64,000 nucleotides of DNA. Source: Agelas oroides. Lineage: Eukaryota > Porifera > Demospongiae > Agelasida > Agelasidae. Under the pieces are notes generated by a model that worked only from the letters and a program-made list of their open reading frames with translations, was not told the DNA's origin and made no database searches. The stretch covers positions 6,676,991-6,740,990 of the forward strand of contig OX422197.1 of the NCBI GenBank assembly GCA_949130485.1, written 5' to 3'. A program made the translations under genes and the position numbers. Shown piece by piece: positions 1 through 64,000 of the stretch (its first letter is position 1; each line of letters opens with the position of its first letter).

Positions 1-3000
1 ACAAAGGTTGCACTAATGCAAAGTGCATATTATCAAGATGCTATGGGCATGAAGCATTTAAAAATACAAACCATTTCTCGGTGCAAAAGGCGCACAAAGC
101 TGTACTGGCCGGCCAATATCTCCGTTCCCTGCATCGCAGTATAGTGCCGTGAATGGAAATTCGCGTGAAATCGCGACTAATCCTAGCTCGATACAAAGGT
201 TGCACTAATGCAAAGTGCATATTATTAAGATGCTATGGGCATGAAGCATTTAAAAATACAAACCATTTCTCGGTGCAAAAGGCGCACAAAGCTGTACAGG
301 CCGGCAAATATCTCCTTCCCTGCATCGAAGTATAGTGCCGTCAATTGCAATTCACGTGAATTCGCGACTAATCCTAGCTCGGTACAAAGGTTGCACTACT
401 GCAAAGTGCTTATTATCAAGAAGCTATGGGAATGAAGAGTTTAAAAATACAAACCATTTCTCCGTGGAAAAGGCGCACAAATCTGTGCAGGCCGGCCAAT
501 ATCTCCGTTCCCTACATCGCAGCATAGTGCCGTAAATGGAAATTCGCGTACATTCTCGACTAATCCTAGCTCGATACAAAGGTTGCACTAATGCAAAGTG
601 CATATTATCAAGATGCTATGGGCATGAAGCATTTAAAAATACAAACCATTTCTCGGTGCAAAAGGCGCACAAAGCTGTACAGGCCGGCAAATATCTCCTT
701 TCCCTGCATCGCAGTATAGTGCCGTCAATGGAAATTCGCGTGCATTCGCGACTAATCTTAGGTCGGTACAAAGGTTGCACTAATGCAAAGTGCATATTAT
801 CAAGAAGCTATGGGCATGAAGAGCTCAAAAATACAAACCATTTCTCGGTGCAAAAGGCGCACAAAGCTGTACAGGCCGGTCAATATCTCCGTTCTCTGCA
901 TCGCAGTATAGTGCCGTGAATGGAAATTCGCGTACATTCGCGACTAATCCTAGCTCGGTACAAAGGTTGCACTAATGCAAAGTGCATATTATCAAGAAGC
1001 AATGGGCATGAACAGTTTAAATATACAAACCATTTCTCGGTGCAAAAGGTGCACAAAGCTGTACTGGTCGGCCAATATCTCCGTTCCCTGCATCGCAGTA
1101 TAGTTCCGTGAATGGAAATTCGCGTACATTCGCGACTAATCCAAGCTCGGTACAAAGGTTGCACTAATTCAAAGTGCATATTATCAAGAAACTATGAGCA
1201 TGAAGAATTTAAAAATACAAACTATTTCTCGGTGCAAAAGGCGCACAAAGCTGTAAAGGCCGGCAAATATCTCCTTTCCTTGCATCGCAGTATAGTGCCG
1301 TTAATGGAAATTCGCGTGAATTCGCGACTAATCCTAGCTCGGTACAAAGGTTGCACTAATGCAAAGTGCATATTATCAAGAAGCTATGGGCATGAACAGT
1401 TTAAAAATACAAACCATTTCTCGGTGCAAAAGGCGCACAAAGCTGTACAGGCCGGCCAATATCTCCGTTCCCTGCATCGCAGTATAGTGCCGTGAATGGA
1501 AATTCTCGTGCATTCGCGACTAATCCTAGATCGGTACAAAGGTTGCACTAATGCAAAGTGCATATTATCAAGAAGGTATGGGCATGAAGAGTTTAAAAAT
1601 ACAAACCATTTCTCGGTGCAAAAGGCGCACAAAGCTGTACAAGCCGGCCAATATCTCCTTTCCCTGCATCGCAGTATAGTGCCGTGAATGGAAATTCGCG
1701 TACATTTGCGACTAATCCTAGCTCGGTACAAAGGTTGCACTAATGCAAAGTGCATATTATCAATAAGCTATGGGCATGAAGAGTTCAAAACTACAAATCA
1801 TTTCTCGGTGCAAAAGGCGCACAAAGCTGTACAGGCCGGTCAATATCTCCTTTCCCTGCATCGCAGTATAGTGCCGTGAATGGAAATTCGCGTATATTCG
1901 CGACTAATCCTAGCTCGGTAGAAAGGTTGCACTAATGCAAAGTGCATATTATCAAGAAGCTATGGGCATGAAGAGTTTAAAAATGCAAACCATTTCTCGG
2001 TCCAAAAGGCGCTCAAAGCTGTACAGGCCGGCAAATATCTCCTTTCCCTGCATCGCAGTATAGTGCCGTCAATGGAAATTCGCGTGCATTCGCGACTAAT
2101 CCTAGCTCGGTACATAGGTTGCACTAATGCAAAGTGCATAATATCAAGAAGCTATGGGCATGAAGAGTTTAAAAATACAAACCATTTCTCGGTGCAAAAC
2201 GCGCACAAAGCTGTACAGGCCGGCAAATATCTCCTTTCTCTGCATCGCAGTATAGTGCCTTCAATGGAATTTCGCGTGCTTTCGCGACTAATCCTAGCTC
2301 GGTACAAAGGTTGCACTAATGCAAAGTGCATATTATCAATAAGCTATGGGCATGAAGAGTTTAAAACTACAAATCATTTCTCGGTGCAAAAGGCGCACAA
2401 AGCTGTACAGGCCGGTCAATATCTCCTTTCCCTGCATCGCAGTATAGTGCCGTGAATGGAAATTCGCGTATATTCGCGACTAATCCTAGCTCGGTAGAAA
2501 GGTTGCACTAATGCAAAGTGCATATTATCAAGAAGCTATGGGCATGAAGAGTTTAAAAATGCAAACCATTTCTCGGTCCAAAAGGCGCTCAAAGCTGTAC
2601 AGGCCGGCAAATATCTCCTTTCCCTGCATCGCAGTATAGTGCCGTCAATGGAAATTCGCGTGCATTCGCGACTAATCCTAGCTCGGTACATAGGTTGCAC
2701 TAATGCAAAGTGCATAATATCAAGAAGCTATGGGCATGAAGAGTTTAAAAATACAAACCATTTCTCGGTGCAAAACGCGCACAAAGCTGTACAGGCCGGC
2801 AAATATCTCCTTTCTCTGCATCGCAGTATAGTGCCTTCAATGGAATTTCGCGTGCTTTCGCGACTAATCCTAGCTCGGTACAAAGGTTGCACTAATGCAA
2901 AGTGCATATTATCAAGAAGCTATGGGCATGAAGAGTTTAAAAATACAAGCCATTTCTCGGTGCAAAAGGCGCACTAACCTATACTGGCCGGCAAATATCT

Positions 3001-6000
3001 CCGTTCCCTGCATCGCAGTATAGTGCCGTGAATGGAAATTCGCGTACATTCGCGACTAATCCTAGCTCGGTACAAAGGTTGCACTAATGCAAAGTGCATA
3101 TTATCAAGAAGCTATGGGCATGAAGAGTTTAAAAATACTAACCATTTCTCGGTGCAAAAGGCGCACAAAGCTGCACAGGCCGGCAAATATCTCCTTTCCC
3201 TGCATCACAGTATTATCCTAGCTCGGTACAAAGGTTGCACTAATGCAAAGTGCATATTATCAAGAAGCTATGGGCATGAAGAGTTTAAAAATACAAACCA
3301 TTTCTCGGTGCAAAAAGCGCACAAAGCTGTACTTTCCGGCCAATATCTCCTTTCTCTGCATCGCAGTATAGTGCCGTCAATGGAAATTCGCGTGCATTCG
3401 CGGCTAATCCTAGCTCGGTACAAAGGTTGCACTAATGCAAAGTGCATATTATCAAGTAGCTATGGGCATGAAGAGTTTAAAAATACAAACCATTTCTCGG
3501 TGTAAAAGGCGCACAAAGCTTTACAGGCCGGCAAATATCTCCTTTCCCTGCATCGCAGTATAGTGCCATCAATGGAAATTCGCGTGCATTCGCGACTAAT
3601 CTTAGGTCGGTACAAAGGTTGAACTAATGCAAAATGCATATTATCAAGTAGCTATGGGCATGAACAGTTTAAAAATACAAACCATTTCTCGGTGCAAAAG
3701 GCGCACAAAGCTGTACTGGCCGGCCTATATCTCCGTTCCCTGCATAACAGTATAGTGTCGTGAATGGAAATTCGAATATATTCGCGACTAATCCTAGCTC
3801 TGTACAAAGGTTGCACTAATGCAAAGTGCATATTATCAACAAGCTATGGGCATGAAGAGTTTAAAAATACAAATCATTTCTCCGTGGAAAAGGCGCACAA
3901 ATCTGTGCAGGCCGGCCAATATCTCCGTTCCCTACATCGCAGCATAGTGCCGTAAATGGAAATTCGCGTACATTCTCGACTAATCCTAGCTCGATACAAA
4001 GGTTGCACTAATGCAAAGTGCATATTATCAAGATGCTACGGGCATGAAGCATTTAAAAATACAAACCATTTCTCGGTGCAAAAGGCGCACAAAGCTGTAC
4101 TGGCCGGCCAATATCTCCGTTCCCTGCATCGCAGTATAGTGCCGTGAATGGAAATTCGCGTGCAATCGCGACTAATCCTAGCTCGATAGAAAGGTTGCAC
4201 TAATGCAAAGTGCATATTATCAAGATGCTATGGGCATGAAGCATTTAAAAATACAAACCATTTCTCGGTGCAAAAGGCGCACAAAGCTGTACAGGCCGGC
4301 AAATATCTCCTTACCCTGCATCGAAGTATAGTGCCGTCAATTGCAATTCACGTGAATTCGCGACTAATCCTAGCTCGGTACAAAGGTTGCACTACTGCAA
4401 AGTGCTTGTTATCAAGAAGCAATGGGAATGAAGAGTTTAAAAATACAAACCATTTCTCGGTGCAAAAGGCGCACAAAGCTGTACAGGCCGGCCAATATCT
4501 CCGTTCCCTACATCGCAGTATAGTGCCGTGAATGGAAATTCGCGTATATTCGCGACTAATCCTAGCTCTGTACAAAGTTTGGACTAATGCAAAGTGCATA
4601 TTATCAAGAAGCTATGGTTATGAAGAGTTTAAAAATACAAACCATTTCTCGGTGCAAAAGGCGCACAAAGCTGTACAGGCCGGCAAATATCTCCTTTCTC
4701 TGCATCGCAGTATAGTGCCGTCAAAGGAAATTCGCGTGCATTCGCGACTAATCCTAGCTCGGTACAAAGGCTTCACTAACGCAAAGTGCATATTATCAAG
4801 AAGCTATGGGCATGAACAGTTTAAAAATACAAACCATTTCTCGGTGCAAAAGGCGCACAAAGCTGTAGTAGCCGGCCAATATCTCCTTTCCCTGCATCGC
4901 AGTATAGTGACGTGAATGGAAATTCGCGTACATTCGCGACTAATCCTAGCTCGGTACAAAGGTTGCACTAATGCAAAGTGCATATTATCAAGATGCTATG
5001 GGCATGAAGAGTTTAAAATAGAAACCATTTCTCGGTGCAAAAGGCGCACAAAGCTGTACAGGCCGGAAAATATCTCCTTTCCCTGCATCGCAGTATAGTG
5101 CTGTCAATGGAAATTCGCGTGCATTCGCGACTAATCCTAGCTCGGTACAAAGGTTGCACTAATGCAAAGTGCATATTATCAAGAAGCTATGGGCATGAAG
5201 AGATTAAAAATACAAACCATTTCTCGGTGCAAAAGGCGCACAAAGCTGTACTGGCCGGCCAATATCTCCGTTCCCTGCATCGCAGTATAGTGCCGTGACT
5301 GGAAATTCGCGTACATTCGCGACTAATCCTAGCACGGTACAAAGGTTGCACTAATGCAAAGTGCATATTATCAAGAAGCTATGGGCATGAACAGTTTAAA
5401 AATACAAACCATTTCTCGGTGCAAAAGGCGCACAAAGTTGTACAGGCCGGCAAATGTCTTCTTTCCGTGCATCGCATTATAGTGCGTCAATGGAGATTCC
5501 CTTGTATTCGCGACTAATTCTAGCTCGGTACAAAGGTTGCACTAATGCAAAGTGCATATTATCAAGAAGCTATGGGCATGAACAGTTTAAAAATACAAAC
5601 CATTTCTCGGTGCAAAAGGCGCACAAAGCTGTACTGGCCGGCCAATATCTCCGTTCCCTGCATCGCAGTATAGTGCCGTGAATGGAAATTCGCGTACATT
5701 TGCGACTAATCCTAGCTCGGTACAAAGGTTGCACTAATGCAAAGTGCATATTATCAAGAAGCTATGGGCATGAAGAGTTTAAAAATACAAACCATTTCTC
5801 GGTGCAAAAGGCGCACAAAGCTGTACTGGCCGGCCAATGTCTCCGTTCCCTGCATCACAGTATAATGCCGTGAATGGAAATTCGCGTACATTCGCGACTA
5901 ATCCTAGCTCGGTACAAAGGTTGCACTAATGCAAAGTGCATATTATCAATAAGCTATGGGCATGAACAGTTTAAAAATACAAACCACTTCTCGTTACAAA

Positions 6001-6654
6001 GGTTGCACTAATGCAAAGTGCATATTATCAAGAAGCTATGGGCATGAAAAGTTTAAAAATACAAACCATTTCTCGGGACAAAAGGCGCACAAAGCTGTAC
6101 TGGCCGGCCAATATCTCCGTTCCCTGCATCGCAGTATAGTGCCGTGAATGGAAATTCGCGTACATTCGCGACTAATCCTAGTTCGGTACAAAAGTTGCAC
6201 TTATGCAAAGTGCATATTACCAAGAAGCTATGGGCATGAAGAGTTTACAAATACAAACCATTTCTCGGTGCAAAAGGCGCACAAACCTTTACAGGCCGGC
6301 AAATATCTCCTTTCTCTGCATCGCAGTATAGTGCCGTCAATGGAATTTCTCGTGCATTCGCGACTAATCCTAGCTCGGTACAAAGGTTGCACTAATGCAA
6401 AGTGCATATTATCAAGAAGCTATGGGCATGAACAGTTTAAAAATACAAACCATTTCTCGGTGCAAAAGGCGCACAAAGTTGTACAGGCCGGCAAATATCT
6501 CCTTTCCGTGCATCGCATTATAGTGCCGTCAATGGAAATTCCCTTGTATTCGCGACTAATCCTAGCTCAGTACAAAGGTTGCACTAATGCAAAGTGCATA
6601 TTATCAAGAAGCTATGGGCATGAAGAGTTTAAAAATACAAACCATTTCTCGGTG
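1..6654 (+). repeat. 192-bp satellite array, block A (forward)
   Basis: About 35 head-to-tail copies of a ~192-bp monomer fill this block and run off the left edge. Recognisable landmarks in each copy are GGTTGCACTAATGCAAAG, GGGCATGAAGAGTTTAAAAA, the 8-bp palindrome GGCCGGCC (often decayed to GGCCGGCAA), and paired ATTCGCG motifs about 10 bp apart. The forward frame beginning MEIRVHSRLILARYKGC is 64 codons long and continues from unit to unit except where TCA (Ser) is TGA. The reverse frame (MHFALVQPLYRARISREC) is also open. Copies differ by scattered substitutions, occasional indels, and a copy cut short near 5985-6010. No promoter, splice site or start common to the copies was seen, so this is satellite DNA rather than a gene. 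Confidence 0.93.
1762..2913 (+). repeat. Tandem duplication of a three-monomer (576-bp) unit
   Basis: The segment from about 1762 to 2337 recurs immediately at 2338 to 2913 with nearly no change. Shared private variants include CAATAAGC in place of CAAGAAGC, the GGTAGAAAGG variant (copies 1918 and 2494), TACATAGG (2110 and 2686) and TGCATAATATC. This is a higher-order repeat of three 192-bp monomers, produced recently relative to monomer divergence. Confidence 0.85.
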
Positions 6655-6671
6655 CACCGAGAAATGGTTTG
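6638..6671. repeat. Palindromic orientation-switch junction
   Basis: A perfect 34-bp palindrome with 17-bp arms (CAAACCATTTCTCGGTG and its reverse complement) centred between 6654 and 6655 joins the forward satellite to reverse satellite. The two arms are the same part of the monomer in opposite orientation, so the junction is a head-to-head fusion at one monomer position. Confidence 0.9.
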
Positions 6672-7870
6672 CATATGCACTTTGAATTAGTGCAACCTTT
6701 GTACCGAGCTAGGATTAGTCGCGAATGTACGCGAATTTCCATTCATGGCACTATACTGCGAAGCAGGGAACGGAGATATTGGCCGGCCTGTTCAGCTTTG
6801 TGCGCCTTTTGCACCGAGAAATGGTTTGTATTTTTAATCTCTTCATTCCCATAGCTTCTTGATAATATGCACTTTGCATTAGTGCAACGTTTGAACCGAG
6901 CTAGGATTAGTCGCGAATGCATGCGAATTTCCATTGACGGCACTACACTGCGATGCAGGGAAAGGAGATATTGGCCGGCCAGTACAGCTTTGTGCGCCTT
7001 TTGCACCGAGAAATGGTTTGTATTTTTAAACTGTTCATGCCCACAGCTTCTTGATAATATGCACTTTGCATTAGTGCAACCTTTGTACCGAGCTAGGATT
7101 AGTCGCGAATGCACGCGAATTTCCATTGACGGAACTATACTGCGATGAAGGGAAAGGAGATATTTGCCGGCCTGTACAGCTTTGTACGCCTATTGCACCG
7201 AGAAATGGTTTGTATTTTTAAACTCTTCTTGCCCATAGCTTCTTGATAATATGCACTTTGCATTAGTGCAACCTTTGTACCGAGCTAGGATTAGTCGCGA
7301 ATGTACGCGAATTGCCATTCACGGTACTATACTGCGATGCAGGGAACGGAGATATTGGCCGGCCAGTACAGCTTTGTGCGCCTTTTGCACCAAGAAATGG
7401 TTTGTACTTTTAATCTCTTCAATCCCATAGCTTCTTGATAATATGCACTTTGCATTAGTGCAACCTTTGTACCGAGCTAGGATTAGTCGCGAATGCATGC
7501 GAATTTCCATTGACGGCACTACACTGCGATGCAGGGAAAGGAGATATTTGCCGGCCTGTACAGCTTTGTGCGCCTTTTGCACCGAGAAATGGTTTGTATT
7601 TTTAAACTCTTCATGCCCATAGCTTCTTGATAATATGCACTTTGCATTAGTGCAACCTTTGTACCGAGCTAGGATTAGTCGCGGATGTACCCGAATTTCC
7701 ATTGACGGCACTATACTGCGATGCAGGGAAAGGATATATTTGCCGACCTGTACAGCTTTGTGCGCCTTTTGCACCGAGAAATGGTTTGTATTTTTAAACT
7801 CTTCATGCCCATAGCTTTTTGTTAATATGCACCTTGCATTAGTGCAACCTTTGTACCGAGCTAGGATTAG
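6655..7870 (-). repeat. 192-bp satellite array, block B (inverted)
   Basis: Roughly six copies of the same monomer lie in reverse orientation between two forward blocks. The left boundary is the palindrome centred at 6654/6655. The right boundary is abrupt at 7870/7871, where reverse monomer (ending CTAGGATTAG) meets forward monomer (starting GATGCAAAAGGCGCAC) at a different monomer position. The block therefore has one palindromic and one non-palindromic breakpoint. Confidence 0.9.
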
Positions 7871-10800
7871 GATGCAAAAGGCGCACAAAGCTGTACAGGC
7901 CGGCAAATATCTCCTTTCCCTGCATCGCAGTATAGTGCCTTGAATGGAAATTCGCGTACATTCGCGACTAATCCTAGATCGGTACAAAGGTTGCACTAAT
8001 GCAAAGTGCATATTATCAAGAAGCTATGGGCATGAAGAGTTTAAAAATACAAACCATTTCTCGGTACAAAAGGCGCACAAAGCTGTACAGGCCGGCAAAT
8101 ATCTCCTTTCCCTGCATCGCAGTGTAGTGCCGTCAATGGAAATTCGCATGCATTCGCGACTAATCCTAGCTCGGTTCAAACGTTGCACTAATGCAAAGTG
8201 CATATTATCAAGAAGCTATGGGAATGAAGAGATTAAAAATACAAACCATTTCTCGGTGCAAAAGGCGCACAAAGCTGTACAGGCCGGCAAATATCTCCTT
8301 TCCCTGCATCGCAGTATAGTGCCGTCAATGGAAATTCGCGTGCATTCGCGACTAATCCTAGCTCGGTACAAAGGTTGCACTAATGCAAAGTGCATATTAG
8401 CAAGAAGGTATGGGCATGAAGAGTTTTAAAATACAAACCATTTCTAGGTGCAAAAGGCGCACAAAGCTGTACAGGCCGGCAAATATCTCCTTTCCCTGCA
8501 TCGCAGTATAGTGCCTTGAATGGAAATTCGCGTACATTCGCGACTAATCCTAGATCGGTACAAAGGTTGCACTAATGCAAAGTGCATATTATCAAGAAGG
8601 TATGGGCATGAAGAGTTTAAAAATACAAACCATTTCTCGGTGCAAAAGGCGCACAAAGCTGTACAGGCCGGCAAATATCTCCTTTCCCTGCATCGCAGTA
8701 TAGTGCCGTGAATTGAAATTCGCGTACATTCGCGACTAATCCTAGCTCGGTACAAAGGTTGCAATAATGCAAAGTGCATATTATCAAGAAGCTATGGGCA
8801 TGACCAGTTTAAAAATACAAACCATTTCTCGGTGCAAAAGGCGCACAAAGCTGTACAGGCCGGCAAATATCTCCTTTCCCAGCATCGCAATATAGTGCCG
8901 TGAATGGAAATTCGCGTGTATTCGCGACTAATCCTAGCTCGGTACAAAGGTTGCACTAATGCAAAGTGCATATTATCAAGAAGCTATGGGCATGAAGAGT
9001 TTAAAAATACAAACCATTTCTCGGTGCAAAAGGCGCACAAAACCGTACAGGCCGGCAAATATCTCCTTTCCCTGCATCGCAGTATAGTGCCATGAATGGA
9101 AATTCGCGTAGATTCGCGACTAATCCCAGCTCGGTACAAATGTTGCACTAATGCAAAGTGCATATTATCAAGAAGCTATGGGCATGAAGAGTTTAAAAAT
9201 ACAAACCATTTCTCGGTGCAAAGGGCACACAAAGCTGTACAGGCCGGCAAATATCTCCTTTCCCTGCATCGCAGTATAGAGCTTCAATGGAAATTCGCGT
9301 ACATTCGCGACTAATCCTTGCTCGGTACAAAGGTTGCACTAATGCAAAGTGCATATTATCAAGAAGCTATGGGCATGAAGAGTTTAAAAATACAACCATT
9401 TCTCGGTGCAAAAGGCGCACAAAGCTGTACAGGCCGGTAAATATCTCCTTTCACTGCATCGCAGTATAGTGCCGTCAATGGAAATTCGCGTGCATTCGCG
9501 ACTAATCCTAGCTCGGTACAAATGTTGCACTAATGCAAAGTGCATATTATCAAGAAGCTATGGGCATGAAGAGTTTAAAAATACAAACCATTTTTCGGTG
9601 CAAAAGGCGCACAAAGCTGTACAGGCCGGCAAATATCTCCTTTCACTGCATCTCAGTATAGTGCCGTCAATGGAAATTCGCGTGCATTCGCGACTAATCC
9701 TAGCTCGGTACAAAGGTTGCACTAATGCAAAGTGCATATTATCAAGAAGCTATGGCCATGAAGAGTTTAAAAATACAAACCATTTCTCGGTGCAAAAGGC
9801 GCACAAAGCTGTACAGGCCGGCAAATATATCCTTTCTCTGCATCGCAGTATTGTGCCGTCAATGGAATTTCGCGTGCATTCGAGACTAATCCTAGCTCAG
9901 TACAAAGGTTGCACTAATGCAAAGTGCATATTATCAAGAAGCTATGGGCATGAAGAGTTTAAAAATACAAACCATTTCTCGGTGCAAAAGGCGCACAAAG
10001 CTGTACAGGCCGGCAAATATCTCCTTTCTCTGCATCGCAGTATAGTGCCGTCAATGGAATTTCGCGTGCATTCGCGACCGTAATCCTAGCTCGGTGCAAA
10101 GGTTGCACTAATGCAAAGTGCATATTATCAAGAAGCTATGGGCATGAAGAGTTTAAAAATACAAACCACTTCTCGGTGCAAAAGGCGCACAAACCTGTAC
10201 TGGCCGGCAAATATCTCCGTTCCCTGCATCGCAGTATAGTGCCGTCAATGGAAATTCGCGTACATTCGCGACTAATCCTAGCTCGGTACAAAGGTTTCAC
10301 TAATGCAAAGTGCATATTATCAAGAAGCTATGGGCATGAAGAGTTTAAAAATACAAACCATTTCTCGGTGCAAAAGGCGCACAAAGCTTTACAGGCAGGC
10401 AAATATCTCCTTTCCCTGCATCGCAGTATAGTGCAGTCAATGGAAATTCGCGTACATTCGCGACTAATTCTAGCTCGGTACAAAGGTTGCACTAATGCAA
10501 ACTGCATATTATCAAGAAGCTATGAGCATGAAGAGTTTAAAAATACAAACCATTTCTCGGTGCAAAAGGCGCACAAAGCTGTACAGGCCGGCAAATATCT
10601 CCTTTCCCTGCATCGCAGTATAGTGCCGTCAAAGGAAATTCGCGTGCATTCGCGACTAATTCTAGCTCGGTACAAAGGTTGCACTAATGCAAAGTGTATA
10701 TTATTAAGAAGCTATGGGCATGAAGAGTTTAAAAATACAAACCATTTCTCGGTGCAAAAGGCGCACAAAGCTGTACAGGCCGGCAAATATCTCCTTTCCC

Positions 10801-11893
10801 TGCATCGCAGTATAGTGCCGTGAATGGAAATTCGCGTACATTCGCGACTAATCCTAGCTCGATACAAAGGTTGCACTAATGCAAAGTGCATATTATCAAG
10901 AAGCTATGGGCATGAAGAGTTTAAAAATACAAACCATTTCTCGGTGCAAAAGGCGCACAAAGCTGTACAGGCCGGTAAATATCTCCTTTCCCTGCATCGC
11001 AGTATAGTGCCGTCAATGGAAATTCGCGTGTATTCGCGACTAATCCTAGCTCGGTACAAAGGTTGCACTAATGCAAAGTGCATATTATCAAGAAGCTATG
11101 GGCATGAAGAGTTTAAAAATGCAAACCATTTCTCGGTGCAAAAGGCGCACAAAGCTGTACAGGCCGGCAAATATCTCCTTTCTCTGCATCGCAGTATAGT
11201 GCCGTCAATGGAAATTCGCGTACATTCGCGACTAATCCTAGCTCGGTACAAAGGTTGCACTAATGCAAAGTGCATATTATCAAGAAGCTATGGGCATGAA
11301 GAGTTTAAAAATACAAACCATTTCTCGGTGCAAAAGGCGCACAAAGCTGTACAGGCCGGCAAATATCTCCTTTCCCTGCATCGCAGTATTATCCTAGCTC
11401 GGTACATAGGTTGCACTAATGCAAAGTGCATATTATCAAGAAGCTATGGGCATGAAGAGTTTAAAAATACAAACCATTTCTCGGTGCAAAAGGCGCACAA
11501 AGCTTTACAGGCCGGCAAATATCTCCTTTCTCTGCATCGCAGTATAGTGCCGTCAATGGAAATTCGCGTGCATTCGCGACTAATCCTAGCTCGGTACAAA
11601 GGTTGCACTAATGCAAAGTGCATATTATCAAGAAGCTATGGGCATGAAGAGTTTAAAAATACAAACCATTTCTCGGTGCAAAAGGTGCACAAAGCTGTAC
11701 AGGCCAGCAAATATCTCCTTTCCCTGCATCGCAGTATAGTGCCGTGAATGGAAATTCGCGTACATTCGCGACTAATCCTAGCGCGGTACAAAGGTTGCAC
11801 TAATGCAAAGTGCATATTATCAAGAAGCTATGGGCATGAACACGTTTAAAAATACAACCCATTTCTCGGTGCAAAAGGCGCACAAAGCTGTAC
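7871..11893 (+). repeat. 192-bp satellite array, block C (forward)
   Basis: About 21 forward copies of the 192-bp monomer, more uniform than block A. Most carry the AGGCCGGCAAATATCTCC variant and many have TCA rather than TGA at the in-frame stop position, which gives forward open frames of 225 (9406-10083), 215 (10176-10823) and 307 codons (10824-11747). One monomer at about 11390 carries the same 36-bp deletion as one at about 3213 in block A. The block ends at the edge of a long-TIR element. Confidence 0.92.
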
Positions 11894-12180
11894 GGGATCG
11901 TCTAAGTTCACATAGCTCCATGAGGTTACGTCATAAAACATCACATGGGAGTTCCCCGTGCCCACCGAATAATCGCGATAACCCTCTTTCTACGTAATTT
12001 AACTTAACCAAAAATTGTTCTGAACTAGCATGCATTCATAGAGTATGCAGCATATCAAGGAAAAAGAGAACAAGTAAGGATAATATCAGTAAGATAAAGT
12101 AGTGAGGATGAAGGTGTATATTCGTGGCAGCTGGGAGGGAGAAATGGATTGTACAGCTCAGAGCTAGCCCTCTATAAGAG
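11894..12180 (+). repeat. Left terminal inverted repeat of the 2.4-kb element
   Basis: Matches the reverse complement of about 14020-14308 with scattered substitutions. Conserved blocks include GAGGTTACGTCATAAAACAT, AATCGCGATAACCCTCTTTC and TTGTTCTGAACTAGCATGCA. Confidence 0.85.
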
Positions 12181-13524
12181 GTATGAAGGTACAGTCTGTT
12201 CTTGAGCCCTAAATTTGTGCTCTATTGGGAAGCAAAGGCTTGTTATTCCACACGAATTACTCTTTGACCATTTGTGTGTATCGTTCTGTAGCAGGCCCAG
12301 GCCAAAGTGAGCAGTGACAGTGGGCATTTAATATCAGTATGTACTGCAAGCTAACTGTGCTGCACTCAAACTCTTTGTAGAATGTGTACCTTCTCCTTTG
12401 ACATATTCTACCGCTTACTAGTTGATATGCTGCATTCTCACTCAATGTATTGTCACTAGAGTGAAACCTGTCTATAGTGGTCGCTGCATGTTAAAGACAG
12501 CCAGCTCTTGTTTGTTACGGCCACTACTCCTGGTCCCAGTTGTACTAATTGTGCAAAATGACCAGTATAAAGCAACCACCTGCCTGAAACAGCAAAAAAA
12601 AATAAATGCTGGTCCCATGACGACCATTATATCACTGTAGCATACACAACAAGTCTTGATTCACAAATTACATCAACTAAAATGTAAATTAGTAGAAGGA
12701 GGGTTGATGCTCTGAGAGAGATGGTAGGGGATGGTTTGGCATGGTGAAGTCTGAGACCGTTTCAAATAGGTGAACATAGCCTTGTGTTGAGAGAGCCTGG
12801 GTACAAGGCTAAGGAAAGCCTGTAAATATACGATCCATGCACCGTGAGGGACTGATCACTGAATAAATTTGGATGCAAGATTCAATGAAGAGTTTAGCCA
12901 GACTTCTGATTTCTAATCATGCAATCACTACCACAACTTTTCTCAGCAGACGGAGTTCATAAATACAATTTCATCAAGTGAATAAGTGATGGAAGTATCT
13001 GTTAAGCCCCATCCAGAACAGCACAGATAGAGATCACAGGGCAGCAAATGGGTCATGGGATGCCTGACACTTGAAGTGAGAGTTGGAACATACACCCAGG
13101 ATGCTTGTCGTCAAATATAGGATGTCTCCCTTTTCTCCAAGAGGTTTGCTAGAGGAAGGTCTGTTGTGTGCAGTCTGTCCCCTCATGTTTTGAGAGGAGA
13201 GGGTTCTTTTGAGTTTTGGGGGGAAGCTGTTTGAAACATTGTCTAGGGGCTCTGGGGGCATGCTCCTCAACAAAAATTTGGGTTTTAGGTGCTCTGAGAT
13301 TGTTTGCGATGCAATCTGAGAGGTAAAACCTATAACTGTATTTTTTAATTTTTTAGGTGGTCTTTAACAAAAGCCATTTCCTAGTACTCCTCCAGGGCTC
13401 AGGGGTAGGGGAGAAGCTTCCCCTAGTCTATTTCTTGGTGATCTGATAGTGGTATTAGAACTTGTGTGCATTTGTGTAGTCGCTTTGTTGGTGAAGAGAG
13501 GGGAGTGCATACACAAGTTGAGCA

Positions 13525-13610
13525 TAACCTCATTTCCAGGCCTTCTTTACTTAGCTTTCCATCACTTGCAGTGCTGACAGAAAGCTGGGTGGGAACTTGG
13601 CAACAAGGCT
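13525..13610. repeat. Short foldback MITE inside the long-TIR element
   Basis: Arms related to TAACCTCATTTCCAGGCCTT and its inverted form ending CAACAAGGCT enclose a centre with CACTTGCAGTG. The same architecture recurs in VPS15 introns (for example 55387-55474 and 56080-56184). Confidence 0.6.
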
Positions 13611-14019
13611 GATTTCAAACATACAAGTATGCTATAGTAATGATTGGTATACTTGTGTGACACGGTCTTGGGCTTGTAGTATGAGGCTGACTGTGCATGC
13701 AAGTGACACAGACAGTATCATTGAGTGAGAATTTAGCATATCAAGTGTAATAGAATCAAGTAAGCAACATAAGTAGTCAGTGGAGAAGGTAGAAATTTCA
13801 TGGATAGTTTGAGTGCAAGCTCACAATGCACACAGCTAACTGTACACAGCAGGTTTGCCATGGTACTAATAAATTATGCACACAGACACTTGAAATCTTG
13901 ATCAACTTATGTGTGACAAGAAGTTACCGTGTACATGCTTTCACTGCCCAAATTTAGGCCTCATGGACTGATATTTGTACTCTCACATGATCATCTTTAC
14001 CAAGTATGCTGTACTCAGC

Positions 14020-14308
14020 CTTATATTTGAGGCTAGCTCTGTCCTGTACAGTCGATTTCCTCCCTCAACAACTGCCACGAATATATACCTTCATCCTGAC
14101 TACTTCACCTTACTGATATTATGCTTACTTGGTCTCTTTTACCTTGATATGCTGCATACTCTCTGAATGCATGCTAGTTCAGAACAATTTTCAGTTAAGT
14201 TAAATTACGTAGAAAGAGGGTTATCGCGATTATTTGGTGGGCACGGTGAACTCCCATGTGATGTTTTATGACGTAACCTCATGAAGCTATGTGAACTTAG
14301 ACGATCCC
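14020..14308 (-). repeat. Right terminal inverted repeat of the 2.4-kb element
   Basis: Inverted partner of 11894-12180. The outermost 22 bases are identical in reverse complement. Confidence 0.85.
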
Positions 14309-15110
14309 ATACTTAGATGCAGGGAAAGGAGAAATTGGCCGGCCTGTACAGCTTTGTGCGCCTTTTGCACCGAGAAAGGGTTTAGATTTTTAAACTCTTC
14401 ATGTCCATAGCTTCTTGATAATATGCACCTTGCATTAGTGCAACCTTTGTACCGAGCTAGGATTAGTCGCGAATGCACGCGAATTTCCATTGACGGCACT
14501 ATACGGCGACACAGGGAAAGGAGATATTGGCCGGCCTGTACAGCTTTGTGCGCCTTTTGCACCGAGAAAGGGTTTAGATTTTTAAACTCTTCATGTCCAT
14601 AGCTTCTTGATAATATGCACCTTGCATTAGTGCAACCTTTGTACCGAGCTAGGATTAGTCACGAATGCACGCGAATTTCCATTGACGGCATTATACGGCG
14701 ATACAGGGAAAGGAGATATTGACCGGCCTGTACAGCTTTGTGCGCCTTTTGCACCGAGAAAGGGTTTAGATTTTTAAACTCTTCATGTCCATAGCTTCTT
14801 GATAATATGCACCTTGCATTAGTGCAACCTTTGTACCGAGCTAGGATTAGTCGCGAATGCACGCGAATTTCCATTGACGGCACTATACGGCGATACAGGG
14901 AAAGGAGATATTGGCCGGCCTGTACAGCTTTGTGCGCCTTTTGCACCGAGAAAGGGTTTAGATTTTTAAACTCTTCATGTCCATAGCTTCTTGATAATAT
15001 GCACCTTGCATTAGTGCAACCTTTGTACCGAGCTAGGATTAGTCGCGAATGCACGCGAATTTCCATTGACGGCACTATACGGCGATACAGGGAAAGGAGA
15101 TATTGGCCGG
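14309..15110 (-). repeat. 192-bp satellite array, block D1 (inverted), left of the Ginger element
   Basis: About four reverse monomers of a distinct subfamily, marked by AAAGGGTTTAGATTTTTAAAC and by CGGCGAYACAGGGAAAGG. In the reverse open frame these read FKNLNPFSV and YRRIVPS instead of FKNTNHFSV and HRSIVPS. The array continues in the same orientation after the Ginger insertion; removing 15111-16710 plus one CCGG restores a continuous GGCCGGCCTG. Confidence 0.92.
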
Positions 15111-15368
15111 TGTCACAGGAAATCCTATCCGGGCCTATACCGATCCGGGCGGATCGGATCCGCTAGCGGAATCAATCCGTCGGATCGGATTCGCTAGCGG
15201 ATCCGATCCGCCCCCGGATCAATTTTACTAGCGGATTCGATCCTTCGCCGCGAAAACGATCCGTCTTTGGTGCAAGTGTTCTGTCAAGAAAATCACTAGC
15301 TGTCAGGATGATGTACGATTTCTCAACACTTCTAGAACATTTTACATGATTCAGAGCTTTGGGACTCA

Positions 15369-15660
15369 TGGAAATCGACTACCAGACGATCTATGACTAT
15401 CTCCACTGCGGGAAGTGTCCAGCAGGAACGGATGTGTAAACCAGAAGCAAGCAACGCGGAACAAGGCGAAAAAGTTTGTCATCAAGGATGGCGTTTTACA
15501 CTACATAGCCAAGGAATGGATGCATATACAGAGTTGCTTTCAGAAGAAGGAAAGGCAGCCATTCCCACTGACCCGGACAGCCCCGCATCACCAGAGTTAC
15601 TTCCCTCTTATAGGGATCGACAAGTGTTTGGACTTGTACCACATGGAGTGTGTAGGACTT
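15369..15660 (+). pseudogene. Ginger/integrase N-terminal (H2C2-region) fragment, frameshifted
   Basis: The reading frame from ATG at 15369 (MEIDYQTIYDYLHCGKCPAG) stops at TAA near 15438. The frame that opens at 15415 continues the same kind of sequence (NQKQATRNKAKKFVIKDG, then VLHYIAKEWM). The pattern YxxIYxYLxxGxxPxG, then a basic stretch, then FxIxDGxLxY is that seen just before the HHCC zinc-binding module in Ginger and Gypsy-type integrases and their domesticated relatives (GIN1/KRBA2 type). The HHCC motif and the DDE catalytic core are absent, so only the front of the protein remains and a one-base frameshift lies near 15430. No function is expected. Identification is from pattern memory, not a search. 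Confidence 0.62.
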
Positions 15661-15715
15661 GAAAGACCACCATCAAACAAGAGCAATGGAATTGTAACAA
15701 TTGCTCTATACAGTC

Positions 15716-16396
15716 CAGTGGCGGATTTAGGGGGGGTAAGGGGGGTGCAAATGCACCCCCCTTTGGCGGCTAGTAATGTATTTTGCGTACATAACTGCAC
15801 GAGTCCATCAAATGATTATGCAGCAGTGGCATTCAGCAACAACAACCAGGCACAGTTACACACTCACGTATCAGTTCCTTACTGATCTCCAGACGTTTGA
15901 CTAGGCCTAGAGTTGCTTCGAGATATTCAGTTCGGCCCGAGGGGTCCGCCACGGCGCGCCTCGGCGTACGAGATCTCGAAATCCACTGGAATTCACGTAG
16001 ATTTCGGATTTCAGAGTGGATTTCTGGATTTCACAGTGGATTTCTGGATTTCGGTTTGGATTTCTGCCGACAGGTTTCTTCTTGTATGTTCTTGGATATT
16101 TTAGTTATAGTTCCCAGCTTAGCAAAAAATTTTAGTTAGTTGTAGTTTTGGTTAACTAAATTATAAAAAGGCCATACTAAAATGTATTTAGTTAAAGTTA
16201 TAGTTAACTAAAACAACACTGTCGGACAGTGTACGAGATTTCTTTTGTGACGGACCCCTCGGTTCGGGCTTCCAGCTATTATTGTATGAATGCGTTCACG
16301 TGACTGAAAGTGGGCGTGGCAACCCCAAAAATTTTCAGGCGCGCTTCGCGCGCCAGTGACTGAACCCCCCTTTCTAAATTTCTAGATCCGCCACTG
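15716..16396. mobile_element. Nested short TIR element (CAGTGGCGGAT termini)
   Basis: The 681-bp element begins CAGTGGCGGATTTAGGGGGG and ends in the inverted form CCCCCC...CTAGATCCGCCACTG. It is flanked by the direct repeat CAGTC (15711-15715 and 16397-16401). The termini resemble those of hAT-like and related animal elements, but a 5-bp rather than 8-bp duplication leaves the superfamily open. There is no coding capacity, and another foldback is nested inside it. Confidence 0.7.
15932..16270. mobile_element. Third-level nested foldback element
   Basis: Inverted ends GCCCGAGGGGTCCGCCAC (from about 15935) and GTGACGGACCCCTCGGTTCGGG (to about 16268) enclose about 340 bp with internal repeats of GGATTTCTGGATTTC and of TTAGTTATAG/GTTAACTAAA type. 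It lies wholly within the 681-bp element, giving three levels of nesting in the satellite. Confidence 0.6.
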
Positions 16397-16710
16397 CAGT
16401 CATAATAACTGTTGTATTTGTTTCAGGCCAAACCATTTGACATGGATATTCGTTATACCCTAGTCAAGGGTTAGTCAAGTCAGACTCTGAGTCAAGGAAT
16501 ACTCTGACAAAGTAGACTCGTAACCTATATAGTATCTATGTCAGGTCCGCATGCCAGAATACACTATAGTTTACTATGAGAAGTCAACAGTAGGAACCCT
16601 ATGGCACCCGTTGATACCCCGGATCGAATCCGCTGAGGTAGGATCGAAACCGCTAGCATATCTGATCCGGCCCGGATCGGATTTTCGGGGGGATCGGATC
16701 CGCTGTGACA

Positions 16711-18207
16711 CCGGCCTGTACAGCTTTGTGCGCCTTTTGCACCGAGAAAGGGTTTAGATTTTTAAACTCTTCATGTCCATAGCTTCTTGATAATATGCAC
16801 CTTGCATTAGTGCAACCTTTGTACCGAGCTAGGATTAGTCGCGAATGCACGCGAATTTCCATTGACGGCACTATACTGCGATGCAGGGAAAGGAGAAATT
16901 GGCCGGCCTGTACAGCTTTGTGCGCCTTTTGCCCCGAGAAAGGGTTTCCATTTTTAAACTCTTCATGCCCATAGCTTCTTGATAATATGCACCTTGCATT
17001 AGTGCAACCTTTGTACCGAGCTAGGATTAGTCGCGAATGCACGCGAATTTCCATTGACGGCACTATACGGCGATACAGGGAAAGGAGATATTGGCCGGCC
17101 TGTACAGCTTTGTGCGCCTTTTGCACCGAGAAAGGGTTTAGATTTTTAAACTCTTCATGTCCATAGCTTCTTGATAATATGCACCTTGCATTAGTGCAAC
17201 CTTTGTACCGAGCTAGGATTAGTCGCGAATGCACGCGAATTTCCATTGACGGCACTATACGGCGATACAGGGAAAGGAGATATTGGCCGGCCTGTACAGC
17301 TTTGTGCGCCTTTTGCACCGAGAAAGGGTTTAGATTTTTAAACTCTTCATGTCCATAGCTTCTTTATAATATGCACCTTGCATTAGTGCAACCTTTGTAC
17401 CGAGCTAGGATTAGTCGCGAATGCACGCGAATTTCCATTGACGGCACTATACGGCGATACAGGGAAAGGAGATATTGGCCGGCCTGTACAGCTTTGTGCG
17501 CCTTTTGCACCGAGAAAGGGTTTAGATTTTTAAACTCTTCATGTCCATAGCTTCTTGATAATATGCACCTTGCATTAGTGCAACCTTTGTACCGAGCTAG
17601 GATTTGTCGCGAATGCACGCGAATTTCCATTGACGGCACTATACGGCGATACAGGGAAAGGAGAAATTGGCAGGCCTGTACAGCTTTGTGCGCCTTTTGC
17701 CCCGAGAAAGGGTTTCCATTTTTAAACTCTTCATGCCCATAGCTTCTTGATAATATGCACCTTGCATTAGTGCAACCTTTGTACCGAGCTAGGATTAGTC
17801 GCGAATGCACGCGAATTTCCATTGACGGCACTATACGGCGATACAGGGAAAGGAGATATTGGCCGGCCTGTACAGCTTTGTGCGCCTTTTGCACCGAGAA
17901 AGGGTTTAGATTTTTAAACTCTTCATGTCCATAGCTTCTTGATAATATGCACCTTGCATTAGTGCAACCTTTGTACCGAGCTAGGATTAGTCGCGAATGC
18001 ACGCGAATTTCCATTGACGGCACTATACGGCGATGCAGGGAAAGAAGAAATTGGCCGGCCTGTACAGCTTTGTGCGCCTTTTGCCCCGAGAAAGGGTTTC
18101 CATTTTTAAACTCTTCATGTCCATAGCTTCTTGATAATATGCACCTTGCATTAGTGCAACCTTTGTACCGAGCTAGGATTAGTCGCGAATGCACGCGAAT
18201 TTCCATT
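16711..18207 (-). repeat. Two-monomer (384-bp) higher-order repeat
   Basis: Two monomer types alternate strictly here: one reads LNPFSV in the reverse frame (GGGTTTAGATTTTTAAAC) and the other GNPFSGQ (GCCCCGAGAAAGGGTTTCCA). The alternating pair makes a 384-bp unit. The same alternation reappears at about 23040-24130, 5 kb away, with very similar sequence. Confidence 0.85.
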
Positions 18208-21120
18208 CACGGCACTTTACTGCGATGCAGGGAACGGAGATATTGGCCGGCCATTAAAGCTTTGAGCGCCTTTTGCACAGAGAAATGGTTTGTATTTTTA
18301 AACTCATCATGCCCATAGCTTCTTGATAATATGCACTTTGCATTAGTGCAACCTTTGTACCGAGCTAGGATTAGTCGCGGCTGCACGCGAATTTCCATTG
18401 ACGACACTATACTGCGATGCAGGGAAAGGAGATATTTGCCGGCCTGTACAGCTTTGTGCGCCTTTTGCACCGAGAAATAGTTTTATTTTTAAACTCTTCA
18501 TGCCCATAGGTTCTTGATAATATGCACCTTGCATTAGTGCAACCTTTGTACTGAGCTAGGATTAGTCGCGAATGCACGCCAATTTCCATTGACGGCACTA
18601 TACTGCGGTGCATGGAAAGGAGATATTGGACGGTCTGTACAGCTTGGTTCGCCCTTTGCACCGAGAAAGTGTTTGCATTTTTAAACTCTTCTTGCCCGTA
18701 GCTTCTTGATACTATGTACCTTGCATTAGTGCAACCTTTGTACCGTGCTAGGATTAGTTGCGAATGTACGCGAATTTCCTTTGACGGCACTAAACTGCGA
18801 TGCAGGGAAAGGAGATATTGGCCGGCCAGTACAGCTTTGTGCGCCATTTGTACCGAGAAATGGTTTGTATTTTTAAACTCTTCATGCCCATAGAATCTTG
18901 TTAATATGCACCTTGCATTAGTGCAACTTTTGTACCGAGCTAGGATTAGTCGCGAATGCACGCGAATTTCCATTGACGGCACTATACTGCGATGCAGGGA
19001 AAGGAGATATTGGCCGGCCAGTACAGCTTTGTGCGCATTTAGCACCGAGAAATGGTTTGTATTTTTAAACTGTTCATGCCCATAGCTTCTTGATTATATG
19101 CACTTTGCATTAGTGCAACCTTTGTACCGAGCTAGGATTAGTCGCGAATGCACGCGAATTTCCATTGACGGCACTATACTGCGATGCAGGGAAAGGAGAT
19201 ATTTGCCGGCCTGTACAGCTTTGTGCGCCTTTTGCACCGAGAAATGGTTTGTATTTTTAAACTGTTCATGCCCATAGCTTCTTGATGATATGTACTTTGC
19301 ATTAGTGCAACCTTTGTACCGAGCTAGGATTAGTCGCGAATGCACGCGAATTTCCATTGACGGCACTATACTGCGATGCAGGGAACGGAGATATTGGCCG
19401 GCCAGTACAGCTTTGTGCGCCTTTTGCACCGTGAAATGGTATGTATTTTTAAATTCTTCATGCACATAGCTTCTTGATAATATTCACTTTGCATTAGTGC
19501 AGCCTTTGTACCGAGCTAGGATTAGTCGCGAATGCACGCGAATTTCCATTGACGACACTATACTGCGATGCAGGGAACGAAGATATTGGCCAGCCAATAC
19601 TGCTTTGTGCGCCTTTTGCACCGAGAAATGGTTTGTATTTTTAAACTCTTCATGCCCATAGCTTCTTGATAATATGCACTTTGCATTAGTGCAACCTTTG
19701 TACCGAGCTAGGATTAGTCGCGAATACACGCGAATTTCCATTGACGGCACAATACTGCTATGCAAGGAACGGAGATATTGGCCGGCCTGTACAGCTTTGT
19801 GCGCCTTTTGCACCGAGAAATGGTTTGTATTTTTAAACTCTTCATGCACATAGCTTCTTGATAATATGCACTTTGCATTAGTGCAACCTTTGTACCGAGC
19901 TAGGATTAGTCGCGAATGCACGCGAATTTCCATTGACGGCATTATACTGCGATGCAGGGAAAGGAGATATTTGCCGGCCTGTACAGCTTTGTGCGCCTTT
20001 AGCACCGAGAAATGGTTTGTATTTTTAAATTCTTCATGCCCATAGCTTCTTGATAATATGCTCCTTGCATTAGTGCAACCTTTGTACCGAGCTAGGATTA
20101 GTCTCGAATGCACGCGAATTTCCATTGACGGCACTATACTGCGATGCAGGGAACGGAGATATTGTACGGTCTGTACAGCTTTGTGCGCCTTTTGTACCGA
20201 GAAAGGGTTTGTATTTTTAAACTCTTCATGCCCATAGCTTCTTGATAATATGCACTTTGCATTAGTGCAACCTCTGTACTGAGCTAGGATTAGTCGCGAA
20301 TGTAAGCGAATTTCCATTCACTGCACTTTATTGCGATGCAGGGAACGGAGATATTGGCCGGCCAGTAAAGCTTTGAGCGCCTTTTGCACAGAGAAATGAT
20401 TTGTATTTTTAAGCTCTTCATGCCCATAGATTCTTGATAATATGTACTTTGCATTAATGCAACCTTTGCACCGAGCTAGGATTAGTCGCGAATGCACGCG
20501 AATTTCCATTAACGACACTATACTGCGATGCAGGTATAGGAGATATTTGCAGGCCTGTACAGCTTTGAGCGCCTTTTGCACAGAGAAATAGTTTTATTTT
20601 TAAACTCTTCATGCCCATAGGTTCTTGATAATATGCACCTTGCATTAGTGCAACCTTTGTACCGAGCTAGGATTAGTCGCGAATGCACGCGAATTTCCAT
20701 TGACGGCACTAAACTGCGATGCAGGGAACGGAGATATTGGCCGGCCAGTACAGCTTTGTGCGCCTTTTGCGCCGAGAAATGGTTTGTATTTTTAAACTCT
20801 TCATGCCCATAGCTTCTTGATAATATGCACCTTGCATTAGTGCAACCTTTGTACCGAGCTAGGATTAGTCGCGAATGCACGCGAATTTCCATTGACGGCA
20901 CTATACTGCGATGCAGGGAAAGGAGATATTTGCCGGCCAGTACAGCTTTGTGCGCCTTTTGCACCGAGAAATGGTTTGTATTTTTTAACTCTTCCTGCCC
21001 TTAGCTTCTTGATAATATGCACTTTCCATTAGTGCAAACATTGTACCGAGCTAGGATTAGTCGCGAATGCACGCGAATTTCAATTAACGGCACTATACTG
21101 TGATGCAGGGAAAGGAGATA

Positions 21121-23040
21121 TTTGCCGGCCTGTACAAGCTTTGTGCGCCTTTGCACCGAGAAATGGTTTGTATTTTTAAACTCTTCATGCCCATAGCTTC
21201 TTGATAATATGCACTTTGCATTAGTGCAACCTTTGTACCGAGCTAGGATTAGTCGCGAATGCGCGCGAATTTCCATTGACGGCACTATACTGCGATGCAG
21301 GGAAAGGAGATATTTGCCGGCCTGTACAGCTTTGTGCACCTTTTGCACCGAGAAATGGTTTGTATTTTTAAACTCTTCATGCCCATAGCTTCTTGATAAT
21401 ATGCACTTTGCATTAGTGGAACCTCTGTATCGAGTTGGGATTAGTCGCGAATGCCAGCGAATTTCCATTCACAGCACTATGCTGCGATGCAGGGAAAGGA
21501 GATATTGGCCGGCCAGTACATCTTTGTACGCCTTACGCACCGAGACATTGTTTGTATTTTTAAACTCTTCATGCCCATAGCTTCTTGAAAATATGAACTT
21601 TGCATTAGTGCAACCTTTGTACCGAGCTAGGATTAGTCGCGAATGCACGCGAATTTCCATTGACGGCACTATACTGCGATGCAGGGAAAGGAGATATTTG
21701 CCGGCCAGTACAGCTTTGTGCACCTTTTGCACCGTGAAAAGGTTTGTATTTTTAAACTCTTCATGCCCATAGCTTCTTGTAAATATGCACCTTGCATTAG
21801 TGCAACCTTTGTACCGAGCTAGGATTAGTCGCGAATGCACGCGAATTTCCATTGACGGCACTGTACTGCAATGCAGGGAACGGAGATATTGGACGGTCTG
21901 TACAGCTTTTTGCGCCTTTTGCACCGAGAAAGGGTTTGCATTTTTAAACTCTTCTTGCCCATAACTTCTTGATACTATGTACCTTGCTTTAGTGCAACCT
22001 TTGTACCGAGCTAGGATTAGTCGCGAATGCACGCGAATTTCCATTGACGGCACTATACGGCGATGCAGGGAAAGGAGATATTTTCCGGCCTGTACAAGCT
22101 TTGTGCGCCTTTGCACCGAGAAATGGTTTGTATTTTTAAACTCTTCATGCCCATAGCTTCTTGATAATATGCACTTTGCATTAGTGCAACCTTTGTACCG
22201 AGCTAGGATTAGTTGCGAATGCACGCGAATTTCCATTGACGGCACTATACTGCGATGCAGGGAAAGGAGATATTTGCCGGCCTGTACAGCTTTGTGCACC
22301 TTTTGCACCGAGAAATGGTTTGTATTTTTAAACTCTTCATGCCCATAGCTTCTTGATAATATGCACTTTGCATTAGTGGAACCTCTGTATCGAGTTGGGA
22401 TTAGTCGCGAATGCCAGCGAATTTCCATTCACAGCACTATGCTGCGATGCAGGGAAAGGAGATATTGGCCGGCCAGTACATCTTTGTACGCCTTACGCAC
22501 CGAGACATTGTTTGTATTTTTAAACTCTTCATGCCCATAGCTTCTTGAAAATATGAACTTTGCATTAGTGCAACCTTTGTACCGAGCTAGGATTAGTCGC
22601 GAATGCACGCGAATTTCCATTGACGGCACTATACTGCGATGCAGGGAAAGGAGATATTTGCCGGCCAGTACAGCTTTGTGCACCTTTTGCACCGTGAAAA
22701 GGTTTGTATTTTTAAACTCTTCATGCCCATAGCTTCTTGTAAATATGCACCTTGCATTAGTGCAACCTTTGTTCCGAGCTAGGATTAGTCGCGAATGCAC
22801 GCGAATTTCCATTGACGGCACTGTACTGCAATGCAGGGAACGGAGATATTGGACGGTCTGTACAGCTTTTTGCGCCTTTTGCACCGAGAAAGGGTTTGCA
22901 TTTTTAAACTCTTCTTGCCCATAACTTCTTGATACTATGTACCTTGCTTTAGTGCAACCTTTGTACCGAGCTAGGATTAGTCGCGAATGCACGCGAATTT
23001 CCATTGACGGCACTATACGGCGATGCAGGGAAAGCAGATA
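21121..23040 (-). repeat. Tandem duplication of a five-monomer (960-bp) unit, >99% identical
   Basis: 21121-22080 and 22081-23040 match base for base over most of their length; I found only a handful of differences (for example GTACCGAGC versus GTTCCGAGC, and AAAGGAG versus AAAGCAG). Private markers shared by both copies include ATCGAGTTGGGATTAGTC and CCTTACGCACCGAGACATTG. Confidence 0.9.
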
Positions 23041-24239
23041 TTGGCCGGCCTGTACAGCTTTGTGCGCCTTTTGCACCGAGAAAGGGTTTAGATTTTTAAA
23101 CTCTTCATGTCCATAGCTTCTTGATAATATGCACCTTGCATTAGTGCAACCTTTGTACCGAGCTAGGATTAGTCGCGAATGCACGCGAATTTCCATTGAC
23201 GGCACTATACTGCGATACTGGGAAAGGAGAAATTGGCCGGCCTGTACAGCTTTGTGCGCCTTTTGCCCCGAGAAAGGGTTTCCATTTTTAAACTCTTCAT
23301 GCCCATAGCTTCTTGATAATATGCACCTTGCATTAGTGCAACCTTTGTACCGAGCTAGGATTAGTCGCGAATGCACGCGAATTTCCATTGACGGCACTAT
23401 ACGGCGATACAGGGAAAGGAGATATTGGCCGGCCTGTACAGCTTTGTGCGCCTTTTGCACCGAGAAAGGGTTTAGATTTTTAAACTCTTCATGTCCATAG
23501 CTTCTTGATAATATGCACCTTGCATTAGTGCAACCTTTATACCGAGCTAGGATTAGTCGCGAATGCACGCGAATTTCCATTGACGGCACTATACGGCGAT
23601 ACAGGGAAAGGAGAAATTTGCCGGCCTGTACAGCTTTGTGTGACTTTTGCCCCGAGTAAGGGTTTCCATTTTTAAACTCTTCATACCCATAGCTTCTTGA
23701 TAATATGCACCTTGCATTAGTGCAACCTTTGTACCGAGCTAGGATTAGTCGCGAATGCACGCGAATTTCCATTGACGGCACTATACGGCGATACAGGGAA
23801 AGGAGATATTGGCCGGCCTGTACAGCTTTGTGCGCCTTTTGCACCGAGAAAGGGTTTAGATTTTTAAACTCTTCATGTCCATAGCTTCTTGATAATATGC
23901 ACCTTGCATTAGTGCAACCTTTGTACCGAGCTAGGATTAGTCGCGAATGCACGCGAATTTCCATTGACTGCACTATACTGCGATACAGGGAAAGGAGAAA
24001 TTGGCCGGCCTGTACAGCTTTGTGCGCCTTTTGCCCCGAGAAAGGGTTTCCATTTTTAAACTCTTCATGCCCATAGCTTCTTGATAATATGCTTTTTGCA
24101 TTAGTGCAACCTTTGTACCGAGCTAGGATTAGTCGCGAATGCACGCGAATTTCCATTGACGGCACTATACTGCGATGCAGGGAAAGGAGATATTTGCCGG
24201 CCTGTACAGCTTTGTGCGCCTTTTGCACCGAGAAATGGT

Positions 24240-27200
24240 TTGTATTTTTAAACTGTTCATGCCCATAGCTTCTTGATGATATGTACTTTGCATTAGTGCA
24301 ACCTTTGTACCGAGCTAGGACTAGTCGCTAATGCACGCGAATTTCCATTGACGGCACTATACTGCGATGCAGGGAACGGAGATATTGGCCGGCCAGTACA
24401 GCTTTGTGCGCCTTTTGCACCGTGAAATGGTATGTATTTTTAAATTCTTCATGCACATAGTTTCTTGATAATATGCACTTTGCATTAGTGCAACCTTTGT
24501 ACCGAGCTAGGATTAGTCGCGAATGCACTCGAATTTCCATTGACGGCACTATAATGCGATGCAGGGAAAGGAGATATTTGCCGGCCTGTACAGCATTGTG
24601 CGACTTTTGCACCGAGAAATGGTTTGTATTTTTAAACACTTAATGCCCATAGCTTCATAATAATATGCACTTTGCAATAGTGCAACCTCTGTACCGAGTT
24701 AGGATTAGTCGCGAATGCAGCGAATTTCCATTGACGGCACTATAGTTCGATGCAGGGAACGGAGAAATTGGCCGGCCAGTACAGCTTTGTGCGCCTTTTG
24801 CACCGAGAAATGGTTTGTATTTTTAAACTCTTCATGCCCATAGCTTCTTGATAATATGCACTTTGCATTAGTGCAACCTTTGTACCGAGCTAGGATTAGT
24901 CGCGAATACACGCGAATTTCCATTGACGGTACTATACTGCGATGCAAGGAACGGAGATATTGGCCGGCTAGTACAGCTTTGTGCGCCTTTTACACCGAGA
25001 AATGGTTTGTATATTTAAACTCTTCATGCACATAGCTTCTTGATAATATGCGCTTTGCATTAGTGCAACCTTTGTACCGAGCTAGGATTAGTCGCGAATG
25101 CACGCGAATTTCCATTGACGGCACTATACTGCGATGCAGGGAAAGGATATATTTGCCGGCCTGTACAGCTTTGTGCGCCTTTTGCACCGAGAAATGGTTT
25201 GTATTTTTAAACTCTTCATGCACATAGCTTCTTGATAATATGCACTTTGCATTAGTGCAACCTTTGTACCGAGCTAGGATTAGTCTCGAATGCACGCGAA
25301 TTTCCATTGACGGCACTATACAGCGATGCAGGGAACGGAGATATTTTACGGTCTGTACAGCTTTGTGCGCCTTTTGTACCGAGAAAGGGTTTGTATTTTT
25401 AAACTCTTCATGCCCATAGCTTCTTGATAATGTGCACTTTGCATTAGTGCAACCTCTGTACCGAGCTAGGATTCGTCGCGAATGTAAGCGAATTTCCATT
25501 CACGGCACTTTACTGCGATGCAGGGAACGGAGATATTGGCCGGCCAGTAAAGCTTTGAGCGCCTTTTGCACAGGGAAATGATTTGTATTTTTAAACTCTT
25601 CATGCCCATAGATTCTTGATAATATGTACTTTGCATTAATGCAACCTTTGTACCGAGCTAGGATTAGTCGCGAATGCACGCGAATTTCAATTGACGACAC
25701 TATACTGCGATGCATTTAAAGGAGATATTTGCAGGCCTGTACAGCTTTGAGCGCCTTTTGCACAGAGAAATAGTTTTATTTTTAAACTCTTCATGCCCAT
25801 AGCTTCTTGATAATATGCACCTTGCATTAGTGCAACCTTTGTACCCAGCTAGGATTAGTCGCGAATGCACGCGAATTTCCATTGACGGCACTAAACTGCG
25901 ATGCAGGGAACGAAGATATTGGCCGGCCATTACAGCTTTGTGCGCCTTTTGCACCGAGAAATGGTTTGTATTTTTAAACTCTTCATGCCCATAGCTTCTT
26001 GATAACATGCACCTTGCATTAGTGCAACCTTTGTACCGAGCTACGATTAGTCGCGAATGCACGCGAATTTCAATTAACGGCACTATACTGTGATGCAGGG
26101 AAAGGAGATATTTGCCGGCCTGTACAGCTTTGTGCGCCTTTGCACCGAGAAATGGTTTGTATTTTTAAACTCTTCATGCCCATAGCTTCTTGATAATATG
26201 CACTTTGCATCAGTGCAACCTTTGTACCGAGCTAGGATTAGTCGCGAATGCACGCGAATTTCCATTGACGGCACTATACTGCGATGCAGGGAAAGGAGAT
26301 ATTTGCCGGCCTGTACAGCTTTGTGCGCCTTTTGCACCGAGAAATGGTTTGTATTTTTAAACTGTTCATGCCCATAGCTTCTTGATGATATGTACTTTGC
26401 ATTAGTGCAACCTTTGTACCGAGCTAGGATTAGTCGCTAATGCACGCGAATTTCCATTGACGGCACTATACTGCGATGCAGGGAACGGAGATATTGGCCG
26501 GCCAGTACAGCTTTGTGTGCCTTTTGCACCGTGAAATGGTATGTATTTTTAAATTCTTCATGCACATAGTTTCTTGATAATATGCACTTTGCATTAGTGC
26601 AACCTTTGTACCGAGCTAGGATTAGTCGCGAATGCACTCGAATTTCCATTGACGGCACTATAGTGCGATGCAGGGAAAGGAGATATTTGCCGGCCTGTAC
26701 AGCATTGTGCGACTTTTGCACCGAGAAATGGTTTGTATTTTTAAACACTTCATGCCCATAGCTTCTTAATAATATGCACTTTGCAATAGTGCAACCTCTG
26801 TACCGAGCTAGGATTAGTCGCGAATGCAGCGAATTTCCATTGACGGCACTATACTTCGATGCAGGGAACGGAGATATTGGCCGGCCAGTACAGCTTTGTG
26901 CGCCTTTTGCACCGAGAAATGGTATGTATTTTTAAATTCTTCATGCACATAGTTTCTTGATAATATGCACTTTGCATAAGTGCAACCTTTGTACCGAGCT
27001 AGGATTAGTCGCGAATGCACTCGAATTTTCATTGACGGCACTATAATGCGATGCAGGGAAAGGAGATATTTGCCGGCCTGTACAGCATTGTGCGACTTTT
27101 GCACCGAGAAATGGTTTGTATTTTTAAACACTTCATGCCCATAGCTTCTTAATAATATGCACTTTGCAATAGTGCAACCTCTGTACCGAGCTAGGATTAG

Positions 27201-28840
27201 TCGCGAATGCAGCGAATTTCCATTGACGGCACTATACTTCGATGCAGGGAACGGAGATATTGGCCGGCCAGTACAGCTTTGTGCGCCTTTTGCACCGAGA
27301 AATGGTTTGTATTTTTAAACTCTTCATGCCCATAGCTTCTTGATAATATGCACTTTGCATTAGTGCAACCTTTGTACCGAGCTAGGATTAGTCGCGAATA
27401 CACGCGAATTTCCATTGACGGTACTATACTGCGATGCAAGGAACGGAGATATTGGCCGGCTAGTACAGCTTTGTGCGCCTTTTGCACCGAGAAATGGTTT
27501 GTATTTTTAAACTCTTCATGCACATAGCTTCTTGATAATATGCACTTTGCATTAGTGCAACCTTTGTACCGAGCTAGGATTAGTCGCGAATGCACGCGAA
27601 TTTCCATTGACGGCACTATACTGCGATGCAGGGAAAGGATATATTTGCCGGCCTGTACAGCTTTGTGCGACTTTTGCACCGAGAAATGGTTTGTATTTTT
27701 AAACTCTTCATGCACATAGCTTCTTGATAATATGCACTTTGCATTAGTGCAACCTTTGTACCGAGCTAGGATTAGTCTCGAATGCACGCGAATTTCCATT
27801 GACGGCACTATACAGCGATGCAGGGAATGGAGATATTTTACGGTCTGTACAGCTTTGTGCGCCTTTTGTACCGAGAAAGGGTTTGTATTTTTAAACTCTT
27901 CATGCCCATAGCTTCTTGATAATGTGCACTTTGCATTAGTGCAACCTCTGTACCGAGCTAGGATTCGTCGCGAATGTAAGCGAATTTCCATTCACGGCAC
28001 TTTACTGCGATGCAGGGAACGGAGATATTGGCCGGCCAGTAAAGCTTTGAGCGCCTTTCGCACAGGGAAATGATTTGTATTTTTAAACTCTTCATGCCCA
28101 TAGATTCTTGATAATATGTACTTTGCATTAATGCAACCTTTGTACCGAGCTAGGATTAGGCGCGAATGCACGCGAATTTCAATTGACGACACTATACTGC
28201 GATGCATTTAAAGGAGATATTTGCAGGCCTGTACAGCCTTGAGCGCCTTTTGCACAGAGAAATAGTTTTATTTTTAAACTCTTCATGCCCATAGCTTCTT
28301 GATAATATGCACCTTGCATTAGTGCAACCTTTGTACCCAGCTAGGATTAGTCGCGAATGTACGCGAATTTCCATTGACGGCACTAAACTGCGATGCAGGG
28401 AACGAAGATATTGGCCGGCCATTACAGCTTTGTGCGCCTTTTGCACCGAGAAATGGTTTGTATTTTTAAACTCTTCATGCCCATAGCTTCTTGATAACAT
28501 GCACCTTGCATTAGTGCAACCTTTGTACCGAGCTACGATTAGTCGCGAATGCACGCGAATTTCAATTAACGGCACTATACTGTGATGCAGGGAAAGGAGA
28601 TATTTGCCGGCCTGTACAGCTTTGTGAGCCTTTGCACCGAGAAATGGTTTGTATTTTTAAACTCTTCATGCCCATAGCTTCTTGATAATATGCACTTTGC
28701 ATTAGTGCAACCTTTGTACCGAGCTAGGATTAGTCGCGAATGCACGCGAATTTCCATTGACGGCACTATACTGCGATGCAGGGAAAGGAGATATTTGCCG
28801 GCCTGTACAGCTTTGTGCGCCTTTTGCACCGAGAAATGGT
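24240..28840 (-). repeat. Segmental tandem duplication within the satellite (~2.1-2.5 kb unit)
   Basis: Variant strings at 24240-26345 recur at 26349-28840. Near the left the offset is about 2109 bp (11 monomers). Further right it is 2492 bp (13 monomers), because the second copy contains a two-monomer expansion at about 26814-27196. Paired markers include GATGCATTTAAAGGAG (25711 and 28203) and GCGAATGTAAGCGAATTTCC (25479 and 27971). An 11-monomer offset also links 18207 and 20318. Confidence 0.82.
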
Positions 28841-31363
28841 TTGTATTTTTAAACTCTTCATGCCCATAGCTTCTTGATAATGTGCACTTTGCATTAGTGG
28901 AACCTCTGTATCGAGTTGGGATTTGTCGCGAATGCACGCGAATTTCCATTGTCGGCACTATACTGCGATGCAGGGAACGGAGATATTGGCCGGCCAGTTC
29001 AGCTTTTTGCGCCTTTTGCACCGAGAAATGGTTTGTATTTTTAAACTCTTCATGCCCATAGTTTCTTGACAATATGCACCTTGCATTAGTGCAACCTTTG
29101 TACCGAGCTAGGATTAGTCGCGAATGCACGCGAATTTCCATTGATGGCACTATACTGCGATGCAGGGAAAGGAGATATTTGCCGGCCTGTACAGCTTTGT
29201 GCGCCTTTTGCACCGATAAATAGTTTTTTTTAAAAATTCTTCATGCCCATAGATTCTTGATAATATGCACCTTGCATTAGTGCAACCTTTGTACCGAGCT
29301 AGGATTAGTCGCGAATGCACGCGAATTGCCATTGACAGCACTTTACTGCGATGCAGGGAAAGGAGATATTTACCGGCCTGTACAGCTTTGTGCGCCTTTT
29401 GCACCGAGAAATAGATTTATTTTTAAACTCTTCATGCCCATAGATTCTTGATAATATGTACCTTGCATTAGTGCAACCTTTGTACCGAGCTAGGATTAGT
29501 CGCGAATGCACGCGAATTTCCATTGACGGCACTATACTGCGATGCAGGGAACGGAGATATTGGACGGTCTGTACAGCTTTGTGCGCCTTTTGCACCGCGA
29601 AAGGGTTTGTATTTTTAATCTCTTCATGCCAATAGCTTCTTGATAATATGCACTTTGCATTAGTGCAACCTCTGTACCGAGCTAGGCTTAGTAGCTAATA
29701 TACGCGAATTTCAATTGACGGCACTATACTGCGATGCATGAAACGGAGATATTAGCCGGCCAGTACAGCTTTGTGCGCCTTTTGCACCGAGAAATGGTAT
29801 GTATTTTTAAACTCTTCATGCACATAGCTTCTTGATAATATGCACTTTGCATTAGTGCAACCTTTGTACCGAGCTAGGATTAGTCGCGAATGCACGCGAA
29901 TTTCCATTGACGGCACTAAACTGCGATGCAGGGAAAGGAGATATTTGCCGGCCTGTACAACTTTGTGCGACTTTTGCACCGAGAAATGGTTTGTATTTTT
30001 AAATACTTCATGCCCATAGCTTCTTGGTAATATGCACTTTGCATTAGTGCAACTTCCTTACCGAGCTAGGATTAGTCGCGAATGCACGCGAATTTCCATT
30101 GACGGCACTATACTGCGATGCAGTGAACGGAGATATTGGCCGGCCATTACAGCTTTGTACGCCTTTTGTACTGAGAAATGGTTTGTATTTTTAAACTCTT
30201 CATGCCCATAGCTTCTTGATAATATGCACTTTGCATTAGTGCAACCTTTGTACCGAGCTAGGATTAGTCGCGAATGCACGCGAATTACCATTGACGGCAC
30301 TATACTGCTATGCAAGGAACGGAGATATTGGCCGGCCAGTACAGCTTTGTGCGCATTTTGCACCAAGAAATAGTTTGTATTTTTGAACTCTTCATGCACA
30401 TAGCTTCTTGATAATATGCACTTTGCATTAGCGCAACCTTTGTACCGAGCTAGGATTAGTCGCAAATGCACGCGAATTTCCATTGATGGCACAATACTGC
30501 GATGCAGGGAAAGGAGATATTTGCCGGCCTGTACAGCTTTGTGCGCCTTTAGCACCGAGAAATGGTTTGTATTTTTAAACTCTTCATGCCCATAGCTTCT
30601 TGATAATATGCACCTTGCATTAGTGCAACCTTTGTACCGAGCTAGGATTAGTCGCGAATGCACGCGAATTTCCATTGACGGCACTATACTGCGATGCAGG
30701 GAAAGGAGATATTTGCCGGCGTGTACAGCTTTGTACGCCTTTTGTACCGAGAAATGGTTTGTATTTTTAAACTCTTCATGCCCATAGCTTCTTGATAATA
30801 TGCACTTTGCATTAGTTCAACCTTTGTACCGCGCTAGGATTAGTCGCGAATGCACGCGAATTTCCATTGATGGCACTATACTGCGATGCAGGGAAAGGAG
30901 ATATTTGCCGGCCTATACAGCTTTGTGCGCCTTTAGCACCGAGAAATGGTTTGTATTTTTAAACTCTTCATGCCCATAGCTTCTTGATAATATGCACCAT
31001 GCATTAGTGCAACCTTTGTACCGAGCTAGGATTAGTCACGAATGCACGCGAATTACCATTGACGGCACTATACTGCGATGCAGGGAAAGGAGATATTTGC
31101 CGGCATGTACAGTTTTGTGCGACTTTTGCACCGAGAAATGGTTTGTATTTTTAAACTCTTCATGCCCATAGCTTCTTGATAATATGCACATTGCATTAGT
31201 GCAACCTTTGTACCGAGCTAGGATTAGTCGCGAATGCACGCGAATCTCCATTGACGCAACTATACTGCGATACAGGGAACGGAGATATTGGCCGGCCAGT
31301 ACAGCTTTATGCGCCTTTTGCACCAAGAAAGGGTTTGCATTTTTAAACTCTTCTTGTCCATAG

Positions 31364-34300
31364 ACCGTCCAATATCTCCGTTCCTTGCATCGCAGTATAG
31401 TGCCGTCAATGGAAATTCGCGTGCATTCGCGACTAATCCTAGCTCGGTACAATGGTTGTACATATGCAAAGTGCATATTATCAAGAAGCTATGGGCATGA
31501 AGAGTTTAAAAATACAAACCATTTCTCGGTGTAAAAGGCGCACAAAGTTGTACAGCCCGGCAAATATCTCCTTTCCCTACATCGCAGTATAGTACCGTCA
31601 ACGGAAATTCGAGTGCATTCGCGACTAATCCTAGCTCGTTACAATGGTTGCACTAATGCAAGGTTCATAGTATCAAGAAGCTATGGGGAATAAGAGTTTA
31701 AAAATACAAACCCTTTCTCGGTGCAAAAGGCGCACAAAGCTGTACAGACCGTCCAATATCTCCGTTCCCTGCATCGCAGTATAGTGCCGTGAATGGAAAT
31801 TCGCGTACATTCGCGACTAATCCTAGCTCGGTACAAAGGTTGCACTAATGCAAAGTGCATATTATCAAGAAGCTATGGGCAAGAAGAGTTTAAAAATGCA
31901 AACCCTTTCTCGGTGCAAAAGGCGCACAAAGTTGTACAGACCGTCCAATATCTCCGTTCCCTGCATCGCAGTATAGTGCCGTCAATGGAAATTCGCGTGC
32001 ATTCGCGACTAATCCTAGCTCGGTACAATGGTTGTACTTATGCAAAGTGCATATTATCAAGAAGCTATGGGCATGAAGAGTTTAAAAATACAAACCATTT
32101 CTCGGTATAAAAGGCGCACAAAGTTGTACAGGCCGGCAAATATCTCCTTTCCCTGCATCGCAGTATAGTACCGTCAATGGAAATTCGCGTGCATTCGCGA
32201 CTAATCCTAGCTCGTTACAATGGTTGCACTAATGCAAGGTACATAGTATCAAGAAGCTATGGGGAATAAGAGTTTAAAAATACAAACCATTTCTCGGTGC
32301 AAAAGGCGCACAAAGCTGTACAGACCGTCCAATATCTCCGTTCCCTGCATCGCAGTATAGTGCCGTGAATGGAAATTCGTGCACATTCGCGACTAATCCT
32401 AGCTCGGTACAAAGGTTTCACTGATGCAAAGTGCATATTATCAAGAAGATATGGGCATGAAGAGTTTAAAAATATAAACCATTTCTCGGTGAAAAAGGCG
32501 CACAAAAGCTGTACAGACCGTCCAATATCTCCGTTCCCTGCATCGCAGTTTAGTGCGGTCAATGGAAACTCGCGAGCATTCGCGACTAATCCTAGCTCGG
32601 TACAAAGGTTGCACTAATTCAAGTTGCATATTATCAAGTAGCTATTGGCATGAAGAGTTTAAAAATACAAACCATTTCTCGGTGCAAAAGGCGCACAAAG
32701 CTGTACTGGCCAGCCAATATCTCCGTTCCCTGCATCGCAGTATAGTGCCGTCAATGGAAATTCGCGCGCATTTGCGACTAATCCTTGCTCGATACAAGGG
32801 TTGCATTAATGCAAAGTGCATATTATCAAGAATCAATGGGCATGAAGAGTTTAAAAATACAAACCATTTCTCGGTGCAAAAGGCGCACAAAGTTGTACTG
32901 GCCGGCCAATATCTCCGTTCCCTGCATCGCAGTAAAGTGCCGTCAATGGAAATTCGCGTACATTCGCGCCTAATCCTAGCTCGGTACAGAGGTTGCACTA
33001 ATTCAAAGTGCATATTATCAAGAATCAATGGGCATGAAGAGTTTAAAAATACAAACCATTTCTCGGTGCAAAAGGCGCACAAAGCTGTACAGGCCGGCAA
33101 ACTATCTCCTTTCCCTGCATCGCAGTATAGTGCCGTCAATGGAAATTCGCGTACATTCGCGCCTAATCCTATCTCGGTACAGAGGTTGCACTAATTCAAA
33201 GTGCATATTATCAAGAATCAATGGGCATGAAGAGTTTAAAAATACAAACCATTTCTCGGTGCAAAAGGCGCACAAAGCTGTACAGGCCGGCAAACTATCT
33301 CCTTTCCCTGAATCGCAGTATAGTGCCGTCAATGGAAATTCGCGCGCATTCGCGACTAATCCTTGCTCGGTACAAGGGTTGCATTAATGCAAAGTGCATA
33401 TTATCAAGAAGCTATGGGCATGAAGAGTTTAAAAATACAAACCATTTCACGGTGCAAAAGTCGCACAAAGCTTTACAGACCGTCCAATATCTCCGTTCCC
33501 TGCATCGCAGTATAGCGCCGTCAATGGAAACTCGCGAGCATTCGCGACTAATCCTATCTCGGTACAAAGGTTGCACTAATGCAAGGTGCATATTATCAAG
33601 AAGCTATGGGCATGAAGAGTTTCAAAATACAAACCATTTCTCGGTGCAAAAGGCGCACAAAGCTGTACAGGCCTGCAAATATCTCCTTTCCCTGCATCAC
33701 AGTATAGTGCCGTCGATGGAAATTCGCGTGCATTCGCGACTAATCCTAGCTCGGTACAAAGGTTGCACTAATGCAAAGTGCATATTACCAAGAAGCTATG
33801 GGCATGAAGAGTTTAAAAATACAAACCATTTCTCGGTGCAAAAGGCGCACAAAGCTGTACTGGCCAGCCAATATCTCCGTTCCCTGCATCGCAGTATAGG
33901 ACCGTGAATGGAAATTCGCGAACTTTCGCGACTAATCCTAGATCGGTACAGAGGTTGCACTAATGCAAAGTGCATATTATCAAGAAGTTATGGCCATGAA
34001 GATTTAAAAATACAAACTATTTCTCGGTGCAAAAGGCGCACAAAGATGTACAGACCGGCAAATATCTCCTTTCTCTGCATCGCAGTATAGTGCCGTCAAT
34101 GGAAATTCGCGTGCATTCGCGACTAATCCTAGCTCGGTACAAAGGTTGCACTAATGCAAGGTACATATTATCAAGAAGCTATGGGCGTGAAGAGTTTAAA
34201 AATACAAACCATTTCTCGGTGCAAAAGGCGCACAAAGCTGTACTGGCCGGCCAATATCTCCGTTCCCTGCATCGCAGTATAGTGCCGTCAATGGAAATTC

Positions 34301-37300
34301 GCGTACATTCGCGACTAAGCCTAGCTCGGTACAAAGGTTGCACTAATGCAAGGTACATAGTATCAAGAAGCTATGGGCAAGAAGAGTTTAAAAATGCAAA
34401 CCCTTTCTCGGTGCCAAAGGCGCACAAAGCTGTACAGGCCGGCCAATATCTCCTTTCTCTGCATCGCAGTATAGTGCCGTCAATGGAAATTCGCGTGCAT
34501 TCGCGACTAATCCTTGCTCGGTACAAAGGTTGCACTAATGCCAAGTTCATATTATCAAGAAGCTATGGGCATGAAGAGTTTAAAAATGCAAACCTTTTCT
34601 CGGTGCAAAAGGCGCACAAAGCTGTACAGGCCGGCCAATATCTCCGTTCCCTGCATCGCAGTATAGTGCCGTCGATGGAAATTCGCGTGCATTCGCGACT
34701 AATCCTAGCTCGGTACAAAGGTTGCACTAATGCAAAGTGCATATTACCACGAAGCTATGGGCATGAAGAGTTTAAAAATACCAACCATTTCTCGGTGCAA
34801 AAGGCGCACAAAGCTGTACTGGCCAGCCAATATCTCCGTTCCCTGCATCGCAGTATAGGTTGTGAATGGAAATTCGCGTACATTCGCGACTAATCCTAGC
34901 TCGGTACAGAGGTTGCACTAATGCAAAGTGCATATTATCAAGAAGTTATGGCCATGAAGATTTAAAAATACAAACTATTTCTCGGTGCAAAAGGCGCACA
35001 AAGCTGTACAGACCGGCAAATATCTCCTTTCCATGCATCGCAGTATAGTGCCGTCAATGGAAATTCGCGTGCATTCGCGACTAATCCTAGCTCGGTACAA
35101 AGGTTGCACTAATGCAAGGTACATATTATCAAGAAGCTATGGGCGTGGGGAGTTTAAAAATACAAACCATTTCTCGGTGCAAAAGGCGCTCAAAGCTGTA
35201 CTGGCCGGCCAATATCTCCGTTCCCTGCATCGCAGTATAGTGCCGTCAATGGAAATTCGCGTACATTCGCGACTAAGCCTAGCTCGGTACAAAGGTTGCA
35301 CTAATGCAAGGTACATAGTATCAAGAAGCTATGGGCAAGAAGAGTTTAAAAATGCAAACCCTTTCTCGGTGCCAAAGGCGCACAAAGCTGTACAGGCCGG
35401 CCAATATCTCCTTTCTCTGCATCGCAGTATAGTGCCGTCAATGGAAATTCGCGTACATTCGCGACTAATCGTAGCTCGGTACAAAGGTTGCACTAATCCA
35501 AGGTACATAGTATCAAGAAGCTATGGGCAAGAAGAGTTTAAAAATGCAAACCTTTTCTCGGTGCAAAAGGCGCACAAAGCTGTACAGACCGTCCAATATC
35601 TCCGTTCCCTGCATCGCAATATAGTGCCGTCAATGGCAATTCGCGTGCATTCGCGACTAATCCTAGCTAGGTACAAAGGTTGCACTAATGCAAGGTGCAT
35701 ATTATCAAGAAGCTATGGGCGTGAAGAGTTTAAAAATACAAACCATTTCTCGGTGCAAAAGGCGCACAAAGCTGTACTGGCCGGCCAATATCTCCGTTCC
35801 CTGCATCGCAGTATAGTGCCTTGAATGGAAATTCGCGTACATTCGCGACTAAGCCTAGCTCGGTACAAAGGTTGCACTAATGCAAGGTACATAGCATCCA
35901 GAAGCTATGGGCAAGAAGTGTTTAAAAATGCGAACCCTTTCTCGGTGCAAAAGGCGCACAAATCTGTATAGACCGTCCAATATCTCCGTTCCCTTCATCG
36001 CAGTATAGTGCCGTCAATGGAAATTCGCGTGCATTCGCGACTAATCCTAGCTCGGTACAAAGGTTGCACTAATGCAAGGTATATAGTATCAAGAAGCTAT
36101 GGGAAAGAAGAGTTTAAAAATTCAAACCCTTTCTCGGTGCAAAAGGCGCACAAAGCTGTACAGACCGTCCAATATCTCCGTTCCCTGCATCTCAGTATAG
36201 TGCCGTCAATGGAAATTCGCGTGCATTCGCGACTAATCCCAGCTCGGTACAAAGGTTGCACTAAAGCAAAGTGCATATTATCAAGAAGCTATGGGCAAGA
36301 AGAGTTTAAAAATACAAACCGTTTCACGGTGTAAAAGGCGCACAAAGCTGTACAGGCCGGCCAATATCTCCGTTCCTTGCATCGCAGCATAGTGCCGTCA
36401 ATGGAAATTCGAATACATTCACGACTAAGCCTAGCTCGGTATAAAGGTTGCACTAATGCATGGTACATAGTATCAAGAAGCTATGGGCAAGAAGAGTTTA
36501 AAAATGCAAACCCTTTCTCGATGCCAAAGGCGCACAAAGCTGTACAGGCCGGCCAATATCTCCTTTCTCTGCATCGCAGTATAGTGCCGTCAATGGAAAT
36601 TCGCGTGCATTCGCGACTAATCCTTGCTCGGTACAAAGGTTGCACTAATGCCAAGTTCATATCATCAAGAAGCTATGGGCATGAAGAGTTTAAAAATGCA
36701 AACCTTTTCTCGGTGCAAAAGGCGCACAAAGCTGTACAGGCCGGCCAATATCTCCGTTCCCTGCATCACAGTATAGTGCCGTCAATAGAAATTCTCGTAC
36801 ATTCGCGACTAAGCCTAGCTCGGTACAAAGGTTGCAATAATCCAAGGTACATAGTATCAAGAAGCTATGGGCAAGAAGAGTTTAAAAATGCAAACCTTTT
36901 CTCGGTGCAAAAGGCGCACAAAGCTGTACAGACCGTCCAATATCTCCGTTCCCTGCATCGCAATATAGTGCCGTCAATGGAAATTCGCGTGCATTCGCGA
37001 CTAATCCTAGCTCGGTACAAAGGTTGCACTAATGCAAGGTATATAGTATCAAGAAGCTATGGGAAAGAAGAGTTTAAAAATTCAAACCCTTTCTCGGTGC
37101 AAAAGGCGCACAAAGCTGTACAGACCGTCCAATATCTCCGTTCCCTGCATCTCAGTATAGTGCCGTCAATGGAAATTCGCGTGCATTCGCGACTAATCCT
37201 AGCTCGGTACAAAGGTTGCACTAAAGCAAAGTGCATATTATCAAGAAGCTATGGGCAAGAAGAGTTTAAAAATACAAACCGTTTCACGGTGTAAAAGGCC

Positions 37301-39743
37301 CACAAAGCTGTACAGGCCGGCCAATATCTCCGTTCCTTGCATCGCAGCATAGTGCCGTCAATGGAAATTCGAATACATTCGCGACTAAGCATAGCTCGGT
37401 ATAAAGGTTGCACTAATGCATGGTACATAGTATCAAGAAGCTATGGGCAAGAAGAGTTTAAAAATGCAAACCCTTTCTCGGTGCAAAAGGCGCACAAAGC
37501 TGTACAGGCCGGCCAATATCTCCTTTCTCTGCATCGCAGTATAGTGCCGTCACTGGAATTCGCGTGCATTCGCGACTAATCCTTGCTCGGTACAAAAGTT
37601 GCACTAATGCAAAGTGCATATTAATCAAGAAGCTATGGGCATGAAGAGTTTAAAAATGCAAACCGTTTCTCGGTGCAAAAGGTGCACACAGCTGTACAGG
37701 CCGGCCAATATCTCCGTTCCCTGAATAGCAGTATAGTGCCGTCAATGGAAATTCGCGTACATTCGCGACTAAGCCTAACTCGGTACAAAGGTTGCACTAA
37801 TGCAAGGTACATAGTATCAAGAAGCTATGGGCAAGAAGAGTTTAAAAATGCAAACCCTTTCTCGGTGCAAAAGGCGCACAAAGCTGTACAGACCGTCCAA
37901 TATCTCCGTTCCCTGCATCGCAGTATAGTGTCGTCAATGGAATTTCGCGTGCATTCGCGACTAATCCTAGCTCGGTACATAGGTTGCACTAATGCAAGGT
38001 ACATATTATCAAGAAGCTATGGGCGTGAAGAGTTTAAAAATACAAACCATTTCTCGGTGCAAAAGGCGCACAAAGCTGTACTGGCCGGCCAATATCTCCG
38101 TTCACTGCATCGCAGTATAGTGCCGTCAATGGAAATTCGCGTACATTCGCGACTAAGCCTAGCTCGGTACAAAGGTTGCACTAATGCAAGGTACATAGTA
38201 TCAAGAAGCTATGGGCAAGAAGAGTTTAAAAATGCAAACCCTTTCTCGGTGCAAATGGCGCACAAAGCTGTACAGATCGTCCTTAATCTCCGTTCCGTGC
38301 ATCGCAGTATAGTGACGTCAATGGAAATTCGCGTGCATTCGCGACTAATCCTAGCTCGGTACAAAGGTTGCACTAATGCAAGATGCATATTATCAAGAAG
38401 CTATGGGCATGAAGAGTTTAAAAATACAAACCATTTCTCGGTGCAAAAGGCGCACAAAGCTGTACTGGCCGGCCAATATCTCCGTTCCCTGCATCGCAGT
38501 ATAGTTCCGTCAATGGAAATTCGCGTGCATTTGCGACTAATTCTAGCTCGGTACAAAGGTTGCACTAATGCAAGGTGCATATTATCAAGAAGCTATGGGC
38601 GTGAAGAGTTTAAAAATACAAACCATTTCTCGGTGCAAAAGGCGCACAAAGCTGTACTGGCTGGCCAATATCTCCGTTCCCTGCATCGCAGTATAGTGCC
38701 GTCAATGGAAATTCGCGTACATTTGCGACTAAGCCTAGCTCGGTACAAATGTTGCACTAATGCAAGGTACATAGTATCAAGAAGCTATGGGCAAGAAGTG
38801 TTTAAAAATGCAAACCCTTTCTCGGTGCCAAAGGCGCACAAAGCTGTACAGGCCGGCCAATATCTCCTTTCTCTGCATCGCAGTATAGTGCCGTCAATGG
38901 AAATTCGCGTGCATTCGCGACTAATCCTTGCTCGGTACAGAGGTTGAACTAATGCCAAGTTTATATTATCAAGAAGCTATGGGCATGAAGAGTTTAAAAA
39001 TGCAAACCTTTTCTCGGTGTAAAAGGCGCACACAGCTGTACAGGCCGGCCAATATCTCCGTTCCCTGCATCGCAGTATAGTGCCGTCAATGGAAATTCGC
39101 GTACATTCGCGACTAATCCTAGCTCGGTACAAAGGTTGCACTAATCCAAGGTACATAGTATCAAGAAGCTATGGGCAAGAAGAGTTTAAAAATGCAAACC
39201 TTTTCTCGGTGCAAAAGGCGAACAAAGCTGTACAGACCGTCCAATATCTCCGTTCCCTGCATCTCAGTATAGTGCCGTCAATGGAAATTCGCGTGCATTC
39301 GCGACTAATCCTAGCTCGGTACAAAGGTTGCACTAAAGCAAAGTGCATATTATCAAGAAGGTATGGGCAAGAAGAGTTTAAAAATACAAACCGTTTCACG
39401 GTGTAAAAGGCCCACAAAGCTGTACAGGCCGGCCAATATCTCCGTTCCTTGCATCGCAGCATAGTGCCGTCAATGGAAATTCGAATACATTCGCGACTAA
39501 TCCTAGCTCGGTACAAAGGTTGCACTTGTGCAAGGTGCATATTATCAAGAAGCTATGGGCATTAAGAGTATAAAAAAACAAACCATTTCTCGGTGCAAAA
39601 GGCGCACAAAGCTGTACTGGCCGGCCAATATCTCCGTTCCTTGCATTGCAGTATAGTACCGTCAATGGAAATTCGCGTACATTCGCGACTAATCCTAGCT
39701 CGGTACAAAGGTTGCACTAATGCAAGGTACATAGCACAAGAAG
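31364..39743 (+). repeat. 192-bp satellite array, block E (forward)
   Basis: About 44 forward monomers. Many carry the ACAGACCGTCCAATATCTCC and TACATAGTATCAAGAAGC variants (forward frame VQTVQYLRSL and ARYIVSRSYGQEEF). Five-monomer (about 960-bp) repeats are obvious: about 33901-34860 recurs at 34861-35820, and about 36010-36970 recurs at 36970-37930 with a partial third copy near 39090-39480. Open forward frames reach 424 codons (37673-38947). The right end is a microhomology junction at AAGCTT near 39743. Confidence 0.92.
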
Positions 39744-42700
39744 CTTTGTGCGCCTTTTGCACCGAGAAATGGTTTGTATTTTTAAACTCTTCATGCCCAT
39801 ATCTTCTTGATAATATGCACTTTGCATTAGTGCAACCTTTGTACCGAGCTAGGATTAGTCGCGAATGTACGCGAATTTCCATTCACGGCACAATACTGCG
39901 ATGCAGGGAACGGAGATATTGGACGGTCTGTACAGCTTTGTGCGCCTTTTGCACCGAGAAAGGGTTTGTATTTTTAAACTCTTATTCCCCATAGCTTCTT
40001 GATAATATGCACATTGCATTAGTACAACCTTTGTACCGAGCTAGAATTAGTCGCGAATGCAGGCAAATTTCCATTGACGACACTATACTGCGATGCAGGG
40101 AACGGAGATATTTGCCGGCTTTTACAGCTTTGTGCGCCTTTTGCACCGAGAAATAGTTTGTATTTTTAAACTCTTCATGCCCATAGCTTCTTGATAATAT
40201 GCACTTTACATTAGTGCAACCTCTGTACCGAGCTAGGATTAGTCGCGAATGTACGCGAATTTCCATTCACGGCACTATACTGCGATGCAGGGAACTGAGA
40301 TATTGGCTGGCCAGTACAGCTTTGTGCGCCTTTTGCACCGAGAAATGGTTTGTATTTTTAAACTCTTCATGCCCATAGCTTCTTGATAATATGCACCTTG
40401 CATTAGTGCAACCTTTGTACCGAGCTAGGATTAGTCGCGAATGCTCGCGAGTTTCCATTGACCGCACTATACTGCGATGCAGGGAACGGAGATATTGGAC
40501 GGTCTGTACAGCTTTGTGCGCCTTTTGCACCGAGAAAGAGTTTGCATTTTTAAACTCTTCTTGCCCATAGTTTCTTGATAATATGCACTTTGCATAAGTA
40601 CAACCATTGTACCGAGCTAGCATTAGTCGCGAATGCACAGGAATTTCCATTGACGGCTCTATACTGCGATGCAGGGAAAGGAGATATTTGCCGGCTTTTA
40701 CAGCTTTGTGCGCCTTTTGCACCGTGAAATAGTTTGTATTTTTAAACTCTTCATGCCCATAGCTTCTTGATAATATGCGCTTTGCATTAGTGCAACCTCT
40801 GCACCGAGCTAGGATTAGTCGCGAATGTACGCGAATTTCCATTCACGGAACTATACTGCGATGCAGGGAACGGAGATATTGGCTGGCCAGTACAGCTTTG
40901 TGCGCCTTTTGCACCGAGAAATGGTTTGTATTTTTAAACTATTCATGCCCATAGCTTCTTGATAATATGCACCTTGCATTAGTGCAACCTTTGTACCGAG
41001 CTAGGATTAGTCGCGAATGCTCGCGAGTTTCCATTGACCGCACTATACTGCGATGCAGGGAACGGAGATATTGGACGGTCTGTACAGCTTTGTGCGCCTT
41101 TTGCACCGAGAAAGGGTTTGCATTTTTAAACTCTTCTTGCCCATAGCTTCTTGATAATATGCACTTTGCATTAGTGAAACCTTTGTACCGAGCTAGGATT
41201 AGTCGCGAATGTACGCGAATTTCCATTCACGGCACTATACTGCGATGCAGGGAACGGAGATATTGGACGGTCTGTACAGCTTTGTGCGCCTTTTGCACCG
41301 AGAAAGGGTTTGTATTTTTAAACTCTTATTCCCCATAGCTTCTTGATACTATGTACCTTGCATTAGTGCAACCATTGTAACGAGCTAGGATTAGTCGCGA
41401 ATGCACGCGAATTTCCATTGACGGTACTATACTGCGATGCAGGGAAAGGAGATATTTGCCGGCCTATACAACTTTGTGCGCCTTTTACACAGAGAAATGG
41501 TTTGTATTTTTAAACTCTTCATGCCCATAGCTTCTTGATAATATGCACTTTGCATAAGTACAACCATTGTACCGAGCTAGGATTAGTCGCGAATGCACGC
41601 GAATTTCCATTGACGGCTCTATACTGCGATGCAGGGAAAGGAGATATTTGCCGGCTTTTACAGCTTTGTGCGCCTTTTGCACCGTGAAACAGTTTGTATT
41701 TTTAAACTCTTCATACCCATAGCTTCTTGATAATATGCACTTTGCATTAGTGCAACCTCTGCACCGAGCTAGGATTAGTCGCGAATGTACGCGAATTTCC
41801 ATTCACGGAACTATACTGCGATGCAGGGAACGGAGATATTGGGTGGCCAGTACAGATTTGTGCGCCTTTTGCACCGAGAAATTGTTTGTATTTTTAAACT
41901 CTTCATGCCCATAGCTTCTTGATAATATGCACCTTGCATTAGTGCAACCTTTGTACCGAGCTAGGATTTGTCGCGAATGCTCGCGAGTTTCCATTGACGG
42001 CACTATACTGCGATGCAGGGAACGGAGATATTGGACGGTCTGTACAGCTTTTGTGCACCTTTTGCACCGAGAAATGGTTTGTATTTTTAAACTCTTCATG
42101 CCCATATCTTCTTGATAATATGCACTTTGCATTAGTGAAACCTTTGTACCGAGCTAGGATTAGTCGCGAATGTACGCGAATTTCCATTCACGGCACAATA
42201 CTGCGATGCAGGGAACGGAGATATTGGACGGTCTGTACAGCTTTGTGCGCCTTTTGCACCGAGAAAGGGTTTTATTTTTAAACTCTTATTCCCCATAGCT
42301 TCTTGATACTATGTACCTTGCATTAGTGCAACCATTGTAACGAGCTACGATTAGTCGCGAATGTACGCGAATTTCCATTGACGGTAATATACTGCGATGC
42401 AGGGAAAGGAGATATTTGTCGGCCTGTACAGCTTTGTGCGCCTTTTGCACCGAGAAATGGTTTGTATTTTTAAACTCTTCATGCCCATAGCTTCTTTATA
42501 ATATGCACCTTGCATTAGTGCAACCATTGTACCGAGCTATGATTAGACGCGAATCTACGCGAATTTCAATTGACGGCTCTATACTGCGATGCAGGGAACG
42601 GAGATATTGGCCGACCAGTACAGCTTTGTGCGCCTTTTGCACAGAGAAATGGTTTGTATTTCTAAACTCTTCATGCCCATAGCTTCTTGATAATATGCAC

Positions 42701-45700
42701 TTTGCATTAGTGCAACCTTTGTACCGAGCTAGAATTAGTCGCGAATGCACGCGAATTTCCATTGACGGCTCTATACTGCGATGCAGGGAATGGAGATATT
42801 TGCCGGCTTTTACAGCTTTGTGCGCCTTTTGCACCGAGAAATAGTTTGTATTTTTAAACTCTTCATGCCCATAGCTTCTTGATAATATGCACCTTGCATT
42901 AGTGCAACCTTTGTACCGAGCTAGGATTAGTCGCGAATGCTCGCGAGTTTCCATTGACCGCACTAAACTGCGATGCAGGGAACGGAGATATTGGACGGTC
43001 TGTACAGCTTTTGTGCGCATTTTGCACCGTGAAATGGTTTGTATTTTTAAACTCTTCATGCCCATAGCTTCTTGATAATATGCACTTTGCATTAATGCAA
43101 CCCTTGTACCGAGCTAGGATTAGTCACGAATGCACGCGAATTTCCATTGATGGCACTATACTGCGATACAGGGAAAGGAGATACTTTGCCGGCCAGTACA
43201 GCTTTGTGCGCCTTTTGCACCGAGAAATGGTTTGTATTTTTAAACTCTTCATGCCCATAGCTTCTTAATAATATGCACCTTGCATTAGTGCAACCTTTGT
43301 ACCGAGCTAGGATTAGTCGCGAATGCACGCGAATTTCCATTGACGGCACTATACTGCGATGCAGGGAACGGAGATTAAGGACGGTCTGTACAGCTTTGTG
43401 CGCCTTTTGCACCGAGAAAGGGTTTGCATTTTTAAACTCTTCTTGCCCATAGCTTCTTGATACTATGTACCTTGCATTAGTGCAACCTTTGAACCGAGCT
43501 AGGTTTAGTCGCGAATGTACGCGAATTTCCATTGACGGCACTATACTACGATGCAGGGAACGGAGATATTAGACGGTCTGTACATCTTTGTGCGCCTTTT
43601 GCACCGAGAAAGGGTTTGCATATTTAAACTCTTGTTGCCCATAGCTTCTTGATACTATGTACCTTGCATTAGTGCATCCTTTGTACCGAGCTAGGCTTAG
43701 TCGCGAATGTACGCGAATTTCCATTGACGGCACTATACTACGATGCAGGGAACGGAGATATTGGCCGGCCAGTACAGCTTTGTGCGCCTTTTGCACCGAG
43801 AAATGGTTTGTATTTTTAAACTCTTCATGCCCATAGTTTCTTGATAATATGCACCTTGCATTAGTGAAACCTTTGTACCGAGCTAGGATTAGTCGTGAAT
43901 TTCCTTTGACGGCACTACTGCGATGCAGGGAAAGGAGATATTGGCCGGTCTGTACAGCTTTGTGCGCCTTTTGCACCAAGAAATGGTTTGTATTTTTAAA
44001 CTCTGCATGCCCATAGCTCCTTGATAATATGCACCTTGCATTAGTGCAACCTTTGTACCGAGCTAGGATTAGTCGCGAATGCACGCGAATTTCCATTGAC
44101 GGCACTATACTGCGATGCAGGGAACGGAGATATTGGACGGTCTGTACAGCTTTGTGCGCTTTTTACACCGAGAAAGGGTTTGCTTTTTTAAACTCTTCAT
44201 GCCCATAGCTTCTTGATACTATGTACCTTGCATTAGTGCAACCTTTTTACCGAGCAAGGATTAGTCGCGAATGTACGCGAATTTCCATTGATGGTACTAT
44301 ACTGCGATGCAGGGAAAGGAGATATTTGCCGGCCTGTACAACTTTGTGCGCCTTTTACATCGAGAAATGGTTTGTATTTTTAAACTCTTCATGCCCATAG
44401 CTTCTTGATAATATGCACTTTGCATAAGTACAACCATTGTACCGAGCTAGGATTAGTCGCGAATGCACGCGAATTTCCATTGACGGCACTATACTACGAT
44501 GCAGGGAACGGAGATATTGGACGGTCTGTACAGCTTTGTGCGCCTTTTGCACCGAGAAAGAGTTTGCATTTTTAAACTCTTCTTGCCCATAGCTTCTTGA
44601 TAATATGCACTTTGCATTAGTGAAACCTTTGTACCGAGCTAGGATTAGTCGCGAATATCCGCGAATTTCCATTCACGGCACTATGCTGCTATGCAGGGAA
44701 CGGAGATATTGGACGGTCTGTACAGCTTTGTGCGCCTTTTGCACCGAGAAAGGGTTTGTATTTTTAAACTCTTATTCGCCATAGCTTCTTGATACTATGT
44801 ACCTTGCATTAGTGCAACCTTTGTACCGAGCTAGGATTAGACGCGAATCTACGCGAATTTCCATTGACGGCACTATACTGCGGTGCAGGGAAAGGAGATA
44901 TTTGCAGGCCTATACAGCTTTGTGCGCCTTTTGCACCGAGAAATGGTTTGTATTTTTAAACTCTTCATGCCCATAGCTTCTTGATAATATGCACCTTGCA
45001 TTAGTGCAACCTTTGTACCGAGCAAGGATTAGTCGCGAATGCACGCGAATTTCCATTGACGGAACTATACTGCGATGCAGGGAACGGAGATATTGGACGG
45101 TTTGTACAGCTTTGTGCGCCTTTTGCACCGAGAAAGGGTTTGCATTTTTAAGCTCTTCTTGCCCATAGCTTCTTGATACTATGTACCTCGCATTAGTGCA
45201 ACCATTGTACCGAGCTATGATTAGACGCGAATCTACGCGAATTTCAATTGACGGCTCTATACTGCGATGCAGGGAACGGAGATATTGGCCGACCAGTACA
45301 GCTTTGTGCGCCTTTTGCACAGAGAAATGGTTTGTATTTTTAAACTCTTCATGCCCATAGCTTCTTGATAATATGCACTTTGCATTAGTGCAACCTTTGT
45401 ACCGAGCTAGAATTAGTCGCGAATGCACGCGAATTTCCATTGACGGCTCTATACTGCGATGCAGGGAAAGGAGATATTTGCCGGCTTTTACAGCTTTGTG
45501 CGCCTTTTGCACCGAGAAATAGTTTGTATTTTTAAACTCTTCATGCCCATAGCTTCTTGATAATATGCACCTTGCATTAGTGCAACCTTTGTACCGAGCT
45601 AGGCTTAGTCGCGATTTCACGCGAATTCTTATTGACGGCACTATACTGCGATGCAGGGAACAGAGATATTGGCCTGCCAGTACAGCTTTGTGCGCCTTTT

Positions 45701-48700
45701 GCACCGAGAAATGGTTTGTATTTTTAAACTCTTCATGCCCATAGCTTCTTAATAATATGCACCTTGCATTAGTGCAACCTTTGTACCGAGCTAGGATTAG
45801 TCGCGAATGCACGCGAATTTCCATTGACGGCACTATACTGCGATGCAGGGAACGGAGATTAAGGACGGTCTGTACAGCTTTGTGCGCCTTTTGCACCGAG
45901 AAAGGGTTTGCATTTTTAAACTCTTCTTGCCCATAGCTTCTTGATACTATGTACCTTGCATTAGTGCAACCTTTGAACCGAGCTAGGTTTAGTCGCGAAT
46001 GTACGCGAATTTCCATTGACGGCACTATACTACGATGCAGGGAACGGAGATATTTGACGGTCTGTACATCTTTGTGCGCCTTTTGCACCGAGAAAGGGTT
46101 TGCATTTTTAAACTCTTGTTGCCCATAGCTTCTTGATACTATGTACCTTGCATTAGTGCATCCTTTGTACCGAGCTAGGCTTAGTCGCGAATGTACGCGA
46201 ATTTCCATTGACGGCACTATACTACGATGCAGGGAACGGAGATATTGGCCGGCCAGTACAGCTTTGTGCGCCTTTTGCACCGAGAAATGGTTTGTATTTT
46301 TAAACTCTTCATGCCCATAGTTTCTTGATAATATGCACCTTGCATTAGTGAAACCTTTGTACCGAGCTAGGATTAGTCGCGAATGTACGTGAATTTCCTT
46401 TGACGGCACTATACTGCGATGCAGGGAAAGGAGATATTGGCCGGTCTGTACAGCTTTGTGCGCCTTTTGAACCAAGAAATGGTTCGTATTTTTAAACTCT
46501 GCATGCCCATAACTCCTTGATAATATGCACCTTGCATTAGTGCAACCTTTGTACCGAGCTAGGATTAGTCGCGAATGCACGCGAATTTCCATTGACGGCA
46601 CTATACTGCGATGCAGGGAACGGAGATATTGGACGGTCTGTACAGCTTTGTGCGCTTTTTACACCGAGAAAGGGTTTGCATTTTTAAACTCTTCATGCCC
46701 ATAGCTTCTTGATACTATGTACCTTGCATTAGTGCAACCTTTTTACCGAGCAAGGATTAGTCGCGAATGCACGCGAATTTCCTTTGACAGCACTATACTG
46801 CGATGCAGGGAACGGAGATATTGGCCGGCCTGTACAGCTTTGTGCGCCTTTTGCACCGAGAAATGGTTTGTATTTTTAAACTCTTCGTGCCCATAGCTTC
46901 TTGATAATATGCACCTTGCATTAGTGCAACCTTTGTACCGAGCTAGGATTAGTCGCGAATGCACGCGAATTTCCATTGACGGCACTATACTGCGATGCAG
47001 GGAACGGAGATATTGGACGGTCTGTACAGCTTTGTGCGCTTTTTACACCGAGAAAGGGTTTGCATTTTTAAACTCTTCATGCCCATAGCTTCTTGATACT
47101 ATGTACCTTGCATTAGTGCAACCTTTTTACCGAGCAAGGATTAGTCGCGAATGCACGCGAATTTCCTTTGACAGCACTATACTGCGATGCAGGGAACGGA
47201 GATATTGGCCGGCCTGTACAGCTTTGTGCGCCTTTTGCACCGAGAAATGGTTTGTATTTTTAAACTCTTCGTGCCCATAGCTTCTTGATAATATGCACCT
47301 TGCATTAGTGCAACCTTTGTACCGAGCTAGGATTAGTCGCGAATGCACGCGAATTTCCATTGACGGCACTATACTGCGATGCAGGGAATGGAGATATTGG
47401 ACGGTCTGTACAGCTTTGTGCGCCTTTTGCACCGAGAAAGGGTTTGCATTTTTAAACTCTTCATGCCCATAGCTTCTTGATAATGTGCACTTTGCATTAG
47501 TGCAACCTTTGTACCGAGCAAGGATTAGTCGCGAATGCACGCGAATTTCCATTGACGGCACTATACTGCGATGCAGAGAAAGGAGATATTGGCCGGCCTG
47601 TACAGCTTTGTGCGCCTTTTGCACCGAGAAAGGGTTTGCATTTTTAAACTCTTCATGCCCATAGCTTCTTGATAATATGCACTTTGCATTAGTGCAACCT
47701 TTGTACCGAGCAAGGATTAGACGCGAATGCACGAGAATTTACATTGACGGCACTATACTGCGATGCAGAGAAAGGAGATATTGGCCGGCCTGTACAGCTT
47801 TGTGCGCCTTTTGTACCGAGAAAGGGTTTGCATTCTTAAACTCTTCTTGCCAATAGCTTCTTGATACTATGTACTATGCATTAGTGCAACCATTATACCG
47901 AGCTAGGCTTAGTCGCGAATGTACGCGAATTTCCATTGACGGCACTATACTGCGATGCAGGGAACGGAGATATTGGCCGGCAAGTAAAGCTTTGTGCGCC
48001 TTTTGAACCGAGAAATGGGTTGTATTTTTAAACTCTTCATGCCCATAGCTTCTTGATAATATGCACCTTGCATTAGTGCAACCTTTGTACCGAGCTAGGC
48101 TTAGTCGCGAATGTACGCGAATTTCCATTGACTGCACTATACTGCGATGCAGGGAACTGAGATATTGGCCTGCCAGTACAGCTTTGTGAGCCTTTTGCAC
48201 CGAGAAAGGGTTTGTATTTTTAAAGTCTTCATGCCCATAGCCTCTAGTACTATGCACCTTGCATTAGTGCAACCTATGTACCGAGCTAGGATTAGTCGCG
48301 AATGCACGCGAATTTCCATTGACGGCACTATACTGCGATACAGAGAAAGGAGATATTGGCCGGCCAGTACAGCTTTGTGCGCCTTTTGCACCGAGAAATG
48401 GTTTGTATTTTTAAACTCTTCATGCCCATAGCTTCTTGATAATATGCACTTTGCATTAGTGCAACCTTTGTACCGAGCAAGGATTAGTCGCGAATGCACG
48501 CGAATTTCCATTGACGGCACTATACTGCGATGCAGAGAAAGGAGATATTGGCCGGCCTGTACAGCTTTGTGCGCCTTTTGCACCGAGAAAGGGTTTGCAT
48601 TTTTAAACTCTTCATGCCCATAGCTTCTTGATAATATGCACTTTGCATTAGTGCAACCTTTGTACCGAGCAAGGATTAGACGCGAATGCACGCGAATTTA

Positions 48701-50217
48701 CATTGACGGCACTATACTGCGATGCAGGGAACGGAGATATTGGACGGTCTGTACAGATTTGTGCGCCTTTTGCACCGAGAAAGGGTTTGTATTTTTAAAC
48801 TCTTCTTGCCCATAGCTTCTTGATACTATGTACCTTGGATTAGTGCAACCTTTGTACCGAGCTAGTCTTAGTCGCGAATGTACGCGAATTTCCATTGACG
48901 GCACTATACTGCGATGCAGGGAACGGAGATATTGGCCGGCCTGTACAGCTTTGTGCGCCTTTTGCACCGAGAAATGGTTTGTATTTTTAAACTCTTCATG
49001 CCCATAGCTTCTTGATAATATGCACCTTGCATTAGTGCAACCTTTGTACCGATCTAGGATTAGTCGCGAATGCACGCGAATTTCCATTGACGGCACTATA
49101 CTGCGATGCAGGGAACGGAGATATTGGACGGTCTGTACAGCTTTGTGCGCCTTTTGCACCGAGAATGGGTTTGCATTTTTAAACTCTTCTTCCCCATAGC
49201 TTCTTGATACTATGTACCATGCATTAGTGCAACCGTTATACCGAGCTAGGCTTAGTCGCGAATGTATTCGAATATCAATTGACGGCATTATGCTGCGATT
49301 CAAGGAACGGAGATATTGGCCGGCCTGTACAGCTTTGTGCTCCTTTTACATCGAGAAATGGTTTAGATTTTTAAGCTCTTCATGCCCATAGCTTCTTGAC
49401 AATATGCACCTTGCATTAGTGCAACCTTTGTACCGAGCTAGGATTAGTCGCGAATGCACGCGAATTTCCATTGACGGCACTATACTGCGATGCAGGGAAC
49501 GGAGATATTGGACGGTCTGTACAGCTTTGTGCGCCTTTTGCACCGAGAAATGGTTTGCATTTTTAAACTCTTCATGCCCATAGCTTCTTGATAATATGCA
49601 CTTTGCATTAGTGCAACCTTTGTACCGAGCAAGGATTAGTCGCGAATGCACGCGAATTTCAATTGACGGCACTATACTGCGATGCAGAGAAAGGAGATAT
49701 TGGCCGGCCTGTACAGCTTTGTGCGCCTTTTGCACCGAGAAACGGTTTGCATTTTTAAACTCTTCATGCCCATAGCTTCTTGATAATATGCACTTTCCAT
49801 TAGTGCAACCTTTGTACCGAGCAAGGATTAGTCGCGAATGCACGCGAATTTCCATTGACGGCACTCTACGGCTATACAGGGAACGGAGATATTGGTCGGC
49901 CTGTACAGCTTTGTGCGCCTTTTGCACCGAGAAAGGGTTTGCATTTTTAAACTCTTCTTGCCCATAGCTTCTTGATAATATGCACTTTGCATTAGTGCAA
50001 CCTTTGTACCGAGCTAGGATTAGTCGCGAATGCACGCGAATTTCCATTGACGGCACTATACTGCGATGCAGGGAAAGGAGATATTTGCCGGCCTGTACAG
50101 CTTTGTGCGCCTTTTGCACCGAGAAACGGTTTGCATTTTTAAATTCTTCATGCTCATAGCTTCTTGATAATATGCACTTTGCATTAGTGCAACCTTTGTA
50201 CCGAGCTTGGATTAGTC
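39744..50217 (-). repeat. 192-bp satellite array, block F (inverted), right end of the satellite
   Basis: About 55 reverse monomers sharing variants with block E, so E and F form a large imperfect inverted repeat about the junction near 39743. A 13-monomer (about 2496-bp) duplication links about 42490-44105 with 44990-46601, and a 384-bp duplication links about 46600-46985 with 46985-47370. The reverse open frame reaches 563 codons (44910-46601). The array stops in mid-monomer at ATTAGTC (50217), joined directly to a truncated MITE. Confidence 0.92.
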
Positions 50218-50339
50218 TAATTTCGTTCTACCTCCGTTCTATCTTTGAGGGTTCTCACGTGAGAATAAATACCAGCTCTCTCCGCGTGTACAACTTTCAA
50301 TTTCGCATTCCGGAGCGGAGGAGCCTGGGAACGAGGCTA
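50218..50339 (-). mobile_element. Truncated copy of the TAGCCTCGTTCCCAGGC MITE at the satellite edge
   Basis: Ends GGAGCCTGGGAACGAGGCTA and matches, in reverse orientation, the left part of the complete element at 62649-63023 (shared internal markers TTCTCACGTGAGAA, CTCAAAGATAGAACGGAGG and reverse complements). The other half is missing at the junction with the satellite. Confidence 0.75.
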
Positions 50340-50488
50340 GCTAAACCGATTTAGACCAGTTAGCAAACCGGTACGTAAACAACTTCCGGGAGGTGGTTTG
50401 AAGCCGGCTTAGTGCGGTTTAGGCGCGTGCGAGTGGCATGTAAAACACTAAGTGGCGGCTGAACGGCTTCTGTGCAATTGAAAATACA

Positions 50489-51623
50489 ATGAATCGCGGA
50501 GCACTTTGGTTTGATGAGGAGGTTAGAGCTCTTATACACGTCTGGGGGGATGATAAAATTCAGCAAGAGCTGGATGGGGCATCGAGAAATAAGCCAAAAT
50601 TTGTTGCAATCGCAAAAAAAATGAACGAGAAAGGGTACAACAGAGATTGGCAACAGTGCAAAGCAAAAATCAAAAATCTAAAAGGAGAATATAGAGCGGT
50701 TAAAGACCACAATAATGGCACTGGTAGGGGGCGCAAAACGTGCAAGTTCTTCAGTGAGCTGGATGAAATCCTTGGTTGCAGGCCAGCATCCATACCATCA
50801 GTTTTGCTGGAATCTTGCAGTACACCAGACCTGCAGTCAGTTGGTGATGTAGAGGATGGAGAGCGAAATGGAAATGGTAAGATTTACACAAAAGAGCTTT
50901 TGCATAACTTAATCTGGACCAGTTACATGATGTATTTTGTTACCTTTGCCATAGATGAAACTGACTTACACGTCCAATCCTTGGACAGTGGAACGTCTGA
51001 GACTGCAGAGCCAACAAGTGACCCAGAATTGGATGAGCAAGGTTAGTAATTTGCCCGACAATTTGCAAGAGCAAGAGCGCATAAGAACAGGCGGCTAGAG
51101 TAAGAGTGTGTAACTCCTATAGAAGCCCATAGTCCGGTCAAAATTATTGAACTGTTACTAAAAATAGAACACCCGGCACGTCTTAGCAACAACGGCTTAT
51201 GTCTACGCGCAGCTGCGCAGTACGTGTTACTATTTTTATTAACGGTTCAATAATTCCGACCGGTTTCAAATTTACGGAGTTACATGCTCTTACTCTAGCC
51301 GCCCGTTCTTATGTGCTCTTGGTAAGAGTAATTGAAGGAATGTTAAAGTATCTATAATACGTTCACAAATTGTAGCTCCCAGAAGCAAGAAGCCAAAGCT
51401 GGAGCCTATTACTAAGGAGCTAAAGAAGGACAAGATCAAGAAGAGTAAAGCAGAGAGGGCAATGGAAAAGGCAACAGAATCCTTTTTAAAATACCAGCAG
51501 GCAGCAGAGGAGTGATTTATGAAGTGGGAAGAAGAACAATGGAAAAGGGAGAGTGAAATGGAAGAGAAACGAAGAAAGCAGGAACAACAGCACGAGATGA
51601 GAATGCTTGAGATGCTGGGCTGA
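50489..51623 (+). pseudogene. Myb/SANT-like DNA-binding protein of a PIF/Harbinger element (two exons, decayed)
   Basis: Exon 1 (50489-51044) encodes a Myb/SANT-like domain in its first ~100 residues: WFDEEVRALIHVWGDDKIQ, then ...FVAIAKKMNEKGYNRDWQQC...KIKNLKGEYRAVKD, with the spaced aromatic/hydrophobic helices of the trihelix-type domain found in Harbinger accessory proteins. These bind transposon ends and import the transposase. Exon 1 ends CAAG|GTTAGT, and a phase-matched acceptor (TTGTAG|CTCCCAG) begins exon 2 at 51376. Exon 2 is lysine/glutamate-rich and coiled-coil-like (KSKAERAMEKATESFLKYQQ, then after a stop EEEQWKRESEMEEKRRKQEQ). In-frame TGA codons at 51513 and 51621 interrupt it; both fit CGA to TGA decay, although 51513 could be the true end. 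A MITE (51072-51321) fills the intron. Convergent pairing with the transposase at 53284-54293 is the usual Harbinger layout. Confidence 0.72.
51072..51321. mobile_element. MITE with ~45-bp inverted repeats in the Myb-like intron
   Basis: The ends are CAAGAGCGCATAAGAACAGG and its inverted partner ending CGTTCTTATGTGCTCTTG. The arms continue through GGCGGCTAGAGTAAGAG and its complement. The interior contains a GC-rich palindromic centre (GCGCAGCTGCGC). No coding capacity. Confidence 0.78.
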
Positions 51624-51795
51624 TTTATGCAACCACAGTACCCATATGGTGGCAGTGGCCCATCGTTTGACCCCTATAACACATACGACACACATGAGAT
51701 TTAGAATACATACGGTTGATACTGAAACTGTTACTTAGCAACCCATTACTGGATCCAAATATAATAAGTATTATCAAATGTGTTATTATATAATT

Positions 51796-52258
51796 ATCAT
51801 ACGTCTAACTCACGCTAATGTATGGGAGTCAATGGGGAAGCCTTGCAGCTGTGCACAGTTTATAAAAAGCCGTACAATACAGACGGCAACAAACTCGTGA
51901 TATTTTCCGGTATAGCTTCGTACTATGGTGATAGTATCATCATAGTACAAAGCTATACCGGAAAATATCACAAGTTTGTTGCCATCTGTATTGTTACGAG
52001 TGCGCAGCACGAGTAACAATGACAATGGCAACAACCGAGTAATATTTTCTTCTGGTATAGCTTGGTACTATGGTGATAATGATTTTATCATACGAACCTT
52101 CGATTTCATTGCATGTTCAGATGCATGCACATGACTTGTATTGCCTGATACAGATTATCGCGTTACTTGTAGTAAAAAATACGGGTTTTTAAAAACTGCG
52201 TGCAGCTGCAAGGCTTCCCCATTGACTCCCATACATTAGCGTGAGTTTGACGTATGAT
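51796..52258. mobile_element. MITE with ~55-bp inverted repeats and an internal hairpin
   Basis: Inverted ends ATCATACGTCTAACTCACGC and GCGTGAGTTTGACGTATGAT continue through TGTATGGGAGTCAATGGGGA. Inside, GATATTTTCCGGTATAGCTT and its inverted copy (about 51898-51972) form a second foldback. 52547-52936 holds a diverged relative of this element. Confidence 0.75.
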
Positions 52259-52546
52259 ACTATAAATCGTGGAAAGGTCGCTTTCGCGGATTCCGGAACA
52301 GTACTTCGCTATTACATTGGTCAAACTTTTCTTGCTACGTTTCGGTCCGATCCGGACCTTCTTCAGGCATACATCAACTGGGACACTGGTCAAACCTTGT
52401 CCTTGTATTTGACCAGTGTCCCAGTTGTTGTATGCCTGAAGAAGGTCCGGATCGGACCGAAACGTAGCAAGAAAAGTTTGACCAATGTAATAGCGAAGTA
52501 CTGTTCCGGAATCCGCGAAAGCGACCTTTCCACGATTTATAGTATC
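52256..52546. repeat. 291-bp near-perfect hairpin (foldback element)
   Basis: Left arm starts GATACTATAAATCGTGGAAA and right arm ends with its reverse complement at 52546. Arms of about 135 bp are almost identical, including GGTCCGGATCGGACCGAAAC, and meet around a short loop near 52391-52411. The reading frames in it (such as 52241-52663) are a by-product. It abuts the right end of the preceding MITE, sharing GATAC/GTATGAT sequence. Confidence 0.9.
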
Positions 52547-53283
52547 AGCATCACAGTCTTCGGCCCGAGATACCGGCTGTTAAGGGTTTCGGATTTCAAA
52601 AAAATTAGACATATGATAAAGTCGTTTATCATACATCTAACTTATGCGAGTGTACAGGAATAAATGGGGAAGCCTTGAAGCTACAGGCAGTTTATTAAAA
52701 GCCGTATTGTTTACTACATGCAAGTCACGTGAGAATCTGTATTAGTACTACAAGTCACACGCACTACGTCTGAAAAGGGAGGCTCACATGATAAAATCAT
52801 TATCACCATAGCTAGTACCAAACTATACTGGAAAAAATACCACTCTTTTCTTGCATTTGGCATTGTTACTCGTTCTGCACACTTGTAACAATACAGATGG
52901 CAACACACTCATGATAATTTCCGGTGTAACTTTGTACAAGAGCGCATAAGACATGGGCGGCTAGAGGAAGAGCGTGTAACTATGTAATATTCCAAACCGG
53001 TCGGAATTTACCACTGGAACTAAAAATTAGTAACACGTATGCACAGCTGCACGTAGACATGTTGCTAAGCACGTGCCGGGTGTTCTATTTGTAGTACGAT
53101 TGTGTAGATCCTCTGGACTAGTCCTTTCTGTATTGCACGTTACATAATATGCAATACAGAAAGGACTAGGAATGAAAAGTTTGCATAATTGTCTTGTTTC
53201 AGGTACATGATGTTAAATGTCACATATATGTATAATTGAATAATTAGAATTTGTATGCACTGTAATTAATAAGTCCAGCTATA
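52547..53283. repeat. Decayed MITE copies, no gene
   Basis: 52547-52936 resembles the 51796-52258 element (AATGGGGAAGCCTTGAAGCT, then TTACTCGTTCTGCACACTTG). 52937-53120 resembles one arm and the interior of the 51072-51321 MITE (GAGCGCATAAGACATGGGCG; GTGCCGGGTGTTCTATTT). A small inverted repeat around 53117-53170 (AGTCCTTTCTGTATTGCA and its complement) follows. Nothing else recognisable up to the transposase remnant. Confidence 0.6.
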
Positions 53284-54293
53284 TTAGTTATCTTTAAAGT
53301 ATGTTGTCAGAGCTTTCCTTATATCTTCTCCACTTCCATGCGAGCCATTATTATCACTATCTACAGTACAACCTTGGTTAATGCTACTTGTGTCGAGATC
53401 TTGGAGCCAGTCCTTATTAAAGCGTTCTCCGTGTATCTCACACAGGTTGTGAAGGAGACAACAAGCCGCAATTAGGTAAATCTGATATCTCAGTATCATT
53501 TCTTTTTGACAAGCATCGCCACCGTCCCTTCAGTCGTCCATATGCATCCTCTACAACCACCCTAGCTCTACTCAGACGATAACTGAACCTCCGCTGTTCA
53601 CGTGAAAGGTGTCCATTATCAACATATGGTTTCATTACCCAAGGAAGCAAGGGGTAAGCAGGGTCTCCAAGTACCACAAGTGGAATTTCCTCTTGCGCAA
53701 TTGTTTTCTTCCACTCAGGAAACAATGAACCGTTCATTCCCTTTTGGTAGAGAGTAGGAACTTTTATGTATCTTGGTAGCAGCAACTCCACTATAGCAGA
53801 GCATACCTCTTTTACAATGAAGCATACTGCCGTTTTAGACACACCAAAAAGATGTCCAATAGTTCGGTAGTCTGTCATGGTTGCCAATCGCCACAAAGTA
53901 AGGGCTATTCTCTGCTCAACTGATATCGCCTTGCGCATGATGGTGTCCTGCTTTTGAATGGTTTGCCAGAGTTCATTACACAGGTATGTAAACGTGGTCC
54001 TTGACATCCGGAAATTTTCAACCCAGTCATTTGGAGTAAAGGGTGATATTGACAATGCACTCCCACCAATAAGTACTCCGTTCTTTCACCCACACTACCC
54101 TAACTGCTGCCCAATGCATGGTTGCAATGGCAGTTGACATAAAGAAAGCAAAGAGCAAGCGCTCTTTTGCTTGCTGCTTGTGGAATGCTTTGCGTATTCG
54201 ACGCGCTCGCTTCTTTCTAGCAGCGGCCCGATCATGATGACTTCGTAACAAGCGCAAGCTTGTATACAACGCTGGAATCCGGACACTTTTCAT
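53284..54293 (-). pseudogene. HARBI1-like PIF/Harbinger transposase, internally deleted and frameshifted
   Basis: Read on the minus strand in three frames. 54293-54030: basic N-terminus ending VWVKERSTYWWECIVN. 54055-53480: FTPNDWVENFRMSRTTFTYL, a helix-turn-helix-like stretch (YRTIGHLFGVSKTAVCFIV), KGMNGSLFPEW, VVLGDPAYPLLPWVMKPY, and RFSYRLSRARVVVEDAYGRL. 53500-53284: AACCLLHNLCEIHGERFN to the C-terminus. These are hallmarks of DDE_Tnp_4 nucleases. Lesions: an extra base near 54030, an indel near 53490, and an internal deletion between VPTLYQ and KGMNGSLF that removes the region normally holding AIDGTH and the HDARxF motif, that is, the first two catalytic Asp residues. The product cannot be catalytic. 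Partner Myb-like pseudogene at 50489-51623. Confidence 0.85.
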
Positions 54294-54800
54294 GTTTATT
54301 TGTCGACTAACTACGCAACTCAGTAACTAAACACTTTGTACGCATGCTCAAACACACAATGAACATACCTGATTTGCAGCGCATGTAGTGGAAGTCGAGT
54401 TCTCCCTCGATGTCTTCTTGGTGAGTCTCTCCATTCTAATAATTTAAAGCGCTGACTTTTAATCAGATTTCAAACCACTTAGGCTTAGCGTTTACACGAT
54501 GAATACGATAACGCCAGCTTACCGCCTCTCGTGTAAACGCATCGCATGCGCATTCCAAACCGGCGTAAACCAGCTTACAAAAATTGCTACTAGTACAATG
54601 TACGTGTAAACGCAGTGAACCCGTTGACGGAGGAGGTTCCGTCCTATATTACAAAATTAATAATGATGTAGCTATGACGTACGCGGCTTTTAAGTCATAC
54701 GTACATGATAACACGGAAGTATACGTATTTCCGTAAAAACCATGTCCGAAAATCGCCTAAATATCCGGTTCGACTGCAAAATTCAATGAAAGTCAGAAAG
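54294..54800. other. Intergenic region upstream of VPS15 with a small inverted-repeat element
   Basis: Contains GCGTTTACACGA (54488-54499) and its exact inverse TCGTGTAAACGC (54529-54540), with a third copy ACGTGTAAACGC at 54602-54613, suggesting a short element at about 54484-54617. The VPS15 promoter is presumably in 54618-54800, but no TATA box is evident and I could not place a transcription start. Confidence 0.45.
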
Positions 54801-57800
54801 ATGGGCAATCAGATCACGGCCATTGCGCCCGCCCAGATACTGCCCCTGGAGAGCTACTTCAGTGACCAGACAGACTACAGCAAGCCAGTCAGGTAACCAG
54901 CAGCCTTAATGCATGATGATCTCTGTGCTTTAAGGATTGCATCCTTGTATGCACGAAATCCACATGACCTACGAGTAGCTCTAGCTGCTCTAGCTGCTCT
55001 GCTGATCTCCAGTTGTTGGTCACTTAAGACTGTAACTGAGATTGAGGTGGGGTGAGAGACATGGGTGAATCAGTGAGACGTTGACCCTGATACTTGGTGT
55101 GCTGCTGTAACCTCATTCCCAGATTCCTCCCTAGCTTTGTTTCACACTGTAGAGGAGCCTGGGAATGAGGCTGTGCATTGTATTCTGGAGTGACTGCCTC
55201 CTTCCATTCTTCATGCAGCCTTGGAAGCACTAGGTTCCTCAAGGTTGCGAGAGCTAAATACAGGTACGTGCGTTTAGAAACAGGAGCTTTTCATCATTTC
55301 CTCCCAACTTTCTTCCTCCTCTCTCCCCCTTCCCATCCTTTCCTTCACCTTCCCCATCTTTCTTTTTGCTATCAATGCTTTCACCAGCCTTGTTCCCAGA
55401 CCTTTCCCGCCTCCAGCACTTGCAGTGTACTGCGCAAGCAAATTGGAGGCAGGGAAGGTCTGGGAATCAGGCTACCTTTTGCTACAATTTGCACACTCAC
55501 TCACTCACTCACTCACACACACACTCACACACTCACACACTCACACACTCACTCACTCACTCACTCACACACACACACTCACACACTCACACACACACAC
55601 ACACACACACACACAAGATCCCCACCACCCAGTGATGAGGAGACTGAAGTAGTAGTAAAGGTGTTTGCAAAACATGATCCCTCCCTAAATCTGGGACCGT
55701 ATGAAAAGCGACTGCATGGTAAGCAAACCTAGCCTCGTACCCAGGCTCCTCCCCGTGCATAATATGTACAAAGGTTTGCTTAGCCTCGTACCCAGGCTCC
55801 TCCCCGTTTTTCTGCACGGGGAGGAGCCTGGGTACGAGGCTAAGCAAACTTTTGTATATATTATGTACGTACCTGAGAGAGATTAGCTTAATGAAGCAGT
55901 GAACACTGAACACACCAGAACGTTTGTGAACATGGAATGCAAAAATGGACCATGTAGGTACCAAGGTATGAGCAATCAATATCCATGTGAAGACATTTTT
56001 GTTTTATTGAGGATGTGAGGATATTTTATTGCAAATGGGTGAGGGCCAGTTGTACTTAAAAAGATATCCATGTGAAAAATAGCCTTGTTTCCTGGCCTTC
56101 TCTAGCTCCAGTCTTCAGTCACTTGCAGTATACTACTGCAAGCAATGGAAAACTGAAGCTGAGGAAGGCCTGGGAACAAGGCTACCTCTATCTGAAAGAT
56201 AGAGCTGAACAACTGAACTTCCAATTGATCTTCCAAATTGTTGTGATAATTTTCTTCATCTTTACCCTATAGATATCAAGATCAGGCTGCATGGAGTTAC
56301 AAATGCTTTGCCATTTCAAAAATTCTGGGTGAGCTTGATTGATATCTGCAGTGCTCTTTATGACACTGCAATCAACATTCCATTATCGTTTCATTTAGGA
56401 GACCGAGAAGGCTGCATTTCTAGTACGACAACATGTTCGCTACAACCTATACGACAGAATCAGGTTGCCAGGGGTTAACACTAAAGTTTAACTTTAGGGC
56501 TAAAGAGTAGTCTCATTTACAGGCTCTGCCCATTCTTGGCTCCGCCCATTCTCTGTCACCTACATTAAATGAGGAGAGCCTGAGAACCAGCCTCATTCCC
56601 AGGCTTTCCCCAGCATAGTTGATAGTGTAACTGAAAAGCTGGGAAGGAGCTTAGGAACTGGGTACTGGAATAAGAGTGTGTTTTACTCGTTTACAGTTCA
56701 AATAATAGGTAATGGATTACATGCATTTGTGCCATTGTAGCACTCGTCCATTTCTGAGTGTGATGGAGAAGAAGTGGATTGTCTTTCAACTACTGAAAGT
56801 CCTGGAGGAATGCCAGTCAAAGAAGGTACCACAAATCGTTTAAGTTGGCAATTCTGTTGGAAAGTTGTTTGTGCACATCTTGTACATGGGCCAGTTGTAT
56901 TGGACTGACATTGAAATTATGTTTAGTATTGATTACAGGATTGATTTTATCAGTTAATTGCTTGATTTGGTTGATTGATTGATTGGTTGTAAATCACCCA
57001 ACTCATATAAACCAGTCACATTCACATTCAAAATCTTGTTTGACTTCTTCAGCCATTCCCCAGTAAGCGTAGCAGTGTATCCCAGCTCCTTATCTCTACT
57101 TCTCTTCAGGTCTATCATGGAGACATCAAGACTGAGAACATACTGCTCACAGGATGGGACTGGTACGTTCCATGTGGCACTAATTCCAACAATGTCGTCA
57201 TGTCACACCTGGACTACACTTTCCAGTGAACTATGCAGAGAAGGGGTGGTCTGAACTGCTCACAAGGGCAGTATGAACTGCTTATCATTAGCTAATGCCG
57301 AGACAGTTGTCCTTGTTGCAGTGGCATACTAATGACCAAAAATGAAGCAAGCTGTTTTCATTTCAGAGAGAAGAGTAGGATTTAGGATTTGTTTGCAGGA
57401 GTTTTTATCGCAGATCACCAGACCCCCCTTCCCCCAATGGTTGTGCATTATGTCACACCACCAGCTCTTCTGGTCTTAGCCTCGTTCCTAGGCCTCCCCC
57501 ATTCGTGCTTCGCTGCTCTTTCACTTCCGTGTATATACTGAACGCAAAACGAAGAACAAAAACACAAGGGAGGCCTGGGAATGAAGCTCTTCTGGTCTTA
57601 GCCTCATCCCCAGGCCTCCCCCGTTCGTTTTTCATCGCTCTTCAGCTTCCATGCATTATATTGAACATGAGGGAGGCCTGGAAATGAGGCTAGTCTGGTC
57701 TTTCTCTTGCCCCAATTACTGTTTACCTGCTTTAATTTCAGGGTTCTTCTGACTGACTTTGCAAGCTTCAAACCCACCCTGTTGCCAGCAGTAAGTGGAC

Positions 57801-60800
57801 TCGTTCTTCTGGGTTGTACGCTAGCTCATCAGTGCATAGCCAGCAACACTGGTCTTTGAAACCATCACTGATTTCTCTGCTACAGGACAACCCTGCAGAC
57901 TTCTCATTTTTCTTCGATACTTCTCGACGCCGAACATGCTACATTGCTCCCGAGCGGTTTGTCCAGGATGTAGCCTTCTCCAGCCCAGGAGAGTCTTTCA
58001 CTGGCAAGACCAAGCATCTTATGCCAGCCATGGACATTTTCTCCCTCGGGTGTGTGAGCCTAGTTAGTAGAAAGTTTTCCATGTACTTGGCCAACCCTGA
58101 ACCAAGTACTGAAAGTTGCTAGCCTCATATTATGAAGTCTCCGCTCAGCTTTTAGCTGCTTGCAGTATGGAAATGTGCATTTGCCCATGTTGTGTGAGCC
58201 TGGCTACAAGGCTGGGAAATTAAACAAAATGTGTGTATACCAGCCCAGAGGAGGGAGGACATGACGTCACAATGTAGCGACAATTAGTGTGCTCTGATGA
58301 CATTCCAAGGGCAAGAATCGTGGATGAAGCTACAAGGATTGCTCTATGGGCTAAGTCACGACGGGCGCATAGGGTTTTCGACACAAACTGAAGCTATCTG
58401 GCTAGTCAAAATTGGTTAATATGACTCACCTCGCAGGCTAAGCTTGTAAGTTGCCAGTTCGACGCAAGATGAGTCACAGGAGGCCATTTTAAGTGCCAAA
58501 CATCTTCAACCTTGTCGAAAACCATGTACGCCCGTTGTGCCCATCGCGACTTTGTCCATATAGTGTTCGTTTAGCTTGCATCCACACTTCTTGGCCTTGG
58601 AATGTCAGTTAATAGTCGTCGTCACGTGATCGCATCCTGATACCAGCCTGTGAATGCAGCACTAAAATGCAAACTTTATTTTAGCAGCTTGTCAGAGACG
58701 GCGGAACAAAAGCTCCCCGGTTCTGCCGCCCTTGCAGCTCGTGTTAAGTGGGGAGTTCAGTATTTTATGAGTCTGCTTCTCGGCCCTTTGAACTGTAATA
58801 GCTTCTTGCAGTGCATTGCTTACAGTGTACATTTACTAGCACTACAAAATGGTGGGATTGTCCAGAAGAGGTTTATGTACATGTGTACTTTCCGCTATAC
58901 AGATGATAAGTACGGTGATAAAATATACCCTCATTGTGCCAAACCCTCACACCCTCATCGCGCGCTGTAGCTTTTCATACTACAAGCAATGAAAGCTATA
59001 TAGGGGCCTGAGAGTCTGTGAACAAGGCTGAAGTTCTGTGTTTGTTCTGTATACAGGTGTGTGATAGCTGAGCTCTTCATGGATGGACGATCCCTGTTTG
59101 ACCTCTCCCAGCTTCTGGAGTATCGCAGCGGAGAGTTCTCCCCTGACATCGTCCTCAAGCGAATCAGTGATAAATACATCAGGGTGTGTATGGGAGGGGG
59201 GAGGAGGGGTAGGTATGTTGTGCATGTAACGCACGCTCTAATAAACCGATAAAATACAAATAAAATTGAACTCGCGCTTGTGGGATCGAGGTCGAGCAGC
59301 CTCATGCATGTCGAAGTCTACACGATCAACCCGGGCGGTAACCGTGTTACCGCCCGGGTTGAGATAGAGCTTGACGAAGGAGTGGAGAGCCTCAAGTCCA
59401 AGATCCACCAGCATCTTGGGATCCTTCCGTACAGACAGCGGCTGATCGCCTTTCCAGCGGAGAGCGAGCAGAGACGCAGTTCTCCGGTTACCTTGCAAAC
59501 GGGTAGCTCTCTGCGCGACCATGGCCTCACGCAGTACGGAACGGTGATAAAAGTGGAGCTATACAACAGAGCGGGGATGGAAATGACGGTGAAGAAGGTG
59601 GGCGGGAAGATCACATTAACCATGTATCCCCCGGTTGTCTGTACCATTTTGGACATCAAACGCATGATTGGAGATTTGGAGGGTACCCCTCCTGACCACC
59701 AGCGTCTGATTCATGCTGGAAGAACACTGGAAAATTATCAATACTTGGCCAACTATGGTTTTACCGATTCTGGAAACACGATTGACCTTGTTCCCAAAGT
59801 CTGTCATCGCTTTAGCTGCAGTTTGTGTAAGGGGAAGGATGTGGTAGTGGAGCTCCCTGGTGGGCATTTGTTCCAACTTGAAGTAGAACCTTCCACTACT
59901 GTTGAAGAAGTGAAAACTAGGATTGAGGAAAAAGGGGAAGTCCCATTTGACCACCAGTCGCTCTACATTGGGACAAAATTGCTAGAAGACGGTCATGCAC
60001 TGGGGGAATATCTGGAACATTTCAGAATGAACAGAAACAGTTCTTTGAGAGTTGAGCTGAGCTACAAAGTTCCCATATGGTTTAAGCTGTACACTGGAAA
60101 GAGTTGGTGCATAGACGTTGATATTTACCACCCCCTGGAGTCACTGAAACCTCAGCTTGAGAACAAAGCGAATACAAGCTGGGCGAATCTGTGTCTTGTA
60201 CAAGATGGGAAGTTTGTGGAAAGCCACTGCAGTTTGAAGGAGAGCGGTATCCAGGAGAATTCTGTCATACATGTTGGGCTACGATTACAAACACAAATCT
60301 GCATTTCTATCAAAACCCTCACAGGGAAATTGGTAACACTTGATGTTGAGCCCTGGGCGAGAGTGGGAGATGTGAAGGCTTTGATTACAGAGGAAGTTGG
60401 GATCCCAGCTGGAAAACAGACACTGTTTTTTAAAGGAAGGTGTTTAGATGATCGGAGTACACTTGCAGAGTGTGGAGCACAGAATGACTCAATGTTTTGC
60501 GTTGTGTACCGTATATCAGGCAGGACGCAGATCAATGTTACCACAATAGCTGGAGCTATGTTCGGGTTTGAAGTTGACGCCACTGATGGTATTCTTACCC
60601 TTAAAGAAAAACTGCACAAAGTCGAACAAATTAAAATTCCGCCTGAAGACCAAAGACTTGTATTTGATGGACATTTGCTAGAAGACCAGTACACCATCAG
60701 TGACTATGGCATACGGAATGGCTCTGTTATTTACATTGTCCCACGGTCTGGGGGCTTGCTCCTCTTTGTTCAAACGCTGTCGCACAAATCCTTTAGCGTT

Positions 60801-63800
60801 GAAGTTGAGATGAAGAGTACAGTTGCAAGTGTGAAGGATGCAATTGAGAAGAAGCTGGGTGTTCCTCCCAGACAGCAGTGTTTGTTGTTTGCTGGGAGAG
60901 AGATGGAGAACGACCGGGCTCTCTGGGACTACAGCATCTCTAACAGGAGTACACTGCATCTGATATCCCCTGAGAATTCAGAAACAGGCTGACAGATAAC
61001 TTAGTTGTCTATAATACTTTTTTCCCAAATCCTTTCACAAATTTGGAATTCATTCTTCTGTATATCTGAGACGTGAATAAGTAATGTACACTGTGGTAGG
61101 TTAGGACCACGAAACATTGTGTTGTATGTCTCCTCACAGTTATGAGGATGGTATTTGAAATGGGCTTGAGGAAAATGAAATCAAGATGCAGCTAAGATTT
61201 GATCCTAGGTCTTATGAATGTTGCTTGGATGTTCTTACCGCTGAGCCATTAGAGCCCTGCCATAGTTTGGCTGAATCTCTTTGTAGACTTTCTCTGTGTG
61301 GTACTGAGCACTTGCCTGGCCTGTCAGGCGTAGTTCTTACATTCTTGCTGCAACCCCGCTACTATCCAAGCTGGATCTCCGTTTTGTTTTCTTCAAACAA
61401 CAACTGCGAATATTGCCACAAAGGTATTATTATTCCTTCCTACATCGGGTCTCCTCAGACTCATGTAGTCCTTGACAGTAAGTTCAAGGCTAAGATAATG
61501 CTGATTCCTAATTTTGTGGGGTGCTTGGGTTTATATAGTAACCACACCCACTCTTGCACACAAATGCACCCACTCTTGCACACAAATGCACCCACTCTTG
61601 CACACAAATGCACCCACTCTTGCACACAAATGCACCCACTCTTGCACACAAATGCACCCACTCCAGAGACTGGTACGTCACATGGTACAGTTAAACCCAG
61701 AGGATCGGTTCACTGTGGAGGAATACCTCAGGATATACAAGGGTAATGCTGTCCAGGGGGGAGGGGAGAGAGTGGCTAGGGGGGACACACCAGTGTACAC
61801 TCTGCGCCCTCGATGCTGCTCAGTGTTGTTCCAAGGCTTATTGTCACTTGCAGTATGAAAACTTGGGCAGGGTAATGCTGTCCAGGGGGGAGGGGAGAGG
61901 GGAGAGAGTGGCTAGGGGGGACACACCAGTGTACACTCTGTGCCCTCGATGCTGCTCAGTGTTGTTCCTAGGCTTATTGTCACTTGCAGTATGAAAACTT
62001 GGGCAGAGTAATGCTGGGGGGGGGAGGTGGGGGGGGAGAGAGTGGCTAGGGGGGGACATACCAGTGTATGCTTTCTACCAAATAGGAGTGGCCTAGGACA
62101 TTGGTACTGCAATAGTGGGGTGGGGATCTGCCCCATACCTAGTATAATCTATCGACTCTCTGATGGTAGAAGTCACTTATTCAAACATATTCAGACCAAG
62201 GGATGCTCACATAACCGAAACATTCAGATAATTCGTACAATGAACTTACTTTCCACACATCTATTATTCAGGGTTTAGATGACTGGCAGAGACTCTGCCT
62301 CATTCCCATAGTGTCATAGGAATGAGACTATTGACAATGAAGTTATCATCTTCCCTCCAGGTCTTATATTCCCCGAGTATTTCTACTCCTTCCTCCACGG
62401 CTATTTCAAGCAGTTCAGTGTAATCTCACCCCTCACACCAGACCAGTGCATCCAGAAGTGAGCCCCTCTCTTGCTAGCAGTATTCCATTTTGCATTACAC
62501 ATTTGGTCACATGGTATCTTGTGATAGTCACATGACATTTAGTTTATTTTACTAGTCTCTCCAGCATAGAAGAATCCAGCATTATAAGAATACCATAACA
62601 ATCGGAGCATTCAGTACAGCCTATATAAAGGATTGTGAGGGCTGGTGGTAGCCTCGTTCCCAGGCTCCTCCGCTCCAGAACGCGGAATTGAACTTGTGCA
62701 TGCGGAAAGAGCCTGGTATTTATTCTCACGTGAGAACCCTCAAAGATAGAACGGAGGTAGAACGACCTTAATTGCGTGTGGGCATACCCGAGACTCAGAA
62801 CAGGAAAAACAGCGAAGGTAGCGGCCAACTTACTACATGTATCTAGTTATCGGGGAGCGAATATCATACACACCGAGCATTGAACGCATAGTTGGTTGAA
62901 TAACGTGCAAAACGTTGCCTTTCTGTTTTAGTCCTATTTCGATTACGTCATGCCTACGTAGAAAAGATACCAGCTCTCCACACGTGTACAATTTGCGTTC
63001 CGGAGAGCCTGGGAACGAGGCTAGGCTGGTGGTTGCCCAGCCGGTCATAGCTCAGTGGCAGAACACTGGTACTTCACGCCAGGGATCCTGAACTCCATTC
63101 TGGCAACTACCGTCCTCATCACCACCATCTAAACGTGTTCACTTACAACTGAGGCAAGATGCTCTAAGTAATTTTTTCTTCCACCTGATGAAAGTGCACT
63201 GTCATGCAATTTGTCTTATGTACAGGCTGTACAGTGACATTGAGGCCATCATTGCTAACCTGCTGCTCAATAAACAGAAGGAAGACAGGGAGGTTGGATA
63301 CGGAGGTGCGTGCAGCAAACATGGGCTAGGTGATAGACCAGCATTCAGCTAGCCTTGTTACCTAGGATCTTAAGCATCTGGGGGCCCCTACTACGCAGCC
63401 TTCTCACATTGTACCTCCCCCATCTCTCCCTGCAGACTCCCTGGTGATTGTGCTCTCAGCCATCACATCACATCTGAGGCTGGCCCAGGTGAAACATCAG
63501 TGCATGTTGGGATCAATATCAATCTTGTTTATTTAGTCATTGATGTGCTGTGTGATGGATTACAACATTCCAGCCCTCCCTCCCCTCCTCTCTCCCCTCC
63601 TCCCTTCCCTCTTCCCTTCCCTCCTCCCTCCCCTCCTCCCTCCCCTCCTCCCTCTCCTCCTCCCTCCCCTCCTCCCTCCCCTCCTCTCCCCTCCTCCCTT
63701 CCCTCTTCCATCCTTCTTCCCTCCCCTCCTCCCTCCCTCCTTCCTTCCCTCCCTCCCTTCCCTCTCTCCCTTCCCTCCCTCGTTTCCATCTCCCTTCTCT

Positions 63801-64000
63801 CCCTCCCTTCCTTCCTTTCCTCCCTCCTTCCTTCCCTTCCTCCCTCCTTCCTTCCTTCCTTCCCTCCTTCCTTCCCTACCTCCCTTCCCTCCCTCCATGT
63901 CTCAGTTTGCAGCCTCAAAGCTGCAGGCTCTTGAGATGATGATGCGAATCTCACATCATGTGACAGACGAGTGTATTCTGGAAAGGCTGGTACCATACCT
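54801..64000 (+). CDS. PIK3R4: VPS15 / phosphoinositide 3-kinase regulatory subunit 4 (5' part, 15 exons, runs off right edge)
   Basis: VPS15 is the pseudokinase scaffold of the class III PI3-kinase (VPS34) complexes that make PI3P for endosomal sorting and autophagy. The spliced product starts [20 protein letters not shown]. Gly-2 of MGNQ is the N-myristoylation site expected for membrane attachment. Then follow the beta-strand lysine region ([14 protein letters not shown]), the helix stretch LPFQKF...[11 protein letters not shown], the catalytic loop HGDIKTEN (HGD rather than HRD, as in VPS15), TDFASFKP in place of [15 protein letters not shown], and [14 protein letters not shown] followed by [18 protein letters not shown]. 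The first HEAT repeats begin around [16 protein letters not shown]. About 407 of roughly 1,350 residues lie in the window. Every intron is GT-AG and every junction keeps phase, with no stop, so the gene looks intact. Recognition is from family sequence; the HEAT and WD40 parts are beyond the edge. Confidence 0.95.
55109..55172. repeat. Foldback MITE in VPS15 intron 1
   Basis: AACCTCATTCCCAGATTCCTCC and its inverted partner GGAGCCTGGGAATGAGGCT form a short hairpin. The rest of intron 1 (54893-55218) shows nothing distinctive. Confidence 0.7.
55387..55474. repeat. Foldback MITE in VPS15 intron 2
   Basis: GCCTTGTTCCCAGACCTTTCC pairs with GGAAGGTCTGGGAATCAGGC, with CACTTGCAGTG in the loop, as in copies at 13525 and 56080. 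Confidence 0.75.
55490..55614. repeat. (CACT)n / (CA)n microsatellite in intron 2
   Basis: About 125 bp of alternating CACT tetranucleotide and CA dinucleotide runs, ending 18 bp before the exon 3 acceptor. Confidence 0.95.
55721..55870. repeat. Compound foldback at the exon 3 donor (intron 3)
   Basis: Two direct copies of TAGCCTCGTACCCAGGCTCC (55730 and 55781) are followed by one inverted copy ending ACGAGGCTA. The second direct and the inverted copy pair over about 50 bp each (55757-55868), including AAGCAAAC outside the family terminus. The repeat starts two bases after the donor GT, so the donor context GTAAGCAAAC is itself part of the duplicated sequence. Confidence 0.8.
56080..56184. 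repeat. Foldback MITE in intron 3, 3' half
   Basis: TAGCCTTGTTTCCTGGCCTTC pairs with GGAAGGCCTGGGAACAAGGCTA. The centre contains CACTTGCAGTATACTACTGC. It is about 90 bp upstream of the exon 4 acceptor. Confidence 0.78.
56588..56664. repeat. Foldback MITE in intron 5
   Basis: AGCCTCATTCCCAGGCTTTCC pairs imperfectly with GCTGGGAAGGAGCTTAGGAA. Diverged member of the same family. Confidence 0.6.
57477..57692. mobile_element. Two tandem foldback MITEs in intron 7 flanked by three TCTGGTCT copies
   Basis: The first hairpin (57477-57588) runs from TAGCCTCGTTCCTAGGCCTC to GAGGCCTGGGAATGAAGCT and the second (57598-57692) from TAGCCTCATCCCCAGGCCTC to GAGGCCTGGAAATGAGGCTA. The octamer TCTGGTCT lies just before the first, between the two, and just after the second. 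This fits an 8-bp target duplication followed by a tandem copy. Confidence 0.8.
58120..58213. repeat. Degenerate foldback MITE in intron 9
   Basis: TAGCCTCATATTATGAAGTC and the inverted end GAGCCTGGCTACAAGGCT, with GCTTGCAGTATGG in the centre. Poorly preserved. Confidence 0.55.
58238..58648. mobile_element. hAT-like MITE in intron 9 with 8-bp target duplication
   Basis: TACCAGCC flanks the element on both sides (58238-58245 and 58641-58648). The body begins CAGAGGAGGGAGGACATGAC and ends in a partly complementary ACGTGATCGCATCCTGA. Internal arms pair imperfectly over most of the length, for example GACATTCCAAGG with CCTTGGAATGTC and GTTTTCGACA with TGTCGAAAAC. The remainder of intron 9 (58649-59056) has only a short meaningless open frame. 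Confidence 0.7.
59304..60992 (+). CDS. Intronless multi-ubiquitin-like-domain protein (seven UBL repeats) nested in VPS15 intron 10
   Basis: The 562-residue frame starting [12 protein letters not shown] divides into seven divergent ubiquitin-like modules: about residues 1-88, 92-166, 179-254, 256-328, 331-404, 408-481 and 484-556. Module 5 is the closest to ubiquitin ([20 protein letters not shown], then [18 protein letters not shown]). Modules 6 and 7 keep [16 protein letters not shown] and [17 protein letters not shown]. Unlike polyubiquitin, modules 1-5 lack a terminal Gly-Gly and the protein ends ENSETG. Only module 6 ends with a degenerate RSGG (481-484). It is therefore probably a non-processed scaffold or binding protein rather than a conjugated modifier, but that is inference. 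The frame is also open upstream to 59280 without an ATG. It lies on the same strand as VPS15 and has no introns. The function is not recognised. Confidence 0.85.
   Translation: MHVEVYTINPGGNRVTARVEIELDEGVESLKSKIHQHLGILPYRQRLIAFPAESEQRRSSPVTLQTGSSLRDHGLTQYGTVIKVELYNRAGMEMTVKKVGGKITLTMYPPVVCTILDIKRMIGDLEGTPPDHQRLIHAGRTLENYQYLANYGFTDSGNTIDLVPKVCHRFSCSLCKGKDVVVELPGGHLFQLEVEPSTTVEEVKTRIEEKGEVPFDHQSLYIGTKLLEDGHALGEYLEHFRMNRNSSLRVELSYKVPIWFKLYTGKSWCIDVDIYHPLESLKPQLENKANTSWANLCLVQDGKFVESHCSLKESGIQENSVIHVGLRLQTQICISIKTLTGKLVTLDVEPWARVGDVKALITEEVGIPAGKQTLFFKGRCLDDRSTLAECGAQNDSMFCVVYRISGRTQINVTTIAGAMFGFEVDATDGILTLKEKLHKVEQIKIPPEDQRLVFDGHLLEDQYTISDYGIRNGSVIYIVPRSGGLLLFVQTLSHKSFSVEVEMKSTVASVKDAIEKKLGVPPRQQCLLFAGREMENDRALWDYSISNRSTLHLISPENSETG
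59326..59362. repeat. Perfect 17-bp-arm hairpin at the start of the UBL gene
   Basis: TCAACCCGGGCGGTAAC and its exact reverse complement are separated by CGT, 22 bases after the ATG at 59304. The hairpin encodes [11 protein letters not shown] at the first beta-turn of module 1. Confidence 0.95.
60993..61190. other. 3' flank of the UBL gene
   Basis: AT-rich sequence with no recognisable polyadenylation tail. AATAAG near 61076 is the nearest polyadenylation-like signal. No poly(A) tract or target duplication was seen that would prove a retrocopy origin. Confidence 0.35.
61191..61265 (-). repeat. tRNA-like (SINE head) sequence, minus strand
   Basis: On the minus strand TGGCTCAGCGGT (61237-61248 region) fits an internal A box and TAGGATCAAATC (61196-61207) fits a B box, about 30 nt apart. 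Downstream on the same strand ATACCATCCTCATAAC resembles the tail after the tRNA-like piece at 63040. A tRNA-derived SINE is likelier than a working tRNA. Confidence 0.5.
61545..61666 (+). repeat. 22-bp minisatellite running into the exon 11 acceptor
   Basis: Five full copies of CACCCACTCTTGCACACAAATG (starts 61545, 61567, 61589, 61611, 61633) plus a sixth truncated copy CACCCACTCCAG (61655-61666). The AG of that last copy is the VPS15 exon 11 splice acceptor. Confidence 0.95.
61742..62070 (+). repeat. Tandem triplication (~129-136 bp) starting at the exon 11 donor
   Basis: Copies start GGTAATGCTG at 61742 and 61871 and AGTAATGCTG at about 62007. Each continues with a G-rich run, GTGGCTAGGGGGGACA, and (in the first two) GATGCTGCTCAGTGTTGTTC and CACTTGCAGTATGAAAACTT. 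The first copy begins with the last exon base and the donor, so the second copy also carries a GGGTAATG donor-like site. Confidence 0.9.
62649..63023. mobile_element. Complete TAGCCTCGTTCCCAGGCT-family MITE in intron 12 with 9-bp target duplication
   Basis: Begins TAGCCTCGTTCCCAGGCT and ends with its exact inverse AGCCTGGGAACGAGGCTA. It is flanked by GGCTGGTGG on both sides (62640-62648 and 63024-63032). Inner sequence includes TTCTCACGTGAGAA, also present in the truncated copy at 50218-50339. 375 bp, no coding capacity. This copy defines the ends of the family scattered through the VPS15 introns. Confidence 0.85.
63040..63113 (+). repeat. tRNA-like (SINE head) sequence in intron 12
   Basis: GCCGGTCATAGCTCAGTGGC has a perfect A-box consensus (TAGCTCAGTGG), but the B-box region (GATCCTGAACTCC) is degenerate and the acceptor ends do not pair well. 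It is followed by ACCGTCCTCATC, shared with the 61191 copy. A tRNA-derived repeat rather than a gene. Confidence 0.5.
63571..63899 (+). repeat. ~330-bp polypyrimidine tract (CCTCCCT)n in intron 14
   Basis: Almost uninterrupted C/T on the plus strand with CCCTCCTCCCTC repeats grading into CCTTCCTTCC, ending just before the exon 15 acceptor ATGTCTCAG. Long open frames across it are low-complexity by-products. Confidence 0.95.

Follow-up and report, generated by a model that had tools for sequence, protein, structure and literature searches.

As a rule, a ligase assembles linear ubiquitin chains and deubiquitinases remove them. The two canonical polyubiquitin genes found in the sponge genome studied here, at C15:7.88 Mb (7 units) and C15:6.54 Mb (4 units), encode ubiquitin folds head-to-tail in one unbroken frame, with units that show little or no difference from one another and finish in LRLRGG. 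Serial ubiquitin-like domains (UBLs) have also been described in other settings. In OASL, RIG-I is bound by two UBLs arranged in tandem, and the LRLRGG motif is absent from mammalian OASL and present in avian OASL (PMC8764230). Human UBBP4 was at first taken for a relic (PMC7066184); it gives rise to conjugated proteins that differ little from ubiquitin. In animals, fusions of TRADD-N domains to polyubiquitin are on record (PMC8195603), and the presence of ubiquitin arrays in animal immune proteins is therefore no novelty in itself.

Here we describe a gene that shares some features with each of the first three. It lies in a 64,000-nt stretch of contig C15 (the window), and relatives were searched for in the assembly of 259,295,671 bases and 141 contigs. 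Like the polyubiquitin genes, it encodes ubiquitin folds head-to-tail in one unbroken frame, whereas its modules are identical to ubiquitin at 20–33 of 72 positions and lack an LRxGG end. Like mammalian OASL, which binds a signalling protein (PMC8764230), its product carries serial UBLs without LRLRGG. In OASL, however, the UBLs number two and sit towards the C-terminal end of an OAS-like protein, whereas the nested protein consists of seven UBLs alone. UBBP4 would be comparable as a diverged polyubiquitin-derived gene (PMC7066184), but the nested protein has no conjugation tail. In the open-licence PMC literature no protein was recognised as this seven-UBL protein, which does not by itself prove its absence from print.

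A seven-module UBL frame in a VPS15 intron

The nested ORF, its modules and the surrounding VPS15 features are as follows (window positions).

59058..59183, + strand: VPS15 exon upstream of the nested ORF
59184..61666, + strand: VPS15 intron holding the nested ORF, phase 0, 2483 nt
59304..60992, + strand: nested ORF P0001, 562 codons plus TGA, seven ubiquitin-fold modules
59304..59573, + strand: module 1, residues 1–90, with an insertion at about residues 51–62
59574..59813, + strand: module 2, residues 91–170, beginning near M92, an ATG in stronger context
59832..60065, + strand: module 3, residues 177–254
60066..60296, + strand: module 4, residues 255–331
60297..60524, + strand: module 5, residues 332–407
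60525..60755, + strand: module 6, residues 408–484, ending in VPRSGG
60756..60989, + strand: module 7, residues 485–562, ending in SPENSETG
61667..61744, + strand: next VPS15 exon, 3′ of the nested ORF; its end is approximate

The frame proposed by an earlier sequence-only reading is intact. No interruption occurs in 59304–60992 (+), and profile searches recognise all seven ubiquitin-fold modules, placing the product in the ubiquitin superfamily (PF00240, ubiquitin-type beta-grasp domain). Only two columns are invariant among the seven modules. Polyubiquitin units are near-identical to ubiquitin and to each other, and those of the nested gene are neither. Since an LRxGG end is found in 0 of 7 modules, the proposal that the gene is not a polyubiquitin precursor also stands. 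A Rad23 identity (TIGR00601) was rejected, with 116 bits against the curated cut-off of 207.3 for the full-length model. AlphaFold2 prediction of the full-length nested protein from its single sequence gave a pLDDT of 30.6 and no usable model.

The position inside VPS15 (PIK3R4), on the same strand as the host, is likewise borne out, as the flanking exons match PIK3R4. Joined to each other and to the next exon, they match PIK3R4 chains at residues 246–341 (query 1–96, E about 4e-23) and yeast VPS15. The donor AGG/GTGTGT and the acceptor CCAG/AGACTG define the 2483-nt, phase 0 intron. A perfect 22-bp tandem repeat (5.4 copies, 61545–61663) stops just before the CAG of this acceptor. VPS15 is a subunit of a core autophagy/endosome kinase complex, and nesting there raises the question of shared regulation. 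Collectively, the nested gene is a real, intact and unusually long tail-less poly-UBL gene inside VPS15.

Copy divergence and expression signals

A 68-residue VPS15 query found its two exons at two genomic places only, with the nested ORF between them in both. Copy 2 is also on C15, some 340 kb further downstream, within a duplicated VPS15 locus, and its intron has junction sequences identical to those of the window copy. Its protein ends in SETC, that of the window copy in SETG. C15 6.73–6.75 Mb and 7.06–7.09 Mb (loci L031–L035) are colinear with insertions and deletions at an offset of 340–347 kb; the colinear stretch starts inside a satellite array and extends to the ends of the compared loci. 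A probe taken at C15 6.85 Mb matches three sites with at least 96% identity: its own, 6.90 Mb and 7.15 Mb. The colinear stretch and the threefold probe indicate that the VPS15 area is duplicated, either as a true duplicate or as uncollapsed alleles of one locus. The sequence-only reading missed this second copy, which is 98% identical, as well as the divergent multi-UBL relatives elsewhere in the genome.

The satellite has a 192-bp unit and covers most of window 1–50217, with several orientation switches; the switch near 39745 produces a 16.8-kb palindrome-like block. It abuts the VPS15 locus and also adjoins copy 2. An ORF at window 53438–54055 (−) matches the DDE_Tnp_4 transposase (51.9 bits), together with a sub-threshold HTH match.

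The copies were compared over window 58640–61326, the only duplication segment used. The ORF shows 15 mismatches in 1689 positions and no indels. The non-coding flanks carry 7 indels, and 24 of their 869 positions are mismatched (Fisher p 5e-4 versus the ORF); the flank count excludes the VPS15 exon (2/125 mismatches), with exon borders displaced by one base. The 121 nt immediately 5′ of the ATG are free of mismatches but contain two indels. The ORF changes comprise 5 synonymous and 10 non-synonymous ones, giving a dN/dS of 0.58 that does not differ from 1 (Fisher p 0.35). Present-day selection on the nested protein is likely but not proven.

These values bear on the possibility that a once-functional poly-UBL gene has lost expression so recently that its frame is still open. 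We regard this as tenable, though unlikely on the whole. The dN/dS value is compatible with it, and so are the expression signals: M1 has a weak start context (C at −3 and C at +4, versus G and G at M92), and no AATAAA or ATTAAA occurs in the 688 nt 3′ of the nested stop, where only AATGAA is present. Copy 2 has 0 of 11 scanned poly(A) signals in 1497 nt 3′ of its stop. The lower divergence of the ORF than of its flanks, its lack of indels against 7, and an open frame in both copies speak against recent loss. Counting further against expression, the 65 nt immediately 5′ of the nested ATG hold two AATAAA. When eight other loci were scanned for poly(A) signals, AATAAA was present in the scanned stretch of both polyubiquitins and of the C1:30.50 and C1:30.58 arrays described below, and absent from that of C18, C1:30.456, C11 and C4. 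A bacterial-type promoter and terminator scan of 58900–59400, a model type not applicable to an animal, returned nothing.

The start of the frame also contains a hairpin.

59326..59362, + strand: perfect 17-bp inverted repeat with a 3-nt loop, inside codons 8–20

As RNA it has a folding energy of −33.8 kcal/mol (z −8.0); of the 13 inverted-repeat pairs listed in 50300–64000 no other perfect one is as long, a 140-nt pair at 99% aside. Its 16-nt arm, with one mismatch allowed, has four genomic matches, all exact and only at the gene's two copies; the reversed control pattern has six. The hairpin begins 19 nt past the M1 AUG, whose context is weak. According to Kozak's work, a stable hairpin roughly that far from a weak start codon can favour its use, and this one may accordingly direct initiation to M1 in preference to M92. 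A template-switch scar is an equally good possibility. At the present level of divergence, the fact that both copies have the hairpin carries no information on selection.

Module ends, long-term constraint and the product

Modules 1–5 do not end in Gly-Gly, and neither does the C-terminus, where module 7 ends in SETG; module 6 is the only nested module with a terminal Gly-Gly. In these points the sequence-only reading was accurate. The C-terminal Gly-Gly of conjugatable UBLs such as ubiquitin, NEDD8 and ISG15 is absent from the nested protein. That reading had also considered a single cut after G484 releasing module 7, whose first residue is L485. Such a precursor, to which the Gly-Gly of module 6 alone lends some appeal, seems quite improbable. 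Deubiquitinases generally depend on the L73 and R74 residues of the ubiquitin tail, and the module 6 tail V-P-R-S-G-G, compared with V-L-R-L-R-G-G in ubiquitin, is one residue short and has no equivalents of them; judged from these residues, cleavage after module 6 appears unlikely. Moreover, the freed modules 1–6 would carry an atypical tail, and module 7 ends in SETG.

Among the ubiquitin lysines, K27 is kept in 7/7 modules, K48 in two (modules 3 and 4) and K63 in none. Positions 8, 44 and 70 form the face bound by many ubiquitin-binding domains. Position 44 is hydrophobic in all seven modules, and all three positions are hydrophobic in modules 2, 5, 6 and 7; the face is broken at one or more positions in modules 1, 3 and 4, with the alignment of module 1 uncertain near its insertion.

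The ORF might also serve as an alternative last exon of VPS15 and yield a kinase-domain/poly-UBL fusion, given that it is intronic and on the same strand, with the upstream exon ending in phase 0. This is hardly credible: considering the only identified donor, none of the 7 AG dinucleotides between the exon and the ATG gives an in-frame join, and in-frame read-through is shut by a TAA at 59250.

Long-term selection on the nested frame is clear. Per-module DNA divergence from the genome's own ubiquitin is 0.456–0.557 (mean 0.49). Neutral drift of seven ubiquitin units simulated to p 0.49 produced a mean of 18.7 stops and 0/1000 open frames, and at a divergence of 0.1 only 0.8% of the frames were still open, in a simulation of substitutions only, which favours the null. 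Across the seven modules, a hydrophobic residue occupies 100 of 105 cells at what we take to be the core positions, versus 107 of 399 elsewhere. The retained core and the lack of open simulated frames argue against a polyubiquitin relic under drift. That the gene is a neutral retrocopy (processed pseudogene) of polyubiquitin is barely conceivable: a single-exon ORF in another gene's intron would suit it, and many organisms have abundant ubiquitin pseudogenes (PMC7066184), but the same simulation contradicts neutrality for most of the frame's history and the hydrophobic core speaks against it.

We favour, with moderate confidence, a nested coding gene derived from an old polyubiquitin-type array. 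Such a tandem array, now inside the VPS15 intron, would have arisen long ago, and its expressed product would be a fixed chain of seven ubiquitin folds, neither processed in cells nor conjugated. The chain would bind non-covalently as a pre-assembled imitation of a linear ubiquitin chain, with a hydrophobic face of the Ile44 type on four modules available to partners that bind ubiquitin or UBLs. The best reading of its role would be a non-covalent poly-UBL scaffold, comparable in principle to the tandem UBLs of mammalian OASL. The hydrophobic face, where kept, could be structural instead of binding. If this is true, a genome that writes uncleavable chains directly would show another use of ubiquitin folds as scaffolds.

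Multi-UBL relatives in the genome

Searches of the genome returned at least 53 matches with P0001 and at least 68 with the C18 protein as query. The C18 locus encodes 9 UBLs in a 705-codon stop-to-stop frame (L022 757–2871 (−), C18:410318–412432). It is, like the nested gene, a multi-UBL array with altered module ends, and all nine of its ends lack Gly-Gly. The C1:30.456 array (4 UBLs) also has Gly-Gly at 0/4 ends. The C11 array contains 5 + 3 UBLs in two frames, with Gly-Gly at 1/5 ends in the longer frame; the C4 array has 5 UBLs and C20 has 4 in its longer frame. Two arrays on C1 are unlike the nested gene in this respect. One of them has Gly-Gly at 4 of its 10 ends, never as RLRGG.

L006 340–2991, C1:30500431–30503082, − strand: C1:30.50 array, ten ubiquitin folds

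The other, C1:30.58, comprises 22 UBLs, most of which still end in Gly-Gly; two of these ends read RLRGG and in the others the residues before Gly-Gly are changed, suggesting that its product may well be processed. These differences in degree among the module ends place the nested gene and C18 at the tail-less extreme. In a module tree built by a quick method from 70 rows and 75 columns, 38 of the 61 inner branches stayed unresolved and the nested modules fell on long branches; no module orthology is therefore claimed.

The C1:30.50 array further differs from the nested gene by a weak Death match in its tail. Scanned alone, with one letter of the query wrong, the tail scores 25.9 bits against Pfam Death (cut-off 22.6); within the whole protein it scores 21.2 bits, just under that cut-off. 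The similar tails of the C1:30.58, C1:30.456 and C11 arrays gave no Death match at E 0.001.

A bolder extension of the favoured reading, speculative and in our view doubtful, is that this animal encodes permanent linear UBL chains instead of assembling them with enzymes. The nested and C18 genes, whose module ends lack Gly-Gly apart from VPRSGG, would form the uncleavable pole of a graded family, with canonical polyubiquitin at the opposite pole and, in between, arrays whose module ends are altered, one of these with a Death-like tip. Such chains might act as ready-made signals in immunity, cell death or autophagy, and the hairpin might tune translation of the nested gene. If true, they would be natural non-hydrolysable chain mimics for probing ubiquitin-binding proteins. 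In the C18 frame, a splice-acceptor-like tttattccacag is found two bases ahead of the first ATG.
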